Assembly: GCF_030268965.1 (NCBI RefSeq)
Contig: NZ_BSSE01000002.1
Span: forward strand, 62,001-126,000
Length of the DNA stretch: 64,000 nt
Reading direction: 5' to 3'
Origin: Microtetraspora sp. NBRC 16547
GTDB lineage: Bacteria; Actinomycetota; Actinomycetes; Streptosporangiales; Streptosporangiaceae
Below, in pieces: positions 1 through 64,000 of the stretch. Position 1 is the stretch's first letter, and the number at the start of each line of letters is the position of its first letter. The notes under the pieces are model-generated. The model saw nothing but the letters and a program-made list of their open reading frames with translations. It was not told the origin of the DNA and made no database searches. The position numbers were made by a program, and so were the translations under genes.

Positions 1-588
1 CCGCTCCGCGGGGGTGAGCGCGTTCGGGATGGTGGTCAGCACGGTGCCCGTCCCGTCCAGGACGGCCGCGTACCGGGCGGTGTCCGCCAAGGTGAGCGTG
101 ACGACGGCGTCCAACCGGGGATACCAGCGGGCGATCTCGGCGGCGAGCGCGGGCTTGTGCGAGTCGAGGTGCATGTGCTCCTGGGCCACCCGTACGACAC
201 TGTCCGGGGCGAAGCGCGCGGCCAGCAGGTTGAGCGCCGGCCGCGTGGTCACCAGTACGCCGCCATGGAGAGAGCGCAGATAGTTCGCGATTCGCGCGTC
301 GCTGTACCGGTTGAAGGTCGCGTACCGTACCTCGGCCTGCGGGATGAGGCGGCTCGGCTGACGGAGCAGCCAGGCGCGGAAGGGGTGGCGCCACCGAGGC
401 CCGCGCCGGTCGGCCAGTACGCGCACCCGGACGCGCGGGTCGATGGGGAACGCGGGAATCCGCCGGGTGCGGAAAACGCTGATCAACTCGACGTCGTGCC
501 CGGCGGCCATCGCGTTCGCCTGGTTGATCACGGTTCGGATGGTGCCGCCGACACCGAAGGCGTTCATGATGAGGTAGCGGATCTTCAT
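1..588 (-). CDS. Glycosyltransferase family 4-like, N-terminal part (runs off the window)
   Basis: The reading frame starts at ATG 588 and is still open at the window edge, so only about 196 N-terminal residues are visible. The protein begins MKIRYLIMNAFGVGGT, followed by RTVINQANAM. This is the usual N-terminal Rossmann strand, Gly-rich loop and helix of GT-B glycosyltransferases of the GT4 type, which transfer sugars from nucleotide-sugars in the cytoplasm. Later segments such as VLVTTRPALN and VVRVAQEHMH also fit this fold. The C-terminal donor-binding half is outside the window, so donor and acceptor cannot be named. The start overlaps the stop of the upstream gene in an ATGA arrangement, so the two are translationally coupled. 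Confidence 0.8.
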   Translation of the reverse strand, partial: MKIRYLIMNAFGVGGTIRTVINQANAMAAGHDVELISVFRTRRIPAFPIDPRVRVRVLADRRGPRWRHPFRAWLLRQPSRLIPQAEVRYATFNRYSDARIANYLRSLHGGVLVTTRPALNLLAARFAPDSVVRVAQEHMHLDSHKPALAAEIARWYPRLDAVVTLTLADTARYAAVLDGTGTVLTTIPNALTPAER

Positions 589-995
589 GTGGTGGCTCTC
601 TCGCAGATCAGGGAGAGGTTCCGCTTCACGGTGGAGTACGGCCGGATGCGGGAGAACCCGTGGGACTGGGCCGGGAAGGTCATGATTCTCTTCTTGTCGG
701 CGGTGTCGTCGAGGTGGCGACCCACCCGCAGCTCCGCCTGGCCGGGCAGATCCGGGTGCAGGTCCCAGACGTCCCGAGCGCTCGTGGTCGCGGCGGTGAC
801 GATCTCGATGTCGAAGGAGCCATCGAACCTCCGGCCGTTCACCGTCGCCGGGCAGCGCAGGACGGTCCGCGACCGGTCGCGGTTCCTGAGCGCCAGCGTC
901 GCGGCCGCCGGAGGCATGCCCACGACCGCTCCCACGATGCGGATGCGGCCGTCCCTCGGCCACACATGTTCGATCTCCGCGTGCGCCGGCTCCAC
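585..995 (-). CDS. Hypothetical 136-aa protein, first gene of glycosyltransferase operon
   Basis: GTG start at 995 with an AAGGGAG-like ribosome site just upstream; the stop overlaps the next gene by 4 bp. The protein is soluble, with no signal or membrane segment. It has alternating hydrophobic strands (RIRIVGAVVG, ATLALRN, FDIEIVTAA) that suggest a small beta-sandwich. Proteins of this size often precede actinobacterial glycosyltransferases, where they resemble the N-terminal beta domain of polymer glycerophosphotransferases, but I see no diagnostic motif. Coupling to the glycosyltransferase suggests a shared role in cell-surface glycan synthesis; that is inference from context. Its promoter must lie in 996-1097, which also holds the operator-like dyads of the divergent BlaI-type gene. 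Confidence 0.6.
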   Translation of the reverse strand: MEPAHAEIEHVWPRDGRIRIVGAVVGMPPAAATLALRNRDRSRTVLRCPATVNGRRFDGSFDIEIVTAATTSARDVWDLHPDLPGQAELRVGRHLDDTADKKRIMTFPAQSHGFSRIRPYSTVKRNLSLICERATT

Positions 996-1026
996 CCGGG
1001 TCTCCCTTCACGCTGTACGCTCGACC

Positions 1027-1060
1027 TACTACCCCAATAGTCACTACTACTCCAATAGTA
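1027..1060. promoter_or_regulatory. Two tandem BlaI-type operator-like dyads
   Basis: TACTA-N6-TAGTA is a perfect dyad at 1045-1060. TACTA-N6-TAGTC is a near-perfect copy at 1027-1042, centred 18 bp away. A third inverted repeat, GTTCCT-N6-AGGAAC, follows at 1062-1079. BlaI/MecI repressors bind TACA/TACTA-type dyads as dimers. The sites lie between the divergent blaI-like gene and the glycosyltransferase operon and could control both. Confidence 0.6.
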
Positions 1061-1097
1061 CGTTCCTGATAGTAGGAACGGGATAAGAGGAGCTGCC

Positions 1098-1481
1098 GTG
1101 CACATGGCCGGGGATCGGGGACAGCCCGACAGGCGATCTCCCGGGATGCTGGAAGACGAGGTGCTGGCCACCCTGTGGGCCGCCTCCGGCCCGATGAGTC
1201 CGGCCGACGTGCAGGCCGAGCTGGGCGGATCGCTCGCCTACACGACCGTGATGACGACGCTCGCCCGCCTGCACCGCAAGGGCCTCGCGACGAGGGAGCG
1301 GGCGGGCCGCGGCTTCGTCTACGCCCCAACCGTGGACGAGGCCTCGCACACGGCCGACGCCATGCGGGACCTGCTCGTACGGCGAAGCGACCGCGCCGCC
1401 GTGCTGGCCGAGTTCGTCTCCCGCCTGTCACCGGACGAGGAGCAGGTCCTGCAGCGGCTCCTGCGGGAGGTCGACGGCTGA
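1098..1481 (+). CDS. BlaI/MecI/CopY-family winged-helix repressor
   Basis: 127 aa, the normal length for BlaI-family repressors. The winged helix spans roughly residues 15-85: LEDEVLATLW, then SLAYTTVMTTLARLHRKGL as recognition region, then a wing with RAGRGFVYAP. A C-terminal dimerisation helix follows (FVSRLSPDEEQVLQRLLRE). GTG start with AGAGGAG 6-7 bases upstream; an in-frame ATG lies two codons in. BlaI repressors are usually inactivated by proteolysis triggered by a BlaR1/MecR1-type M56 metalloprotease, but none is encoded next to it here. Tandem dyads directly upstream imply autoregulation. The divergent glycosyltransferase operon is the obvious second target. Confidence 0.9.
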   Translation: MHMAGDRGQPDRRSPGMLEDEVLATLWAASGPMSPADVQAELGGSLAYTTVMTTLARLHRKGLATRERAGRGFVYAPTVDEASHTADAMRDLLVRRSDRAAVLAEFVSRLSPDEEQVLQRLLREVDG

Positions 1482-1889
1482 GGCGAACGAGGCCCGCGCC
1501 GACACGGAGTCGCTGTTCGAGAAGGCGGGGCCCGCCTCGGCCGCGGTCAGGACCTGACCATCCTGTGGGGCGCGGGCTCACCCGTGCTCCGGACGTGTCG
1601 ACGTTCACCGGCACAGTGTGCACCGACGTGATCGGCCGACGCCCCACGTTTGCCCGAAGGAGCAGGGCCCAGGGCCGCGCGTGTGGACGTGCACCGCGCG
1701 CGGCCGATTGATTACAGTCCGAGAATCACCGGATAAGTCCCGGATTCTCCGTTTGGGGCGAGGGAGCGGAGCGGGACGGAACGAGGACCGGAGCTTCCGT
1801 CCCGGCGCAGCGACCGACCCACCGGTCCTCGGCGTGAAAGCCCAGCGAAGTGAGAGAGGGCGTCGTCCGGCCCGGCCCGCGGCGGGAGA
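1482..1889. other. Intergenic region, no supported gene
   Basis: About 400 bp between the BlaI-type gene and the 3' end of the hydrolase gene. A weak hairpin (7-bp arms GAGAATC/GATTCTC at 1721-1727 and 1743-1749, 15-base loop) is the only structure noticed. No convincing gene, RNA or repeat was seen. Confidence 0.5.
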
Positions 1890-3779
1890 TCAGGGGAGCA
1901 CCGAGCCGTACAGCCAGGTGACGAAGACGAGGCCGGTCATGACGGGGACGATGTCGGCCGAGGCGGCGCGCAGCCGGAAGGCGGCGACGATGGACAGCAC
2001 CGTCGAGGCCACGGCGAGCAGGCCGTACCAGGCGATCGCCGGAGGAAGGCCGATGGCGAAGACGATGTCGTCGGACACGCCGGTGAGGCTGAGCGCGGTC
2101 AGGCCGGTGAAGGCGAGACCGGCGAGACCGGCCAGAGTCCGCACCGCGCCACCGCCCCGGCGGCGGACCAGGGAGACGAGCCCGGCCAGGAACTGCACGG
2201 CCGCCGTGAGCACGAAGATCCCGAGCGGCGCGAGCAGCACGGGCGACTTCGAGATCCGGTACGGCGCCGCCGTCAGACGCACGTCGCCCGGCCGGACCGG
2301 CGTCGGGGCACCCGTGCCCGGGTCGCACGGCGCCGCGCCGGTCGTGGCCCGGTCGTCGAGGAACGCGGCGATCGTGCGGCGTCCGCACTCGCTGGACAGG
2401 AACACCCCGTGCCCCACCCCGGCGAACTCGGCGAACCGGGCGTTCCGGAAGGCGCTCGCGGCCTTGCTCGCGCTCTCGGGCGGAGTGGTCGGGTCGTAAT
2501 GCCCGCCGAGGATCAGAGTCGGCGCGTCAGTGGTCGCGGACTCGCCCGAGCTGCGGGGCAGGTTCCAGGCCGCGCAGACGGCGGCGTCCGCGACACCGGT
2601 GAACAGCCGTGGCGCGCCTTTGCCGCCGTACGCGTTGAACGGCACCTCGTCCTGGCACTGGACCGCGTAGTACAGACCCCAGTCGTGCGAGGCCAGCGCG
2701 TCACCGGCCGCGTCGACGACCGGCTGGAGCAGCTCCTGCCGGCCATCGGCCAGCGCGTCCACGAGAGCCGGCACGATCGGGACGAACTCCGTCTCCCGCA
2801 TCGCCTCCCCGAGGATCGTCGCCATGTCGTCGCCGGTGAGCCGCACCACGATCCGCTCACCGGTCAGCGGGTCCTTCGTCGTGTACGCGGCGGGGTGGGC
2901 GTCGAACCGGGTGAGCACCTCGTCGAAGCGGGCGGCCGCCCCGAGCTTGGCCAGCGTCGCCCGCAGGTTCGGCGCCGCGTCGTCGTACCAGTTGACCTGG
3001 GCGGGGAGGAACGAGTCGAGCACCACGGCGCGAGTGCCCCGCGGGTCCCTGGCGGCGGCCTGGAGCATCGAGCGGGTCGAGTAGCTGACCCCCATCAGGT
3101 TCCAGTTCTCGTAGCCGAGTGCCACACGCAGGTCCACCACGTCGGCGGCGATCTCGTCCGTGCGGTATCCGCGCAGGTCGATCTTCTCGGCCTGGAAGCG
3201 GCTCTGGCAGGTCAGCGCGCCCTTGATGATCGGATCGGTCTCGTCCGCCTTGGGCGTCTGGGGCGCCTTGGACGCCCTGGACGTCTTGGGCTGCTTGAGC
3301 GTCTCGACCAGGCCCTGGACCACCTCGGGGCAGTTCAGCGAAGGCTGTGAATAGCGGCCTCCGCGCTGCTCGACAACGACCACGTCCCGGTCCGGCAGCA
3401 TCCGCGAGAGGAAGCCGATGAGCTGAAGTGACGGGGATCCGGGGCCGCCGCTGGAGTACACCACCGGATCGGGCCGGCGGTTCGGCGAGGTGGAGGTGCG
3501 CACCGCGTAGCCCACCCGGATCGTCCTGCTGTGGGGCACGTCACGCCGTTCGGGGACGAGCAGATAGCCGCAGGTCGTGTCTGAGGGAACGCCGGCCGGA
3601 CATGGCCGCGTCTCGGTCGTCGCCGACCGCGTCTCCGCCGTGGCCGCGCGCCCGGAGGCGTGCGCCGCTGCGGGGCTCCCGATGAGAGTCGTAACGATCG
3701 CCGCCATGAGCGCCGTGACGGCCGCTCTACGCCAACCCCGCAACCGTCCGCTCCGTCTCGCCCACCCGGACATGCCCAC
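1890..3779 (-). CDS. Secreted alpha/beta hydrolase, tripeptidyl-aminopeptidase-like, with C-terminal membrane segments
   Basis: 629 aa from GTG 3779; ATG 3773 is an equally good start. An N-terminal signal segment ends near PAAAHA. The hydrolase core contains SSGGPGSPS (oxyanion region), a nucleophile elbow GVSYST (families usually read GxSYGT), the acid in GGHYDPTTPP and the His in GVGHGVF. That is the order of the SlpD/SlpE and TAP-like actinobacterial peptidases (peptidase S33 class). After residue about 490 come four hydrophobic helices (for example LLAPLGIFVLTAAVQFLAG and IVPVMTGLVFVTWLYG), so the enzyme is probably membrane-tethered with the catalytic domain outside. Likely role: cleaving peptides at the cell surface; substrate unknown. 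It stands alone. Confidence 0.85.
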   Translation of the reverse strand: MGMSGWARRSGRLRGWRRAAVTALMAAIVTTLIGSPAAAHASGRAATAETRSATTETRPCPAGVPSDTTCGYLLVPERRDVPHSRTIRVGYAVRTSTSPNRRPDPVVYSSGGPGSPSLQLIGFLSRMLPDRDVVVVEQRGGRYSQPSLNCPEVVQGLVETLKQPKTSRASKAPQTPKADETDPIIKGALTCQSRFQAEKIDLRGYRTDEIAADVVDLRVALGYENWNLMGVSYSTRSMLQAAARDPRGTRAVVLDSFLPAQVNWYDDAAPNLRATLAKLGAAARFDEVLTRFDAHPAAYTTKDPLTGERIVVRLTGDDMATILGEAMRETEFVPIVPALVDALADGRQELLQPVVDAAGDALASHDWGLYYAVQCQDEVPFNAYGGKGAPRLFTGVADAAVCAAWNLPRSSGESATTDAPTLILGGHYDPTTPPESASKAASAFRNARFAEFAGVGHGVFLSSECGRRTIAAFLDDRATTGAAPCDPGTGAPTPVRPGDVRLTAAPYRISKSPVLLAPLGIFVLTAAVQFLAGLVSLVRRRGGGAVRTLAGLAGLAFTGLTALSLTGVSDDIVFAIGLPPAIAWYGLLAVASTVLSIVAAFRLRAASADIVPVMTGLVFVTWLYGSVLP

Positions 3780-4254
3780 CCGGACATATCGCGAGAAACC
3801 CTAGCGCGCCGGGCGGCCCGTGTAGACCTTGGAGAGGTCAGCGCGTACGCGGCCGGTGGGTCAGGACACGCGCGGCTCCTTCGCCCTGTCTCAGTGCGTA
3901 CGGCGGGAGCCCCTGCTCGACCTCCTCTCCGAGAACCTGTCTCTGTAACCAGTGCATGAATACGGCGATAACGCCGTGAACTTCGCGGATTGGCATGTTC
4001 CAATGGAGACGGCCGGGGTCTCGTCTTCCGCAGCGTGCGAGCCCTGGCCACCTCCCCGACCATGGTTCCCTCACCACGACGCGCCCGGCACCTGGTGCAC
4101 GCAAACAGGGCACTCCAGCAATCTCGCGCGTTCGCCCTACTCTCAAGATTCTTTCGCGATAAAGTTCCTACGGGCCACGCGTGTGTGACCTTCTGGAATG
4201 ACCTGATCTCACCTACTGTGGAAGCCGGGAAACGGCGAAGCATGGGGAGCTTGC
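3780..4254. other. Intergenic region, no supported gene
   Basis: About 475 bp between two divergent genes. It must hold both promoters, but I see no clear -35/-10 pair, and no open frame here looks like a real protein. Confidence 0.5.
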
Positions 4255-5451
4255 GTGCGTGAGACCTGTGATGTCGCGATCGTCGGCGGCGGAGTCATCG
4301 GATGCGCGATCGCGCACAGGCTCAGGTCGGAGGGCAGGAGCGTCGTCGTCGTCGAGGCCGCGTCGCAGCTCGGCCTCGGGGCCTCGGACGCCGCGATGGG
4401 CGGCATCCTCACCCAGACGGAGAGTTCCTGCCTCGGCCGGCTGAGCCCGGTGATCAAGTACAGCCGCGATCTCTACCCCGACTGGCTGGCCGAGCTGGCG
4501 GAGCTCACCGGGGTCGAGGTCCCGGTGCTGGACGGCGGCGACATCCAGGTGGCCCTGGATGACGACGAGATGACGCGGCTGCGGACCGAGGTCCTGCCGA
4601 AGTGGGAGGCCTCGCCGTTCGCGGTCGAGCAGCTCACCGCCGCCGAGGCCAGGTCGCTCGAACCCCTTCTCAGCGAGGCCGTGGTCGGCGGTTTCCTGCT
4701 GCCCGAGGAGCTGGCCCTCGACCCGCGCGAGCTGATGGCCGTCCTGCGAGCGACGATGGAGCGCGCGGGCGTCGGCGTCCGGGTGGGAACACGTGCCCTG
4801 CGCGTGGAGTCCGGCCCCGAGGGCGCCATCGTCGAACTGCGCGACGGCGGCGTGATCCACGCCGGCACGGTCGTCGTGGCCGCCGGGCACCTCAGCGGGC
4901 TGCTGCTGCCCGCTCTCGACGCCGTCATGCTGCCGATCAAGGGCGAGGCGTTCAACGTGCGCCGCCCGGGCTTCACGACGTACCCGCTGCGCCACCATGT
5001 CTTCGCCGAGATCACTTCGGATGGCCACACCGGCTACCCGTACCTCGTGCCGCGGCACGATGGCAGGCTGGCCGTCGGCGTGACCTACGAGGTGGGCGTG
5101 GGCGACCCGACCCCGACCGCCGAAGGCCGCGCCGAGATCAGCAGATGGGCGGCCGCCCTGATGCCGGCGGTGGCGGACTGGCCGGTCGAGCGGCACTGGG
5201 CGGGGCTTCGCCCGGCGAGCGCCGACCACATCCCGATCATCGGATACGTCGACGACCACCGCAGCCTGCTGGCCGCGACCGGGCACGCCGGCCTCGGCAT
5301 CACCCTCGCCCCGGCCACCGCCGAGCTCGTCTCGGCTGTGCTGAACGGCCACGCCGACGAGCACACCCGGGAAAGGCTGGAGCTCTGCCGCCCCGACCGG
5401 TCCTTCACCTCGGTCACGACGGATCCGACGCCAGCTCCCACAGCTCCTTGA
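4255..5451 (+). CDS. FAD-dependent amine/glycine oxidase-like oxidoreductase (DAO family)
   Basis: 398 aa, typical for D-amino-acid/glycine oxidase (DAO) family flavoproteins. Residues 6-34 form the dinucleotide fold (VAIVGGGVIGCAIAHRL, then VVVVE). A conserved GGILTQ turn follows, and near the C terminus WAGLRPASADHIPIIG and a GHAGLGITLAP FAD-binding motif. GTG start with GGGGAG 7 bases upstream. The best general match is glycine oxidase/ThiO- or DadA-like enzymes, which oxidise primary or secondary amines to imines. No thiamine genes lie nearby, so a ThiO role is not supported. Its 3' end overlaps the convergent gene by 38 bp. Confidence 0.85.
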   Translation: MRETCDVAIVGGGVIGCAIAHRLRSEGRSVVVVEAASQLGLGASDAAMGGILTQTESSCLGRLSPVIKYSRDLYPDWLAELAELTGVEVPVLDGGDIQVALDDDEMTRLRTEVLPKWEASPFAVEQLTAAEARSLEPLLSEAVVGGFLLPEELALDPRELMAVLRATMERAGVGVRVGTRALRVESGPEGAIVELRDGGVIHAGTVVVAAGHLSGLLLPALDAVMLPIKGEAFNVRRPGFTTYPLRHHVFAEITSDGHTGYPYLVPRHDGRLAVGVTYEVGVGDPTPTAEGRAEISRWAAALMPAVADWPVERHWAGLRPASADHIPIIGYVDDHRSLLAATGHAGLGITLAPATAELVSAVLNGHADEHTRERLELCRPDRSFTSVTTDPTPAPTAP

Positions 5452-6355
5452 ACCGCTCGATCCGCTGCCTGACCCGGGGCGGTTCCAGCACCAGCAGGGT
5501 CTGGACGAACGTGTGCGTGGTGATCTGGCCCACCTGCGGGGCGGACGGCGTTATCTCATAGCTCACGTTGTCGTCGAAGACGATGAAGTCGAGCAGCCCC
5601 AGCGGGCTGGACAGATCGGCGGCTGTCAGGATCCGCACCTCGATCCCGATCTCGGTGTGCATGTTGCAGATCTGCCGGAACAGATCCGCTTCCAGGCGTT
5701 CTGTGCGGTCAACGAAGAAGATCCGGCGGATCCGCACCCCGGCCCTGAGGCGGTCCCGCTGGGCCTCCAGATAGCGCTGGCCCGCGTCCGTCGTCCAGAA
5801 CCCGCCGTCGAACTCGCTCGGGCCCTGGTCCACCACGTTGAGGCTGAGAGCGTCGAGGCTGCACTGGGTGTTGCGGGTCAGGCCGAGCAGCCAGTCGCGG
5901 TCCTCGCCCTCGTAGATCACGTTGCCCTCGCTGAGCTCCCGCAGCAGCGTGGAGATCCGCGCGATCTCCGACTGCGCGAACGCTTGGACCAGCGCCGGCA
6001 TCTCCTTGTCCACCCGGGTCGCGTTGCTCACGAGCTGTGTGATCACGTCGGTCTGCACCGCCGACGCCTCCACCCGGTTGAACAGCTCGGTCGCCTTGGT
6101 GATCCGCGAAAGACCGGTCACCATCTCCTGGCGGGTCGTCTCCAGTTGCCTGTCGACCTCGATGAGGTATTGCGTCAGGAAGACCACGGCGCTGATGAAG
6201 GCGGTGATGAGGATCTCCGACGTGTCGTCGGAGAGCAGCTTCGTGTTGTTGGTCAGGAAGAATGTGGGGATGCCGACCGCCGCGGTGATGAGGATCTTCC
6301 GGAGAGTGCGGGGGAGAATCTCCGAACTGACCCTCGTCTTGCCTGGCACCGACAT
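5414..6355 (-). CDS. Membrane-anchored protein of unknown function, last gene of SCO2521-type operon
   Basis: 313 aa. Two hydrophobic helices near residues 20-38 and 47-66 are followed by a coiled region (DRQLETTRQEMVTGLSRITKATELFN). The soluble C-terminal domain contains IRRIFFVDRTE, GIEVRILTAADL and LLDFIVFDDNVSYEI. This strand-rich tail resembles the regulatory or PLD-like domains found after membrane anchors in actinobacteria, but no HKD catalytic motif is present and I cannot assign a family. ATG 6355 directly abuts the TAG of the upstream gene, with zero bases between. It is therefore translated with the operon and probably acts as its membrane component. Confidence 0.6.
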   Translation of the reverse strand: MSVPGKTRVSSEILPRTLRKILITAAVGIPTFFLTNNTKLLSDDTSEILITAFISAVVFLTQYLIEVDRQLETTRQEMVTGLSRITKATELFNRVEASAVQTDVITQLVSNATRVDKEMPALVQAFAQSEIARISTLLRELSEGNVIYEGEDRDWLLGLTRNTQCSLDALSLNVVDQGPSEFDGGFWTTDAGQRYLEAQRDRLRAGVRIRRIFFVDRTERLEADLFRQICNMHTEIGIEVRILTAADLSSPLGLLDFIVFDDNVSYEITPSAPQVGQITTHTFVQTLLVLEPPRVRQRIERFKELWELASDPS

Positions 6356-7393
6356 CTACCAACCACCCGTTTCTCTGAGTAGAGCCAGTGTGTTGATCGC
6401 GACCTGGTCGCGTACGCGTTCCACCAGTGAGTGCCACTGACGGCTGAACCCCGGGCGGCGCTCCAGGGTCTCCCAGAACGGCGCGAACGCGTCGTCCAGC
6501 CGGGCCGCCGGCATCCACAGATGCAGCAGGTGGTCCACCGCCGGAGCCAGCTTCGCCGTGACCTCAGCCCGCGAGGCGGTGCCGACGCGGGCCTTCTCGA
6601 CGATCACAAGCAGGGTGGTCAGCAGCCAGTCGTGCAGCGCCAGGTCCTCGCAGAAGTCCACGATGCCGGGGCTGAACCCGCCCGGCAGGACCAGACGAAG
6701 CGTCCGCACCTGGTCGCGGCCCAGCGTGAACCGGATGCCCGTGCCCTCCGGCGTTCTCGCGCCGCCCCCCGCGCGTCCGCTTTCCGCGCCTCCACTCCCC
6801 GTGGGTCCGCTCTCCGCGCCTCCACTCCCCGTGGGTCCGCTCTCCGCGCCTCCACTCCCCGTGGGTCCGCTCTCCGCGACCCAACGCAGCCGCGTCCGCG
6901 CGCTCCTGAACGGCGCCTTCCTGTCCAGGAACGGGGATGCCTGCACGGCGTCCATGAACCGTTCGCTCACGCTGCCCAGGTCCAGGCAGTCGTTCCGCGC
7001 GCTCTCGGCGAAGCCCTCGGAGAGATCGGGGACGCGTATCTTGCCGAACACCTCGACGACGCCCGGCCGGGCCAGGTAGTGCGACCACGACAGCCGGTGG
7101 TCGGACTCGCTGCGCACCACCTGGATGTGCGAGGACCCCTGCAGGACCCGTCCGCCGGTCACCGAGGCCCGGGACAGCACCGTCCCGACGCCCCTGACCC
7201 TGGCCTGCGAGGCGGACGCCAGCCGGCAGTCCACCCCCGTCAGCTGGTCCGGCGACACCGCGTACACGATGGGGCGGCGCGAGACCCGCACCCGCTCACC
7301 GGAGAGCAGCCCGAGAACGCTCTGGCACAGAGACTCGGGGATTTCCCCCGAGTTCTGCAGGAGTCCGGTACGGACTTCCCCCATCACCAGCAT
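6356..7393 (-). CDS. SCO2521-like family protein
   Basis: 345 aa from ATG 7393, chosen because GGAG lies 7 bases upstream and the protein then starts MLVMGEVRTGLLQNSGE. A GTG at 7408 would add five residues. The sequence matches my memory of the actinobacterial SCO2521 family: an N-terminal GEVRT block, a central RRPIVYAVSPDQLTGVDC segment and a helical C terminus (LTTLLVIVEKARVGT). No catalytic motif is recognised and the function is unknown. Residues about 175-205 are a low-complexity insert of repeated AESGPTGSGG made by a 30-bp DNA repeat. Fourth gene of a coupled operon. Confidence 0.7.
   Translation of the reverse strand: MLVMGEVRTGLLQNSGEIPESLCQSVLGLLSGERVRVSRRPIVYAVSPDQLTGVDCRLASASQARVRGVGTVLSRASVTGGRVLQGSSHIQVVRSESDHRLSWSHYLARPGVVEVFGKIRVPDLSEGFAESARNDCLDLGSVSERFMDAVQASPFLDRKAPFRSARTRLRWVAESGPTGSGGAESGPTGSGGAESGPTGSGGAESGRAGGGARTPEGTGIRFTLGRDQVRTLRLVLPGGFSPGIVDFCEDLALHDWLLTTLLVIVEKARVGTASRAEVTAKLAPAVDHLLHLWMPAARLDDAFAPFWETLERRPGFSRQWHSLVERVRDQVAINTLALLRETGGW
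6781..6870. repeat. 30-bp tandem repeat inside the SCO2521-like gene (3 units plus partials)
   Basis: Three consecutive 30-bp units differ only at the second base of the first unit. Partial units flank both sides (6775-6780 and 6871-6878). Each unit encodes AESGPTGSGG on the minus strand, so copy-number change keeps the frame. Confidence 0.95.
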
Positions 7394-7420
7394 GTGCGCT
7401 CCGATCACGGATCCGGCGGG

Positions 7421-8383
7421 TCACGCTCCCAGGAAGACGTAGGAGATTCGGTCGACGAGCTCATCCGGCAGGCGGATGCCCTCTCCGCCGCTCCGGTCGG
7501 CCACCTGCCCCAGGACCTGGGCGTCCACGAATACCTGGCTGAGGATCGTCCGTACCGCCAGCTCGACGGGCAGGAAGCGCGAGGAGAGCACCGACAGCGT
7601 GGAGTACGCGCTGAACGGGGCCGCGGCCGGGTTGAGCTGGACGATTGCCGGGAGGTCGTCCCACTCCGAGGGGAACGACGCGCCGCGCGGCTTCGGCCGT
7701 ACCGGCAGCTCGCCCTCGTTGCGGATCAGTCCCAGCCGGAGCAGTTGCCAGACCGCCGCGAGGAACGGGCACGACCAGGTGCGGCCACGGCTGTCGGTGT
7801 CCCACAGCTCGACGTCGACGAAGATCGAGTGACGTCGCTTGGCGTTCTGCGCGGGCGGCTCCCACCTCCGCGCCGACCCCATCGCCTGTACGGCACCGCT
7901 GTACGGGGACCTGGTGCCGTTGCAGAGCCAGCCGGTCTCGGTCACCGGCGGGCGCGAGCCGTCGCTACCGGCGGGCGGGTCGGTGACCAGCCGGTCCTCC
8001 ACCAGCCGGGCCAGCATCACCCCGTCCGCCTCGGCGCAGGCGGACTCGCGGGCGAGGTAGTCGATGGTCAGGTCGCACTCGGCGGCCGCCTCCAGCACCA
8101 TCGGCACCAGCTCGGCCGGGGTGCTGAACCTGCTGAAGTAGTCGTCGATCAGGAAGCAGGTGCTGACCCGGGCCCGGCCGCCGGGCACCCGGGACTGCCA
8201 GCTCCTGCGCATGGTCTCCGCCCACGGCGCCACCTGCCGGAACTGCTCCCTGAGCCGGTCCGGCCCGGCCTGGAAGTCCTCCATGTAGAGGTGTCCCAGC
8301 TCGATGGACACGTGGGACAGCGGGGCGGAGGCGATTCGGCGCTCCGCCGCGACCTCACCGAACGTGGCGTACGCGGGCGTCAC
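7421..8383 (-). CDS. SCO2522-like family protein
   Basis: 320 aa. The GTG start at 8383 overlaps the TGA of the upstream P-loop gene in a GTGA arrangement. The protein starts VTPAYATFGEV. It contains LSHVSIELGHLYMEDF, then STCFLIDDYF, and an acidic strand (HSIFVDVELWDTD) before WSCPFLAAVWQLLRLG. This order is characteristic of the uncharacterised SCO2522 family, always found with SCO2521, SCO2523 and SCO2524 homologues. No signal, membrane helix or known catalytic motif is visible. The conserved Asp/Glu and Cys residues could belong to an active site, but that is speculation. Coupled to both neighbours. Confidence 0.7.
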   Translation of the reverse strand: MTPAYATFGEVAAERRIASAPLSHVSIELGHLYMEDFQAGPDRLREQFRQVAPWAETMRRSWQSRVPGGRARVSTCFLIDDYFSRFSTPAELVPMVLEAAAECDLTIDYLARESACAEADGVMLARLVEDRLVTDPPAGSDGSRPPVTETGWLCNGTRSPYSGAVQAMGSARRWEPPAQNAKRRHSIFVDVELWDTDSRGRTWSCPFLAAVWQLLRLGLIRNEGELPVRPKPRGASFPSEWDDLPAIVQLNPAAAPFSAYSTLSVLSSRFLPVELAVRTILSQVFVDAQVLGQVADRSGGEGIRLPDELVDRISYVFLGA

Positions 8384-9294
8384 AGAGCCTCCCACGCGCT
8401 GTCGTCGACGATCTTCTTGGCCAGGTCGTCGAAGGCCGCGACGGTCTCGGCGTTCGCGATCTGGCTGGACAGCACGTCCTCGTCGGAGATGAGCTGCTCG
8501 CGCCACTGGAGCACCGGATCGAGCGGGATCTTGCCGAGCATCGACGTCCGCCCCACCCGGTGCCGCCCGGCCAGCTCGCGCAGCTCGCGGTCGCACTCGT
8601 TCAGCCACGCCTTCTGCGTCTCGCGCAGCCCCTCCAGTTCGGCGGCGTCCGGTTCGAGAACGGCGGTGCGGACGAAACGGATGCGGTCCCCGAGGGTCTC
8701 CTTGTCGTGCCCGTGCTCCACGCCCACCGCGAGCAGGCCCTGCCTGCCTCTGACGAGCCCGTCGGCCGCGATGATGTGCTGGCGGGTCCACCGGTGGAAG
8801 ACGAGCCAGCGAAAGGGCACGCCCGGCAACCGCGCGGTCGCCGCGAGCGCCATCTGCGCGGCGAACGAGCGCCCGGCGCTCAGATCGACCAGGCACAGGT
8901 CGAACTCCTCCTCGAGCCGGGCGAAGAGCCGCACGCAGCGCTGCAGCATCTCCTCGCTCACCGTGGAGAACTCGCCGCCGCCCTCGTCGCCGGGGAAGAG
9001 CACCATCTGGCCGGCGCCAGGAGGCTTGGCGCGCAGGCCCTCGCGGTCGGACTCGGCCCAGATGTCGATCCGGTGCGGGTCGGCGAGCCTTCCCTCCAGG
9101 TAGCCGTGCATGCCGCCCTGGGTGGTGCCCCGCGCCACCGAGCTGACGCTGAAGATGGCCCCCGCCGTGGGAGAGCCGAAGTCGAAGTCGAGGTAGCACA
9201 CGTCGCTGCCCTGGAGCGCGCGGCGGTACACGATGTTGCTACTCGTGACCGAGCGGCCGGTGCCGCCTTTGTCGGATATGGCGAACACGAGCAT
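8380..9294 (-). CDS. SCO2523-like variant P-loop ATPase
   Basis: 304 aa from ATG 9294, two bases after the stop of the upstream gene. The N terminus reads MLVFAISDKGGTGRSVTSSN. This is a deviant Walker A of the ParA/Mrp (SIMIBI) type in which the usual KGGxGKS reads KGGTGRS, with Arg in place of the Walker lysine; that is why the family is called a variant P-loop protein. A Walker B-like DLCLVDLSAGRSF follows near residue 165. Related SIMIBI proteins couple ATP binding to dimerisation and to positioning or loading of a partner. Partner and cargo are unknown here. It probably works with the SCO2522- and SCO2524-like proteins. Confidence 0.75.
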   Translation of the reverse strand: MLVFAISDKGGTGRSVTSSNIVYRRALQGSDVCYLDFDFGSPTAGAIFSVSSVARGTTQGGMHGYLEGRLADPHRIDIWAESDREGLRAKPPGAGQMVLFPGDEGGGEFSTVSEEMLQRCVRLFARLEEEFDLCLVDLSAGRSFAAQMALAATARLPGVPFRWLVFHRWTRQHIIAADGLVRGRQGLLAVGVEHGHDKETLGDRIRFVRTAVLEPDAAELEGLRETQKAWLNECDRELRELAGRHRVGRTSMLGKIPLDPVLQWREQLISDEDVLSSQIANAETVAAFDDLAKKIVDDSAWEAL

Positions 9295-9296
9295 CG

Positions 9297-11129
9297 CTAC
9301 ATCGCCTCCGAGGCGTTCTCGCGAGCGGTCGCCTGGCGTTCCAGCTCCAGCAGGGCGTCGGTGATCAGCGCGATCGCGCTGGCCGGCCGTTCGCCCATGA
9401 TGGAGCGGGCACGCTGCAGTCCCGCCTGGACGCCGCTGACGCTGGACCTGATGTTCTGCCCGGGAAGGACAGGGCGGCGGACCTGCTCCCTGCTGAGGAG
9501 GTGCTCGGCCTCGCTCATCATCTCGCTGGCGAGTTCGAAGAGCTGGGGGCTGCGCAGCGGCGCCTCGTCCCACGCATTGGCCAGGGACACGAGGAACTCC
9601 ACGACCCGCTCGGTGAAGTACCACGAGGGCTGCTCGTGCCGTATCCCGGTGTCGGGGAAGGCGTTCACGGGCTGGTCCCACAGCCCCTTGTGCTCGCCCC
9701 CGGTGAACTGGCGGCTCACGATGTGCTGCCAGATGAGGTCGGCCAGGTTGTGCAGCCGCTCCCTGGTACGCGAGCTCTGCGCGACGTTGGCCACCCAGAT
9801 CGTCCGTTTGAGCAGGGTGATGGCGAAGTCGGAGACGACCCAGATCATCGGAGGGCCGAGCTCCTCCGTGCCGGAGAGGTTCACCCGGACGCCCGGCGCG
9901 TGCAGCGTCACCGGCGGGTCGCCCGCGATCGCCCGGCGGGTGATGCGCGCGCGCATCGCCAGCTCCTCCAGGACGCCGGCGACCCGGTTGAGGTCCACGT
10001 CGCCCGCTCTGCTGCGGGAGAGGTACTGCACGACCATGGCGGTGACGCCGAGGCTGTAGTAGTCGGACTCTTTGCCGTCGGTGGTCCGCCACGGGATGTC
10101 CTCCAGTGGCCAGCGGCCCTTGCCGTACGTGGCCACGGTGCGCCAGTAGGCCTGCGTGAGGTCCCAGCGGCGCTGGAGCGCGGAGGCGAGCTGCTGCTGG
10201 GAGTCGTCGAGCAGGCCGAGGACTCTGGTGCGTTCGGACCACAGGTCGACGAGGCCGACCAGGGCGTTCACCGTGAAGTAGAGGTAGGGCGCGTCGGCCG
10301 CGATGCCCTTGGGCTGCGGGCCCACCTCGCGCTCGGTCTCGACGGTCGGGGCGTCCTTGACGACACCCCACGACCAGCCGCACTCGAACAGGAGGTTCGG
10401 GTTGTCGAGGTCGACGACGCCGGATCCGATCGTGAGCTCGCGCAGCCCGGCCCGGACCGACTCGAGCCGCTTCTGGAAGTCGTCGAGGACCCGCCGCCGG
10501 GGGGCGCCCGTCTGGTTCGCGGTGCGCAGCAGCGCCTCACCCTGGGGCGACGAGGGCTCGAACGCGTTGACGGAGAAGCTGCGCAGCATGCCGACCATGG
10601 CGGCCGAGAGCCGATCGCCGGCGAGGGTTTCCAGCTCGCGTATCTCCTTGCGGACGTTCTCGCGCCGCACGCTCTGCCGGAAGACTTTCAGGAAGCCGAG
10701 CATGCTGAGCATGAGGGTGATCGACATCGAGTACGAGTCGACGATGTCGATCTCGCGCTGGTCCGCGGTGATCTCGTCCCCGGCGATGGAGGGCTGGAAG
10801 TAACTGCCGCCGGAGAAGTTCGCCCTGGCGTCGTCGTCCGTGTAGGTGCGCAGGTAGTGCGAGAAGAGGCGCAGCAGCAGCCGGGGGATCTCGACGCTGT
10901 CGCCCAGCGTGGCCAGCGCGTCCAGCACGTCGTCCGCGGTCTCGTCCGGGGTGTCGAGCCGGAAGCCGGGAAGCTCCGCGGCGGGGTACATCAGGCACAG
11001 CAGCTGCTCGGCGTCCGAGATCGAGTTCGAGCCTTCCCGCCCGCCCCAGACCCACGATTTCTCCTGATAGGAGGTGCGGGCGGTGGCTTCCCAGAGCTCC
11101 AGGAGCTGCTGGCGCGGCTGAAGTTTCAT
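9297..11129 (-). CDS. SCO2524-like family protein, first gene of operon
   Basis: 610 aa from ATG 11129, chosen because GAGGGGG precedes it at good spacing and the N terminus MKLQPRQQLLELWEATARTSY matches the family start. The family signature WVWGGREGSNSISDAEQLLCLMYP follows at about residues 22-45, with no recognised catalytic motif. The protein is soluble and largely helical. It opens a five-gene operon (SCO2524-2523-2522-2521-like plus a membrane protein) with gaps of +2, -4, 27 and 0 bp. In other actinomycetes a SAM-dependent methyltransferase (SCO2525 family) often accompanies this set; none is adjacent here. Confidence 0.75.
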   Translation of the reverse strand: MKLQPRQQLLELWEATARTSYQEKSWVWGGREGSNSISDAEQLLCLMYPAAELPGFRLDTPDETADDVLDALATLGDSVEIPRLLLRLFSHYLRTYTDDDARANFSGGSYFQPSIAGDEITADQREIDIVDSYSMSITLMLSMLGFLKVFRQSVRRENVRKEIRELETLAGDRLSAAMVGMLRSFSVNAFEPSSPQGEALLRTANQTGAPRRRVLDDFQKRLESVRAGLRELTIGSGVVDLDNPNLLFECGWSWGVVKDAPTVETEREVGPQPKGIAADAPYLYFTVNALVGLVDLWSERTRVLGLLDDSQQQLASALQRRWDLTQAYWRTVATYGKGRWPLEDIPWRTTDGKESDYYSLGVTAMVVQYLSRSRAGDVDLNRVAGVLEELAMRARITRRAIAGDPPVTLHAPGVRVNLSGTEELGPPMIWVVSDFAITLLKRTIWVANVAQSSRTRERLHNLADLIWQHIVSRQFTGGEHKGLWDQPVNAFPDTGIRHEQPSWYFTERVVEFLVSLANAWDEAPLRSPQLFELASEMMSEAEHLLSREQVRRPVLPGQNIRSSVSGVQAGLQRARSIMGERPASAIALITDALLELERQATARENASEAM

Positions 11130-11415
11130 GGATCCCCCTCGCCACGGTGACCCGGCCGACTGCGTCGTCGGCACGGATTGCTGTCATTCTTACCGCTGAA
11201 TTGGATTTCAACAATAAGTCAAGGAGAAATTCCGCTGCGGCCGGCGGCTCACCTGCCCGGCCGGACCTACACTTGGGAACGCCAACACCGTTCTGGTATT
11301 TCGGGTTTCCCGACGCGGCGTAAGCGGCTGCCGGCCGTGCCGAACCCCTTCGACGAGAAGGGAAGTCGTATCGAGAATCCGAAATGCCTGCTTTTGAGTT
11401 CCGAAAGACCTGATC

Positions 11416-12462
11416 ATGCCTCAAATGCGGACGACCGGGTACATATCTGCCGTGGATGTCGCTGGTGACGGGACGGCGCGCATGGAGGCGGTCGTCGATG
11501 CGGCGAGGATTCTGGTGAGCGGTGCCGGCATCGACGAGAGACTGCTCCGCCCGCTGTACGACCTGGGCTTCCAGGTGGTCCCGATCGGCCGCGAGGAGCC
11601 GTTGACGGCGCAGGCGCTGAGGCGCGAGCTCGCGGGCGCGGTGGCCTACCTCCACGGCGGTGATGAGCACGTGTCCGAGGAGGCGCTCGAACTCGCCGAC
11701 GACCTCAAGGTCATCGCCTTCCTCGGGGTGGGTTACGAGACCTTCGTCGACGTGGCCGCGGTGCGCAGGCGCGGGATCCTCGTGACGAACACGCCGGCGG
11801 CGGCCATGGACGCGGTGGCGGAGTTCACGGTCGGCCAGATCATCAACGCCAACAGGCGGATCCCACGGCATCTCGGCACTCTCCACCCCCACTGGGCCGG
11901 CGCGGAGGAGCTGCCCGGCGAACTCGTCAGCAAGAAGATCGGCATCGTCGGTCTCGGCCGGACCGGCACCCAGATCGCCAAGATCCTGCGGTGCGGTTTC
12001 GGCTGCCGGGTCTCCTACTACAACCGCACGCGGAGAGAGGACCAGGAGCAGGCGCTCGGGGTGCGGTTCAGGCAGCTGTCCGAGCTCGCCGAGTGGAGCG
12101 ACATCCTCGTCGTCATGGTCAGCGGCAACGCCGAGACCGCGGGCATGATCGACCGCCGGATCCTGGGAAGGGTCCGCCCTGGAACGATCCTGGTCAACAC
12201 CGCCAGGCCGTCCGTCGTCGATCCGGAGGCGCTGCGTGACGCGCTCGCCGCCGGACGGCTGGGCATGGCCGTGTTCGACGGCTATTACCAGGATTCGAGC
12301 GTCGCCAAGGACCTGCTGAACGACTTCGGCGACCGGATGTACGTCACCGGGCACATCGCGTCCCACACGAAACAGTCGATGGAGCGAATGGCTGGTCAGG
12401 CGGTCCGATCCGTGGTCAACGTGCTGAGCGGCCTTCCCGACCCCAACGTCGTGGTTCGCTGA
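11416..12462 (+). CDS. D-2-hydroxyacid dehydrogenase-like oxidoreductase with altered catalytic Glu
   Basis: 348 aa from ATG 11416, but no ribosome site decides the start. ATG 11482 (MEAVVDAARILVSG) would remove 22 poorly conserved residues and is plausible. The NAD-binding motif GLGRTGTQ, the catalytic-Arg region VNTARPSVVD and the His in GHIASHT are present. In active enzymes the catalytic Glu sits in DVFxxEP; here the segment reads AVFDGYYQD, so the Glu is replaced, probably by Tyr. The protein may be a weak or altered enzyme, or use another acid. Substrate unknown. A ThDP enzyme follows on the same strand 127 bp downstream. Confidence 0.75.
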   Translation: MPQMRTTGYISAVDVAGDGTARMEAVVDAARILVSGAGIDERLLRPLYDLGFQVVPIGREEPLTAQALRRELAGAVAYLHGGDEHVSEEALELADDLKVIAFLGVGYETFVDVAAVRRRGILVTNTPAAAMDAVAEFTVGQIINANRRIPRHLGTLHPHWAGAEELPGELVSKKIGIVGLGRTGTQIAKILRCGFGCRVSYYNRTRREDQEQALGVRFRQLSELAEWSDILVVMVSGNAETAGMIDRRILGRVRPGTILVNTARPSVVDPEALRDALAAGRLGMAVFDGYYQDSSVAKDLLNDFGDRMYVTGHIASHTKQSMERMAGQAVRSVVNVLSGLPDPNVVVR

Positions 12463-12517
12463 GAATTCAGCCCCTCTAATACCTTTATATCCGGATGGGC
12501 CGGAAATGAGGTCCTCT

Positions 12518-12546
12518 GTCACATTGTGGTGACGCGAAGATACGAT
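12518..12546 (+). promoter_or_regulatory. Possible promoter/operator upstream of the ThDP enzyme
   Basis: GTCAC-N6-GTGAC is a perfect dyad at 12518-12533 and TACGAT at 12541-12546 fits a TANNNT -10 box about 40 bp before the start codon. The -35 is not clear. Weak evidence. Confidence 0.3.
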
Positions 12547-12589
12547 GCGCACGTACCAGCCCTAGGGTCGAATTCCGGTGGGGGTGGAT

Positions 12590-14182
12590 ATGGAAGCCAC
12601 GGGGGCAGGTGTGCTCGTCGCCGCGTTGCGCGGACACGGTGTGGACACGATCTTCGGGATACCCGGCACGCACAATCTGGCCGTTTACGCGGAGCTGGCC
12701 CGATCCGGCGTCACCTGCGTGACCCCGCGCCACGAGCAGGGCGCCGGATACGCCGCGGACGGGTACGCCCGGGTCACCGGACGGCCCGGCGTCGCGGTCA
12801 CCACCACGGGCCCCGGCGTGGTCAACGCGGCGACCGCGCTCGCCCAGGCGTACTCCGACTCCTCGCCCGTCCTGCTGGTGTCGCCGGGGGTGCCGAGTGA
12901 CCACCCCCGGCTGGGACGCGGCTACCTGCACGAGAGCAAGGACCAGTCGGGCGCCCTGGACGCCCTCTGCGCGTGGAGCCACCGGGTCACCTCGATACGG
13001 GAGATCCCGGCGGCGGTCGCCCGCGCGTTCGTCTCGTTCACCGAGGGCCGCCCGCGCCCGGTCCACGTCGAGGTGCCCGCCGACCTCTTGGAACGCAAGG
13101 GGACCGCCGATCTCGCCACGCCCTTCCGGTCGACGCCGCGGGTCCCCGACCCGGACGCGCTCGACGAGGCCGCCGGACTCCTGCGCGCGGCACGGCGGCC
13201 GGCGATCGTCCTCGGCGGTGGGGCGCGGCGGCCCGGCGACGATGAGCCGGTCACCGGGCGGCTCGCCATGGAGCTGGCCGAACGCACGGGCGCGCGCGTG
13301 GTCACGACGGTGAACGGCAAGGGCACCGTCCCGGAGAGCCACCCCCTGTGCCTGGGGGCCACGCTCCACCTCGCCGGCGTCCGCCGGTGGCTCGCCTCAT
13401 GCGACGTCGTCCTCGCGGTCGGCACCGAGCTGGGCCCCGCCGATTTGTGGGACGACCTCGTCCTGACCGGCACCCTCATCCGGGTCGACGTCGATCCCGG
13501 GCAGATGTACGGCGACCACCTGGCCGACGTGCCGGTCGTCGCGGACGCCGCCCTGGCCCTCGCGGGCCTCGCCGTACGCGTGCCGGGGGAGCGGCACGTG
13601 CCCGCGCCGGAGGACCCGGTGGAGCGCGAGCGCGACGAGGAGCTGCGCGACATGACCCGCAGGTGGGCTCCGCAACTGGCGGCGCTGCGCGAGGCCATGC
13701 CGAAGGACACGGTCGTGGTCGGCGACAACTCGATGATCAGCTACCACGGCGCGATCGTCGGTATGCCCATGGACCCGCCCGGGCGGTTCCTGTTCCCCGC
13801 CGGGTACGGCACGCTCGGGTTCGCGCTGCCGGCGGCCATCGGCGCGAAGGTCGGCAGGCCGGACCGGCCGGTCGTGGTGCTGGCCGGCGACGGCGCGCTG
13901 CAGTTCAGCGTCCAGGAGCTGGCGACCGCCGTCGAGCTGCGGCTCAGCCTGCCGATCGTGGTCGCGGTCAACGGCGGCTTCGGTGAGATCAGGGAGGAGA
14001 TGAAGCGGCGCGGCATGCCACCGGTGGGGGTCGATCTCCACGCGCCGGATCTCATGACCCTGGCCTCGGCGTACGGCGCGCGCGGGCGGGAGGCCGACCG
14101 CCCGGAGGACCTGAGGGAGGCCGTGGAGGAGGCGCTGAAGACGCCGCTGCCCACGGTGATCGCCTTCCGCGAGCCACGGTGA
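12590..14182 (+). CDS. Thiamine-diphosphate enzyme, AruI (5-guanidino-2-oxopentanoate decarboxylase)-like
   Basis: 530 aa from ATG 12590, preceded by GGTGGGGGTGG; GTG 12578 would add four residues. The three ThDP-enzyme domains are in order: Pyr domain with FGIPGTHNL and catalytic Glu49 in TPRHEQGAGYAADGYAR, a central FAD-like domain (AIVLGGGARR, VVTTVNGKG), and PP domain with GDG at 433-435 and the metal Asn about 28 residues on (VAVNGG). The GIPGTHNL start and LHESKDQ segment point to the AruI-like branch, which decarboxylates arginine-derived 2-oxo acids, rather than to biosynthetic acetolactate synthase (no small subunit nearby). Acetolactate synthase-like or another 2-oxo acid decarboxylase remains possible. 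Confidence 0.75.
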   Translation: MEATGAGVLVAALRGHGVDTIFGIPGTHNLAVYAELARSGVTCVTPRHEQGAGYAADGYARVTGRPGVAVTTTGPGVVNAATALAQAYSDSSPVLLVSPGVPSDHPRLGRGYLHESKDQSGALDALCAWSHRVTSIREIPAAVARAFVSFTEGRPRPVHVEVPADLLERKGTADLATPFRSTPRVPDPDALDEAAGLLRAARRPAIVLGGGARRPGDDEPVTGRLAMELAERTGARVVTTVNGKGTVPESHPLCLGATLHLAGVRRWLASCDVVLAVGTELGPADLWDDLVLTGTLIRVDVDPGQMYGDHLADVPVVADAALALAGLAVRVPGERHVPAPEDPVERERDEELRDMTRRWAPQLAALREAMPKDTVVVGDNSMISYHGAIVGMPMDPPGRFLFPAGYGTLGFALPAAIGAKVGRPDRPVVVLAGDGALQFSVQELATAVELRLSLPIVVAVNGGFGEIREEMKRRGMPPVGVDLHAPDLMTLASAYGARGREADRPEDLREAVEEALKTPLPTVIAFREPR

Positions 14183-14285
14183 CTCAGCCGGCCACCGAGC
14201 CACGCTGTCCGGCCGCCGGACCCCGCTGACCGGCCGCGGCGCCAGGCTGAGCGGCCACCGGACCCCGCTGAGTCAGCCGGCCGCG
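14183..14285. repeat. Degenerate direct repeats between two convergent genes
   Basis: GGCCACCG, GGACCCCGCTGA and CAGCCGGCCGC-like blocks recur two or three times in about 100 bp, and include the histidine kinase stop codon region. No clear terminator hairpin was seen. Confidence 0.6.
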
Positions 14286-15616
14286 GGGATCCGCAGCACG
14301 AACCGCGCACCTCTCGGAGAGTCCTCGAGGGTCAGCGAGCCGCCGTGAGTCTCCGCGATCTGCCGGGCGATCGACAGGCCGAGACCGGTGCCCCCTGCGT
14401 CCCGGCTGCGGGCCGCGTCCAGCCGGGCGAACCGCTGGAACACGATCTCGCGCTGGTCGGGCGGGATCCCGCCACCGTCGTCCACCACTTCGAGCACGGC
14501 CGTGTTTCCTTGGCGCTCGACGATGACCGTCACGTTGGAGTCGGCGTGGCGTTCGGCGTTGTCGAGGAGGTTGGTCAGTAGCCGGGCCAGTCGGAACCGA
14601 TCCCCGTTGATCACCGCACTGGGCGTGAGGCGCCGGGTGACCGCGACGTCGCGCGGCCGCCGGTCGAGCTCGGACTCCACCAACTCGGCCAGGTCGATCG
14701 GGTCGTGCCGTCCAGGGGCGCCGGCGTCGAGCCGGGCGATCTGCAGCAGGTCGGTGACCAGGTACTGGAGCCGCTCCAGGCTTTCCAGCAGTGCCTTGCC
14801 CGTTTCCTGCCAGTCGGTTTCGTCGGGGTGGAGCAGCGCCTCCTCGACCTCCGCGCGCATGGCGGTCAGCGGGCTGCGCAGGTCGTGCGAGGCGTCCGAG
14901 GCGAACCGGCGTTGGTGTTCCACCGCCGCTTCCGCCCGGTCCAGCGTCTGGTTCGCCGTCTCGGCCAGCCGTCTCAGCTCGTCCTGGAAGTGCGGGACCG
15001 GCACTCGCTGGCTCAAATCGCTTGTGGTGATCTTCGCGAGTTTGTCGGTGATGGCGTCCACGGGTTCGAGCGTCCTGTTGACGGTCCGGTAGGCGCCGAG
15101 CATCGTCAGCAGCACCAGCAGGAGCGAGCCCCCGGCGATAGTGCCCAGCAACGGCGAGCTGACGTACCACGGCACGCCGGGGCTGGCGGCGTAGAGCCAC
15201 CAGACCCCGTTGGCCAGATCGATCGGGAAGGCGAGCACGATCTGGCACTCGCCGGGGAACGAGGGCATGTCGCACAGGTGCCTGATGGCGTAGGTGTCGA
15301 TGTCCGGCGTGCCGAAGTCGCCGAGCGGCGGCGCGTTCTTGACGTCCGGGGTCGCGGCGACCAGCGTCCCGACCGGGTTGTACAGCTGGGCCGAGAAGTC
15401 ATCGGAATCGCGTATGGCAGTGGGGATGCCCTTGCGCCGCACCTGCTGCACGATCCGCACGGCGTCGGAGACGAGCTGCTGCTGGCGGTAGTCCGTGGCG
15501 TTGCCGTGGATGGCGAGCAGGATGAAGACCGACGCGACGGCGCAGAGCAGCGCCATGACCGCGCCCGCTACCACTGTCAGGCGCGTCCTGACGGACCATC
15601 CGTGCCAAACTCTCAC
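14273..15616 (-). CDS. Orphan sensor histidine kinase
   Basis: 447 aa from GTG 15616 with GGGGGG 5 bases upstream. TM1 is at about 13-36 and TM2 at about 155-178. Between them is an extracellular domain of about 120 residues with two cysteines (CDMPSFPGEC) that may form a disulfide. A HAMP linker precedes HisKA with the phospho-acceptor His244 in ASHDLRSPL. HATPase_c has the N box NLLDNAERHA, G1 DDGGGI and G2 GGTGLGL. It should autophosphorylate and signal to an OmpR-type regulator, but no response regulator gene is adjacent on either side, which is unusual for this class. Confidence 0.9.
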   Translation of the reverse strand: MRVWHGWSVRTRLTVVAGAVMALLCAVASVFILLAIHGNATDYRQQQLVSDAVRIVQQVRRKGIPTAIRDSDDFSAQLYNPVGTLVAATPDVKNAPPLGDFGTPDIDTYAIRHLCDMPSFPGECQIVLAFPIDLANGVWWLYAASPGVPWYVSSPLLGTIAGGSLLLVLLTMLGAYRTVNRTLEPVDAITDKLAKITTSDLSQRVPVPHFQDELRRLAETANQTLDRAEAAVEHQRRFASDASHDLRSPLTAMRAEVEEALLHPDETDWQETGKALLESLERLQYLVTDLLQIARLDAGAPGRHDPIDLAELVESELDRRPRDVAVTRRLTPSAVINGDRFRLARLLTNLLDNAERHADSNVTVIVERQGNTAVLEVVDDGGGIPPDQREIVFQRFARLDAARSRDAGGTGLGLSIARQIAETHGGSLTLEDSPRGARFVLRIPAAG

Positions 15617-15708
15617 CCGATCCCCCCGCGATCAGATGATCACAGTAGGTCAGCATGCGGGGGTTAGAGGGAGATACCACATCAAAACTGGGCAAACGTC
15701 GTGCCCGG

Positions 15709-16824
15709 TCACGGGGCGGTGTCCGCGAGCACCGAGTCGACCAGCGCCGCGACGAGCCGCGCGCGGACCGGCATCTCGCCGACGATCACATGCTCGTCCG
15801 CGGCGTGCGCCCCTCCGCCGACCGCGCCCAGGCCGTCCAGGGTGGGGCAGCCCACCCCGGCCGTGAAGTTGCCGTCGGAGGCGCCCCCGACGGCCACACC
15901 GTCCAGCGGCCCCATCCCGAGATCGTCCGCGAGGCGTACGGCACGGGCGAACAGCGCGGCCGACGAGGCGGGATCGAGGGGAGGCCGGTTGGGGCCGCCC
16001 CGGAGCTCCAGCCGCGTGCCCGGGAGCCGCGGAGCGAGCCCGCGCATGAGCTCGTCCACCCGGCGTTGCGACGCGAGGTCGGGCACCCGGACGTCGACGG
16101 CCACCCGGCCCGTCGCCGGGACGGTGTTCGTGCTGGTCCCCGACGAGAGCACGGTGGGGGTCACCGACACCATGCCCGCGTCGGACGAGGAGTCCACCCG
16201 GTGCGCGATCTCCGTGATCGCCAGGATCTGGTGTGCCAGCTCCACGCCCGCGTTGGCGCCGAGCTCGGGTTCGAGACCCGCGTGCGCGGCCCTGCCGTAC
16301 ACGAGCAGCTCGTAGCGGGAGACGCCCTTGCGCGCCGTCTTGAGCGCGCCTCCGCCGGCGCTCGCCTCCAGCACGAACGTGGCCGCGCAGCCCGCCGCGG
16401 TCGACTCGATGAGCGGCCGGGACGTCGGCGACCCCAGCTCCTCGTCACCCACGACCAGCACGCAGATCCCGTCGGGCGAGGGCAGCGAGGCGAGCGCGTG
16501 GAACAGCTGCACGAGCCCCGCCTTCATGTCGAAGACGCCCGGCCCGCGAGCCACCCCGTCGGTCACGGACCACGGATGCGCGAGCAGCGAACCGATCGGC
16601 CACACGGTGTCGTGGTGGCCGAGCAGCAGCACCCGCGGCGTGCCGAACGACCACCGCAGGTGGGTGACGCCGTCGATCACGATCGTCTCCGGCTCCGCGC
16701 CCAGGAGGCGGAGCCCCTGGTCCGCGACCGCCTTCGCGCTGCGCTCGACCGCCGCGTGGTCGGTGGAGTACGACTCGCACGAGACGAGCTCCTCCAGGTC
16801 CGCCAGCATCGCGTCGAGGTTCAC
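15709..16824 (-). CDS. M20-family metallopeptidase (ArgE/carboxypeptidase G2-like)
   Basis: 371 aa. The GTG start at 16824 overlaps the TGA of the upstream dipeptidase gene (GTGA). The dinuclear zinc site is recognisable: His/Asp in LLLGHHDTVWP, bridging Asp in GVFDMKAG, catalytic Glu plus ligand in GDEELGS, and a C-terminal His in GGGAHAADEH. A bacterial exopeptidase dimerisation domain lies between (about 170-280, with RAAHAGLEPELG). No signal peptide, so cytoplasmic. Together with the coupled M19 dipeptidase it probably hydrolyses imported di- or acyl-peptides. Which N-acyl or peptide substrate is used cannot be told. Confidence 0.9.
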   Translation of the reverse strand: MNLDAMLADLEELVSCESYSTDHAAVERSAKAVADQGLRLLGAEPETIVIDGVTHLRWSFGTPRVLLLGHHDTVWPIGSLLAHPWSVTDGVARGPGVFDMKAGLVQLFHALASLPSPDGICVLVVGDEELGSPTSRPLIESTAAGCAATFVLEASAGGGALKTARKGVSRYELLVYGRAAHAGLEPELGANAGVELAHQILAITEIAHRVDSSSDAGMVSVTPTVLSSGTSTNTVPATGRVAVDVRVPDLASQRRVDELMRGLAPRLPGTRLELRGGPNRPPLDPASSAALFARAVRLADDLGMGPLDGVAVGGASDGNFTAGVGCPTLDGLGAVGGGAHAADEHVIVGEMPVRARLVAALVDSVLADTAP

Positions 16825-17861
16825 CGGGGGTGCCCGAGCTCCGCGCGGAACAGGCGCATCACATTGCCGCCGAGGATCTTGGTGATCTCGTCCTCGGAGA
16901 GGCCGCGCTTGAGCAGCCCCTCGGTGACCAGCGGCATCCCGCGAGGACCGTCCAGACCGGGGATGGCCGCGTTGGTGTCGAGCCCGCTGAAGCTGACGTC
17001 CTCGCAGCACGGCGGGGTGAGGTCGGCGTAGACCTCCTTGATGAAGTCCGGGCCGAGGCCCACGTGGTCGATCCCCGCCACGTTCGCGATGTGCTCGATG
17101 TGGTCCACCAGATGGTCCATGGTCGCCGAGCGCGCGTCCTCGGTGAGGAAGGCGGCGAGGAAGTTCACGCAGATCACGCCGCCGGTCGCGGCGACGCCGC
17201 GGAGCTGTTCGTCGGTGAGGTTGCGGTGGTGGTCGCGCAGCGCGCGGGCGGAGGAGTGCGTGGCCATGACCGGCCGGGTGGCGATTTCCAGGACGTGCTC
17301 CACGCCGGTCGCCCCGAGGTGCGACACGTCGAAGATCATGCCCAGCCGTTCCATCTCCTGGACGGCCTCGACGCCGGCGCCGGTCAGCCGGGAGCCGGTG
17401 GCGTCCTCGCCGCTGCCGTCGGCGAGGGGCGTACGACCCCAGTGGGCGATCGAGGCCACCCGCACGCCGAGCCGATGAATGGTCGGGATCAGCTCGACGC
17501 TGTCGTCGATGCCGGGCATGCTCTCCATGGCCAGGACCAGCGCGATCCTGCCGAGGGCGAGCGCCTCGTCGATCTCGTCCCCGCTCCGGCACAGCCGTAC
17601 GGCCTCGGGGTTGCCCTCGGCGATCACATGCGCGCACTCGATCATGCGCAGGGTCTGGCGGAGGGACCCTTCCGGGCGGAACTCGTCGTCGATGAACACC
17701 GGGAGGACCTGAACGTCCACCCCGCCCTCGACAAGCTGCGGCAGCCACTGGCGCTGGAAGAACGAGGCCCACTGCCGGGGCGGCCGGGCCGAGACCGCCA
17801 TGAGCAGATCGTTGTGGGTGTCTGCGACGACGGCGTCGTTGTGCAGATCGTGAAAGGGCAT
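16821..17861 (-). CDS. Membrane dipeptidase-type peptidase (M19)
   Basis: 346 aa from ATG 17861, which has AAGGGA 7 bases upstream. Peptidase M19 zinc ligands are in order: ADTHNDLL (His-x-Asp), LAMESM (bridging Glu), FDVSHLG (His), MATHSSARAL (His) and GLGPDFI (Asp). Despite the family name there is no signal peptide or membrane helix, as in most bacterial homologues. M19 enzymes hydrolyse dipeptides, often tolerating D-residues at the C-terminal position. It forms a two-gene coupled operon with an M20 peptidase, suggesting dipeptide salvage. Its promoter should lie in the 130-bp divergent region before the Nif3-like gene. Confidence 0.92.
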   Translation of the reverse strand: MPFHDLHNDAVVADTHNDLLMAVSARPPRQWASFFQRQWLPQLVEGGVDVQVLPVFIDDEFRPEGSLRQTLRMIECAHVIAEGNPEAVRLCRSGDEIDEALALGRIALVLAMESMPGIDDSVELIPTIHRLGVRVASIAHWGRTPLADGSGEDATGSRLTGAGVEAVQEMERLGMIFDVSHLGATGVEHVLEIATRPVMATHSSARALRDHHRNLTDEQLRGVAATGGVICVNFLAAFLTEDARSATMDHLVDHIEHIANVAGIDHVGLGPDFIKEVYADLTPPCCEDVSFSGLDTNAAIPGLDGPRGMPLVTEGLLKRGLSEDEITKILGGNVMRLFRAELGHPR

Positions 17862-17983
17862 GCCGGAATCCCTTCTAGAAAGGCGCTTATCGGACGTTAC
17901 CCCCACTTGACCTTCGGCGCTCGGCGAGGCACGCCAGGAGAGGCACGGAGGAGTCCTCGATCACGGAAAGTCCCCGCCGGCGG

Positions 17984-17989
17984 TAGTCT
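17984..17989 (+). promoter_or_regulatory. -10 element (TAGTCT) placed for a leaderless transcript
   Basis: TAGTCT ends 6 bases before the GTG start of the Nif3-like gene and no Shine-Dalgarno is present, so transcription would begin at the start codon. The -35 is unconvincing. Confidence 0.45.
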
Positions 17990-17995
17990 GCGCCT

Positions 17996-18811
17996 GTGCT
18001 TGCGGACGTCGTTGCCGAGATGGAGACGCTGTACGACCCCGCCTGGGCGGAGTCCTGGGACGCGGTCGGGCTGGTCTGCGGTGATCCCGCGCAGGAGGTG
18101 CGGAAGATCCTCTTCGCCGTCGATCCCGTCGCGGCCGTCGTGGACGAAGCGATCGAGTGGGGTGCGGACATGATCATAACGCACCATCCGCTCTATCTGC
18201 GGGGCACGACCAGCGTCGCGGCCACCACCTTCAAGGGCCGTGTGATTCACCGGTTGATCAGGAACGACGTCGCGCTCTACGCCGCGCACACCAACGCCGA
18301 CGTCGCCGATCCCGGGGTGTCCGACGCGCTGGCCCGGGCCGTCGGCCTGTTCGGAGAGCTGCGCCCGCTGCTGCCCTCCGCCGAGGATCCGCGCCGCGGC
18401 CTCGGCCGGATCGGGACGCTGCCGTCCCCCATGCCGCTGCGCGAGTTCGCCGCGCGCGCCGCGTCCGGCCTGCCGGCCACGGCCGGGCCGTTGCGTGTGG
18501 CCGGTGACCCCGAGCGGCCGATCGTCACCGTGGCGGTCAGCGGGGGAGCGGGCGACTCCCTCCTCGGTACGGCACGCGCCTCCGGAGCCGACGTGTTCCT
18601 GACCGCCGACCTGCGCCACCACCCGGCGAGCGAGTTCATGGAGGCCGAGGGAGGCCCGGCACTGATCGACGCCTCGCACTGGGCGACAGAGTGGCCCTGG
18701 CTGGCCGACGCCGCCGAGCGTCTGACGTCCTCGCTTGCCGTGAAGGGCATTAATGTTGAGGCGCGCGTCTCCCACATCGTCACCGACGCGTGGACGTCGA
18801 CGACACCGTAA
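17996..18811 (+). CDS. Nif3-like dinuclear metal center protein (DUF34)
   Basis: 271 aa, the usual length of bacterial Nif3/YbgI proteins. Metal ligands are visible in IITHHPLYLRG (His-His), AAHTNAD (Asp) and ALIDASHWATEWP (His and Glu near the C terminus). The family forms toroidal hexamers with a dimetal site. The physiological role is unsettled; GTP cyclohydrolase-like or metal-homeostasis functions have been proposed. It is followed at 30 bp by a zinc-ribbon coiled-coil gene and then RNase H/phosphatase. The same trio occurs in Mycobacterium tuberculosis (Rv2230c-Rv2229c-Rv2228c), so the operon is conserved across actinobacteria. Confidence 0.92.
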   Translation: MLADVVAEMETLYDPAWAESWDAVGLVCGDPAQEVRKILFAVDPVAAVVDEAIEWGADMIITHHPLYLRGTTSVAATTFKGRVIHRLIRNDVALYAAHTNADVADPGVSDALARAVGLFGELRPLLPSAEDPRRGLGRIGTLPSPMPLREFAARAASGLPATAGPLRVAGDPERPIVTVAVSGGAGDSLLGTARASGADVFLTADLRHHPASEFMEAEGGPALIDASHWATEWPWLADAAERLTSSLAVKGINVEARVSHIVTDAWTSTTP

Positions 18812-18841
18812 TCGCCCCCGCGAGCACCTTGAGGATCTGCG

Positions 18842-19582
18842 ATGAAGGCCGCACCCGAAGCACAGAAGCGTCTGCTCGATCTGGCGGAGCTCGACGCGGG
18901 TCTCGACCGGCTGCGGCACCGCCGCCGCACCCATCCCGAACTCGCCGAGATCGATGAGCTGTCCAAGAGCCTCGCTCGCGCCGCCACGCAGGCCATCTCC
19001 GCCGAGACCGAGGCCGGTGACCTCGCCAGAGAGCAGTCCAAGGCCGAGGCGGACGTGGAGGCCGTCCGCGTCCGGGTCGACCGCGACCAGAAGCGCCTCG
19101 ACTCCGGTCAGGTGAGCTCCCCGAAGGACCTGGCGAGCCTGCAATCGGAGCTCACCTCCCTGCACCGCCGCCAGGGCGACCTCGAAGAGGTCGTGCTGGA
19201 GATCATGGAGCGTCGTGAGGCGGCCGACGCGCAGGTCGCGACCTTCACGAGCCGGCGCGAGGAGGCGGCCGCGACGCTGGCGGCCGCCGAGGACCGGCGC
19301 GACGCGGCCTTCACGGAGATCGACAAGGAGGCGGCCGAGCTGCAGGACCGGCGCCCTGCGATCACCGCCGACATCCCCGACGACCTGCTGGCGCTGTACG
19401 GCAAGCTGCGGGAGCAGTCCGGCGTCGGCGCCGCCATGCTGCACGGCGGTCGCTGCCTCGGCTGCCGGACCAGCCTCTCCATCGCCGACCTCAACCGCAT
19501 CCGCGCGGCAGCGCACGACGAGGTCGTGCGCTGTGAGGAGTGCCGCCGGATCCTGGTCCGCACCGCGGAGTCCGGCCTGTGA
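18842..19582 (+). CDS. Coiled-coil zinc-ribbon protein (CT398/Rv2229c-like)
   Basis: 246 aa. Residues about 5-180 form a long charged coiled coil, including an SSPKDLASLQSELTSL hairpin that is highly conserved in this family. The C terminus carries a C4 zinc ribbon with CLGC and CEEC pairs. Homologues such as CT398 and Rv2229c fold as a bent coiled coil with the zinc ribbon at one end and are thought to bind protein or nucleic-acid partners, but no activity is established. Middle gene of the Nif3 / zinc-ribbon / RNase H trio; its TGA overlaps the next GTG start. Confidence 0.9.
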   Translation: MKAAPEAQKRLLDLAELDAGLDRLRHRRRTHPELAEIDELSKSLARAATQAISAETEAGDLAREQSKAEADVEAVRVRVDRDQKRLDSGQVSSPKDLASLQSELTSLHRRQGDLEEVVLEIMERREAADAQVATFTSRREEAAATLAAAEDRRDAAFTEIDKEAAELQDRRPAITADIPDDLLALYGKLREQSGVGAAMLHGGRCLGCRTSLSIADLNRIRAAAHDEVVRCEECRRILVRTAESGL

Positions 19583-20850
19583 GGTTCGTCGTCGAGGCCG
19601 ACGGCGGATCCCGGGGCAATCCCGGCCCCGCGGGATACGGCGCCGTGGTCAAGGACATCGACGGCCGAGTGCTCGTCGAGGCCGCCGAGGCGATCGGCAC
19701 CGCGACCAACAACGTCGCCGAATACCGCGGCCTCATCGCGGGCCTGGAGTCCCTGCTGACCGTCGGCGGCGAGGGGGTGTCCGCCGAGGTGCGGATGGAC
19801 TCCAAGCTCGTCATCGAGCAGATGGCCGGCCGCTGGAAGATCAAGAACGAGGGCCTGCGGCCGCTCGCGCTCGAAGCGGGCGCGCTCGCCCGGCGGCTCC
19901 AGGTCACCTGGAAGTGGATCCCGCGCGAGCAGAACAGCCACGCCGACCGCCTCGCCAACGAGGCCATGGACGCCGCGGCCAAGGGCCTGAAGTGGGAGTC
20001 CACGGGCGTCGCCGACTTCGTGTCCGCACCCGCCTCCGGGACTGCGCCTGCGGCCGGGCCCGCCGCGCCCGCGCGTGAGCACGCGCCGATCTCCGACCTC
20101 GCGCCCGGGCCCACCGCACCCGCTCTCGTCCCCGAGCCGGCCGCCTCTCTTGCCGCGCCCGCGCCGGCCGCCCCCTCTACCGCCGTCCGGCGGGAGCGAG
20201 GAGAGGGCACCGGTTGGATGGCGCGCCCCACGCGCGTTGCCACGTCGTTCCTGCTGCTCCGGCACGGGGAGACGCCGCTCTCCGTGGAGAAGCGCTTCTC
20301 TGGAACGGGAGATCCCTCGCTCACTCCCAGGGGGCTGGCCCAGGCCGAGGCCGCCGCGCTACGGCTCTCGCGCGAGCCGTACGCGATCGACGTGATCGTC
20401 ACCTCCCCGCTGGCGCGGGCCAGGCAGACGGCTGAGGCGGTCGCCTCGCGTACCGGCGTGCCGGTGCGGATCGAGCAGGACCTCAGGGAGGCCGACTTTG
20501 GCGCCTGGGAGGGGCACACGTTCGCCGAGATTCAGCGGAGCTGGGCGGCTGAGCTGGCGGCCTGGCTCAGTGACCCCTCGGCCGCCCCGCCCGGTGGCGA
20601 GAGCTTCGCCGCCGCGGGACGGCGGGTGGAGCTGGCCAGGGACCGGATCATCGCCGAGCACGAGGGCAAGACCGTGCTCGTCGTCTCGCACGTGACCCCG
20701 ATCAAGCTGCTGCTCCGCTTCGCGCTCATGGCGCCGCCGGAGGCCCTCTACCGGATGCATCTCGATGTGGCCTGCCTCTCGGTGATCGACTACTACGCCG
20801 ACGGCCCCGCCGTCGTGCGGGCGCTCAACGACACCTCCCACCTGGGCTGA
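19579..20850 (+). CDS. Bifunctional RNase H / histidine phosphatase (Rv2228c-like)
   Basis: 423 aa from GTG 19579, which overlaps the previous stop (GTGA). Residues 1-140 are RNase HI with the acidic catalytic set D8 (EADGGSRGNPG), E48 (NVAEYRGL), D74 (RMDSK) and D123 (HADRLANEA); it removes RNA from RNA-DNA hybrids. A roughly 70-residue Ala/Pro-rich linker separates it from a histidine phosphatase domain starting at LLLRHGETPL (His229), with a second His in VVSHVTPIKL. In mycobacteria this C-terminal domain has acid or alpha-ribazole phosphatase (CobC-like) activity. The two activities in one chain are a known actinobacterial fusion. rnpB follows 117 bp downstream. Confidence 0.93.
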   Translation: MRFVVEADGGSRGNPGPAGYGAVVKDIDGRVLVEAAEAIGTATNNVAEYRGLIAGLESLLTVGGEGVSAEVRMDSKLVIEQMAGRWKIKNEGLRPLALEAGALARRLQVTWKWIPREQNSHADRLANEAMDAAAKGLKWESTGVADFVSAPASGTAPAAGPAAPAREHAPISDLAPGPTAPALVPEPAASLAAPAPAAPSTAVRRERGEGTGWMARPTRVATSFLLLRHGETPLSVEKRFSGTGDPSLTPRGLAQAEAAALRLSREPYAIDVIVTSPLARARQTAEAVASRTGVPVRIEQDLREADFGAWEGHTFAEIQRSWAAELAAWLSDPSAAPPGGESFAAAGRRVELARDRIIAEHEGKTVLVVSHVTPIKLLLRFALMAPPEALYRMHLDVACLSVIDYYADGPAVVRALNDTSHLG

Positions 20851-20967
20851 TCAGCACCGGGCGTTCACAGGGCGCGTTCGCCGTCGTGTGATGCCGGCGA
20901 TCCGCGGCGTCCGGGCGCTCGCCGCCAGGTTGGACAGTGCTTGGGAGGCCGTTAGGCTGGGACGCAC

Positions 20968-21377
20968 GGCGGACGAGCCGGCCGGGCGGCCGCGTCGGGG
21001 TCTCGTGTTCTGCATGGACCCCGCCGAGGAAGGTCCGGGCTCCACAGGGCGAGGTGGTCGGTAACGCCGACCCGGGGCGACCCGCGGGACAGTGCCACAG
21101 AAAACAGACCGCCCCCTTCGCGGGGGTAAGGGTGAAACGGTGGTGTAAGAGACCACCAGCGCCCACGGTGACGTGGGCGGCTCGGTAAACCCCACCTGGA
21201 GCAAGGTCAAGAAGGGACGCTTCGCGAGGAGCGTCCCGCGCGCGACGTTCGAGGGCTGCCCGCCCGAGCCGCGCGGGTAGACCGCTTGAGGCCGCCGGCA
21301 ACGGCGGTCCTAGATGGATGGCCGCCGGCCGGTGAAAGCCGGCCACAGAACCCGGCCTACAGGCCGACTCGTCCGCC
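20968..21377 (+). ncRNA. rnpB: RNase P RNA (bacterial type A)
   Basis: About 410 nt. The ends were set by the P1 helix: GGCGGACGAG at 20968-20977 pairs with CTCGTCCGCC at 21368-21377, extended by GGCC/GGCC. Conserved core elements appear in order: the GAGGAA...GTCCGGGCTCC region, ACAGTGCCACAGAAAACAGA (P4/J region), GGTAAGGGTGAAACGG, AGACCACCAGCGC, TAAACCCC and the 3' core around AGATGGATGG. The last 33 bp also serve as a repeated attachment-like core (copy 1), so the functional 3' end of this essential RNA has been used as an integration target while keeping its sequence intact. Confidence 0.97.
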
Positions 21378-21378
21378 C
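21346..21378 (+). repeat. rnpB 3'-end att-like core, copy 1 (inside rnpB)
   Basis: 33 bp from CAGAACCCGG to CGTCCGCCC, overlapping the 3' strand of the rnpB P1 helix. Identical over 33 bp to copy 2, over 31 bp to copy 3, and with one mismatch over 31-32 bp to copy 4. Confidence 0.95.
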
Positions 21379-21677
21379 GCGCTCGCCACCGCGCCCGCGA
21401 ACACGTTCAGGCCCGCCGCCCCCGCTACCGGGCCGATCCCCACGTCCGGCAACAGGTGACGCAGCGGTTCCTCGCCGGTGTGGCCTCCCGCGCGCCCCGG
21501 AACCTCGACGTCCGCTACCGGACCGTCAACGGCGACCCGTCCGCGCTGCTGTTCGCCGGCGACGCACCCTTCGCCGTCATGGTCATCGACCTCAACGCAG
21601 AAGGAGATCAAATGGCGGAGATTTACGCCGTCACCAATCTCGACAAGCTCTCCCACCTCACAACACATGACTTCTGA
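21378..21677 (+). pseudogene. 3' fragment of an ECF41 (SigJ-like) sigma factor gene
   Basis: The frame opens exactly at the end of rnpB and has no start of its own. It encodes the end of sigma region 4 (RARHRAREHV, then RPRYRADPHVRQQVTQRFLAG) followed by the C-terminal SnoaL-like extension ending in the hallmark FAVMVIDLNAEGDQ and IYAVTNLDKLSHL. ECF41/SigJ sigma factors are about 290-330 aa; about 100 are left. Promoter recognition domains 2 and most of 4 are missing, so it cannot work as a sigma factor. The junction coincides with the att-like core, implying that site-specific or microhomology recombination removed the 5' part. GTG 21456 could be used only to make a truncated peptide. Confidence 0.8.
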
Positions 21678-22179
21678 CCCCGTTGGCGAGTTGCGCATAC
21701 GCAAGGAACAAGCGTTAACCGGCTTCGCGGCCTCCCCGGAGGCTAGTGTGTGCGCCGTCACTCGGTACTCCCCGGGTTTCGTGTTGCAGGTCGAAGTGGG
21801 CTCGTCACCTCTCGCGGACAGCCTGCGAGCGTACGGGGAGGCGACGTCGGACAAGTCGCGGGCCGGTGCGCCCGTGAAGACCGGCCTGTCCTCAGAGTCG
21901 ACGCGATCCCCCGAACGGAGCCTCTACCCACCGCAGCCGAGCGCTTCCTACCGGGCCGGTGACGTCGTCGTGTGTTCGCAGCCCGACGGCAGCGTGCCCA
22001 CCAAGCTCCAGCTCGCGGTGTTCCTCGCCGACGTCAGCGGCATCCAGCCGAGGGACGCGGTCGTCGGCAGGATCGAGAACCTCGGCGCCATCCAGAGGCT
22101 GGTCGACGCCGTCGCGAAGCAACCGGTCTCCAACGAACTGCTGACCGTGCAGCTCACCACCTCTCTCGTCATCGTCTAG
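21667..22179 (+). CDS. Hypothetical 171-aa protein, first of the Mau-like operon
   Basis: From ATG 21667, which overlaps the end of the sigma fragment by 11 bp. No signal peptide or membrane helix. The N-terminal half is Ser/Thr-rich and probably flexible (for example SRAGAPVKTGLSSEST). The C-terminal half looks folded (YRAGDVVVCSQP, KLQLAVFLADVSGI, VVGRIENLGAIQRLVDAVA). I do not recognise a family. The gene ends 7 bp before the MauE-like gene and so is likely co-transcribed with it. With the upstream region lost, its original promoter may be gone; transcription could come from read-through of rnpB. Confidence 0.55.
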   Translation: MTSDPVGELRIRKEQALTGFAASPEASVCAVTRYSPGFVLQVEVGSSPLADSLRAYGEATSDKSRAGAPVKTGLSSESTRSPERSLYPPQPSASYRAGDVVVCSQPDGSVPTKLQLAVFLADVSGIQPRDAVVGRIENLGAIQRLVDAVAKQPVSNELLTVQLTTSLVIV

Positions 22180-22186
22180 GGACCAG

Positions 22187-22720
22187 ATGCAGTACGTGCT
22201 CGGTGTACTGGCGTGTACGCCACTGATGGCCTCCACGATCGCGAAGGCGTGGGACTGGGCCTGGAACGCCAAGTCCCGCTCCATCCTGCCGACCTCTCTG
22301 GACCGTTCGCTCACCGTCGTCCAAGGTCTGCTCTGCGCCTGGTCCGTCCTAGCTCCGGCAGCCTGGGCGCTTTTCGCCGTAGCCGCTCTCTACGCGACGA
22401 TGGGAATCGCGGTCCTGTGGCTTCGGGTGCACAGAGGGCCCGCGGACTGCGGCTGCAGGGGGCGCTCCCGGCCGGGCCGGCTGAGTTTCCGGCTCGCGGC
22501 CACGAACCTCGCCCTCGCGGCGGCGGCCGCGGCGGTCACGATGCTGGAAGCGGTGAATCCGGAATTCGCACTACGGCTCTTCGTGCTGGCCACCGTCGCG
22601 ATCATCCTGTTCTTCCTCATGGTGATCGTTCCCGCCTACCGGCCGCTGATCAAGCGTTATCGAGAACTGGCCGACAGGTATCGGCTGTGGGCCGCCGGGT
22701 TCCCTCATCTTCGATCCTGA
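22187..22720 (+). CDS. MauE-like redox-associated membrane protein
   Basis: 177 aa with four to five hydrophobic segments (about 4-20, 44-80, 103-120, 129-150). A cysteine motif DCGCRGR at C88/C90 sits in a loop. This is the layout of the MauE/DoxX-like family, membrane proteins needed with MauD for maturation of methylamine dehydrogenase in other bacteria, where they help handle its many disulfides. ATG 22187 follows TAGGGACCAG. The MauD-like gene follows after 30 bp. Here the likely client is the Tat-exported 12-cysteine protein two genes downstream. Family assignment rests on topology plus the CxC motif. Confidence 0.75.
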   Translation: MQYVLGVLACTPLMASTIAKAWDWAWNAKSRSILPTSLDRSLTVVQGLLCAWSVLAPAAWALFAVAALYATMGIAVLWLRVHRGPADCGCRGRSRPGRLSFRLAATNLALAAAAAAVTMLEAVNPEFALRLFVLATVAIILFFLMVIVPAYRPLIKRYRELADRYRLWAAGFPHLRS

Positions 22721-22750
22721 TCGCCTGACCTTAGAGAGGAGATCGCGAGA

Positions 22751-23335
22751 ATGCCGATCGCCATCGTGGTGATTGTCGCCGTCTGTCTCGTGTTCACGAT
22801 CCTTAACATGATCATGACAGCGGTGCTCTTCCGGCAGCTGGGCCTGTTCGTTCTGGGGACCTCGCGCGGTGCCAACGACAGCGGCATCTCGATCGGCCGC
22901 AGAGTGCCCAAGACCGAGCTACCCGACATCCGCACGGGCCAGCCGGTGAACCTGCACGACGGGCGGGGGAAGCTGCTGTTCTTCGGGTCGACCACCTGTG
23001 GCGAATGCGCGCAGATCTACCCGGAGATCCTGGACGTGGAGCGTCGTTACGACATTCCCGTGGTGAACATCCTCTTCGGCTCGGACGTGGCCGACCTGTC
23101 GCAGTACGTCGAGAAACTCGACCTCAAGGGGGCGACCGTCTTCGCGACCGAGGACATCGCGCAGGCCTACGACGTCGAGGTGAGCCCATTCGCGTTCGTC
23201 GTGGACGACCGCGGAATCGTCGTGGCCAAGGGACTGCTCAACAACCGCGGCCGACTCATCGAGATGCTGGCTCCGATCCGGCAGGTGGACTTTCCTGAGG
23301 AGACCTTGAATGACATCGAAATTATCGCGCGATGA
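22751..23335 (+). CDS. MauD/TlpA-like membrane-anchored thioredoxin
   Basis: 194 aa. An N-terminal membrane anchor (residues 2-36) is followed by a thioredoxin-like domain outside the membrane, with KLLFFGSTTCGECAQI giving a CxxC pair at C83/C86 and a cis-Pro region (VEVSPFAFVVDD). This matches MauD, a thioredoxin-like protein required for making the small subunit of methylamine dehydrogenase. ATG 22751 has AGAGAGGAG upstream. Its last 26 bp overlap the start of the Cys-rich gene, so the two are coupled. Probable job: forming or shuffling disulfides in that partner, fed by the MauE-like protein. Confidence 0.8.
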   Translation: MPIAIVVIVAVCLVFTILNMIMTAVLFRQLGLFVLGTSRGANDSGISIGRRVPKTELPDIRTGQPVNLHDGRGKLLFFGSTTCGECAQIYPEILDVERRYDIPVVNILFGSDVADLSQYVEKLDLKGATVFATEDIAQAYDVEVSPFAFVVDDRGIVVAKGLLNNRGRLIEMLAPIRQVDFPEETLNDIEIIAR

Positions 23336-23720
23336 GAAATTCCAGCTGGGCGCCGCCCGGCTGACCCGGCGCATCGGACGGCGTAAGTTCCTGGGCAGGT
23401 CGGGTGCGGTGGCGGCGGCCATCGCTGGGTTCGTCGTCGGGGTCGACGCGGGCCCCGCCTTCGCGCACGGCACGTGCTCCCCGCCCCACGGCGCATACTG
23501 CCGAGGGTGTGCCGCGAGCTCGGAGTGCCCGACTGGCTTCGTCACCTGCACCCCCAGCTACAACCGTGGCTGTGGCCTATGCCCGTACAGCAGCGGCTGG
23601 TGGTACACGGGGACGTCCCCCAACCGGCACAAGTGCCGTGACTGCATCTCTTCGATTTACGGCCCCATCGGGTGTAGTGCCACCTGGCACTGCGGCTGCA
23701 AGTCCACGACCCACTACTGA
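23310..23720 (+). CDS. Tat-exported 12-cysteine protein, methylamine dehydrogenase light-chain-like
   Basis: 136 aa. The N-terminal region holds a twin-arginine motif RRKFLG (R24/R25) and a hydrophobic stretch ending in PAFA-H (predicted cleavage after A52). The mature part of about 84 residues contains 12 cysteines, three tryptophans (SGWWYTG and SATWHCGC) and little hydrophobic core. Size, Tat signal, cysteine count and the adjacent MauE/MauD pair all recall MauA, whose six disulfides surround a tryptophan tryptophylquinone. There is no large-subunit gene, and I cannot show that the Trp pair matches the TTQ residues. It may instead be an electron carrier or a metal-binding protein. ATG 23310 has GAGGAG 7 bases upstream. 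Confidence 0.75.
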   Translation: MTSKLSRDEKFQLGAARLTRRIGRRKFLGRSGAVAAAIAGFVVGVDAGPAFAHGTCSPPHGAYCRGCAASSECPTGFVTCTPSYNRGCGLCPYSSGWWYTGTSPNRHKCRDCISSIYGPIGCSATWHCGCKSTTHY

Positions 23721-23731
23721 GAAGGCTGCTC

Positions 23732-24367
23732 ATGACGTACGTATCAGTGGTTCTGGCGGCGATAGCCGGAGTGCTCTCCTTCGGCACCTCTTGAGGCCTC
23801 AACGCTGCCGGCACGCTGTATGCGTCGCCTCCGGGTTGGGCTCGTAGTTTCGCGCGCGGACTCGTCCGCGGAGCAGGCATGCTGGCGGTCGTCGTCCTCG
23901 TGCTCGCTGCTCTTTCGTGGTCGCTGCCAGTGCGGCAGGAGGCACGGCAGGCGGTGGCCGCGATTGTGGTCGGAGCCTTCATGGTGAGCGAGATTCTGGG
24001 CGGAGTCGGACATCGCAGAATGTCGCTGCGCTGGCTGGTACCGACGACATTGGTCAACGGCAACGATGCCACGGCCGCGATTCGGTGGGGTCGCTCGCTC
24101 GGCTTCGGGTTCCTGACCGACGCTCCCTATGCGGTTTTCCACGTGGCGCTGGTCGTCCCTGTTATCTTTGGCCAGGTCGGCGTAAGTCTCGTCGTGGTCA
24201 TCGCATTCGTTGTGGCCCGCGCGGTTCCTTATCTGATCGCGCCTATCGGGCGTAACGCGTCCTCGATTGGCGACTTCACGATCGGCGGCCGTGCCGTGCT
24301 TTTCGGCGGCGCACGGATTGTGTCCGCCGCGGCGTTGACGGCCACATTCGTCTGGATGGTGCTGTGA
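23732..24367 (+). pseudogene. Polytopic membrane protein interrupted by an in-frame TGA at codon 21
   Basis: Reading from ATG 23732 gives VLAAIAGVLSFGTS, then TGA (23792-23794), then GLNAAGTLYASPPGW and an uninterrupted frame to 24367 (211 codons in all). The frame on both sides looks like one membrane protein with about five helices. The TGA most likely replaces a Trp codon (TGG), giving a nonsense mutation. Re-initiation at ATG 23879 would yield a shorter protein of 162 aa lacking the first helix. Position in the operon, 11 bp after the Cys-rich gene and overlapping the lipoprotein gene by 4 bp, says it belonged to the Mau-like set. A sequencing error is also possible. Confidence 0.7.
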
Positions 24368-24927
24368 AGAGACTGATGAACGCGGTGACCGCGATTGTGC
24401 TGATCGCGGTCACCGCCGCCTGCGCGTCGAGCGAGGTCGAGCCCACGGCCGCCGACCTGCTGGCACGCCCGCTGAAGGTTCCCCAGATCCCGCCGGGCGG
24501 CGAATGCCCGGTCACCAAGATCATGACGCATCCCACCTCGCTGGCCGGCGACCTTCTGGGCGACGGCCCGGCGAGACCGGCCATCGAGTCGACGCTGCCC
24601 TACATCGGCGATGATCCGGGCACCCTGTTCGCGGGCAGTGGGTGGGGCGGAGAGAAGGTGTTGTGGCTGACCGACCCCGGTCTGAAGATGCCCCTCGTGA
24701 TCAAGGGGAAGCAGCTGGACGGCGACGGTCCGGTCAAGTTCGACGGCACGGACGGCCAGCCCCTACTCGACGAGATCGTCATTGCGCCCGACCCGTCGGC
24801 CAAGGACTGGCGCGACCGCCCGAGTTACGTCCGCCTGAAGCAGCCCGGCTGTTACGCGTTCCAGACGGACACCGCCGACGCCACACACGTCATCGTCTTC
24901 CGAGCCACAGGACCCGTCGTCTCGTGA
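24364..24927 (+). CDS. Lipoprotein, last gene of the Mau-like operon
   Basis: 187 aa from GTG 24364, which overlaps the preceding stop (GTGA). A short signal with lipobox VTAAC at residues about 16-20 predicts a lipid-anchored extracellular protein. The mature part is strand-rich (KVLWLTDPGLKMPLVIKGK, LDEIVIAPDP, ATHVIVFRATG) with two more cysteines (GECPV and QPGCYAF), likely disulfide-bonded. Conserved family not recognised. Given its place, it may be an accessory or docking partner of the Cys-rich exported protein. A strong hairpin 220 bp downstream probably ends the transcript. Confidence 0.7.
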   Translation: MKRLMNAVTAIVLIAVTAACASSEVEPTAADLLARPLKVPQIPPGGECPVTKIMTHPTSLAGDLLGDGPARPAIESTLPYIGDDPGTLFAGSGWGGEKVLWLTDPGLKMPLVIKGKQLDGDGPVKFDGTDGQPLLDEIVIAPDPSAKDWRDRPSYVRLKQPGCYAFQTDTADATHVIVFRATGPVVS

Positions 24928-25146
24928 GCACTGTTCGTTCCCTGACAGAGCAATCCCGCCTGGTCGCCAATGAGTAATCCGGCCTGGTCAAGGAGCTAGT
25001 GGGTTCTGTCGACACGCTGGTCGACGAGGCCGCCGTCGCCGTGTACCGCTGACCAACCGGATCTCGTCGAGTGGCGGCACGAGGCCAGGAACATCTCGCG
25101 CGAGGCGTGGAACGGTCTGCGAGCCGGACCGCCGAAAGGCTCCACC

Positions 25147-25172
25147 GGGTGGGAGGAGCGACCCTCCCACCC
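25147..25172. terminator. Bidirectional terminator hairpin
   Basis: GGGTGGGAGG (25147-25156) pairs perfectly with CCTCCCACCC (25163-25172) around a 6-base loop. It sits between the end of the Mau-like operon and the convergent SapA-like gene. Confidence 0.8.
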
Positions 25173-25183
25173 TTGCCGGCAGA

Positions 25184-25606
25184 TCAGGCGCAGTGCTCCC
25201 AGCCGCTCAACGTCTGGAAGGTCTGGCCAGCCGAGTCGGAGAACCTGCCACCCCACTGGACGCACTTGTTGTTGGCGTACACCCGCACCGGTCCGGCGTA
25301 GATCTTGTATTGGTTGCCGTCACGGTAGATGGTGGACGAGCCTTGCACCTGGATGCGTGCCTCGGTGAACGTCGCAGTGCCCGCCCCTCGGTCCTTTATC
25401 GCAACGACGCAGTTGTGACCGTTGCTGTTGTTGTAGAGCAGGTAGTACGTGCCCCACGGTGAGCTCGTCATCCGGTCGATGATCCGATAGCCAGACCCGC
25501 AGATGCTCTCAGGCGTTGCCGCACTGGCGGGTAGGGCAGGTGTCACAAGGGCCGCGGCGAGCGCGGTCACCACGGCAGCGCGAACGTAGGCACGGAAAGC
25601 AGTCAT
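25184..25606 (-). CDS. Secreted spore-associated protein A (SapA)-like
   Basis: 140 aa. A Sec signal peptide ends near PASAA (residue about 30), leaving a mature domain of about 110 residues. The pattern CGSGYRIIDR ... YYLLYNN ... NCVVAIK ... YAGPVRVYANNKCVQWGG ... WEHC matches the SapA family of small secreted spore-associated proteins of streptomycetes. Four cysteines probably form two disulfides. No enzymatic motif. ATG 25606 has GAGGGT upstream. A related gene lies immediately upstream on the same strand, so the pair may be co-expressed and have arisen by duplication. Confidence 0.8.
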   Translation of the reverse strand: MTAFRAYVRAAVVTALAAALVTPALPASAATPESICGSGYRIIDRMTSSPWGTYYLLYNNSNGHNCVVAIKDRGAGTATFTEARIQVQGSSTIYRDGNQYKIYAGPVRVYANNKCVQWGGRFSDSAGQTFQTLSGWEHCA

Positions 25607-25627
25607 GATGAGAGACCCTCTCGGTAA

Positions 25628-26047
25628 TTATCCGCAGTGAGAAGCCGTGGGAGATGTGGAAACTTCCCACGAATAGATTCTGCCGATCGCGTAGATGCAC
25701 CGGCCCCCGCCGGGTAGCGAACGAGGTCCCGCGTAGTACTGGTACCGGCCGTCGTCATAGTCCATGGCGCGCTGCCGGCAGGAGCTGGCCGGCTTGGTTT
25801 CCTCACAGACGATCAGGTAAACCGCCATGGGTTTGGAGACACCCCAGGTGGAACTGGACGAAACCGTTTTCACGCAGTTGCGCTTGGTCGCGGAGTCGTA
25901 ATAGACGTCCAGATGGCCGTATGTCTTAATCGCGATGTGCTCGATGAGCGAGCCGGAGCAGTCAGCGGCTTGCGCGGGGGACGCACCGGGCGCCACCAGT
26001 GCGACCATGACCAGCGAGATCGTGGTCACTATCGATCGTAAGCTCAT
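25628..26047 (-). CDS. Secreted SapA-like paralogue
   Basis: 139 aa with a Sec signal ending in PAQAA (residue about 28). The mature part shares the spacing of its neighbour: a DVYYDSATKRNCVKT strand pair, RYQYYAGPRS, GRCIYAIGR and a C-terminal HC, but overall identity is low and there are two extra cysteines. This suggests an old duplication of a SapA-like gene. ATG 26047 has AAGGACGG directly upstream. It ends 22 bp before the start of the other SapA-like gene. The surrounding 26.05-26.24 kb presumably holds the promoter; I see no clear boxes. Confidence 0.7.
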   Translation of the reverse strand: MSLRSIVTTISLVMVALVAPGASPAQAADCSGSLIEHIAIKTYGHLDVYYDSATKRNCVKTVSSSSTWGVSKPMAVYLIVCEETKPASSCRQRAMDYDDGRYQYYAGPRSLPGGGRCIYAIGRIYSWEVSTSPTASHCG

Positions 26048-26249
26048 ACCGTCCTTTTTCTCAGTTGGTCCGGTCGGTTGACTGATATCGGGTTAAGGAT
26101 CACTGCGCGCTTCGTAAAGGTCAAGAGGATCAAGGTTCTGTGAATCGGACTATTCGGGCATTCCCTTGGCCTGAAGTTATAAGGCGCGTACATAATCTGA
26201 ATTATGGTTGTGCTGTGCGTATGTAGCCCGGTTTGAGGATGGCCGAAAG

Positions 26250-26410
26250 GTGGGCCGCGCGAGGTGGATCGGATGCCGGCGAGCTCAGGGAACGCGCGGA
26301 ACGCCTCGCGCGGCGGCTCAGCGGCCGCGCGGAGGCGGTGCCGACGATCGCGAGGGTTGGTGGCGGGGGCGCACCAGGGGTGGAGCTGCCTAGCGCGGGA
26401 ATCGCCGTGG
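26250..26410 (+). pseudogene. selA: selA 3' fragment (L-seryl-tRNA(Sec) selenium transferase)
   Basis: The segment ELRERAERLARRLSGRAE followed by PTIARVGGGGAPGVELPS is the conserved C-terminal part of SelA, the PLP enzyme that converts Ser-tRNA(Sec) to Sec-tRNA(Sec). Only about 50 of roughly 430 residues remain, a further one-base frame change near 26270 is needed to join the preceding WIG part, and the end is fused to selB sequence. Non-functional. Confidence 0.75.
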
Positions 26411-26434
26411 GCCAGGAGCGTGGGGCCGTGTCCG

Positions 26435-27768
26435 GCGGTGATGATCGTCGTCGCCGCAGACGAAGGCTGGCAAGCTCAGTCGGCCGAACACCTGGCCGCA
26501 CTCGACGCCCTGGGCGTACGGCACGGCCTCGCGGTCATCACCCGGGCCGACCTCGCGAATCCGGAGCATGCCCTGAGGCAGGCTCACGGCCACCTCGAAA
26601 AAACCGGCCTGGCGGGGATCGACAGCGTCGTCGTCAGCGGGCGGACCCGGCAGGGATTCCCTGAGCTGGAGGCCGCACTGGCCCGGCTCGTCGCCGCGCT
26701 TCCCGAGGCGGACACGGAGGACGCGGTCCGGTTGCGGATCGACCGGGTGTTCACCATCACCGGGGCCGGGACCGTCGTCACCGGAACGCTGACCAGGGGA
26801 ACTCTCCGCGTCGGCGACGAGCTGAACACGGGCGGGCATCGAGTCAGGGTCCGCGCTCTCCAGACACTCGGCGAGAAAGTGGAGCGGGTCTCCGCGACCC
26901 CCCGCGTCGCCGTCAACCTTCGGGGCGTCGACCGTGACGACCTGTCCCGCGGCATGGCGCTGGTGACACCAGATGCCTGGATGGCGACTCGGGTCATCGA
27001 CGTACGGCTGGATTCGGGCATGAACCATCGAGGGGATGCGGTCCTCCATCTCGGGTCGGCCGCCGTTCCCGTCGGGCTCCGCTCCCTAGGCGCCGGCACC
27101 GCCAGGCTCACCCTCAGCCGCCCTCTGCCGCTCAGGACGGGTGACGGGGCCTGCTCCGCGACCCTGGCCGGCACGAGATCGTCGCCGGACTCCGAGTGCT
27201 GGACGTCCGTCCCGCCTCACTGCGGCGCCGGGGTGCCGCGGCCGCCAGGGCGGCCGCGCTTGACGAGGTGGACCTGCCCGATTCCGCGACCCTGCTGCGC
27301 TGGCACGGCCTGCTGACGGGAGGGGAGCTCACCGCGATGGGATGCCTGCCCAGCGGTTCGCCTGTGGTCGGCGACTGGTACACCGACCCCTCGCACTGGT
27401 CGTCGCTGGGACGTCGTCTCACAGAGCACGTCTCGCGACGACCCCCGCTCGATCTGGGGATCACCGTGGATGCCGCCGCCCAGCTGCTGGGCCTGCCCGA
27501 TCGGCGACTCGCCGAGGCGCTCCTCGCACCGCCTCTGATGGTCGAGGCCGGACGGATCCTTCCCGCCGCCAGGTCACTGCTTCCCTCGATCGCCAAGGCG
27601 GTCGCGGAGCTGGTCGCCGACCTCGCCGCGCGTCCCTTCCACGCCCCCACCGCCGAGCGCCTGGACGAGCTCGGTCTGACGGGCAAAGCGTTGGCGGCCG
27701 CGCTTCGCTCAGGCGCGGTGACGTCGATCGGGAAGAACGTCGTCCTTCTGCCCGGCGCCTCGGCTGCG
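26435..27768 (+). pseudogene. selB: selB remnant (selenocysteine-specific elongation factor)
   Basis: Starts inside the GTPase domain (VVAADEGWQAQSAEHLAALD, the region after G3, then AVITRADLA for the NKxD-like step), so the G1 P-loop is missing. Domains II/III follow (FTITGAGTVVTGTLTRG, DRDDLSRGMALV). At about 27150 a single missing base (GCC-TGCTC instead of GCC-CTGCTC) shifts the frame. The product then continues in another frame as LDVRPASLRRRGAAAARA and the winged-helix region, until it is cut off within VVLLPGA, where IS3-like sequence begins. SelB delivers Sec-tRNA to UGA codons; this copy lacks the GTPase motif and the SECIS-binding C terminus. Confidence 0.88.
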
Positions 27769-27971
27769 CCATGGTCTCGGGCGGTCTTCCAACTGGAGAT
27801 CAGCGAGGAGTACAGGCCTTCCCGGCGTAGCAGCGCGCCTTTGCCGGCCTTGTCGAGCTGTTCGTACTCCTGCAGGATCCGGGCCTTGTACGCCGCGGAG
27901 TACCGGCGGGCTGTTGCCCGCTCACGTACCTGCGGGTCAGGGGTCTCCGGGTCTGGCTGTCGTGCTCCCAC
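27768..27971 (-). pseudogene. IS3-type transposase OrfA, N-terminal fragment
   Basis: From GTG 27971 on the minus strand the frame encodes RRYSAAYKARILQEYEQLDK, then GALLRREGLYSSLISSWKTARD, the helix-turn-helix start of an IS3-family OrfA. It is cut off at the junction with selB after about 65 residues. No OrfB (DDE) remains and terminal inverted repeats are not certain. The insertion or a later deletion explains the lost selB 3' end. Confidence 0.8.
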
Positions 27972-28219
27972 GAAGGGATATCTCCTTCCCCACCCTCGAC
28001 ACAGAGTTATGTACCTGTTTGCTACCTCTGTCTAGTTTGACAGGGAGGGCCTGGACTGTGATGGCTCGCCCACGATGGAGGAGGCTTTCACCAAGGGGAC
28101 GCTGCTGGCGGTTCCGGTGCTGGCCGTCCAGATGTGGCTGATTGGTTTCGGAATCCGGTGGCTTCGGAACGGGTCGCGCTCGCTCGTCCGGAGAAGGCGT
28201 TCGCGCCGCGGAAGCGCAG
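27972..28219. other. Short region between IS3 remnant and arm motifs; possible small membrane ORF
   Basis: An ATG at 28075 opens a 66-codon frame with one hydrophobic helix (LLAVPVLAVQMWLIGFGI) followed by an Arg-rich tail. Small membrane proteins of this kind occur in actinomycete integrative elements, but there is no good ribosome site and the frame runs through the arm motifs. I would not call it a gene. Confidence 0.25.
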
Positions 28220-28240
28220 GGGGGCACATCGGGGGCACAT
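28220..28240 (+). repeat. Paired GGGGGCACAT arm-type motifs left of att copy 2
   Basis: GGGGGCACAT at 28220-28229 and 28231-28240, 11 bp apart, about 105-120 bp before the core. Same-phase pairs like this are typical integrase arm-binding sites. Confidence 0.65.
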
Positions 28241-28342
28241 GGCGTCGGAAGACAGCGGCGAACACTGTCAATTGACGGCAGCGTTCCTGGCAGCTCAGAA
28301 GCGATGCCTCTGATTCCGCCGCAGGTTACGGGCATGGGGAAT

Positions 28343-28375
28343 CAGAACCCGGCCTACAGGCCGACTCGTCCGCCC
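28343..28375 (+). repeat. rnpB 3'-end att-like core, copy 2
   Basis: 33 bp identical to the end of rnpB. No other rnpB sequence accompanies it. Confidence 0.95.
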
Positions 28376-28428
28376 CACCCCCGCCCGAACTGGGCATATG
28401 ATCCCGGAGTTTTGCCCCATCCCTTTGA

Positions 28429-28977
28429 TCAGAGTTGTCCGGGGCTGGCCATGCGATAGAAGAAGGGTCCGAGCCCGGCGGAGGCGACGGCTTGGATGAG
28501 CGGAAGGTGGTCCTCCAACATGCTGGCGTGCTCCAAGTCCCCGATATAGACGGGGTCAAAGCCGGCGTCGACGATTAGTTGCTCGGCGACCTGCCGAGCG
28601 TCCGGGTCGGCAGCGAATAGGTTGCTCGGGCGGACCCGCTGCTGTCCGATCTGGTCGTAGATCACCGCCCAGTTGGTGTTGAAGCTCTTGGCGGTCGGCC
28701 CACCGATGATGGACTTGATCTCGTGCGCCTGCGACGTGAACTGGGCGGAGCGTTGCCCGTAGGCGTTGGTCGCGTCGATGGTCACCTTGCCAGCAATGCC
28801 GGTCACGTTCGCCAACGCCGCCGCGATTGCCGGCCCGGGCACGGCGACCAGGACCACGTCGGCCGCCGATCCGTCACCGCCGTCACGGCCCAACGTGATG
28901 ACCTCGTGCCCGGCCTTCGACCAGATCTCGGCCAGTCCGCCGCCGATTCGGCCCCGACCCACCGTGACGATCTTCAT
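28429..28977 (-). CDS. NADP(H):F420-type oxidoreductase-like protein
   Basis: 182 aa from ATG 28977, which has AGGGGCG upstream. N-terminal Rossmann fold MKIVTVGRGRIGGGLAEIWSK (usual GxGxxG reads GRGRIGG), then HEVITLGRDG and ADVVLVAVPGPAI, as in the NADP-oxidoreductase, coenzyme-F420-dependent superfamily (PF03807). IIGGPTAKSFNTN follows the nucleotide domain. Full-length F420:NADPH oxidoreductases are about 220 aa; this is slightly short but keeps the core. It is the only gene between att copies 2 and 3, a self-contained 808-bp segment. Related proteins also act on other substrates, so F420 use is not certain. Confidence 0.8.
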   Translation of the reverse strand: MKIVTVGRGRIGGGLAEIWSKAGHEVITLGRDGGDGSAADVVLVAVPGPAIAAALANVTGIAGKVTIDATNAYGQRSAQFTSQAHEIKSIIGGPTAKSFNTNWAVIYDQIGQQRVRPSNLFAADPDARQVAEQLIVDAGFDPVYIGDLEHASMLEDHLPLIQAVASAGLGPFFYRMASPGQL

Positions 28978-29058
28978 GTGCGCCCCTGTCTGGTTGTCTG
29001 ACCACGACTCCTTGGGCCGGAGTTCAGATCCATCCATGGTCCCCGCGAATGGCGGACC

Positions 29059-29079
29059 GGGGGCGCTTTGGGGGCACAT
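29059..29079 (+). repeat. Paired GGGGGC arm-type motifs left of att copy 3
   Basis: GGGGGCGCTT (29059-29068) and GGGGGCACAT (29070-29079), again 11 bp apart. The following sequence GGCTTCGGAAAAC parallels GGCGTCGGAAGAC after the pair near copy 2. Confidence 0.65.
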
Positions 29080-29183
29080 GGCTTCGGAAAACGCTGGCAA
29101 GCGATGACAACGAACGGAAGCGTTTTCGCATGTCGCTTGCGGTCGAGAGCGAATCCGTGCAGGTAGCGAGCATGCGGAAATTG

Positions 29184-29214
29184 AACCCGGCCTACAGGCC
29201 GACTCGTCCGCCCC
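29184..29214 (+). repeat. rnpB 3'-end att-like core, copy 3
   Basis: 31 bp identical to rnpB positions 21348-21378. The integrase fragment starts 29 bp to its right. Confidence 0.95.
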
Positions 29215-29243
29215 TGCATCTCTGACCTGGGTTTATGTCTGGG

Positions 29244-29750
29244 TCAGGTACCGCTGTTCCGGTGCTGTTCCGCCAGTGCCGCAGCGATCATGACTTCGAC
29301 CGCACCTCTGCCGAGGTCTTCATCGTCCGGGAACAGGTGGCCGTATGTGTCCATCGTCTCGGCGATCGTGGCATGCCCCAGGCGCGCTTGAATGACCTTC
29401 GGGTTCAAGTTCGCCCTGATGAGACTCGACGCGTAGAAGTGCCTCAGGTCGCTCAACAAGCGCGTCCCCTTAGGCAGGTCTGCCGCGGCGACAGCTGCAC
29501 GCCAACACGTCCCGAATGTCGACCGCTGCACGGGCCGGCCGGAGCGATTGGCCACGAGCACCTCGTTCACGCCTGGGGCGTAATGCTGCATGTGAGCTGT
29601 GATCTGTTCGAGCACCGAGTCATCCGCCGGGACGGTCCGCCTCGAAGCCCTGGTCTTCAATGGCACCAGCTTGGTTGCCTGCATCTGCTCATGGATGTGG
29701 ACATGGCGCCACATTGGCGGGCGACGTGGGCGGCCCATCATCGGCGGCAA
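29244..29750 (-). pseudogene. Tyrosine-recombinase integrase, C-terminal fragment
   Basis: About 168 codons of a phage-type integrase catalytic domain: PLKTRASRRTVP (Arg I region), then LSDLRHFYASSLIRA, VIQARLGHATIAETMDTYGHLF with the nucleophile Tyr. The second catalytic motif normally reads HDLRH; here it is SDLRH, so its His is lost. The N-terminal arm-binding and core-binding domains (about 200 residues) are missing upstream, where a MecA_N-type gene ends at 29769. It reads toward att copy 3, 29 bp away, the normal layout for an integrase and its attachment site. It is probably the remnant of the enzyme that recognised rnpB, and is inactive. Confidence 0.85.
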
Positions 29751-29768
29751 GCTCGGCAGAGCGCCGCC

Positions 29769-30395
29769 CTAACCGGTGACCCCAGGTTGGGCCGAGTCGG
29801 CCAGGATTGCCGCCAGTTTGAGGCCTTCGTCGGCGAAGAGTCGTCCTGCCTGCTCTCCTTTGGCTCGCGTTTCCAGGAAGACCAGCCGGGAGGAGCCGTC
29901 GCGTTGGGGTACGACTCGGATCTGCCGTACCTCGCTGGAGCCGATCTCCTGCAACTCGGGGTGGATCACGGTCGGTGACCAGTGAACTTTCCAGGCGCGG
30001 TCAAAATCGATGATCTTCAGGTGTCCGTCATAGGTATAGGGGACCGGGCCGTCGAGGGTGACGGAGAACGTGGCGTAGTAGGTGGCGGTCTCCCCGAAAT
30101 TCCGGTTGTCCTTGGGGTGGACGCGGATCCTCTGGATGGTGATCTTCTTGGCCTGGGAGCCCTTGGTGAAGGCGTCATAGATGCCGTCGAAGTCTCGGGG
30201 CGGTTCCAGCACCTGGGCTTTCATGGCGGGCAGGTCGCCGCGTTGCCAGGCCATCAGGAACGCGGTCGCCGTCTGCTGGGGCGAGCCTTTGGTGCGCACC
30301 GACAGGTAGACGGCAGTGCCTAGACCGAGGATGGCAGCCAGGGCTACGGCGGTGGTGATCCCTGTCCGTCGCCAGCGGGGAGGAAATACGGGCAT
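29769..30395 (-). pseudogene. Penicillin-binding protein N-terminal (MecA_N/NTF2-like) fragment
   Basis: 208 codons from ATG 30395; a GTG at 30422 is an alternative and neither has a ribosome site. A membrane anchor (TTAVALAAILGLGTAVYLSV) is followed by an NTF2-like domain (ATAFLMAWQRGDLPAMKAQV, YYATFSVTLDGPVPYTY, WKVHWSPTVIHPEL). The W-SP-IHP signature is typical of the MecA_N domain in front of class B penicillin-binding transpeptidases. The transpeptidase domain (SxxK, SxN, KTG) is absent and the last 45 residues do not resemble the family. Either a truncated PBP or a stand-alone NTF2-like membrane protein; I favour truncation. Confidence 0.6.
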
Positions 30396-30789
30396 ATCGG
30401 GCGACCCTATCGGCTGGACCACAACACGTGATCCACAGGATTTGACAATTGCTCACCGTACCCGCCTGAGATCAAATACCGGGCCAACGTTCAGAGACGG
30501 GCCACTAGATCCCCGAGAAATGCGTGGGGGCCTGTGCAAACGCGCGTCGCGTCAACGCTGTCAATGGGGTGCCCGTCGCCGGCGCCGCGAGACTGGCGAA
30601 GAACTCCGCTTGTCAAAGGCAACCGCCAGGCGATCTTCGCCGAAGACGATGCTCTGGTTGGGCCTGGTGTACCCGTGACCGGCAGGCGGGCCCTCGCTAC
30701 GCCGGCCCCGGGGCCGATAGGGCGCACCTCGGGACTGCGTTTCACCTTCCCACCTCCACGCCTGCCGGCCAATCCGGCACGCTATACGC
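30396..30789. other. Intergenic region inside the third segment, no supported gene
   Basis: About 390 bp. Open frames on both strands are short and of low credibility. No repeat or RNA was recognised. Confidence 0.5.
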
Positions 30790-31341
30790 TCAGCCGGACC
30801 ATTGACGAGTCGGTCCGGCCAGCGTCTCGATGGACAGCGGCGGGCATGTCTCCTGCTTCTGGGTGAGGTCCGCGAGTTCCTCCGGAGGCTCAGCACCGTC
30901 CCGTATGGCCATGACATAGGCCTTTGCCTCCCGCAGTCCTGGCTGCGGAGCCTGCTTGCGTAGGTGGCGTATCGCGGCCATCGTTCCCTCGGAGCGCAGG
31001 AGCTCTCGGACGGTCGCGACCAGCGGATCGGGAGGTCGGATGCCCTTGACCTGTCGGAGGTACAGCTCCTCCCAGTCCTCGCGTACGTATGTGGTGACGG
31101 GGATGTGGTGGATGCTCTCGTCCTGCCGGTTCACCAGGTAAGGGCCGTGGCCCACCAGCATCTGCTCATGTGCACAGCTGCGGATGTAATCCACCAACTG
31201 CCAGAAGACCAGCCAGCCGAGAGAATGTTCCTCCACGTCAAGGACAGCGAGTTCGGGCAGTCGTGCCATCCACGGCGACTCTTGCCGCTCACGCGACAGC
31301 AGGGCCTCAACCAGTTCGACGGCGCGTTCCTTGGTGACCAC
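30790..31341 (-). CDS. Imm35/YrhB-like protein with bL12 C-terminal-like helix pair
   Basis: 183 aa from GTG 31341 (GATGAGGGC precedes it); ATG 31458 would add 39 residues. Residues about 3-100 match the YrhB/Immunity-protein-35 fold: ERAVELVEALLSRE, LAVLDVEEHSLGWLVFWQ, then GHGPYLVNRQDESIHHIPV. The C terminus (ATVRELLRSEGTMAAIRHLR, then GLREAKAYV) resembles the ribosomal L7/L12 C-terminal domain motif. Imm35-like proteins occur as immunity partners in polymorphic toxin systems, but no toxin gene is next to it. The combination of both domains in a single small protein, inside an integrated element, suggests a stand-alone defence or regulatory role. Function not established. Confidence 0.65.
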   Translation of the reverse strand: MVTKERAVELVEALLSRERQESPWMARLPELAVLDVEEHSLGWLVFWQLVDYIRSCAHEQMLVGHGPYLVNRQDESIHHIPVTTYVREDWEELYLRQVKGIRPPDPLVATVRELLRSEGTMAAIRHLRKQAPQPGLREAKAYVMAIRDGAEPPEELADLTQKQETCPPLSIETLAGPTRQWSG

Positions 31342-31519
31342 GCCCTCATCATTCACCGCAACTTGGACCAGGCGCACACCGCCCAGATCGACTCTGTTCC
31401 GTCTCCGTTCCGCCGGAGCGCCAGCGATGCCCAGAACCTTTGGCAACTGCTGGAACATGAAATCGCAGCTCAGGCCCGATTTCGAGGAGTAGCCGCAGGC
31501 CAGGGAAATGCTGCGATAA

Positions 31520-31550
31520 GAACCCGGCCTACAGACCGACTCGTCCGCCC
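31520..31550 (+). repeat. rnpB 3'-end att-like core, copy 4 (one mismatch)
   Basis: 31 bp with a single G-to-A change at 31535 relative to the other copies. The 60 bp to its left (GCAGCTCAG...GCCGCAGG) resemble the sequence left of copy 2. Confidence 0.93.
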
Positions 31551-31591
31551 TCGCCCCTCTGACCAGCAGCTTTCTCAGCGAGGCCAAGATC

Positions 31592-31611
31592 AGGGCACAT
31601 TCAGGGCACAC
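31592..31611 (+). repeat. Paired AGGGCACA arm-type motifs right of att copy 4
   Basis: AGGGCACAT (31592-31600) and AGGGCACAC (31603-31611), 11 bp apart, 42 bp right of the core. Likely an arm left over from a further deleted element. Confidence 0.55.
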
Positions 31612-32010
31612 GGACTCGCAGCGGCCTGCGGCAGCGGCAGCGGCAGGAGCGGAGACGACAAGGCAGCCGGCGTCACCGAGGTCGCCGGTGGTGGTGCCGA
31701 CGGCGGCGCGGGAGGTGTCGCGGGTGGTGCGGACAACGCGGCGCTCTGCGCGGAGGCGCTCGCCGCGTCGGGCGACTTCATGACCAAGGTGATGGCGGCG
31801 GCCTCCGACCACAAGGGCATCAACAAGGCGATCTCGGACCACGCCAGCACACTCAAGAAGATCTCCGAGCGGGCTGACGGCGATCTCGAGGCGGTCCTGT
31901 CCGAGATGGTCGACGCGTTCTCCCAGCTCGACGTCGACTCCGTCACGGCGGCCGACGTCAGCAGGGAGGTCGACGCGGCTACCAAGAAGCTCATGGCCGC
32001 CTGCTCCTGA
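31612..32010 (+). pseudogene. Lipoprotein gene lacking its signal peptide start
   Basis: The frame enters directly after the arm-type motifs as GLAAACGSGSGRSGDD, which looks like the lipobox end of a lipoprotein, but no signal peptide or start codon precedes it. The mature domain is helical (AEALAASGDFMTKVMAAASD, then LKKISERADGDLEAVLSEMV and VDAATKKLMAACS) with two further cysteines, like many small actinobacterial lipoproteins of unknown role. The beheading coincides with the right end of the integrated array, so an element or deletion removed the 5' end. ATG 31780 could only give a cytosolic fragment. Confidence 0.65.
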
Positions 32011-32170
32011 GCCCCTTCAATACTCCAGCCCCCAGTCGTGCGGCCTCGGGCGACAGTGCCGGAGCTGGCAGCTACCGCGAGCAGGGAGGAGAACGGCGCA
32101 ATCTCAAGGCCGAACTTGTCGCGCCGTCGCCGTCCCGCTGCCGCTACCCGGTGGGTCGAGGCAGACGCTT

Positions 32171-32245
32171 GAGCCGGATGCTCGGAAACGGGCACGTCCG
32201 GTTCTGGGGGGGCCGGGGCGCCGCAATGTGCTCCGGCTACCCGAC
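32171..32245 (+). mobile_element. Orphan group II intron domains V and VI
   Basis: 32171-32204 is a 34-nt domain V: GAGCCGGA pairs with TCCGGTTC, a 2-base CG bulge, then TGCTCG/CGGGCA closed by a GAAA tetraloop. The catalytic triad AGC is at 32172-32174. Domain VI follows with GCCGGGGC/GCTCCGGC and an unpaired A at 32239, seven bases (inclusive) before a GAC 3' end at 32245. A GTGCG at 32038 could be the 5' end of a heavily shortened intron, but domains I-IV and the reverse transcriptase are not recognisable. Likely a remnant. Confidence 0.75.
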
Positions 32246-32304
32246 GTGACATCAGTCCGGAGGAGGGGTGCGCTTCACGCCAGGACGCCCATAGCGCTCC
32301 CCGC

Positions 32305-32787
32305 TCACAACGGTTGATCAAGACGGCGCCATGCCGGAGCGAACCCGGACGCCTCAAAGAAGGCCAACGCCCTGGAGTTGAAGTCCCAGACCTCTGTCAT
32401 GAAGCGCGTACACCCCGCCTCTCGGCCTGCCTCGCGAACAGCATCCAGCAAGGCGGTTCCGATCCCGCGACGGGCCACATCGGGGTCCACAGCCACGTGT
32501 TCCAGAACTACAAACGATCCCGCGTGCATGAGAGCGCCGGCGAGACGCTGATGGAGTGTTGCCATGGCATATCCAACAGCCTGACCCTCGGCGAGCTCGG
32601 CGATGAAGATCCTTACGGATTCACGGTTGAGCTGGTCTTCGAACCCCGAAATGAGCTCGTCGATCGGCGGCTGTTCCTTGAAGAGGTCCGGTCGGTGCGC
32701 CGCGTGGACGTTTTGCACAAAGCGGTTCAACTCTGCAAGCAGGGCTACATCATCACGAGTTGCTCGGCGAACTTTCAGCGGATGCAC
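32305..32787 (-). CDS. GNAT-family N-acetyltransferase
   Basis: 160 aa from GTG 32787, with GAGGGGG 7 bases upstream. The GNAT core is clear: VRRATRDDVALLAELN (beta1-alpha1), FIAELAEGQAVGYAMATL, SFVVLEHVAVDPDVARRGIG (beta4 and the acetyl-CoA pyrophosphate loop R-R-G-I-G), then FMTEVWDFNSRALAFFEASGF. Full length for the family. The acceptor cannot be predicted from this sequence; relatives acetylate small amines, antibiotics or protein N termini. It stands alone and reads toward the group II intron remnant. Confidence 0.9.
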   Translation of the reverse strand: MHPLKVRRATRDDVALLAELNRFVQNVHAAHRPDLFKEQPPIDELISGFEDQLNRESVRIFIAELAEGQAVGYAMATLHQRLAGALMHAGSFVVLEHVAVDPDVARRGIGTALLDAVREAGREAGCTRFMTEVWDFNSRALAFFEASGFAPAWRRLDQPL

Positions 32788-33197
32788 AGCACAACCCCCT
32801 CATGTGAGGGTGGAGACCATACACGCCACCGATCGGTATCCACCATCTGGCCAGGGCCCGGAGCCGTCTACGTGGCAACCCTCCCGTTTGCAGGCAGGCA
32901 GTCCCTCTGTCGTGCACCTGCGACAGCGCGGGCGGGAGACGTGGGAACTTTCTCCGCCTCGACGATCGCACCCGTCCCTGAAAGGAGTACGTCTTCGGTG
33001 CTGCGCGCGGTGGGGTTCTCATCGCCGTAGAGCGGCATTGCGTGCAGATTCGCGTCCGTGAGAGCCGCGTCTTCACAAGATATTCCACAAACAGTAAGAT
33101 CATCTTTCTGCTCGGCCGTGCTGATCAGCCGGGCCGATTTCCGCATGCTGACGGGGACCGTCAAGCACGCCCCCATGACTGGACGGGAAGATCGATT
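32788..33197. other. Intergenic region, no supported gene
   Basis: About 410 bp between divergent genes. A minus-strand frame at 32868-33176 is open but has an unnatural composition and no family resemblance. Promoters for both flanking genes must be here; not resolved. Confidence 0.5.
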
Positions 33198-34235
33198 ATG
33201 AGGCGCACACTGATCGCGTTAGGCACCGGCTTAGGTCTGCTGGGCTCCACTGCCGTCTCCGCGCCGGCTCAGGCCGCGGACGACGTGACGGCCCCTCTGG
33301 CCTCCACTGTGGCGACTGCTCAGCAGGTCGCGGCGTTCTGGCTCGCCGACGGCGCCGCCAACCTGAAGAACGCCACGCCCTACGCCGTGGACACCGCGGT
33401 CCGCGTGATACGGGTGCCCAGCGGCGCCCAGCGCGGCAAGCCCGGCTATGTCGAGCCGGCGCCGGGCCCGTCCTCGCCGAACGGGAAACTGCCCACGACC
33501 TCGGGCAAGGTGTTCTTCGTCGGCGCCGACGGTCAAGCGCACTGGTGTACGGGCACCGCCGTGCAGTCGGTCTACCGCAACGTCGTGGCCACTGCCGGTC
33601 ACTGCCTGTACGACACCGAGGGCTACAGCATCACGCTCGACAAGTGGGTCTTCGTTCCCGGCTACTCCGAGGGAACCACCCCGTGGGGCCTCTACGTCGG
33701 AAAGCAGGCCTTCGCCCATCACGACTTCGCCGTGTACAGGGACTCCGACCGCGACTACGCCTTCGTGAACGTGTACAACGGCGTCGTCCCGTCTTCCTCC
33801 GGCGTGCTGACCGACAGCGGGAGGCTGGTCGACAACATCGGCGGGCAGGGCCTCACCTACAACCAGCCGACGAACCCATCCATCGACGTGTTCGGCTACC
33901 CAGCCGGCCCAAACCCGGACGGAACCCAGCCCTACGCAGGCCAAACCCTCGAACGGAGCCACGGCAAGACCTTCAACGCCGCGGCTCCGGCCATCAAGGG
34001 CGACGATCTCATCGGCACCGACTCCCCATTCACCGGTGAAGGCTCCCTCGGCTCCTCCTGGCTGCTCAACTACGGCAATGGCAACCGCTCCGGCTACCTC
34101 AACGGCATCACGATCAGCGTCTCCGACACCGACGGCGACAAGCGCTACGACACCAGCGTCTCCCCGTACTTCGACGGCGAGCTCTACGGTGTCTACAGCG
34201 CGGCCAAGAACCTCTGGACCGGCTCCATCGCATAG
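33198..34235 (+). CDS. Secreted trypsin-like protein with atypical nucleophile motif
   Basis: 345 aa from ATG 33198 with GGGAAGA 7 bases upstream. A Sec signal ends in PAQAA (residue about 27) and a propeptide-like region follows. The chymotrypsin-fold catalytic His135 is in VVATAGHCLYD and Asp186 in DRDYAFVNV. The nucleophile loop, usually G-x-S-G-[GS]-P-W, here reads GSLGSSW, placing Leu284 where Ser is expected and offering Ser286 or Ser283 as neighbours. Similar sequences exist in related actinomycetes, as far as I recall. It is either an altered serine protease or an inactive homologue. A strong terminator follows. Confidence 0.8.
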   Translation: MRRTLIALGTGLGLLGSTAVSAPAQAADDVTAPLASTVATAQQVAAFWLADGAANLKNATPYAVDTAVRVIRVPSGAQRGKPGYVEPAPGPSSPNGKLPTTSGKVFFVGADGQAHWCTGTAVQSVYRNVVATAGHCLYDTEGYSITLDKWVFVPGYSEGTTPWGLYVGKQAFAHHDFAVYRDSDRDYAFVNVYNGVVPSSSGVLTDSGRLVDNIGGQGLTYNQPTNPSIDVFGYPAGPNPDGTQPYAGQTLERSHGKTFNAAAPAIKGDDLIGTDSPFTGEGSLGSSWLLNYGNGNRSGYLNGITISVSDTDGDKRYDTSVSPYFDGELYGVYSAAKNLWTGSIA

Positions 34236-34252
34236 ACGGCCGCCGTACATCT

Positions 34253-34286
34253 CCGCCGCACCCGCCCACCCGGGCGGGTGCGGCGG
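34253..34286 (+). terminator. Intrinsic terminator hairpin after the trypsin-like gene
   Basis: CCGCCGCACCCGCCC pairs perfectly over 15 bp with GGGCGGGTGCGGCGG around the loop ACCC. No U tract, as usual in actinobacteria. Confidence 0.85.
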
Positions 34287-34443
34287 GACCCCTCAATCGT
34301 CTTCCTCGTCCGCCCGCACCTACCTGACCAGCGGATTTCCTCGTACGGCGAGATCAGGACGGACTCCGGGCGCGCTGACACCAACACCTGGGGCTCGTGC
34401 CCACTCCTCGCCGGGTCGGCGAGGAGTGGGGTGCGCGCCGAGG

Positions 34444-35055
34444 TCAGCGGGCGATCCCGTGCAGGGAGCACACGTGCCGCCAGATGGCGGGGTCCAGGTC
34501 GCCGGCGCGGTCCTGGAAGGCAGCGGTGGCGACCCGGATCGGATCGCTCAGATCGAGGAAGCTGTTGTGGTCGGCGTTGTGATCCCACGTACGCGTCGGG
34601 ATCTCGATGTGGTCGCTGCGATGGCGCTGGTCCTGGCTCGTGATCTTCAGGACGTCGGCGCCGTCCCGGTGCGTCCGCAGCACCACACAGGGCCGGATCT
34701 TGGAACCGGGCCCGTCCTCGAACGGCACGTCCGCCCACCAGATCTCCCCGGGGCGCTGCGCCGCGCCGGCCGCTCCCGCGTCCTGTCTCGGAGGCAGCCC
34801 GCTCGGCCGCTGCCCGCCCGGCCGTCGCTCACCGGACGGCTGACCGGACCGGCGCTCCGGAGCGGGTACGCCGGTCCGGCGGGTCGTGGGGCGTGCTCCC
34901 GGCCGTCGGGGTGGCGCGGCGGCGCCTCGGCCGGTGCCCGGCCTGGCCGAGGGTCGCTCCCGGCCCCGCCGCTTCGTGATGGTGGCGCGCGCTACGGCGA
35001 GGGCGGCGGCCAGCAGCGCGGCGAGGGCGACGAAGGTCGGAGGGAGATCCCGCAT
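34444..35055 (-). CDS. Membrane-anchored PemK/MazF-like protein
   Basis: 203 aa from ATG 35055. An N-terminal helix (FVALAALLAAALAVARATI) is followed by about 75 residues of Arg/Pro-rich linker, then a PemK/MazF-like barrel: GEIWWADVPFEDGPGSKIRPCVVLR, with the R-P-C-V-V-L motif typical of the family, then a KITSQD segment. MazF-type proteins are ribosome-independent mRNA endoribonucleases. No antitoxin gene is adjacent on either strand, and the membrane anchor plus linker are unlike classical toxins. It may be a housekeeping member restrained at the membrane rather than a toxin. Catalytic residues not verified. Confidence 0.75.
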   Translation of the reverse strand: MRDLPPTFVALAALLAAALAVARATITKRRGRERPSARPGTGRGAAAPPRRPGARPTTRRTGVPAPERRSGQPSGERRPGGQRPSGLPPRQDAGAAGAAQRPGEIWWADVPFEDGPGSKIRPCVVLRTHRDGADVLKITSQDQRHRSDHIEIPTRTWDHNADHNSFLDLSDPIRVATAAFQDRAGDLDPAIWRHVCSLHGIAR

Positions 35056-35193
35056 GGCCGCCAGCCTAGGGGCCCGCTCGCCGGGCGCGGAACGCCCTGA
35101 CCTGACCCGCAAGCGGATCCCGGAGCAGATCATGCCCTTCTGGTGCGGAAGCCGTGGAGTTCGCCCGCAACATGGGCGCAAGCCGTACGGAGA

Positions 35194-36210
35194 TCAGGAG
35201 TGGGCGTCCCACGCCGCGAGGATGCGGGCCTCCTTTTCTGGGGCGATGCCGTGGCTGAGCATGGAGGTCCCGAAGCTGCGCTGGTCTTCCGGAATGTCCT
35301 TCAGCCACTCCCAGGTGTCCCGGACCGTCTCGGCGACGGGACGGCAGGTGAGCCCGGCGGCGAGCGCCTTGGCCGAGGACGGCAGCCAGGTCCCCGCCGT
35401 CTCGGGGCTCTCCGCCATCCACAGCGGCAGCTCCGTCCACATCCGGACAGCGTGCTCCTGTAGGACGGCGTCATCCACCCAGACCAGCTCGGCGTCGGAG
35501 CCGGTGACCTCGACGCAGTCCCGCAGCCAGTCGCCGTACGTGGTGTTCCCTCGCACGCCCGAGGTGAGGAACCGGCCCGTCGTGCGCTTGGTCGCCTGGT
35601 CCACGGTGAAGGCCGCGATGTCCCGGGCGTCGATCACTTGCATGGGCCGTGACGGGTCGCCCGGCGCGAGCACTCGGCCTCCCTTGGCGATCCGGGTGAG
35701 CCACCACGGCAGCCGCCCGACGTTCTCGTACGGCCCGAGGATGAGGCCCGGCTCGATGATCAGGGTCTGCCCGTCGAAGTACTCCTCGACCGCACGCTCG
35801 CAGCCCGCCTTGAGCACGCCGTAGTCCCCGAAGTCGCGGTCCGCGTCCGGCGGGCACTCGTGCCGGGGCGAGTCCTCGTCGAGACCCGGCACGGCCGGAA
35901 AGCCGGGGAACGCGGAGATGCTGGAGATGAACGTGTAGTGCCCGGCGTGCCCGGACAGCCTGCGCACCGAGTCGAGGACGACCCGCGGGGTGAAGCCGCA
36001 CACGTCGATCACGAGATCCCAGTGGCGTCCCTCGACGAGACGGTCCAGGTCGGCGGACACCTCGCGGTCGCCGTGCACCGTCTCGACTCCGGGCGCGTCA
36101 GGCCCGCTCTTGCCGCGGTTGAACGTCGTGACCTCGTGTCCCTGGCGGAGCGCCTCCGCCACGATCGCCCGTCCGAGGAACACGGAACCGCCGATAACCA
36201 AGATTCTCAT
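35194..36210 (-). CDS. NAD-dependent epimerase/dehydratase-like extended SDR
   Basis: 338 aa from ATG 36210 with AAGGATG upstream. N-terminal MRILVIGGSVFLGRAIVAEAL is the atypical GGSxFLG nucleotide motif of reductase-type SDRs. The active-site pair sits in FGDYGVLKAG (Tyr-x3-Lys), with SSISAF supplying the Ser region. VIDARDIAAF is the usual downstream signature. Such enzymes act on nucleotide-sugars, flavonoid-like or isoprenoid-like ketones; the substrate is open. Alone between the PemK-like gene and the carbonic anhydrase locus. Confidence 0.88.
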   Translation of the reverse strand: MRILVIGGSVFLGRAIVAEALRQGHEVTTFNRGKSGPDAPGVETVHGDREVSADLDRLVEGRHWDLVIDVCGFTPRVVLDSVRRLSGHAGHYTFISSISAFPGFPAVPGLDEDSPRHECPPDADRDFGDYGVLKAGCERAVEEYFDGQTLIIEPGLILGPYENVGRLPWWLTRIAKGGRVLAPGDPSRPMQVIDARDIAAFTVDQATKRTTGRFLTSGVRGNTTYGDWLRDCVEVTGSDAELVWVDDAVLQEHAVRMWTELPLWMAESPETAGTWLPSSAKALAAGLTCRPVAETVRDTWEWLKDIPEDQRSFGTSMLSHGIAPEKEARILAAWDAHS

Positions 36211-36333
36211 GGCGCCATCCTTCGCCCGATCGCGGCGGGTGTCTCCGTCATTTCACGGTGAGCGGACGACATGCGCTCAGAGTGAACGGCGCGATCCGGC
36301 CGGGAGCCGCGGCGTGGCCCCCAGGCCACGGCC

Positions 36334-37583
36334 TCAGCCGGTGCACAGCGCCGGTACGGGCGTGAAGCGCTCCCGGTGCAGCACGTGGACGCTGGCCGAG
36401 CCGATGTCGAAGTAGAGGCCGGCGAGCTCCAGCTTCCCCAACCGGACCAGGGCGTCCACGCGGGGATGGGAACGCAGGTTGTCCAGCTGCTGGATCACGT
36501 TCACTCGGCAGAGCCGATCCAGCGGGCCCGCGTCGTCATCCGTGCTCTCCGTCGCCGCGAACCGCGCCATCGTGTGCCGTCCGTGGCGGAGCCAGCCCCG
36601 CAGGGACGGGAACTCGGCCTCGAACTCCGCAGGCGCCGCCGGGACCTCGCCCAGCAACGCCGCCATCGCGCCGCAGCCGGAATGCCCGCACACGGTGATC
36701 GTCCCCACCTCCAGGACTCCCACGGCGTACTCGATCGCGGCCATGACGGAGTCGTCGTGCGGGGCGGTGCGGTGGCGGGGGACCAGGTTTCCGATGTTGC
36801 GCACGGTGAACAGGTCACCGGGCCCGCTCGCGGTGATGATGTTCGGCACGATCCGTGAGTCCGCGCACGTGATGAACAGATGCGAGGGCGCCTGCCCGCG
36901 CGCCAGCCGGGTGAGCAGCGGCCGCACCAGCGGGGCCGTCCGCCGCTGGAACTCCCGCGTCCCCTTCAGCAGGTCCGGTACGGCGTCGGCCTCGGCGGAG
37001 GGCACGGGAAGGACCGGATCCGGGGAGAGGTCGCCGGCCGGAGCTCCGGAGCGCCGGTACGCCCAGGGAAGCCACCAGCGGTCGTTCCGGAACGGGCTCG
37101 TGGCCGGGAACATCCGGGTGCCGCTCACGGCGGCCGAGTACCACTCGTGCAATTCGTCGATGTCGATCGTGCCGCCGGTCCGTTCGTGCTCCAGCCGCCA
37201 GGCGTGCAGCGCCTCGAAGGCGGCGTTGTCCATGAAGTCGACGTGCAGGTCGAGCTCGACCGCCGCCCCCGCGGGGATGGCCCGCAGCGACTCGGTCAGC
37301 CGGGGCACGCCGAGAAAGGTGAGCGACCCGGTTACGACGACGCGCCAGCAGCCGGCGTCGGGCCGTACCTGCACCGAGAGCCAGGTGAGGCGGCGGAGCG
37401 CGAGGCGACCACGCCGCCGACGACCGCCGCGACCAGTCCGGCGGCGATCGGCGCGTCCGACGCGACGGCTATCCCGAGGGAGAGGGGGACCGCGACGAGG
37501 AAGACCATCAGCGAGGCGGGTACGTCGTGCCGGAATACGGAACGCCAATCACGATTTGTATTCGAATAGACACTCTCCGTCAT
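36334..37583 (-). pseudogene. SulP transporter-carbonic anhydrase fusion with internal deletion
   Basis: ATG 37583 starts a normal SulP N terminus ([18 protein letters not shown], then [18 protein letters not shown]) that stops being SulP-like after VVGGVVAS near 37400. The next sequence, in another frame, is the SulP C-terminal STAS domain ([31 protein letters not shown]) and a beta-carbonic anhydrase with intact zinc motifs CADSR and CGHSGCG. About 350-400 transmembrane residues have been deleted and the join is out of frame. The transporter is dead. The carbonic anhydrase domain (CO2 to bicarbonate) could still be made only from an internal start, for which I see no ribosome site. Confidence 0.85.
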
Positions 37584-37635
37584 GGCGTGACCTTACGGCA
37601 GAGATCACGTGCAGGTCACGCCAGTGGGTGGAAAG

Positions 37636-39330
37636 TCAGCGGTAATAGTCGGGATAGTCGCTCTCGGGGGTGCGGTGGCTGCCTCGGCGCCCGCTCGGCT
37701 CGGGAGTGTTGCCGTACATCTCGTCGTAGGAGGGCCAGCTGCCGCTGGCGGGCTTCTGCTCCGGCCACGCGGACGGCTCGGGAGTGGCGGGGTATCCCTG
37801 CTGCTGGTCCTGCCCGTAATAGTCGCCCTGGTCGTACGGCGTGGCAGGGGAGGTGGGGGAGGTGGGGGGGATCGCGTGAGAGGGGCCGGTGGGGAGCCCG
37901 GCGGCGGGGCTGGCCCCGGTCACCGTGTCGGAGTCGTCGATGGTCGCCCACCCGGTGCTCACCTCGTAGGAGGACGAGGAGGAAGAGGACGGATAGGTCG
38001 TCTGGTCGGGGGAGTACGAGTCGTAACCGCCGTAGGAGGCGGGCTGGTAGCCGTGCGGCGGCTCGGGGTCGTCGAGCACGTCCCGCACGCCCGGCCAGGA
38101 CGGCGTGGCGGGCGGGGCCGGCGTCTGCGGTGCCTGGCCCCAGACGGGCTCATCCACGGACGGGGGCACAGACGGAGACGCGGACGGAGACACGGACGGC
38201 GACGGGGGAACCGCGTAGGAGGGGCCGGTGTCGGAGGTGAACCGCCCCGTCGGCCCGTACGGATCGACCGGGGGAATGTCGTAGGACGCGGGCCGCTCGA
38301 ACATCCCGGTGGCGGGGACGGCGCCTTCGAAGGGGCCGGGGGATGCGGTCGGTGCGGGGCCGGTGTCGCGGATGGCCTCGAACATCCCGGTCTCCGGGAT
38401 CACGTCCGCGAAGGGGCCGGTGGAAAGCCCCGCGGTCGGCGCGGGGTCGGTGTCGCGGATGGCCTCGAACATCCCGGTCTCCGGGATCACGCCGTCGAAG
38501 GGGCCGGTGGACGGGGCGCCCGACGGCGTCGCTCCGCGTACGGCCTCGAAGGAGCCGCTGCCGCGTGAGGTGCCCAGCGGGTCGCCCGGCGGTGGGGCGG
38601 AGAAGGGGCCGCTCGGCGGAGTGGACGCGAACGGGCCGGTGGACATCGGGGTGCCGCGGTCGAGGAGCGGGTCGGGTCGTGAGGCGGGGGCCGGGACACC
38701 GAGCGCGCTCAGCGCGTCGGCGGCCGGGGCGGAGAAGGTCATGGTCTTCTGCTCGGCGAGCGCCGAGGAGGGGGTGGCGCGTAGGGGCTCGACCAGGTCG
38801 GCCAGGCCGGGGGCGCCGGAGTGCTGCGGGGACGAGGGGTGGAGCGTGACAGCGTCGGGTCCGGGCGAGGCGGCGGGGCGGGGCGCGCCCGGCTGTCCCG
38901 TGGCCGCGCCATCGAAACCGCCCTCGTCGGCGCGGACGCGGGTCCAGTAGTCGTCGTCGTAGTCGTCCTGCTCGCCCCACTCGTTCACGCCGCGCCGGCC
39001 ACGAGCCGCGGCGGGCTGTCTGCCGCGCTGCGCCGGGCGGGAGGCCTGCCGGCCGCCGGGACGGGGTGCCGGACGGGGGCCGGCCGCGCGCTGCTGCTTG
39101 GCCGTGGCCCGGTCCGTGGGCTCCTCGAACGCGTCGAAATCCTTCGGAAAGCTCTCGAAGAACGTGTCTTCAGCCGGGCGGCGGGGCTTGGGGCCCTTGT
39201 TCTCGGCCATCGCCTTGATCCGCTCGGGAGAGAGCGCGCTCTCCCTGCGGTTCATCGACCGCATGCCCATGGTCACGACCACCAGCACCAAGAGCACGAC
39301 GGCGACGAGACCAGAAATGACCGCGATCAT
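37636..39330 (-). CDS. Single-pass membrane protein with long repeat-rich cytoplasmic tail
   Basis: 564 aa from ATG 39330 with GAGGGTGGT upstream. One N-terminal helix (VISGLVAVVLLVLVVVTMGM), a basic segment, then about 500 residues rich in Pro, Ser, Gly and Thr. Within the tail a 28-29-residue repeat, centred on VIPETGMFEAIRDT, occurs twice with a third shorter version (AVPATGMFERP), encoded by DNA repeats at about 38.28-38.51 kb. The C terminus is Tyr/Pro-rich (YYGQDQQQGYP). No catalytic domain. Layout suggests a disordered scaffold or a polar or cell-envelope-associated protein; function unknown. Confidence 0.75.
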   Translation of the reverse strand: MIAVISGLVAVVLLVLVVVTMGMRSMNRRESALSPERIKAMAENKGPKPRRPAEDTFFESFPKDFDAFEEPTDRATAKQQRAAGPRPAPRPGGRQASRPAQRGRQPAAARGRRGVNEWGEQDDYDDDYWTRVRADEGGFDGAATGQPGAPRPAASPGPDAVTLHPSSPQHSGAPGLADLVEPLRATPSSALAEQKTMTFSAPAADALSALGVPAPASRPDPLLDRGTPMSTGPFASTPPSGPFSAPPPGDPLGTSRGSGSFEAVRGATPSGAPSTGPFDGVIPETGMFEAIRDTDPAPTAGLSTGPFADVIPETGMFEAIRDTGPAPTASPGPFEGAVPATGMFERPASYDIPPVDPYGPTGRFTSDTGPSYAVPPSPSVSPSASPSVPPSVDEPVWGQAPQTPAPPATPSWPGVRDVLDDPEPPHGYQPASYGGYDSYSPDQTTYPSSSSSSSYEVSTGWATIDDSDTVTGASPAAGLPTGPSHAIPPTSPTSPATPYDQGDYYGQDQQQGYPATPEPSAWPEQKPASGSWPSYDEMYGNTPEPSGRRGSHRTPESDYPDYYR

Positions 39331-39513
39331 AGCACCACCCTCAAGGCCATGGCCTTCCAGCGGCGCCGGTGAGATCGCGCGGCCATCGACGCGATCTGCC
39401 CCCTTTTTTCACCTGCGCTCAGCAATTGGATCCGATTCTGCTCGACCTCGATGACCGTTGTCACACTCTTGGCGAAGATTGGCGAAGCACCGCTACCTGA
39501 GGTGTTCAGCATG

Positions 39514-40059
39514 TCACTCGATGTTCGAGGCCGTGAGACGCCCGCGGGCGATGGTGTGCTCAGCGATGAGCGCCAGGCTCTCCGCGAGGGGGGCACCCTG
39601 CTGGAGATCGAGCTTCGCGTCCAAGGCGTAAACGGTGAAACGGTAGTTCCCGCCGGTGGAGCACGGCGGCGCGTATCCGACCTTCCCGGTCGTCGTCTGG
39701 CCCTCCCTGGCGCCTCGGGGGACGCCGTTCTCGGCCAGCTCGGTGGTGTTGGGGTCGATGTTGAACACCACCCAGTGCACCTCCGCTTCGCTTCGAGGGC
39801 CGTTGTCGTCGACGACCAGGGCCACCGACTTGGCGCCCGACGTACCCGACCAGCGAAGGGGAGGGTTGCCCATCCCTCCCTTGCAGGAGTAGCCGTGCGG
39901 CAGGGGGGCGCCGTCGCGGAAGCGTGGGCTGGACACACTGATCACGTCGAGGTTCCTGGGCGAGCCACCGCCCAGGATCCCGCAGCCCGATGCGGTGAGC
40001 GCGACCGCCACGATGGCGGCGGCACGCCGCGCGCGTCCTGACTTGTTCGGCGACCCCAT
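39514..40059 (-). CDS. YbhB/YbcL-type PEBP lipoprotein
   Basis: 181 aa. The signal ends in lipobox LTASGC (residues 21-26), giving a lipid-anchored extracellular protein. The phosphatidylethanolamine-binding-protein fold is marked by VSSPRFRDGAPLPHGYSCKG, NPPLRWSG, VALVVDDNGP, VHWVVFNI, GYAPPCSTG and YRFTVYALDA. Bacterial members (Raf-kinase-inhibitor-like) bind small anions or lipids and their role is unclear. ATG 40059. Stand-alone gene. Confidence 0.92.
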   Translation of the reverse strand: MGSPNKSGRARRAAAIVAVALTASGCGILGGGSPRNLDVISVSSPRFRDGAPLPHGYSCKGGMGNPPLRWSGTSGAKSVALVVDDNGPRSEAEVHWVVFNIDPNTTELAENGVPRGAREGQTTTGKVGYAPPCSTGGNYRFTVYALDAKLDLQQGAPLAESLALIAEHTIARGRLTASNIE

Positions 40060-40291
40060 GCCCGATGATGCTACGCGGATCTGGACGGTGCGCTGACCGG
40101 ATCGCGCCGATCCGTTCCCCCGGCTGCCTCCGTGGACGGTTCCGACATGGCGTGGTGCGCACGCTCATCGCTGATACCTCAGCGAGACGGACGCCGTGGT
40201 CACGGGTGGTTCGGGAGTGACGCGCACGCCGTACCCGGGAGCGGCCTGGGATCGCTTCCAGACGGATGGCTCGCCGGCTCCCGCGTACCCG

Positions 40292-40297
40292 GATAAT
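40292..40297 (+). promoter_or_regulatory. -10 element (GATAAT) positioned for a leaderless transcript
   Basis: GATAAT ends six bases before ATG 40304 and no proper Shine-Dalgarno exists, so the mRNA would begin at the start codon. No good -35. Confidence 0.5.
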
Positions 40298-40303
40298 CGA
40301 GGC

Positions 40304-43300
40304 ATGGAGGGGACGGAACGGGACGCGGGCCTGCGATTCGCCGTCCTCGGTCCCCTTGAAGTCCGCCAGGACGGGCGGCAGATCGAGATCGGCGGGCAGC
40401 GGCTGCGCGCGTTGCTGACGACGCTGCTGCTCAGCGCCGGCGGTGTCGTCCCGGTCGACGCCCTCGTCGCAGGAGTGTGGGAGAACAACCCGCCGAGCGG
40501 GGTCGGAAACGCGCTCCAGGCCCTGGTCTCCCGGCTCCGCGCCGCGATCGACCGCGAGGTGGTGGTCGCCCACCCGTCCGGATACCGATTGGCCGTCTCG
40601 CCCGATCTGGTGGACGTCCACCTGTTCACCCGGCTCTGCCGGGACGGCGGTCGGGCGCTGGCCGAGCGGGACGCCGCAGGCGCCGCGCGCACCCTGCGGG
40701 ACGCCCTCGCTCTCTGGCGCGGACCCGCGCTTCCCGATCTGCCGGACGGCGCTCCCGAGGTCGCCCGGCTGGAGGACCTGCGGATCGCCGCGACCGAGGA
40801 CCGGATCGACGCCGACCTCATGCTCGAACGGCACGCCGAGGTGCTGCCGGAGCTCCGCGCCCTGATCGCGGACCACCCGCTACGCGAGCGGCTGCGCGGC
40901 CAGTTCATGCGCGCCCTCTACTCCTCCGGGCGGCAGGTCGAGGCGCTCGCCGCCTACGAGGAGGCACGTTCCGCCTTCGCCGACCTGCTTGGGGCCGATC
41001 CGTCGCCCCGGCTCGCCGAGTTGCACCTCGCCATGCTCCGCCGTGGCCCGCTCCCGTTCGACGGTGCCACCGCGCCCGCCTCCTCCGAGAGGCCGTCGCC
41101 CGAGTCCCCGTCCCCGTCCCCGTCCCAGTCCCCGTCCCTGTCCGCGCCTGGGCCCGTGCCCGGCGCGCGCAAGGGCAACCTGCGAGCCCGGCTGACGAGC
41201 TTCGTCGGGCGCGAGACGGATGTCGAACGCGCGGGCGACCTGCTGGACACCCACCGGCTGGTGACCCTCCTCGGATCCGGTGGGGCCGGCAAGACGAGGC
41301 TCGCCGTCGAGACCGCCGAGGTCCTCTCCGCCCGCGTGCCGGACGGCGCGTGGCTGGTCGAGCTCGCGTCGCTGCGCGACCCGGCGGAGATCGCGCAGAC
41401 CATGCTCACCTCGCTCGGTCTCCGGGACGCGAGCCTGATGACCAGGCGCCCGGGCACGGCGCCGCACGCCGAGACAGATCCCGTGGAGCGGCTGACCGGC
41501 CTCCTCGCGGGCCGCCGCATGCTGATCGTCCTGGACAACTGCGAGCACCTGATCGAGCCCGCCGCGGTCCTGGTGGACCGGCTGCTGGCCGACTGCCCGG
41601 ACGTCCGCGTCCTCGCCACCAGCCGCGAGCCGCTGGGCATCACCGGCGAGATGCTGTGGCCGGTCCGCCCGCTCGGCCTCGACCACGCCGTACGGCTGTT
41701 CGCCGACCGTGCCGCCGCCGCGCGGTCCGGCTACGCGGTGGACGGCGAGCGCCCCGCCGTCGAGCGCATCTGCCGCGAGCTCGACGGCATGCCCCTGGCG
41801 ATCGAGCTGGCCGCCGCCCGGCTGCGGACCCTCTCGGCCATGCAGATCGCCGACCGGCTCGACGACCGGTTCCGCCTGCTCACCAGCGGGAGCCGTACCG
41901 CACTGCCGAGGCACCAGACGCTCCGCGCCGTGGTGGAGTGGAGCTGGGAGTTGCTGGACGACGACGAGCGGCGCCTCGCCGCGCGACTGTCGGTGTTCGC
42001 CGGCGGGGCGACGCTGGAGGGTGCCGAGCGGGTCTGCGCGGCCACGGGCATGTCGGGCTGGGCCGTCGATCTGCTCGGCCACCTGGTGGACAAGTCCCTC
42101 GTCGTCTACGACGACGGCCGCTACCTCATGCTGGAGACGATCAGGGCGTACGCCGCCGAACGGCTCGCCGAGTCGGGCGAGGAGCAGCGCGTACGGCTGG
42201 CGCACGCCACGTTCTTCACCGACCTGGCGGAGACCGCCGACGCCCGGCTGCGCGGCCGGGACCAGGTCGAGTGGCTGGAGCGGCTGTCGGCCGAGCAGGA
42301 CAACCTGTCAGCCGCGCTGCGCTGGGCGGTCGACGGCGGGCACGCGGACCTGGCGATCCGGCTGGTCGGCGCGCTGGGCTGGTACTGGTGGCTGGCCGGC
42401 CGTCGCGCGGAGGGCGAGGCGCGGGCCGTCGAGGTGATCCGGATCGTCCCCGAGGACACCGACCCGGCCAAGCGGGCCCTCCTCTTCGCGGTCTACGGCA
42501 TGACCGCCTTGGGCGGGTCCGCCGACGTGGAACGGGCACGAGAGGCGCTCGAAGAGGTCGGCACGCTGGCCGGGTTCCTCGTGCCGGGTCCGCGGCACCC
42601 GATCGTCGCGCTCGCGCGGCCGGTGCTGAGCCTCTTCCTCCGCCAGGCCGACACCATGGACGAGCTCCTGGCCGAACTGTTCGCCGACGCGGATCCGTGG
42701 GTCGTCGCCTCAGCGCACCTGTTCCGCGGCAACCTGCACTTCAACAGCGGCAGGGTCGCCAATGGGGAGGCCGACACGCTGGCCGCGCTGGACGGCTTCC
42801 GCGTGACGGGGGACCGGTGGGGCATCGCCAACTCGCTGGCCGCGCTGGCGGAGGTCAGCGCCATGCGCGGGAACAACGCCGCCGCGATTCCGGTCATGCG
42901 TGAGGCCATCGCGTTCGCGGAGGAGATCGACGCCTCCGACGACACTCCGTACATGCGGAGCCGGCTGGCGCAGGCCCTCAACGCGGCCGGCGACCGCGCG
43001 GGGGCGCTCGCGGTGCTCGGCGAGGCGGAGCGCATCTGCACCGAGGGCGACGACCCGGTCGGCGTGGCGGGCGTGCATGTCGTCAGGGGCGAGTTCGCCA
43101 GGGAGGACGGTGACCTGGAGCTCGCCCGGAGGAACTACGCGGAGGCCGTCCGGTTGATCGACGGCCCGGGGGCCTACCCACCCCAGTTCCGCGCGATCGT
43201 GAGCGCCGCGCTCGGCCTGCTCGCCGAACAGGAGGGCGACGCGGTCCGCTCCCGGCGCATGAACGCCGAGGCCCTGGAGGCCGCCGTCGCCTCGGAGGAC

Positions 43301-43549
43301 GGACCGATCATCGGACATGTCCTGATCGCCCGGGCCGGGCTGGCGGTGCTCGACGGCGAACCGGAGCTGGCCGCCCGCCTCCTCGGAGCCGCCGCCGCGA
43401 TGCGCGGCATGGAGGAGGTGGCCGCCTTCGACCACGCGCGCATCACCGCGAACGCGCAGGCCGCGCTCGGCCCCGAGGAGTTCTCGCGGGCGTACGAGCG
43501 CGGCCGGGCGATGCCGTTCGCGGAGATGGTCGCCGCCGCCTCCGGCTGA
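40304..43549 (+). CDS. Large AfsR-like BTAD/STAND transcriptional regulator
   Basis: 1081 aa from ATG 40304. Residues about 10-100 form an OmpR-type winged helix (RFAVLGPLEVRQDGR, then LRALLTTLLLSAGGVV). About 100-245 are the bacterial transcriptional activation domain (TPR-like BTAD; VDVHLFTRLCRDGGR, LRGQFMRALYSSGRQVEAL). A Ser/Pro linker (about 252-288) precedes an NB-ARC/STAND ATPase with P-loop LLGSGGAGKTRL (about 322-332), Walker B IVLDNCEHL and a sensor R (TSREPL). The rest is TPR-like repeats. Such SARP-STAND proteins switch on secondary-metabolite or developmental genes. It lies convergent to the DrrA'-DrrB' scar and 1.4 kb from a second BTAD gene. Confidence 0.92.
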   Translation: MEGTERDAGLRFAVLGPLEVRQDGRQIEIGGQRLRALLTTLLLSAGGVVPVDALVAGVWENNPPSGVGNALQALVSRLRAAIDREVVVAHPSGYRLAVSPDLVDVHLFTRLCRDGGRALAERDAAGAARTLRDALALWRGPALPDLPDGAPEVARLEDLRIAATEDRIDADLMLERHAEVLPELRALIADHPLRERLRGQFMRALYSSGRQVEALAAYEEARSAFADLLGADPSPRLAELHLAMLRRGPLPFDGATAPASSERPSPESPSPSPSQSPSLSAPGPVPGARKGNLRARLTSFVGRETDVERAGDLLDTHRLVTLLGSGGAGKTRLAVETAEVLSARVPDGAWLVELASLRDPAEIAQTMLTSLGLRDASLMTRRPGTAPHAETDPVERLTGLLAGRRMLIVLDNCEHLIEPAAVLVDRLLADCPDVRVLATSREPLGITGEMLWPVRPLGLDHAVRLFADRAAAARSGYAVDGERPAVERICRELDGMPLAIELAAARLRTLSAMQIADRLDDRFRLLTSGSRTALPRHQTLRAVVEWSWELLDDDERRLAARLSVFAGGATLEGAERVCAATGMSGWAVDLLGHLVDKSLVVYDDGRYLMLETIRAYAAERLAESGEEQRVRLAHATFFTDLAETADARLRGRDQVEWLERLSAEQDNLSAALRWAVDGGHADLAIRLVGALGWYWWLAGRRAEGEARAVEVIRIVPEDTDPAKRALLFAVYGMTALGGSADVERAREALEEVGTLAGFLVPGPRHPIVALARPVLSLFLRQADTMDELLAELFADADPWVVASAHLFRGNLHFNSGRVANGEADTLAALDGFRVTGDRWGIANSLAALAEVSAMRGNNAAAIPVMREAIAFAEEIDASDDTPYMRSRLAQALNAAGDRAGALAVLGEAERICTEGDDPVGVAGVHVVRGEFAREDGDLELARRNYAEAVRLIDGPGAYPPQFRAIVSAALGLLAEQEGDAVRSRRMNAEALEAAVASEDGPIIGHVLIARAGLAVLDGEPELAARLLGAAAAMRGMEEVAAFDHARITANAQAALGPEEFSRAYERGRAMPFAEMVAAASG

Positions 43550-43651
43550 GACTCGGCCGGAGGCGGGTATGCCGATCATCGGCTCTTTCCCCATGGGTTC
43601 CGGGACCGGTTTCCCGCCGGACGTCTCCCGGGCACTGCGGCCGGGTGCTTC

Positions 43652-44623
43652 TCAGGTGCGGTTGCGGAAGGCGCGGATGGACAGCGGGGCGAACACCGCC
43701 GCGAGACCGGCCGCCCAGAGCAGGGACACGGTCGCGCTGGAGGCGACCGGGCCGCCGCTGAGGAGCCCGCGGACCGCGTCGGCCAGGTGCGTGACGGGGT
43801 TGATCTCCACCCACTTCTGCAGCCAGCTCGGCATGGTGTCGGTCGGCACGAAGGCGTTGCTGGTGAAGGTGATCGGCATCATCAGGGAGAACGCCATGAT
43901 CTGCACCTTCTCCTGGTTCTCCGCGGTCAGCCCGATGAGCACCGCCGCCCAGGACATGGCCAGGGCGAACGCGAGCAGCAGCGCCAGCGCGCCCACGACG
44001 CCGAGCACGCCGGTGTGGACCCGGAACCCGAGGACCATGCCGAGGCCGAGGATGAGCAGAACCGTCACGCCGTCGTTCCGCAGGCCGCGCACGACCGCCC
44101 ACAGGTCCGCCCGGCTGCGCGGGTCGAGGCCGGTCGTGGGCTCGTCCAGGAACAGCAGCTGGGGACGGCCCACCAGGCTCGCGGCGAGGTCCAGCCGGCG
44201 GCGCATGCCGCCCGAGTACGTCTTCGCGGCCCGGCCGCCCGCCTCGGTCAGGTTGAACCGGTCGAGCAGCTCGGCGGCGCGCCGCCTGGCCTCGGCCCGC
44301 GGCATGTCGAGCAGGCGGCCGATCATCACGAGGTTCTCCACGCCGGTCAGCGTCTCGTCGACCGCGGCGTACTGCCCGGTCAGGCCGATCAGCGACCGCA
44401 CCTGGTGGGCCTGCCTGACGACGTCGAACCCCGCCACCTCGGCGCGGCCCGCGTCGGGCCGGAGCAGTGTGGCGAGGACGCGCACCGCCGTGGTCTTTCC
44501 CGCGCCGTTCGGCCCCAGGACGCCGAGCAGCCGGCCGCGCGGCACCTCGAGATCCACCCCGTCGAGGGCCCTGGTCTCGCCATAGCGCTTGGCCAGTCCC
44601 TCGGCCTGAATCGCGTATGTCAT
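43652..44623 (-). pseudogene. DrrA'-DrrB' in-frame deletion fusion (ABC exporter)
   Basis: 323 aa from ATG 44623. Residues 1-190 are a DrrA-type ATPase with Walker [10 protein letters not shown] (37-45), signature YSGGM (136-140) and Walker B LLFLDEP. At about residue 191 the chain switches without a break into the second half of a DrrB-type permease ([50 protein letters not shown]). The H-loop, the rest of the ATPase and the first permease helices are missing. The parents would be about 310 and 250 aa. Most likely a deletion joined two adjacent genes; a working antibiotic exporter is not expected, although the frame stayed open. Junction near 44050. Confidence 0.8.
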
Positions 44624-44902
44624 GATCTCTCTTCTCTTCGGTGTCGGCTCCACTCTGGAGGACGGCGCTGACATTTCGCTGATCGTTCAGGCCCGGTGCT
44701 GACATATCGCTGACGCCGCGCTGAGCGCCGTCGGCGGGTCGGCGCGTGACCTGGGGGAACGTCCGATTGGAAGCTCGTTAGCCACCCATTCGCTGGAGAA
44801 TCAGAGCGATTTACCGCATATCGGGTACCTACGGGAGGAAAGCGCGGCGAACCGTCGGTCGGATCCTGATTCCATCTGATTCCCACGTGAGGCGGGAGGA
44901 CT

Positions 44903-45637
44903 ATGGAGAGCTACGACTGGCCCGCTATGAGGATCACGCTTCTCGGCGGCTTCCGGCTCCTCGCCGGGGACGATCAGGTGGCCGTGTCCGGCGGAGCCGA
45001 GCGCCTCCTGTCGTTCATCGCCCTCTGCGGCCACTCCGTCCCCCGGACGCTGATGGCGGGCACCCTGTGGCCTGACGCGCCGGATCGGAGGGCGTACGCG
45101 AGCCTGCGGTCGGCGCTGGCCCGTCTGGACGGCGTCGGCCGGCGGATCCTCGACATCGGCGCGACCGACGTGCGCCTGAGCCCGGCCGCCCGCGTGGACA
45201 TCGACGAGGCCCGGGCTCTCGCCCGACGCATCCTCGATCCGGCCACGCCGACCGGCGAGCGGGACCTGAGCGCGGCGGCCGTCGGGACGCTCTCGGCCGA
45301 CCTGCTCCCGGGCTGGTACGACGACTGGGTGATCCCCGAGGCGGAGGAATGGCATCGCCTCCGCGTGCACGCGCTGGAGGCGCTGGTCGACGAGTTCGTC
45401 ACCGTCGGGCGCTTCGCCGACGCGGTCTCCACCGCCTGCCTCGCCGTACGGGCCGAGCCGTTGCGGGAGAGCGCCCACGCCGCGCTGATCCGCGCCCATC
45501 TGGCGGAGGGCAACCAGGCCGAGGCGTTGCGCGACTACGAGCGCTGTGCGGGGCTCCTGCGCGCCGAGCTGGGGATCCCGCCCTCGCCCAGGCTGAGCAA
45601 GCTGGTCGCCGGGCTGCGCCCCGTGACGTCGTGGTGA
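44903..45637 (+). CDS. Small BTAD-domain (SARP-like) regulator
   Basis: 244 aa from ATG 44903 with GGGAGG just upstream; ATG 44927 (MRITLLGGF) is an alternative. Residues about 8-95 hold a winged-helix DNA-binding domain (LLGGFRLLAGDDQVAV, then RTLMAGTLWPDAPDRRAYAS) and 95-240 the BTAD (HALEALVDEFVTVGRFADAV, AEPLRESAHAALIRAHLAEG). This is the length of classic SARP activators such as ActII-ORF4, which recruit RNA polymerase to direct-repeat promoters. It is divergent from the damaged DrrA/B locus, its probable ancient partner. No other biosynthetic genes are visible here. Confidence 0.88.
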   Translation: MESYDWPAMRITLLGGFRLLAGDDQVAVSGGAERLLSFIALCGHSVPRTLMAGTLWPDAPDRRAYASLRSALARLDGVGRRILDIGATDVRLSPAARVDIDEARALARRILDPATPTGERDLSAAAVGTLSADLLPGWYDDWVIPEAEEWHRLRVHALEALVDEFVTVGRFADAVSTACLAVRAEPLRESAHAALIRAHLAEGNQAEALRDYERCAGLLRAELGIPPSPRLSKLVAGLRPVTSW

Positions 45638-45809
45638 GGCCCCCGCAGGCGGCCATCAGCGGCCCGGTCGTTCCGGCGGTCACGGCGGCGTCACGCGAGC
45701 GTCGCGGCGCCGTCGCGCCGTCGCGGTGATGATGCGATGTGACCATAAATCGCGCCCACCCTTTCGCCGAGCGATCGGCAGGGTGGCCCGATGGAGAAAG
45801 GAGACGGCC

Positions 45810-46343
45810 ATGCGACGCACGGGACGTGTGATGCTGCTTGGCTCGGCCCTCCTCACCACACTCGCACTCAGTCCGGCCGGGGTCTCCCACGCTTCGGCCA
45901 CCCCCGCGGAGGCGACCCTGGCGACAATGAGCATGTCGCACAGCTCGGCGTTCGACCAGGACGACTACAAGAAGGGCTTCCGCGACGGCTACAAGGAAGG
46001 GCTCGCGGACTGCAAGGCCAAGCGGTCGATGCGCGAGAGGCACATGCGCGAGAGGCGCATGCGCGAGGAGTACATGCGCGAGAAGTACATGCACAGGAAG
46101 TACACGCACAAGACCATGCGCAGCGCCAAGAGCGACTACGAGCGCGGATTCACCCACGGGTACCAAGAGGGCATGCGCAGCTACGCGCGGATGCACAAGG
46201 AGCGGATGCACAAGGAGCGGATGCACAAGGAGCGGACCCCCGGGGAGAGGATGCACAAGGAGCAGATCTCCGGGGACAGGATGCACAAGGAGCGGATGCA
46301 CGTAGAGCGGACCCCCGGGGGGAGGATGCACACGACGAGCTGA
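45810..46343 (+). CDS. Secreted Met/His/Arg-repeat protein
   Basis: 177 aa from ATG 45810 with GAAAGGAGA at ideal spacing. A Sec signal ends in SHASA (residue about 30). The mature protein has two FxxGYxEG-like blocks (YKKGFRDGYKEGLADC and YERGFTHGYQEGMRSY). Between and after them are low-complexity repeats: MRER/MREE/MHRK units and a 5-residue MHKER repeat, made by a 15-bp DNA repeat at 46192-46236. Methionine- and histidine-rich extracellular proteins often bind copper or silver; that would fit but is inference. One cysteine only. No metal-transport genes adjacent. A terminator follows. Confidence 0.8.
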   Translation: MRRTGRVMLLGSALLTTLALSPAGVSHASATPAEATLATMSMSHSSAFDQDDYKKGFRDGYKEGLADCKAKRSMRERHMRERRMREEYMREKYMHRKYTHKTMRSAKSDYERGFTHGYQEGMRSYARMHKERMHKERMHKERTPGERMHKEQISGDRMHKERMHVERTPGGRMHTTS

Positions 46344-46475
46344 TCGGTCGTCCTCACGTTCCTGACGCCTCCGGCTGAGCCGGCGCGGGCCCGATCGCCG
46401 CAGTCGTGTCGGCCGTGCCGACCGGACCGGCTGGATCGGCGGAACCGGCGGGATCGGCCCGATCGGTGACCGAGG

Positions 46476-46504
46476 AAGGGGCGCGGTCGCGCACCGCGCC
46501 CCTT
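46476..46504. terminator. Terminator hairpin between convergent genes
   Basis: AAGGGGCGCGGT (46476-46487) pairs with ACCGCGCCCCTT (46493-46504) around a 5-base loop, followed by T/C bases. Serves the Met/His-repeat gene and sepH. Confidence 0.75.
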
Positions 46505-46594
46505 TCCCGCGCTGGCGGTTCGTCGGAACTTGTCAGAAGCGGGTCGTCGCGCGGGATGCGCGGACAGTGGGTGCGGGCTCGCGTACGGAGCGGA

Positions 46595-48634
46595 TCATTC
46601 CTGCTTGCGGGCGCCGAACATGATCTCGTCCCACGTCGGCACCGAGGCGCGGCGGCCGCGGGACTTGCGGGGACGGGCCGGGGTGGGCTTGGGAGTGGGC
46701 GGAGCCGGTGGCTCAGGCTTGGTCTCCTTCGCGGCCGCGCCCTCCTTGCCCGTGCTCTTGCCGCCTGCGGCGGCCGCGGCGGGTGCCGGCGTGGATGCGG
46801 GAGCGGGAGCGGGAGCGGCCGGTCGCGCGGCCCGCTCTTCGCTGATCCTCGCGGCGGGTACGGCGACCGGCTCCTTGGTTTTCTCGGGGTCGGCCTCCAC
46901 GGGCGTGGAAGGGGCGGGCTCAGCGGTGGACTTCGTGGCCGGGTCGGCGACGGGCCCAGTGGTGGACTTCGTGGCCGGGCCAGTGGGGGGCTCAGGTGTG
47001 GGCGCGGTGGCCGAGCCAGTAGTGGGCCCAGTGGTGGACCCGGCGGCGGGCGCGCTGGTGAGCTCAGAGGCCGGGGCGGCCGCCTCGTCCTGAGCCACGA
47101 CGGCAGGCTCCGGAGAGGCCGGGGCCTCCGGCTCCGAGACCGGTGCGTCCGTGCGGGTCTCGCCGGTCAGAGCAGCCTCTGTGTCCTCCCGCGCGCTGCC
47201 CGTCGCGGCGTCCGGTGCGGTGGCGGGGACCGGCTCCCGCGCCGTCGCGCCAGGCGTGTCCGCGGCCCTGTCCGGAGCCGTGTCCGGAGCCGTGTCTGCA
47301 GCTCTGTCCGCGGCGATGTCCGCGCTCTTGGCACCGTCCGGCGCCGCGGTCTCCGCGACATCGGCGGCGACCGCCGCCTGAGGCGCGATCTCCGCTTGCG
47401 GCCGCGGAGTGTCCTGCGGCACCTGAAGCGCCGGAGGCGCCTCGGCCACGGGCGACGTCTCCACCTGTGGCGTGTCGGCCGCCGGAGCCACGCTCTCCGG
47501 AACGGCGGAGAGCCGCTCCTCGGCGCGCGGCGTCGCTTCTATCGCGGACTGGTGCGCGGAATCGGCGGTCAAGGCTGGAGAGGCGGCCATCCCCGCGTCG
47601 GAGACGTGCCTGGAGGCCGCGTCGGCGGCAGCGCCCTCAGGGGTGGCGCCCCATGGTGGAGCGGCCCCGTGGACCGGTCCGGGCCCGGCCGCGCGCGCCG
47701 GGGCCGGTGCCGGGGCCGGTGCCTGGGCGTCGGGTCGTGCGGTGACCTGCTCCTGAGCCGGCTCCCGCAGGTGGAATGCCGTCTCACGGCCCGGTTCAGG
47801 GCGGAAGACGGTCGTGCCCGCGACGATGGGGGGCTCGGGCTGGTATGCCGTCTCGGCCGCCGCCTGTGCCGCGGGCTCGTCGTACACGGGCTCGTCGCGT
47901 CGCACGGGCTCGGGCCGTACGGGCGGGAAGTCGGGCTCGATGCGACCGGCGCGGATCGAGAGTGAGTCGTCAGGCAACGGCGGCACGGGCGCGAGCTTGG
48001 ACGCGAGGCGGGGCAGGAACGGCCGCACCGTCGTGTCCTCGCGGGGGACGGGCTCGACGTACTCGGCGACGGAAAGGCGCATCGCCTCGTCGTCGTTGGG
48101 CGTGATGTGGCGGCGGCGCGGGTCGAACAGCCACTCCGCGTGCCGCGTGTGGCCGTTCCAGACGAAGCCGAGCTTCACCCGCCAGAGGTTGTCGTCACGC
48201 TTGCAGGAGTCCCAGTCGATCTCGTCGGCGGGAACGCCGCGCCGGGTCAGCCGCTCCGCGACCAGATCGCCCAGCGTGGGCCCGGGCGTGGTCTCGCCCG
48301 GAAGGCGTACGGCGACGCGCTGCGCCTGCTGGGCCATGTACTCGCGCTCCTGGAGCACAGGCCCCTCGAACCAGCGGACTCGTTCCACCGGGATGCCGGC
48401 GGTGGCCGCGATCTCCTCCGCCGACTCTCCGGCGCGGATGCGAGCCTGGATCTCCTTGGGACGCAACGGACTCTCCACTTCGATCTCGTACTGGCCGAGA
48501 CGGGAGAAGTTGCCGCGGACGGCAGCGCGGAGCCGGTCGTCGACGGGAAGCGTGAACCGCGTACCACGCCCGGCTGTCGCCAGAACGAGGTAGGTGCCGT
48601 CCTCACTTACCGCGACGAGACGGAGCTCCTGCAT
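46595..48634 (-). CDS. sepH: Septation protein SepH
   Basis: 679 aa from ATG 48634 with AAGGGAC upstream. The N-terminal SepH/DUF3071 domain (about 1-165) begins MQELRLVAVSEDGTYLVLAT and includes the helix-turn-helix IQARIRAGESAEEIAATAGI and WLFDPRRRHITPNDDEA, diagnostic for the family. A long Ala/Pro/Thr-rich disordered region follows (about 190-650) and the conserved basic C terminus VPTWDEIMFGARKQ closes it. SepH binds FtsZ and stimulates assembly of division filaments in actinomycetes. Its disordered part is longer than in many homologues. Monocistronic. Confidence 0.95.
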   Translation of the reverse strand: MQELRLVAVSEDGTYLVLATAGRGTRFTLPVDDRLRAAVRGNFSRLGQYEIEVESPLRPKEIQARIRAGESAEEIAATAGIPVERVRWFEGPVLQEREYMAQQAQRVAVRLPGETTPGPTLGDLVAERLTRRGVPADEIDWDSCKRDDNLWRVKLGFVWNGHTRHAEWLFDPRRRHITPNDDEAMRLSVAEYVEPVPREDTTVRPFLPRLASKLAPVPPLPDDSLSIRAGRIEPDFPPVRPEPVRRDEPVYDEPAAQAAAETAYQPEPPIVAGTTVFRPEPGRETAFHLREPAQEQVTARPDAQAPAPAPAPARAAGPGPVHGAAPPWGATPEGAAADAASRHVSDAGMAASPALTADSAHQSAIEATPRAEERLSAVPESVAPAADTPQVETSPVAEAPPALQVPQDTPRPQAEIAPQAAVAADVAETAAPDGAKSADIAADRAADTAPDTAPDRAADTPGATAREPVPATAPDAATGSAREDTEAALTGETRTDAPVSEPEAPASPEPAVVAQDEAAAPASELTSAPAAGSTTGPTTGSATAPTPEPPTGPATKSTTGPVADPATKSTAEPAPSTPVEADPEKTKEPVAVPAARISEERAARPAAPAPAPASTPAPAAAAAGGKSTGKEGAAAKETKPEPPAPPTPKPTPARPRKSRGRRASVPTWDEIMFGARKQE

Positions 48635-48919
48635 GCGAGTCCCTTCGTCGTCGTGCTCAATCTTCCCCCGGACCCTTGAGTCTCTCGCGTGAGCCGGTTG
48701 CCTTCCAGCACCGTACCCGGCATGTCCGAACATCGCCTTCCCGAGGGGCGTGGCAGGCGACGTGACGCCAGTCACATTTGTCGCATTCACCTTTCTACAG
48801 GGCGGCGGGGTTGAGCAAGCGGTTCTTCGTCCTTGGCGGCATCGGCGAGTCGCGCCCCCGCCATGATGGGGGAACAGAGCGGGGGAATGGGGCGAAACGA
48901 CGTCGAGGTAGTCGAAGCG

Positions 48920-50197
48920 TCAGCCCAGGACGACGTCAAGGTAGTCGTTGGTGAACACGCGTTTCGGGTCCAGCTCGTCCCGCAGTGCCACGAAGTCGGC
49001 GAACTTCGGATAGACGGTCGCGAGGTAGGCGGCGTCCCGGGTGTGCAGCTTGCCCCAGTGGGGGCGGCCGCCGAACCTCGTCATGACCTCCTCGACGCCC
49101 TCGAAGTACGCCGGATTCGGTGTCGGCCGGTAGATGTGGCAGGCGATGTACGCGCTGGGCCGCCCGTACGCCGTGGACAGCCACGCGTCCGAGGGCGGGG
49201 TCACCCGGACCTCCACCGGGAAGGTGATCTTCCAGTCCATCCGCTCGATGAGGTCGCGCGTCTCGCGGAGGGCCTGGGCGAGGTTCTCGCGCGGAATCGC
49301 GTACTCCATCTCCAGGAAGCGCACCTCCCGCACCGAGTTGAAGATCTTGTAGGAGGTGTCGACGGACTCGGACGCGCTGAGCAGGCTCGCGGAGATGCCG
49401 TTGATGCGCGGGATCACGCCGGGGATCTTCGCGCCCGCCGCGCAGGCGGCGCCGAAGAGCGTGTTCTCCAGGAAGACGTTGTCCAGCCAGTGCTTGAACG
49501 GGCCGATGGGCCTGGCCGGGCCGGGGGAGCGGTTGTTCCGCTTGGCCAGGCAGGTGTCGGTGTGGGGCAGCCAGAAGAAGTCGAGGTGCTCGTTCTCGGC
49601 GGTCAGCTCGTCCAGCGTCTCCAGGATGCCGCTGAACGCCAGCGGCTCGCGGCGGCTGCGCAGCAGGAAGGACGGCTCCACCCGGAAGGTGATCGCGGTG
49701 AGGATGCCGAGCGCGCCGAGACCCACGCGGGCGGCGTCGAACAGCGGGCCCTCGCTCACGGTGGTGATGGTGCCGTCGGCGAGCACGATCTCCAGCTCGA
49801 TGACCTGGTCGGCGAGGCCCCCGATGTCCCGGCCGGTCCCGTGGGTGCCGGTCTGGATCGCGCCCGCGATGGTCTGCGCGGTGATGTCGCCCATGTTGCC
49901 GAGGGCGAGGCCGCGCCGGTGCAGCTCGTCGTTGACCACGTGGAGCGGTGTGCCGGCGGCGACCTTGGCCCAGTCGTCACCGGTCGCGATGACGCCCGTG
50001 AGCGCGTGAGGTCGCAGCATGATGCCGTCGACCAGCGCGACGCCGGTGAAGGAGTGCCCGGTGCCCACCATGCGCACCCGCCGGCCGCTCTCCGCGGCGT
50101 CCTGTACGGCTTTCGCCACCTCGGCCGCGGACGCCGGCGTCCTGATCTCGCCGGGGGTGACGGACTGGTTCCCAGCCCAGTTGCGGAACTCGTTCAT
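48920..50197 (-). CDS. D-arabinono-1,4-lactone oxidase-type flavoprotein
   Basis: 425 aa from ATG 50197 (MNEFRNWAGNQ is the usual family start); ATG 50203 is two codons upstream. A VAO-type FAD-binding domain (IRTPASAAEVAKAVQDAA, VRMVGTGHSFTGVALVDG with the His that can anchor FAD, GNMGDITAQTIAGAIQTGTHGTG) is followed by the aldonolactone-oxidase C-terminal domain (GRPHWGKLHTRDAAYLATVYP with the HWGK signature). Oxidises L-gulono- or D-arabinono-lactone to ascorbate-type products or analogues, passing electrons to oxygen or a carrier. The substrate in actinomycetes is often unclear. Confidence 0.92.
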   Translation of the reverse strand: MNEFRNWAGNQSVTPGEIRTPASAAEVAKAVQDAAESGRRVRMVGTGHSFTGVALVDGIMLRPHALTGVIATGDDWAKVAAGTPLHVVNDELHRRGLALGNMGDITAQTIAGAIQTGTHGTGRDIGGLADQVIELEIVLADGTITTVSEGPLFDAARVGLGALGILTAITFRVEPSFLLRSRREPLAFSGILETLDELTAENEHLDFFWLPHTDTCLAKRNNRSPGPARPIGPFKHWLDNVFLENTLFGAACAAGAKIPGVIPRINGISASLLSASESVDTSYKIFNSVREVRFLEMEYAIPRENLAQALRETRDLIERMDWKITFPVEVRVTPPSDAWLSTAYGRPSAYIACHIYRPTPNPAYFEGVEEVMTRFGGRPHWGKLHTRDAAYLATVYPKFADFVALRDELDPKRVFTNDYLDVVLG

Positions 50198-50346
50198 GAC
50201 CATCCAAGCCCACGTTTCGGAGAATATGAACAATACTCATGAAATGTGGGCTCGGGATAGAGCGCAGACCGGGAACGAATTGGGAAAACCGGCCAGCCGG
50301 ACGTCCGCGGACCTGACGGACGCAAGGCGCCGCCGACGGCACGCTG

Positions 50347-51549
50347 TCAGGCTGCGTCGGGCCCGGCGGCCTCCGGCGTGCGCAGCAAGGCCGACCCGGA
50401 GATCCCCACGGTGACGGCCAGCAGCGCGCAGATGAGCGGGAAACCGTAGGCGTTGGACGCGCCGTAGAGGTCGGTGAGCCGGCCGCCCGCCCAGGCGCCG
50501 ATCGCCACGCCGAGCCCGAGCGACGTCGAGAGCCACGCCATGCCCTCGGTGAGCTGCGACGCGGGAACCAGGCGCTCGACGAGGGAGAACCCGGTGATCA
50601 GCGTGGGGGAGATCGCCAGGCCGGCGAAGAACAGCGCGACCGTCATCGTCGGGATGTTGCCCATCAGGACGAGCGGCGTCAGCCCCACGGCGAACACGCC
50701 CAGCCCGCGTACGAGCCGGCCGCGCAGGGTGATCTTCCAGTGGCGTGAGCCGTACCAGAGGCCGGAGATCATGCTGCCGCTCGCGACCGCGGCGAGCATC
50801 AGGCCCGCCATGCCCTTGGAGCCATGCTGTTCGGCGAACGCCACGGTCACGAGGTCGACAGATCCGAAGACCGAGCCCACGGCGAGGAACACCAACGCCA
50901 GCAACGCGATCCCCGGGATCGCGATCGGCGACCCCGAGTGCTCGCGGTGCCGTACGGGGGGCGGCTCGGTGCTGCGGAGCGCGGCGAACGCGAGGGTGCC
51001 GCCGACGGCGAGCACGGCGGCGACGATGAGCCCCGCGTAGACGCTGACGGCGGTGGCCAACACAGTGACGAAGGCGGGGCCGGCCACGAAGATCGCCTCG
51101 TCGGCCACGGACTCGAACGAGAACGCCGTGTGCAGCTTCGCCGGGTTGTCGAGCACGTATGACCAGCGGGCCCGGACCATCGACCCCAGCGAGGTGGCGG
51201 CGCCGCCCACGACGGCGGCGGTGGCGTACAGGGTCCAGAGGGGCAGCTTGGCGTGGGCGCACAGTATCAGGGCGACGAGCGCCACACCGTGCAGGAAGAC
51301 GAGCGGGACGAGCACCTTGGCCTGGCCGAACCGGTCCACGAGCCGGCCCGACAGCGGGGCGGCGACCGCGAAGGCCACCGACTCGACCGCGGACACGGCG
51401 CCCGCCGTGGCGTAGGACCCGGTCAACTTGGAGACCAGCAGGATGATGCCGATGCCGAGCATGGACATCGGGATCCGCCCGACGAATCCCGCGATGACGA
51501 AGCCCTTGACGCCAGGCATGCCGAACAGCCCGCGGTACGGCCCAACCAT
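50347..51549 (-). CDS. MFS transporter
   Basis: 400 aa from ATG 51549 with AGGGGA 6 bases upstream. Twelve hydrophobic segments are recognisable, starting KGFVIAGFVGRIPMSMLGI, with the loop motif GRLVDRFGQ between helices 2 and 3 (motif A) and GGRLTDLYG in the second half. The FVGRIPMSMLGIGIILLV start is common in a group of actinobacterial MFS permeases with unknown substrate, likely drug/H+ antiport. Monocistronic, divergent from the transglycosylase gene. Confidence 0.9.
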   Translation of the reverse strand: MVGPYRGLFGMPGVKGFVIAGFVGRIPMSMLGIGIILLVSKLTGSYATAGAVSAVESVAFAVAAPLSGRLVDRFGQAKVLVPLVFLHGVALVALILCAHAKLPLWTLYATAAVVGGAATSLGSMVRARWSYVLDNPAKLHTAFSFESVADEAIFVAGPAFVTVLATAVSVYAGLIVAAVLAVGGTLAFAALRSTEPPPVRHREHSGSPIAIPGIALLALVFLAVGSVFGSVDLVTVAFAEQHGSKGMAGLMLAAVASGSMISGLWYGSRHWKITLRGRLVRGLGVFAVGLTPLVLMGNIPTMTVALFFAGLAISPTLITGFSLVERLVPASQLTEGMAWLSTSLGLGVAIGAWAGGRLTDLYGASNAYGFPLICALLAVTVGISGSALLRTPEAAGPDAA

Positions 51550-51710
51550 GTCGATTCCCCTCGCACCTTGTGCGTCCGGGCACCGCGATGTGATCGGATG
51601 CGGCCACGGCTCCCCCGCTCGTGGCACGCGGACGTGCACTTAACCTCACAGACCATGGCGTACTGATCTTCGCTTGGCAAGTGATTTCTCGATCGGCGCG
51701 CCAAAGGGTC

Positions 51711-51716
51711 TAACCT
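51711..51716 (+). promoter_or_regulatory. -10 element (TAACCT) positioned for a leaderless transcript
   Basis: TAACCT ends seven bases before GTG 51724 and there is no Shine-Dalgarno. No clear -35 at 17 bp. Confidence 0.45.
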
Positions 51717-51723
51717 GACCCAG

Positions 51724-53106
51724 GTGTCCCCTGTTCCGTGGTTTGCATCACTTCGCGTGCTTGTGGTGGGACTGGTGGCATTGGTGGCTGTCGGCGGTGC
51801 CGTGGGCGGCGCGCTGCTGTACACGGACGGTCGGGCGGACGCCGGGAACGGCCGGCACGCCGCGGTGAGCGGCGGTGCGGGCGGCGGGCGCGCGGCGGGC
51901 TCGCAGACAGGAGGAGACCCGGCCGGTGGAGACCCGGCCGGTGGAGACCCGGCCGGTGGAGGCCCGGGCGGTGGAGGCACCGCCGGGGGAGACGCGACCG
52001 GCGCCGGGACGGCCGCGCGGCCCGATCCCACGCTTCCCTCCGGTGCGCCGGTCCTGGCCGAGGCGGAGGTCCGGGCGACCCCGCCCGAGCTGATGGCGAT
52101 CACGACCTCGACGGTGCCGGACGAGACGCTGCGGAGGCTCGCCGGTCTCAAACGCGTACGGAAGGTCGCCGCGGCGGACGGGGGGACGCTCCATATCGCG
52201 GGCAACCCCCTGCAACTGCTCGCGGTCGATCCGGCCGCGTTCCGCTCCTGGACTCCCCAGCCGGTGGCGGAGCACCCCGAGGTGTGGAGCGCGCTCAGCC
52301 GGGGCGAGCTGGTGGCGGACTCGGCGGCGGTCCGGCGGCTCGGCATGACCCTCGGCGCGCAATACCAGGTCGACGGCGGCCCCCGGCTGCGCCTCGCCGC
52401 CTCCGCGTCCCTCGGGCTGCCCGCCGTGGACGGGCTGATCGGCATGGACCTCGGACGGAGGCTGGGATTCTCTCCCGGCGTGGTCGTCCTCATCCACGGA
52501 GACTCGCCCGACGCGCGCGGTGTCAAGCGCGTACTCGGTGCCAAGGCGCACGTCCTCACCGTCTCGGCCGCCACGACCACCGGGAAGAGCGGCAAGAGCG
52601 GCACGAACGGCAAGGACGCGAAGGGCGCCGGGAACGGCGGGAGCGGCAGGAGCGGTGGGGACGGGCAGCGGTCCGGTGGCGGTGACGGCCGCACTGTCAC
52701 GAAGGCCGGTCAGGGCCTGGTGGGGCGGCCCGAGAGCTATCTGGAGCTTTACCGGCGGTCGGCCGAGGTGTGCCCCGGTCTGTCCTGGACCGTGCTGGCG
52801 GCGATCGGGCAGGTGGAGAGCGGCCACGGGCGCAACAACGGCCCCTCCTCCGCGGGCGCGCTCGGCCCGATGCAGTTCATGCCCGCCACCTGGAAGGCCT
52901 ACGGGGTGGACGGCGACGGCGACGGCAAGGCGGACATCTGGAGCGCCTACGATGCCGTGCCGTCGGCCGCGAAGTACCTCTGCGCCAACGGCGCCGGCCG
53001 TGGCGGGGAGAAGCTCAGGAAGGCCGTCTGGTTCTACAACCACTCGTGGGACTACGTGAACAGGGTCCTCGGCCTCGCCGAGGCGTACGCGCAGGCCTAC
53101 CGCTGA
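51724..53106 (+). CDS. Secreted lytic transglycosylase with repeat linker
   Basis: 460 aa from GTG 51724. An N-terminal membrane/signal helix (VLVVGLVALVAVGGAVGGALL), then a Gly/Asp/Pro linker with GGDPA repeated three times (15-bp DNA repeat at 51913-51957). A middle domain (about 105-275) has no known family. The C-terminal lysozyme-like transglycosylase domain starts near residue 340: CPGLSWTVLAAIGQVESGHG with the catalytic Glu in QVESGHG, GALGPMQFMPATWKAYG and WSAYDAVPSAAKYLC. It should cleave peptidoglycan glycan strands with 1,6-anhydro formation. Divergent from the MFS gene. Confidence 0.9.
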   Translation: MSPVPWFASLRVLVVGLVALVAVGGAVGGALLYTDGRADAGNGRHAAVSGGAGGGRAAGSQTGGDPAGGDPAGGDPAGGGPGGGGTAGGDATGAGTAARPDPTLPSGAPVLAEAEVRATPPELMAITTSTVPDETLRRLAGLKRVRKVAAADGGTLHIAGNPLQLLAVDPAAFRSWTPQPVAEHPEVWSALSRGELVADSAAVRRLGMTLGAQYQVDGGPRLRLAASASLGLPAVDGLIGMDLGRRLGFSPGVVVLIHGDSPDARGVKRVLGAKAHVLTVSAATTTGKSGKSGTNGKDAKGAGNGGSGRSGGDGQRSGGGDGRTVTKAGQGLVGRPESYLELYRRSAEVCPGLSWTVLAAIGQVESGHGRNNGPSSAGALGPMQFMPATWKAYGVDGDGDGKADIWSAYDAVPSAAKYLCANGAGRGGEKLRKAVWFYNHSWDYVNRVLGLAEAYAQAYR

Positions 53107-53129
53107 CCGCCGGACCGGGCGGGTCCGGT

Positions 53130-53205
53130 GTGAGGCTCGCCAAGACGCGGTGAGGGCTAAGACGCGGTGAGAGTTAAGACGCGGTGAGGCTCGCCAAGAC
53201 GCGGT
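53130..53205. repeat. Short direct repeats after the transglycosylase gene
   Basis: AAGACGCGGTG recurs four times, the first and last in the longer context TGAGGCTCGCCAAGACGCGG. The repeats lie 25-100 bp after the stop codon. Confidence 0.85.
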
Positions 53206-53233
53206 GGACCCGCTGAGATGCGGTGACGGGACC

Positions 53234-54229
53234 TCAGTGAGGCCGGCGCGCCGGCGCCGGGCAGCAGGTCGCCGGGCACGCGGCCGGCTCCGGCTCGGCC
53301 ATCAGCTCGGAGATCATCGAGACGAACCGGGGATGCGTCCCCGCCGTGGCCGCGCGGGAGAGAGGCAGGCCGAGCCGCTCCGCGAGCGCCTTTGCCTCCA
53401 CATCGAGGTCGTAGACGACCTCCATGTGGTCGGAGACGAAGCCGATCGGCACCAGGACGACCGCCTCCGCGCCGGCGGCGTGCAGCTCCTCCAGGTGGTC
53501 GCAGACGTCGGGCTCCAGCCACGGGACCTGGGGAGGGCCGCTGCGGCTCTGCCAGGCGAGGTCCCAGGGCAGGTCTCCGGGGATCTCGGCCGTGACGAGC
53601 GATGCCGCCCTGCGCAGCTCCGCCTCGTAGGCCCCTCCGGCCGGCCCGGCCGTCTTCGCCATCGAGATCGGGATGCTGTGCGCGGTGAACACCAGCCGCG
53701 CGCCCTCCCGGTGCCGCTCGGGCAGCCGCTCCAGGGCCTCGCGGGTGTGGTCCGCCATCGCGGCGACGAAGCCGGGGTGGTCGAAGTAGTGCCGCAGCTT
53801 CACGATCTCCGGAGCCCCCGGCACCGCCGCCCGCGCCCGCGCGATGTCCTCGATGTACTGCCGGCAGCTCGAATAGGAGCTGTACGCGGAGGTGGCGAAG
53901 GCGGCCGCCCGGCGCACCCCGTCGGCCGCCATCCGGCGGACCGTGTCCTCCAGGAACGGGTGCCAGTTGCGGTTGCCCCAGTAGACGGGGACGTCCACGT
54001 CGAGCGCCGCGATCAGGTCACGGCACTGCTGGTTGATCGGGCTGACCCCGCCGAAGCGCTGGTAGTGCGCCTCGACTTCCAGCAGCCGCTCGCGCGGCAC
54101 CCCGCGCCCGCGTACGACGTTCTCCAGGAACGGCATGACGTCGTCGGGCTTCTCCGGCCCGCCGAAGGACACCACGAGCAGCGCGTCGTAACGCGGCGCC
54201 TCCTCGACCTCGCGTGTCAGATCGCCCAT
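53234..54229 (-). CDS. cpfC: Coproporphyrin III ferrochelatase
   Basis: 331 aa from ATG 54229. The chelatase fold is clear: [38 protein letters not shown], then [30 protein letters not shown] (His of the metal-insertion site) and [20 protein letters not shown] (Glu). The cysteine in SSCRQY together with the C-terminal CPATCC cluster matches the Cys ligands of the [2Fe-2S] centre in actinobacterial ferrochelatases. In actinobacteria this enzyme inserts iron into coproporphyrin III on the coproporphyrin-dependent heme route, hence cpfC rather than classical hemH. No other heme genes adjacent. Confidence 0.95.
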
Positions 54230-54376
54230 CGCTCCCCGCCCGATCAGCTCGCCGTGCCCCGGTCGTACCCCGGCCGTACCTCGGCCGTTCGCCGGCCCGG
54301 TCTCACAGCCTATTCGGCCCACCCGCCGGTCCCGTGTGGAGACAGGGGCATAAGCGCTGGATGGGCGATATATGCC

Positions 54377-54405
54377 TTGGTGACATCTGAAGATCGAGGT
54401 AGGTT
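54377..54405 (+). promoter_or_regulatory. Promoter of the S9 peptidase gene, leaderless
   Basis: TTGGTG (54377-54382), 17-bp spacer, TAGGTT (54400-54405), then six bases to GTG 54412. Transcription would start at the start codon. Best -35/-10 pair of the leaderless candidates here. Confidence 0.6.
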
Positions 54406-54411
54406 CGATCG

Positions 54412-56472
54412 GTGAATCATTTCCGGGACATGAGTGAATACATCGCCCTGCCGCGCGTGCTCTCGCTGCGGCTTTCCCCGGACGGGACCCGGCTGGTGTC
54501 CGTGGTCCAGTCCCTCAATCCCGACAGGAAATCGTACGGCACCGCGCTCTGGGAGATCCCTCTGGACCCCGAGGGCCGCCCGCAGCGGCTGACCCGGTCG
54601 GCCAAGGGCGAGGCGGGTGCCGAGTTCACCTCCGACGGCGAGGTGCTGTTCGTCTCGCGGCGTCCGGACGAGACGGTCAAGGACGAAGCCGAGGAGGTCC
54701 CGGCGCTGTGGCTGCTGCCCGAGCGGGGCGAGCCGAGGCGGATCGCCGAGCGTCCCGGGGGCGTGTCCGGCGTCCGCGCGGCCGGCGGCACGATCGTGTA
54801 CGCCGCGGACGTGCTGCCGGGCGACGCCGCCACCGAGGGGGAGCGGCGCAAGGCCCGTAAGGAGGCCGGGGTCAGCGCCATCCTCCACGAGGCGTACCCC
54901 ATCCGCTACTGGGACCACGATCTCGGTCCCGCGCAGACCCGGCTCTTCGCGGCGGTGGCGGGAGCCGTGCCCGACCGGCTCGACGGGCGCGACCTGACGC
55001 CCCAGCCCGGCCGGGCGCTCGACCAGGCGTCGTTCACGGTGACGCCCGACGGCGCCACGGTCATCACCACCTGGAACGTGCCTCTCCCGGGCGGCACGCT
55101 GCGTTCCGAGCTCGTCGCCGTCGACCTGGGCCCGGCCGCGGGCGAAGGAGCCGCGGCGAGCGGAGACGGCGAGGGGACGGAACTCGCGGGGACGGGCCAG
55201 ACGGGGCCCGGCCACCGGGTGCTGGCCACCTCCGAGAGCCACGACTTCGGCGGGCCGGTCGCGGTATCGCCCGACGGCCGGTTCGTCGCCTGCACACGGG
55301 AGCGGCACGCGAGCGAGGAGCTGTCGAGCGCGTACGGCCTGTGGGTCATCGACCTGGAGACCGGCGAGGGACGGGCGCTCGGCGGCGAGCTGTTCCCGAT
55401 GGACATCGCCTGGGCGCCCACATCTGACGTGATCTTCATTGCCGCCGACCACCAGGGCCGCCGCCCGATCTTCCGCGTGCCGGTGACCGGTGCGGAGGAC
55501 GGCGAGCCCGTCCGGATCACCCCGGACGACGGTGCCTACCTGGAGCTGTGCCCCGCGGCCGACGGGTCGGTCTACGCGCTGCGGAGCGCCGTGGACGCGG
55601 CGCCCACCCCGGTGCGGGTCGCCCCCGACGGTGCCGTGACCGCGTTGCCGTCGCCGGTTCCCGCGCTGGACCTGCCCGGCACGCTGACCGAAGTGAGCGC
55701 CGTGGCCGACGACGGCACGGAGGTCCGCGGCTGGCTGGTCCTGCCGGCCGGGGCGAGCGCCGAGAACCCCGCGCCGTTCCTCCTGTGGATCCACGGCGGC
55801 CCGGTGTCGAGCTGGAACGACTGGTCCTGGCGCTGGAACCCGTGGATCATGGCCGCGCACGGCTATGCCGTGCTGCTGCCGGACCCGTGCCTGTCCACCG
55901 GCTATGGCCAGGCCATGATCGACCGGGGCTGGGCCAAGTGGGGCCCGGTCACCCACGCCGACCTCATGGCGATCACCGACGAGTGCCTCAAGCTGCCCGA
56001 GATCGACGATCAGCGGATCGCGGCGATGGGCGGCTCGTTCGGCGGCTACATGGCCAACTGGGTCGCCGGGCACACCGACCGGTTCAGGGCGATCGTCACC
56101 CACGCGTCCCTGTGGAACCTGGAGCAGTTCTCCGGCACGACGGACGCCTCGATGTACTGGGAGCGCGAGTTCGGCCGGCCGGGCAACGAGCGGTACGCGC
56201 GTCTGTCGCCGCACAATTCGCTCGCCGAGATCAGAACGCCGATGCTGGTCATCCACGGCGACAAGGACTACCGCGTCCCGATCGGGGAGGGGCTGCGCCT
56301 CTGGTGGGACCTGCAGCGGTCCGGCGTCGAGTCCAAGTTCCTCTACTTCCCGGACGAGAACCACTGGGTGCTCAAGCCGGGGAACGCCGTCGCCTGGTAC
56401 CAGACCGTGCTGGCGTTCCTCTCCCAGCACGTCCACGAAGAGGAGTGGACCCACCCGGCCGCGCTGGCCTGA
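54412..56472 (+). CDS. S9 prolyl-oligopeptidase-family peptidase
   Basis: 686 aa from GTG 54412. Residues about 1-420 are a WD/beta-propeller-like domain of the type that limits entry to small peptides. The C-terminal alpha/beta hydrolase has [16 protein letters not shown] (oxyanion), nucleophile Ser542 in GGSFGGYM, Asp619 in HGDKDYRVP and His651 in DENHWV. This is the acylaminoacyl-peptidase/dipeptidyl-peptidase group of S9. No signal peptide, so probably cytoplasmic peptide turnover. An IMPase-like gene follows 178 bp later. Confidence 0.93.
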
Positions 56473-56650
56473 TCCCTCCGGCCGGCCCGGCCGCTCGCAG
56501 TCGACCACGCAGTCGACCGCGCAGTCGACCGCGAGCCCGCGCGGCCGGGCCAGGCGCCCCCGCCCCGATCTGGGAGGATGCCTGACGTGACCCGATAGTC
56601 ACGAAATATCAGGACATCATGTGATCAGACCGAAGAGGGGGCGGGTCAGG

Positions 56651-57481
56651 ATGGACGAGGTGCGGGTGTCGCCGGACCGGGCGGAGTTGCTGGCGCTGGC
56701 GGTGAGCATCGCCGAGGAGGCCGGGAGGATGCTCGTCGCCAAGCGCCCGGCCCGGCCCGAGGTGGTGGAGACCAAGTCCAGCCCCACCGACGTCGTCACC
56801 GCGCTGGACCGCGCCGCCGAGGAACTGATCCGCGCCCGCATCGCCGAGGCCAGGCCGTACGACGCGGTGCTCGGCGAGGAGGGCGGTGACACGCCCGGCA
56901 CAGGCGGGGCCCGCTGGGTCGTCGATCCCATCGACGGCACCGTCAACTTCCTGTACGGACTGCCCGACTGGGCGGTCAGCATCGGTGTCGAGGTGGACGG
57001 CGAGATCGTGGCGGGGGCGGTCAGCGTCCCGCAGCGCGGCGAGCTCTACTCCGCGTCGACGGGCGAGGGCGCCTGGCTGGGCGGGGAGCGGCTGCGCTGC
57101 AACACCGGGGTCGCGCTGGACCTGGCGCTGGTCGCGACCGGATTCGGCTACGACTCCGGGCGCCGCGCCGTCCAGGCCGAGGTGCTGGCGCACGTGCTGC
57201 CCCGGGTGCGCGACATCCGCAGGGGCGGCTCCTGCGCCGTCGATCTCTGCTCGGTCGCCTCCGGGCGGGTGGACGCCTACTACGAGCGCGGCACCAACTA
57301 CTGGGACCACGCCGCCGCCGGGCTGATCGCCACCGAGGCCGGCGCGCGGATCGGTGGGCTGCGCGGCAGGCCGCACGGCACGGAGATGCTGGTGTGCGCG
57401 GCCCCTGGTCTGTTCGAGGACCTGCACGATCTGCTCGTGCCGCTCGACCCCGAACGCGACGCGCCCGCCGCCCAGGAGTGA
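56651..57481 (+). CDS. Inositol monophosphatase-family enzyme
   Basis: 276 aa from ATG 56651; GTG 56621 would add ten residues. Mg2+-binding motifs of the family: the VLGEEGG Glu-Glu pair, WVVDPIDGTVNFLYGLPDW (D-P-I-D-G-T) and NYWDHAAAGLIATEAGA (W-D-H-A-A-A). Members dephosphorylate myo-inositol-1-phosphate, histidinol-phosphate, or PAP/fructose-1,6-bisphosphate; the motifs here fit the IMPase/SuhB-type best. Inositol is needed in actinomycetes for mycothiol and phosphatidylinositol. Repeats follow its stop. Confidence 0.92.
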   Translation: MDEVRVSPDRAELLALAVSIAEEAGRMLVAKRPARPEVVETKSSPTDVVTALDRAAEELIRARIAEARPYDAVLGEEGGDTPGTGGARWVVDPIDGTVNFLYGLPDWAVSIGVEVDGEIVAGAVSVPQRGELYSASTGEGAWLGGERLRCNTGVALDLALVATGFGYDSGRRAVQAEVLAHVLPRVRDIRRGGSCAVDLCSVASGRVDAYYERGTNYWDHAAAGLIATEAGARIGGLRGRPHGTEMLVCAAPGLFEDLHDLLVPLDPERDAPAAQE

Positions 57482-57620
57482 CCGCCCAGGGCGTGACCAC
57501 CCAGGGAGGGGAGCGATCGCCCGGGAGCGATCTGCCGTGTGATCCCGATCCGCCGTGATTCCGATCCGCCGTGATTCCCGAATCCGCCGTGATTCCGGAA
57601 TCCGCCGTGCTCCCGGAACG

Positions 57621-57660
57621 CGACACGGGGACCCACCGCAGGCGGTGGGTCCCCGTGTCG
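57621..57660. terminator. Strong bidirectional terminator
   Basis: CGACACGGGGACCCACCGC (57621-57639) pairs perfectly with GCGGTGGGTCCCCGTGTCG (57642-57660), about 18 bp with a tight loop. It serves the IMPase-like gene and the convergent 52-aa gene. Confidence 0.88.
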
Positions 57661-57674
57661 TTGAGGGGTTATCG

Positions 57675-57833
57675 CTAGATCGCGATGCCGTGATCGTCGG
57701 CCAGGCGGCGCAGGTCCTCGATCTCGGCGGTGAGGGTGTCGGCGAGGAAGTCGTCCCCGTTCGCCGTGGCTTCCTGGAGACCTTTGTAGGCCTGGTTGAG
57801 CCGGGTTTCGATCGTGGTCGTGAACTCGCCCAT
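57675..57833 (-). CDS. Small conserved-looking 52-aa protein
   Basis: MGEFTTTIETRLNQAYKG, then LQEATANGDDFLADTLTAEIEDL and a short tail; no longer start is needed because AAGGTGAGT lies directly upstream of ATG 57833. Two predicted amphipathic helices joined by NGDD. No membrane helix or cysteine. Small proteins with this pattern recur in actinomycetes, as far as I recall, without known function. It has a well-placed ribosome site, a shared terminator and its own intergenic upstream, so I consider it real. Confidence 0.75.
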   Translation of the reverse strand: MGEFTTTIETRLNQAYKGLQEATANGDDFLADTLTAEIEDLRRLADDHGIAI

Positions 57834-58079
57834 ACTCACCTTCTTTCTCAGGGGGCGAAAAGGTGCCGGTTGACCCCGGTGACCGGATCCTGGGGAGAGC
57901 ATGGCCCTTCCCCGGCACACGGCAGCGGGGTGTAGACCTGCCTGTACCCACGCAGACGGAACTTTCAAACCAGCGAATTCCTGTGCTCTGCGTCACGTAG
58001 AGCTGCGGGAACCGCTTACCGTCGACTTACGTCCAACGGGGCCAGAATGGATGTCTGAGACCTTTTGAGGAGGACCTTG

Positions 58080-58733
58080 ATGCGCGTGCTTGTGGTGGAG
58101 GACGAACGCGTCATGGCGGACGCGATCGCCACCGGGCTCCGCCGCGAGGCGATGGCCGTCGATGTGGCGTACGACGGCGCCGCCGCACTGGAGAAGACCA
58201 GCTACATCGACTACGACGTCATCGTGCTCGACCGCGACCTGCCCAAGGTCCACGGCGACGAGGTCGCCCGCCGCCTGGTCGCCGAGCGGTCCGCATCCAG
58301 GATCATCATGCTGACCGCCTCGGGCGAGGTCGACGACAAGGTCGAGGGCCTGGAGCTGGGGGCCGACGACTACCTCGCCAAGCCGTTCGTGTTCGTCGAG
58401 CTGGTGGCGCGGGTGCGCGCGCTCGGCCGCCGCTCGGCCCCGGCGCTGCCGCCCGTGCTCGAACGCGCCGGCGTACGGCTGGACCCGGGCAAGCGCCTGG
58501 TGACCAGGGACGGCAGGGAGATCGCGCTCACCAAGAAGGAGTTCGCCGTCCTGGAGGAGCTGATGCGCGCCGAGGGCGCCGTCGTCAGCCAGGAGGACCT
58601 GCTGGACAAGGCGTGGGACGAGCACATCGACCCGTTCACCAACGTGGTCCGCGTGACCATGATGACGCTGCGCAAGAAGCTGGGTGAGCCCCAGATCATC
58701 GAGACCGTTCCCGGAGTTGGGTACCGACTGTGA
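58080..58733 (+). CDS. OmpR/PhoB-family response regulator
   Basis: 217 aa from ATG 58080, with GAGGAGGA 6-7 bases upstream. Receiver domain with acidic pocket (VVEDE), phosphorylated Asp51 in VIVLDRDLP, Thr in MLTASGEVDD and Lys in AKPFVFVEL. The C-terminal winged helix starts about 125 (ALTKKEFAVLEELMRAEGA, then VRVTMMTLRKKLGEPQIIE and VPGVGYRL). It activates or represses genes when phosphorylated by its partner, the kinase encoded next to it with a 4-bp overlap. Target not predictable. Confidence 0.95.
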   Translation: MRVLVVEDERVMADAIATGLRREAMAVDVAYDGAAALEKTSYIDYDVIVLDRDLPKVHGDEVARRLVAERSASRIIMLTASGEVDDKVEGLELGADDYLAKPFVFVELVARVRALGRRSAPALPPVLERAGVRLDPGKRLVTRDGREIALTKKEFAVLEELMRAEGAVVSQEDLLDKAWDEHIDPFTNVVRVTMMTLRKKLGEPQIIETVPGVGYRL

Positions 58734-60262
58734 CTGAGCCGTACGAGCCCGCGAAGAACGACGCGGACGTTCCCAGGGAGTCCTCCGCGGGCTCGGACGG
58801 CACCGCCGGAGCGCCCGCCCCCCAGGGCCCCCAGGGGAACCACGCCGCCCAGGGCGCCCAAGGGAACGCCGCCGCCCAGGGATCCTCGGTGAGACCTGGC
58901 GATCAGGGGGCGTGGGGCCGCCCCGACCAGCCCGCTCCGCGTACGCGCCTGGGGCGGATGACGTCGGCGATGGGGACGGGGCCCTACCGCGCCCAGGTCC
59001 CGCCGCCGCCGAGCGGCCCGCCGGCCTGGGACGGCCCCCCGCCTGTGGAGGCCAACCCGATGGAGCCCGGGCTGATCGACCAGATACGGGCGCTGCCCGG
59101 CCGGATGAGCATCCGCTGGCGGCTGACCCTCACGTACGGCGGCCTGGTCTTCGTCGCGGGGGCGCTGCTCCTCATGGTCATGTACGTGCTGGTGGGACAG
59201 GCCATCGCCGCCGGGTGGCCGAACAAGATCCTTGTTCCGAACGGTCTGCCGCTGGAGTACTACAGCGCGGTGCAGGACTACGTCGCGCAGCAGCAGGCGG
59301 AAATGATCGCCGCCGCGCGAGGCGAGCTGCTGACGCGGTCGTTGCTGGCGTTGCTCGGGGTGGGGATCCTCGCCCTCGTCCTCGGCTACTTCGTCGCGGA
59401 CCGGGCGCTGCGGCCGGTGAAGAAGATGACGGCAACGGCCAGGAAGCTCTCCGGCACATCCCTCGCCCACGAGCGGATCGACCTCCGGGGCCCGGACGAC
59501 GAGCTCAAGGAGCTGGCGGACACCTTCGACGACATGCTCACCCGGCTCAACACCGCCTTCGACGCCCAGCGGCGGTTCGTGGACAACGCCTCCCACGAGC
59601 TCCGCACGCCGCTCGCGATCAACCGGACGGTCCTGGAGGTCGCGCTGTCCGACCCCGACGCGTCCGAGGACCTCAAGGTGCTCGGCCGTACCCTCCTCGG
59701 CACCAACGCGCGTAACGAACGTCTCATCGAGGGACTCCTCCTGCTGGCCCGCAGCGAGCGGGAGCTGTCCGTGCGCAAGCCGGTCGACGTCCAGGAGGTC
59801 GCCACCACCGCCGTGGAGCAGCTCGCCCCCTTCGCCGCCGAACACGACGTCACGGTGGAGCACGACCTCCATCCCGCGCCCGCCACGGGCGATCCCGTCC
59901 TGCTCGAACGCTGCGTTTCCAACCTCGTCGAGAACGGCATCAAGCACAACACCGGCCCCTCCGGAAAAGTCTGGGTACGGACGGGAATGGTGGACGGGTG
60001 TGCCGTTGTTCAGGTCGCCAACACGGGACAACACGTTCCCGCGTACGAGGTGGACGCCATCTTCGAGCCGTTCCGCAGGCTGAACGCCGACCGGGTGGAG
60101 TCCGCCAAGGGCGCGGGGCTCGGCCTGTCCATCGTGCGGGCGATCGTCCGCGCGCACGGAGGGACGGTGCACGCCGTCCCCCGGGACGGAGGCGGTCTCG
60201 TGGTGACAGTGCGCCTCACGGGGCCCGGCGCCCCGGCCGGGACCACACTGTCGGCGCGCTGA
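58730..60262 (+). CDS. Sensor histidine kinase partner of the OmpR-type regulator
   Basis: 510 aa; the GTG start overlaps the regulator's stop (GTGA). An unusually long cytoplasmic N terminus of about 115 residues is Gln/Gly/Pro-rich (repeats of GNHAAQGAQG type). TM1 (about 125-155), a small extracellular loop of about 45 residues (LVPNGLPLEYYSAVQDYV), TM2 (about 200-225), HAMP, HisKA with His289 in ASHELRTPLAINR and HATPase_c (NLVENGIKHN, N box; GAGLGLSIVRAIV, G2). The extracellular loop is small, so the signal may be sensed in the membrane. Confidence 0.95.
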   Translation: MTEPYEPAKNDADVPRESSAGSDGTAGAPAPQGPQGNHAAQGAQGNAAAQGSSVRPGDQGAWGRPDQPAPRTRLGRMTSAMGTGPYRAQVPPPPSGPPAWDGPPPVEANPMEPGLIDQIRALPGRMSIRWRLTLTYGGLVFVAGALLLMVMYVLVGQAIAAGWPNKILVPNGLPLEYYSAVQDYVAQQQAEMIAAARGELLTRSLLALLGVGILALVLGYFVADRALRPVKKMTATARKLSGTSLAHERIDLRGPDDELKELADTFDDMLTRLNTAFDAQRRFVDNASHELRTPLAINRTVLEVALSDPDASEDLKVLGRTLLGTNARNERLIEGLLLLARSERELSVRKPVDVQEVATTAVEQLAPFAAEHDVTVEHDLHPAPATGDPVLLERCVSNLVENGIKHNTGPSGKVWVRTGMVDGCAVVQVANTGQHVPAYEVDAIFEPFRRLNADRVESAKGAGLGLSIVRAIVRAHGGTVHAVPRDGGGLVVTVRLTGPGAPAGTTLSAR

Positions 60263-60519
60263 TAGAGCGACCGCCCCGCACATGTGGTTGGATGTGCCGT
60301 CGAACGCGGTGGGTCATACCAGCAATACTCTGGTTTTCGCCATATTTGGCTAACTGGAGCCTTGCACGGCATTCCCACGCGTGCCGGAAGGTTCAGCGGT
60401 CCGCGAACCGGGGTACCGATTGCAAAATCTCCCGGGCGAAACGGGCACAAGAACGGCCTTCCAAGCGTTAAAGACGCGCGACGAGCGCGAAAGATAGATG
60501 AGGGGGATGGAGTACGCAC

Positions 60520-60819
60520 ATGGCTACCGACTACGACAGCCCGCGCAAGACCGACGACGACCTGAACGAGGACAGCCTTCAGGAACTCCAGGCGCGGCGT
60601 AGCGACAAGTCGTCGGGCAGCATCGACATCGACGAGACCGATCTTGCCGAGTCGCTGGAGCTGCCGGGGGCGGACCTGTCCAACGAGGAGCTCTCGCTCC
60701 GCGTGATCCCGCGCCAGGCCGACGAGTTCACCTGCTCGCGTTGCTTCCTGGTGCATCACCGCAGCCAGTTGGCCTCTGAGAAGAACGGCCAGCAGGTCTG
60801 CCGCGAGTGCGCCGCCTAG
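60520..60819 (+). CDS. DUF4193 zinc-ribbon protein
   Basis: 99 aa from ATG 60520 (GGGGGATGGAG upstream). An acidic N-terminal half (DDDLNEDSLQEL, IDIDETDLAESLEL) and the conserved C-terminal zinc ribbon FTCSRCFLVHHRSQLA ... CRECAA. This is the DUF4193 family, very common in actinobacteria and of unknown function; its acidic arm and CxxC ribbon recall transcription-factor-like proteins such as RbpA. The next gene follows after 20 bp. Confidence 0.9.
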   Translation: MATDYDSPRKTDDDLNEDSLQELQARRSDKSSGSIDIDETDLAESLELPGADLSNEELSLRVIPRQADEFTCSRCFLVHHRSQLASEKNGQQVCRECAA

Positions 60820-60839
60820 GAGACGCTAGGAGTAGTCCG

Positions 60840-61589
60840 TTGGCTTCGGAAGCGGATCGATCACAAGACGAGGTCGCCGAGCTGGTCGGCAAGCTCGTGA
60901 CCCCTGAGGAAACGGACGGGGCCGAGCGGCGCCGCCTGCTCGGCCGCCTCAGCGGGGTGCTCGTCGAATCCGCCAAGAAGGCGAGGGCCTCCGGCCACGA
61001 TCGTGGCCGCTGGCTCACGGATGTCTTCATGAACATCGCGCCGCGGATCCCGATCAGGGACGTGGCGACGCTTCAGGAGCATCACTACGGGCTGACCGGC
61101 GAGCAGCTGGCCGATGACCTGGTCCGCACCGCCGCGAAAGGCACGATGGCGGTCGGCGCGGTGGGCGGTGCCCTGGCCGCGGCCCAGTTCGCCGCTCCTC
61201 CGTTGCTGCTCTCCGCTCCCGCCCAGCTGGTCGCGGAGACGCTCGTCGTCGCGACCATCGAGGTCAAACTCCTCGCCGAGCTGCACGAGGTGTACGGCGT
61301 GGAGGTTCCCGGGACCGGCACCCAGCGCGCCGCCGTATACGCGGCGGCCTGGGCCCGACAGCGCGGGGTCAACCCACTGGCCCCCGGCTCGGCCACGATC
61401 GCGCTCGGTGTCGCGGCCAAGACCGCGCTGCGCAACCGCCTGATGAGGACGCTCGGGCGGCATTTCACCACTATGGGCCCCTTCTTCACGGGAGCCGTCG
61501 CCGGCGGCACGCTCAACCGCGTGGCCACCAAGAAGCTCGCCGACGCCGTACGCGCCGACCTCCGCACGCGCGCGCTTCCCCCTGCGTGA
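60840..61589 (+). CDS. Hypothetical actinobacterial protein, TTG start
   Basis: 249 aa. TTG 60840 was chosen because AGGAG lies 6 bases upstream and it immediately precedes conserved-looking sequence (ASEADRSQDEVAELVGKLVT). Central region has hydrophobic stretches (TMAVGAVGGALAAAQFAAPP, then LLLSAPAQLVAETLVVATIE and LGVAAKTALRNRL) that could insert in or associate with a membrane. Arg-rich tail. Found near DUF4193 genes in other actinobacteria, as far as I recall; function unknown. Its stop lies in the first unit of a 14-bp tandem repeat. Confidence 0.7.
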   Translation: MASEADRSQDEVAELVGKLVTPEETDGAERRRLLGRLSGVLVESAKKARASGHDRGRWLTDVFMNIAPRIPIRDVATLQEHHYGLTGEQLADDLVRTAAKGTMAVGAVGGALAAAQFAAPPLLLSAPAQLVAETLVVATIEVKLLAELHEVYGVEVPGTGTQRAAVYAAAWARQRGVNPLAPGSATIALGVAAKTALRNRLMRTLGRHFTTMGPFFTGAVAGGTLNRVATKKLADAVRADLRTRALPPA

Positions 61590-61637
61590 GACGCGCTGTG
61601 TGAGACGCGCTGTGTGAGACGCGCTGTGTGAGACGCG
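61587..61637 (+). repeat. 14-bp tandem repeat that includes the stop codon
   Basis: TGAGACGCGCTGTG is repeated three times head-to-tail (61587-61628) plus a partial unit. The first TGA is the stop of the upstream gene; each unit repeats a TGA. Confidence 0.95.
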
Positions 61638-61840
61638 GCGCGCGGTGCGTGACCGGGCGGTACGGAAATGTAACCGATTGGTCTAAACCTCTTGGCCACC
61701 GCCCGTGAGCTGGCGAGATCATTCTCACACCTGCCCAAATGAATTGTGCACTTCATGGCGGGTATGGGCGGTATGACTGCCCGTCCGTATGGTTGTCCTA
61801 CGGGGGCTCGGCGTAGTGGGGACGATCTCCGGAGGGGCTC

Positions 61841-63217
<1,377 letters not shown>

Positions 63218-63233
63218 CGGTCAGGGCCTGCCG

Positions 63234-63280
63234 AGAGTCAGAGCCTGCTGAGAGTCAGAGCCTGCTGAGAGTCAGAGCTT
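63234..63280. repeat. 17-bp direct repeats at the 3' end of the DUF4235 gene
   Basis: AGAGTCAGAGCCTGCTG at 63234-63250 and 63251-63267, then a third, partial unit running into the gene, with a degenerate unit before. The TCA of the DUF4235 stop lies in the third unit. Confidence 0.9.
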
Positions 63281-63583
63281 GGCCTCGGCGTCGGACTTCC
63301 ACGAATGCCACTTCTTGGCGGCCGCGCGGACCGCGACGATGCGGGCGACCTCCATGCCCAAACCCATCACCACGGCGTACGCGATGGCCTCGCCGAGGCT
63401 GATCTCCAGCGAGTCCGCGCTGGCCGGGGGCTTCTTCCCGGTCGTCTTCTGCCACGCGAACGAGAGCACCTTGCGCGAGGCGAAGCCCACGCCGAGGCCC
63501 ACCAAGCCGCCAACGATCCGCCACGTCATATCGGTTTTGTCCGCCGCGCCTGATTCCTGCCCGGCATGCGTGATTTCCGCCAT
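63272..63583 (-). CDS. DUF4235 membrane protein
   Basis: 103 aa from ATG 63583 with GAGGAGGA upstream. Two hydrophobic stretches (WRIVGGLVGLGVGFASRKVL, then SLGEAIAYAVVMGLGMEVARIVAVRAA) and the KTTGKKPPASAD linker match DUF4235, a small actinobacterial membrane family of unknown function. Divergent from valS. Confidence 0.88.
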   Translation of the reverse strand: MAEITHAGQESGAADKTDMTWRIVGGLVGLGVGFASRKVLSFAWQKTTGKKPPASADSLEISLGEAIAYAVVMGLGMEVARIVAVRAAAKKWHSWKSDAEAKL

Positions 63584-63652
63584 GATTCCTCCTCGGTAAC
63601 GACCCTAGTCTCTTCGCACGGTAGAGCCGCCGACGCCATACCATTAGGCGGC

Positions 63653-64000
63653 ATGACCGAACAGCCGCTGCGCACCGCCGCCATGCCCGAGAAGCCCACT
63701 CTGGATGGACTTGAGGCGGTATGGGTAGCGCGCTGGGAGTCGGACGCCACCTACCGCTTCGACCGGTCCCGCACCCGCGACGAGATCTACTCGATCGACA
63801 CGCCGCCGCCCACGGTCTCCGGCTCGCTTCACGTCGGACATGTCTTCTCCTACACCCACACCGACGCGGTCGCCCGCTACCAGCGGATGCGCGGGCGCGA
63901 GGTCTTCTACCCCATGGGCTGGGACGACAACGGCCTCCCCACCGAGCGTCGCGTGCAGAACCACTTCGGCGTCCGCTGCGACCCCTCGCTGCCGTACGAC
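63653..64000 (+). CDS. valS: Valyl-tRNA synthetase, N-terminal part (runs off the window)
   Basis: 116 residues are visible from ATG 63653. The class Ia HIGH-type motif appears as PPPTVSGSLHVGHVFSYTHTD, followed by YPMGWDDNGLPTERRVQNHF, which is the valine-enzyme version. It charges tRNA-Val with valine and edits threonine. A TACCAT -10-like element ends eight bases before the start and no ribosome site is evident, so the mRNA may be leaderless. The remainder is outside the window. Confidence 0.93.
   Translation, partial: MTEQPLRTAAMPEKPTLDGLEAVWVARWESDATYRFDRSRTRDEIYSIDTPPPTVSGSLHVGHVFSYTHTDAVARYQRMRGREVFYPMGWDDNGLPTERRVQNHFGVRCDPSLPYD

Follow-up and report, generated by a model that had tools for sequence, protein, structure and literature searches.

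The window analysed here (the whole 64,000-nucleotide stretch, from Microtetraspora sp. NBRC 16547) holds one complete gene for class A RNase P RNA, rnpB, which is also the single match to RF00010 in the whole genome, followed on the same strand by three displaced copies of its 3′ end (Table 1). The repeated core, AGAACCCGGCCTACAGGCCGACTCGTCCGCCC, comprises the last 29 nt of the Rfam rnpB match plus 3 nt, and a search of the window on either strand with up to 6 mismatches allowed found no match beyond the four listed. An initial annotation had described this recurrence of the rnpB end, in one orientation, with 0–1 mismatches and without the rest of the gene, and had placed the core over a strand of the P1 helix; both descriptions are borne out, the core containing the 3′ strand of the rnpB terminal helix. 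BLAST likewise recovers the homology proposed between the left flanks of copies 2 and 3 (28220–28376 versus 29059–29214, 73% over 158 bp). The extension of this homology to the nearest 60 bp of copy 4 does not hold: BLAST links that copy to copies 2 and 3 through the core only, with likeness to copy 3 also in the 14 nt to the right of the core, and its left flank carries a motif type different from that of copies 2 and 3. A 63-bp stretch around copy 4 aligns loosely (83%) to rnpB itself.

Table 1. Features of the rnpB locus in window coordinates.
Feature	Position	Strand	Evidence or content
rnpB, class A RNase P RNA, complete	20974..21375	+	RF00010, 281 bits
Core 1, rnpB 3′ end, attL-like	21347..21378	+	sequence match
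Unit A, 7.0 kb, decayed or composite	21379..28343		core-bounded
Unit A right-end arm, type I (GGGCAC repeats)	28220..28343	+	end motifs, BLAST
Core 2, displaced copy	28344..28375	+	0 mismatches
Unit B, 838 bp core to core	28376..29181		one reductase-like ORF (PF03807, E 5e-5)
Unit B right-end arm, type I	29059..29181	+	73% identity to unit A arm, 158 bp including core
Core 3, displaced copy	29182..29213	+	1 mismatch
Unit C, 2.3 kb	29214..31518		integrase remnant, MecA_N ORF, Imm35 domain
Truncated tyrosine integrase, clade II	29244..29750	-	PF00589, E 1e-13
Unit C left-end motifs, type II (TGTTCCG)	29251..29275	+	overlap integrase 3′ end
Unit C right-end arm, type II	31385..31518	+	end motifs
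Core 4, displaced copy	31519..31550	+	1 mismatch
Type I motifs right of core 4	31586..31613	+	end-motif typing

Unit A opens immediately with a SigJ-like C-terminal fragment and also contains MauE/MauD-like genes and a selB-like fragment; unit B gave no integrase match, and left-end motifs of units A and B are absent from the window. The type I motifs to the right of core 4 probably belong to the left end of a fourth element, which has no right end here; in BLAST, the segment 31519–31611 matches the DNA on the right of rnpB in genome G001 at 78% identity. The reading frame of the Imm35 ORF in unit C continues beyond core 4. The truncated tyrosine integrase, which had been noted as pointing at copy 3, indeed does so from the minus strand, with 30 bp between its 3′ end and core 3. 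It is without its N-terminal half, has Ser in place of the His of its relatives’ HxxR motif and is very likely inactive. Over the aligned part it is 66% identical to a complete integrase at rnpB in G018, and its closest relatives, all 11 with at least 51% identity, adjoin rnpB; relatives were found at rnpB in several genera. Integrases at this site fall into two clades about 30% identical to each other, plus branches such as L093 and L099. An integrase adjoining an att site, as in AICEs, is thus present in the window, though as a broken fragment only. We do not file the window units as AICEs because a Pfam scan of 20 proteins from the window found neither a Rep initiator nor an FtsK/TraB translocase; no complete element is left in the window.

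Among 297 genomes of the family, the source genome included, 35 contain same-strand core copies within 25 kb of each other and none contains an opposite-strand pair within that distance, and 34 of the 35 tandem arrays start at rnpB. An integrase ORF lies at most 1.5 kb to the right of a core and is aimed at it in 25 arrays, the other 10 lacking any integrase this close; counted with a profile built from the integrases of the arrays themselves, 39 integrase ORF–core pairs are minus-strand and none is plus-strand. The arrays comprise 41 units, 23 of which have both ends typed without a tie, and the end-motif types agree in 22 of these 23, a value reached in 0 of 100,000 label shuffles. The single disagreement is L062; L106 and L107, each with a tied left end, would disagree too if that end were taken as type I. 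Four end-motif types occur at rnpB with one core. Tandem elements at one att site, bounded by cores and with matching ends, as in an accretion array, are therefore what the family survey recovers. The second unit of G148 is the first unit of G162 (96% over 1535 bp), suggesting either that G148 gained an extra 785-bp unit between rnpB and the unit common to both or that G162 lost one, and a 2.9-kb unit (L102) matches both ends of the 18.5-kb unit 2 of G018. Another family adds two cases, G594 (9.9 kb) and G601 (15.8 kb), in each of which the second core is the host’s own core variant. An integrase without a second core in the stretch examined occurs at rnpB in three genomes (G377, G113 and G061), and the second-core search in G532 gave a 14-base match only. 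Two candidates were set aside: G002 as an empty site, which has one core and no integrase match but whose shared downstream gene is preceded by 2.9 kb of DNA that has no match, and L060 as a both-ends derivative of an L057-like element, for which BLAST recovered the left end only, joined to a stretch 9 kb inward.

Units of the kind that the initial annotation had suggested seeking at orthologous rnpB loci were found there, with a full integrase by the rnpB core, AICE genes and a second core 12–18.5 kb away. Units in three arrays combine an integrase, a pSAM2-type RepSA and a clear FtsK match: L057 (RepSA 2e-113, FtsK 2e-11), L054 (1e-154, 3e-29) and unit 2 of G018 (3e-168, 2e-23). These three are predicted to be AICEs because they hold all three genes between direct repeats. 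The L056 unit has an integrase, RepSA (6e-73) and a borderline FtsK match (3e-5, bits at the cut-off), and unit 1 of G018, which makes this genome’s array a tandem of two integrase-bearing units, has an integrase and FtsK (2e-6), with no RepSA among the 8 ORFs scanned. We conclude with high confidence that AICE-type elements with a tyrosine integrase use the rnpB 3′ end as attB and that the window is a decayed stack of them.

An alternative interpretation is that rnpB serves as the attB of phages and not of conjugative elements, since tyrosine integrases also serve phages and only some of the rnpB-adjoining elements were examined. We consider this improbable because all five gene-scanned units have FtsK-type genes, four of the five have RepSA and none has a phage structural family; nor was any such family among the matches of the scanned proteins, a subset of the ORFs of the window and its relatives. 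A search of phage records with a 37-bp core gave two matches, both in unverified records that contain a complete rnpB amid chromosomal genes, and was rejected as a sign of phage origin. The arm-plus-core query had no match in phage or plasmid records; the bare core matched twelve plasmid records, one of them over 80% of the core.

Slightly less probable still is that an arm-plus-core repeat of about 150 bp, dispersed and self-moving like a small non-autonomous transposon, landed near rnpB three times by chance. Copies far from rnpB, which the initial annotation had named as counting against its reading, do exist and tell in part against it: the source genome has at least three (C34, C53 and C26), G143 has seven matches outside its array, 13 of the 19 non-rnpB copies retrieved from genus g23 carry an arm motif that could be typed (one of them as a tie), and in G248 two cores lie 1.8 kb from each other without an rnpB signature ahead. 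At 14 places with dispersed copies, no second core indicative of secondary-site integration was found 2–20 kb upstream; 6 had an integrase match, none positioned as at rnpB, and 8 had no match. However, such copies do not explain why the arrays begin at rnpB with integrases aimed there. A chance origin is also opposed by the same-strand orientation of all 35 arrays and their almost uniform start at rnpB, by the matching types of unit ends, and by the core being the rnpB end itself, which in another family tracks the host’s rnpB variant. Least credible is that homologous recombination or unequal crossing-over duplicated part of rnpB with no integrase involved, because, although the second core of L068 (G127) is preceded by a longer rnpB-like piece with the 12 nt left of the core identical, identity to rnpB across 40 displaced copies falls from 58–83% at positions −4 to −1 to 10–40% at −12 to −5, and Rfam gives at most one rnpB per locus in the loci searched.

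The window is therefore best read as an accretion of at least three decayed elements, and the proposal that related elements had accumulated at rnpB gains support from the tandem arrays, the AICE units and the rnpB-adjoining relatives of the integrase. We infer the recombination itself and the order of arrival as follows. An integrase would recombine a core of about 27–32 bp common to the element and the rnpB end; rnpB would stay whole because the element brings an equivalent 3′ end, while the displaced original end would mark the far side. Since the restored end would be reusable by a later element, elements would stack beside rnpB. Decay would then have left four cores, separated by units A, B and C, plus the probable fourth left end; units A and B were presumably once AICEs or relatives of AICEs.

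With the crossover placed inside the RNA gene, each integration would overwrite the last nucleotides of rnpB. A tentative extension, which we regard as possible but doubtful, is that rnpB is an old and widely used integration port in Actinomycetota, perhaps also Dormibacterota, for several integrase lineages, and that AICEs thereby swap terminal-helix alleles in an essential ribozyme, the 5′ strand of the helix following. The rnpB and displaced copies differ at core base 17 in G194 and G125 and at base 10 in G172. In genus g4, all 19 genomes that carry A17 have T as the facing 5′ base, and 14 of the 16 that carry G17 have C there (P = 5e-8, the species not being independent); G248 was excluded because no rnpB signature precedes its core. 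An integrase lies beside rnpB in 4 of 8 A and 0 of 7 G genomes of g65 (P = 0.08, Fisher) and in 8 of 19 A and 3 of 16 G genomes of g4 (P = 0.17; pooled P = 0.02). Against allele exchange, the rightmost displaced copies mostly share the allele of rnpB.

AICE accretion at a tRNA gene is already known, tRNA genes being the sites where most such elements have been reported to date. Passages of a 2011 survey (PMC3218068) place the vast majority of tyrosine-integrase AICEs in tRNA 3′ ends, and rnpB has 0 occurrences in its text. The view that rnpB is an unusual target holds within the open-access literature searched, where it is not named as an integration target; it is unnamed as such in the relevant passages of PMC3218068, PMC2516327, PMC2386152, PMC2705793, PMC8776855, PMC2864759, PMC9513070, PMC10654092, PMC9569102, PMC10763512, PMC10383233 and PMC4383910, and a passage of PMC9569102 gives predicted extra rnpB copies in mycobacteria. 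If our reading is correct, an essential catalytic RNA gene joins the targets of conjugative elements, little-studied actinobacteria gain sites for integration vectors, distant integrases with different end motifs can share one core, and the rewriting of a ribozyme end by mobile elements becomes testable. Pipelines restricted to tRNA and tmRNA genes would overlook these elements.

CIMEs, cis-mobilizable elements, have att ends and no recombination gene. Unit B resembles them in keeping att sites without an integrase, as do the other units without an integrase match, and units of 0.8–1.6 kb occur at rnpB. Like pSAM2-type AICEs, the units with AICE genes have a tyrosine integrase beside one att site, RepSA, an FtsK-type translocase, HTH or GntR regulators and a 3′-end target preserved whole, but their target is rnpB. 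A parallel in arrangement is with Streptomyces, where, in the passages of PMC9513070, one to three AICE/DAICE of different families lie at a tRNA-Arg gene between identical direct repeats: both are stacks of elements with differing integrases between direct repeats, but that array is at a tRNA gene in one population, whereas those described here are at rnpB in many genera, with the units of the window mostly decayed.

The RNase P RNA gene rnpB is complete at positions 20974-21375 (RF00010) and is the sole match in the 7.8-Mb draft genome. As the initial annotation had proposed, its 3' end recurs three times on the same strand without the remainder of the gene (28344, 29182 and 31519; zero to one mismatches). 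This core comprises the final 29 nt of the Rfam match with 3 nt added; no additional copies were found in the window at up to six mismatches on either strand, and a 32-bp repeat of such quality within 64 kb is beyond chance. Of the left-flank homology claimed for the displaced copies, the part concerning copies 2 and 3 stood (73% over 158 bp), while copy 4 lacks that flank. The truncated tyrosine integrase described beside copy 3 is indeed there and points at it, its 3' end lying 30 bp from the core (table). Because its N-terminal half is absent relative to two complete relatives, and because it reads LLSDLRH where they read FHDLRH, a region whose motif presumably has a role in integrase activity, the fragment is very likely inactive.

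The end of a SigJ-like gene directly follows core 1, so unit A (cores 1-2) has lost its left end and may be composite. Unit B (cores 2-3) is one gene long, and unit C (cores 3-4) encloses the integrase remnant and shows TGTTCCG motifs (type II ends) at either end. To the right of core 4, GGGCAC repeats (type I ends) resemble those right of rnpB in genome G001, and this stretch is probably a fourth element's left end, the right end being absent; sequence common to the window, G002 and G003 restarts at 34446. Unit A also holds a seemingly broken SelB-like sequence (26264-28035; partial-length match only, TIGR00475 under its cut-off) and, at 22187-23720, consecutive MauE-like, MauD/thioredoxin-like and small Cys-rich proteins resembling a methylamine-dehydrogenase-type maturation cluster (weak matches). 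A group II intron end, another mobile remnant, lies right of the array (32169-32245; RF00029, 60 bits).

A 21-base core pattern, allowing one mismatch, matched in 205 of 297 Streptosporangiaceae genomes, the window's own included, and 146 matches were spread over the 56 genomes having two or more. Tandem arrays, defined as at least two matches sharing contig and strand no more than 25 kb apart, occurred in 35 genomes, and no opposite-strand pairs within 25 kb were found in the 56; in the other 21, matches were on different contigs (18) or far apart on one contig (3). Of all 35 arrays, whose sequences were compared, window included, 34 have rnpB as their first core (exception, locus L107 of G079), and in 25 the start of an integrase open reading frame (ORF) lies no more than 1.5 kb to the right of a core. 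All 39 ORF-core pairs have the ORF on the minus strand, toward the core, and 29 lie within 85 bp, ORFs being counted stop to stop, such that one broken gene may count more than once. Compared with their own rnpB over 27 nt, 10 of 40 displaced copies are identical and 30 have one to five differences. Because the core pattern was used to find the copies, high conservation at core positions 0-20 is partly built in; this does not apply to the drop in identity beyond -4 on the left and +26 on the right. Within genus g4, core base 17 covaries with the 5' base opposite it in the terminal helix (T with A in 19/19, C with G in 14/16; L253-L299); in genus g65 and the window rnpB, the facing bases form a C-A mismatch (5' base C).

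Unit ends were typed by pattern from repeated core-flanking motifs, four of them picked by eye. Among 41 core-to-core units, 23 were typed at both ends without a tie, and the two ends agreed in 22, a number reached in none of 100,000 label shuffles; L062 is the lone disagreement, and in L106 and L107 the left end is a tie and the right end is of type II. A tree of 24 integrases or fragments places those associated with TGTTCCG in one clade (II, including the window fragment) and most of those associated with GGGCAC in another (I), the two being ~30% identical; clades were assigned by eye and tree support values vary. Both occur in tandem in G018, with a full-length integrase ORF at the left core of each unit.

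Int, RepSA and FtsK, typical genes of actinomycete integrative and conjugative elements (AICEs), recur in larger units (table). Int rests on an integrase profile and alignments, and in G018 unit 2 on Pfam too; RepSA was not found among the eight ORFs scanned in G018 unit 1. Both ends of G018 unit 2 are matched by the 2.9-kb L102. The 1569-bp second unit of G148 and the first unit of G162 share 96% identity over 1535 bp, so the 785-bp unit lying exactly between rnpB and this common unit was either gained in G148 or lost in G162.

Integrase remnant in the window and gene content of larger units
Feature	Position or length	Strand	Content or match
Tyrosine integrase, C-terminal part	29244-29750	minus	PF00589
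L057	11.9 kb		Int, RepSA (E 2e-113), FtsK/SpoIIIE (2e-11)
L054	12.0 kb		Int, RepSA (1e-154), FtsK (3e-29), HTH
G018 unit 2	18.5 kb		Int, RepSA (3e-168), FtsK (2e-23), DUF2637, HTH, IS4-type transposase
L056	12.8 kb		Int, RepSA (6e-73), FtsK (3e-5, 24.2 bits, cut-off 24), GntR-UTRA
G018 unit 1	17.0 kb		Int, FtsK (2e-6), DUF2637, HTH

Beyond these arrays, a clade II scan of species genomes yielded 334 relatives, of which the best 80 were retained; 33 of these were checked by script and 27 by Rfam. Among these 80, rnpB adjoins the integrase 3' end in all 11 relatives of at least 51% identity, from Planomonospora, Nonomuraea, Planotetraspora, Actinomadura, Nocardiopsis, Actinorugispora and a Jatrophihabitans MAG (nine by Rfam at the locus, L116 being cut by its contig end; for L108 and L112 the script result is joined by Rfam matches on overlapping loci). 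Of the more distant relatives (35-44%) among the 80, 18 were scanned and 7 have an adjacent rnpB. The integrase turns its 3' end to rnpB in three of these, from a Mycobacteriaceae MAG and two Dormibacterota MAGs, and its 5' end in four (L120, L123, L129 and L131), possibly a different element design. The remaining 11 of the 18 lack rnpB there, L124 and L132 having the core but no Rfam match. At E 1e-60 or better, a clade I integrase had 23 matching loci, spread over 20 of the 394 class genomes, with rnpB adjacent in 9 of 20 loci scanned by Rfam and in L239 additionally by script; L218 and L220 are part of the G018 and G036 arrays. In a second family, G594 and G601 carry another core, of the host's own variant, at a distance of 9.9 and 15.8 kb respectively, and G532 has only a 14-base match 17 kb away; in the stretches taken, no second core was found in G377 of that family or in two genomes from the window's family, G113 and G061.

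Cores also occur away from rnpB, many in genus g23 and three in the window's own genome (C34:60340, C53:13495 and C26:2094). No second core was found near those inspected. The copies away from rnpB may be remnants of integration at secondary sites, products of rearrangement or assembly effects. Many of these copies (own-genome three; L071-L088, L090) have an arm motif, and in several, identity ends just past GACTCG. The rnpB signature is absent before the G248 cores at 747 and 2507 (L300; 1.8 kb apart), and in G127 the second core (L068, near 2598) comes after a partial second rnpB, a longer stretch of rnpB-like sequence with deletions. Two unverified stool 'phage' records (MT835553.1 and MT836823.1; L188, L189) hold a complete rnpB amid chromosomal genes.

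In searches confined to listings and passages of open-access papers, we did not find rnpB named as an attachment site, so priority is not proven. Passages of a 2011 AICE survey give tRNA 3' ends as targets for the vast majority of the survey's tyrosine-integrase AICEs and term it unclear whether different AICEs can share one site in tandem (PMC3218068). Passages of a 2022 Streptomyces study count 36 tRNA, 14 protein-gene and 1 intergenic sites and describe accretion at tRNA-Arg with different integrases (PMC9513070).
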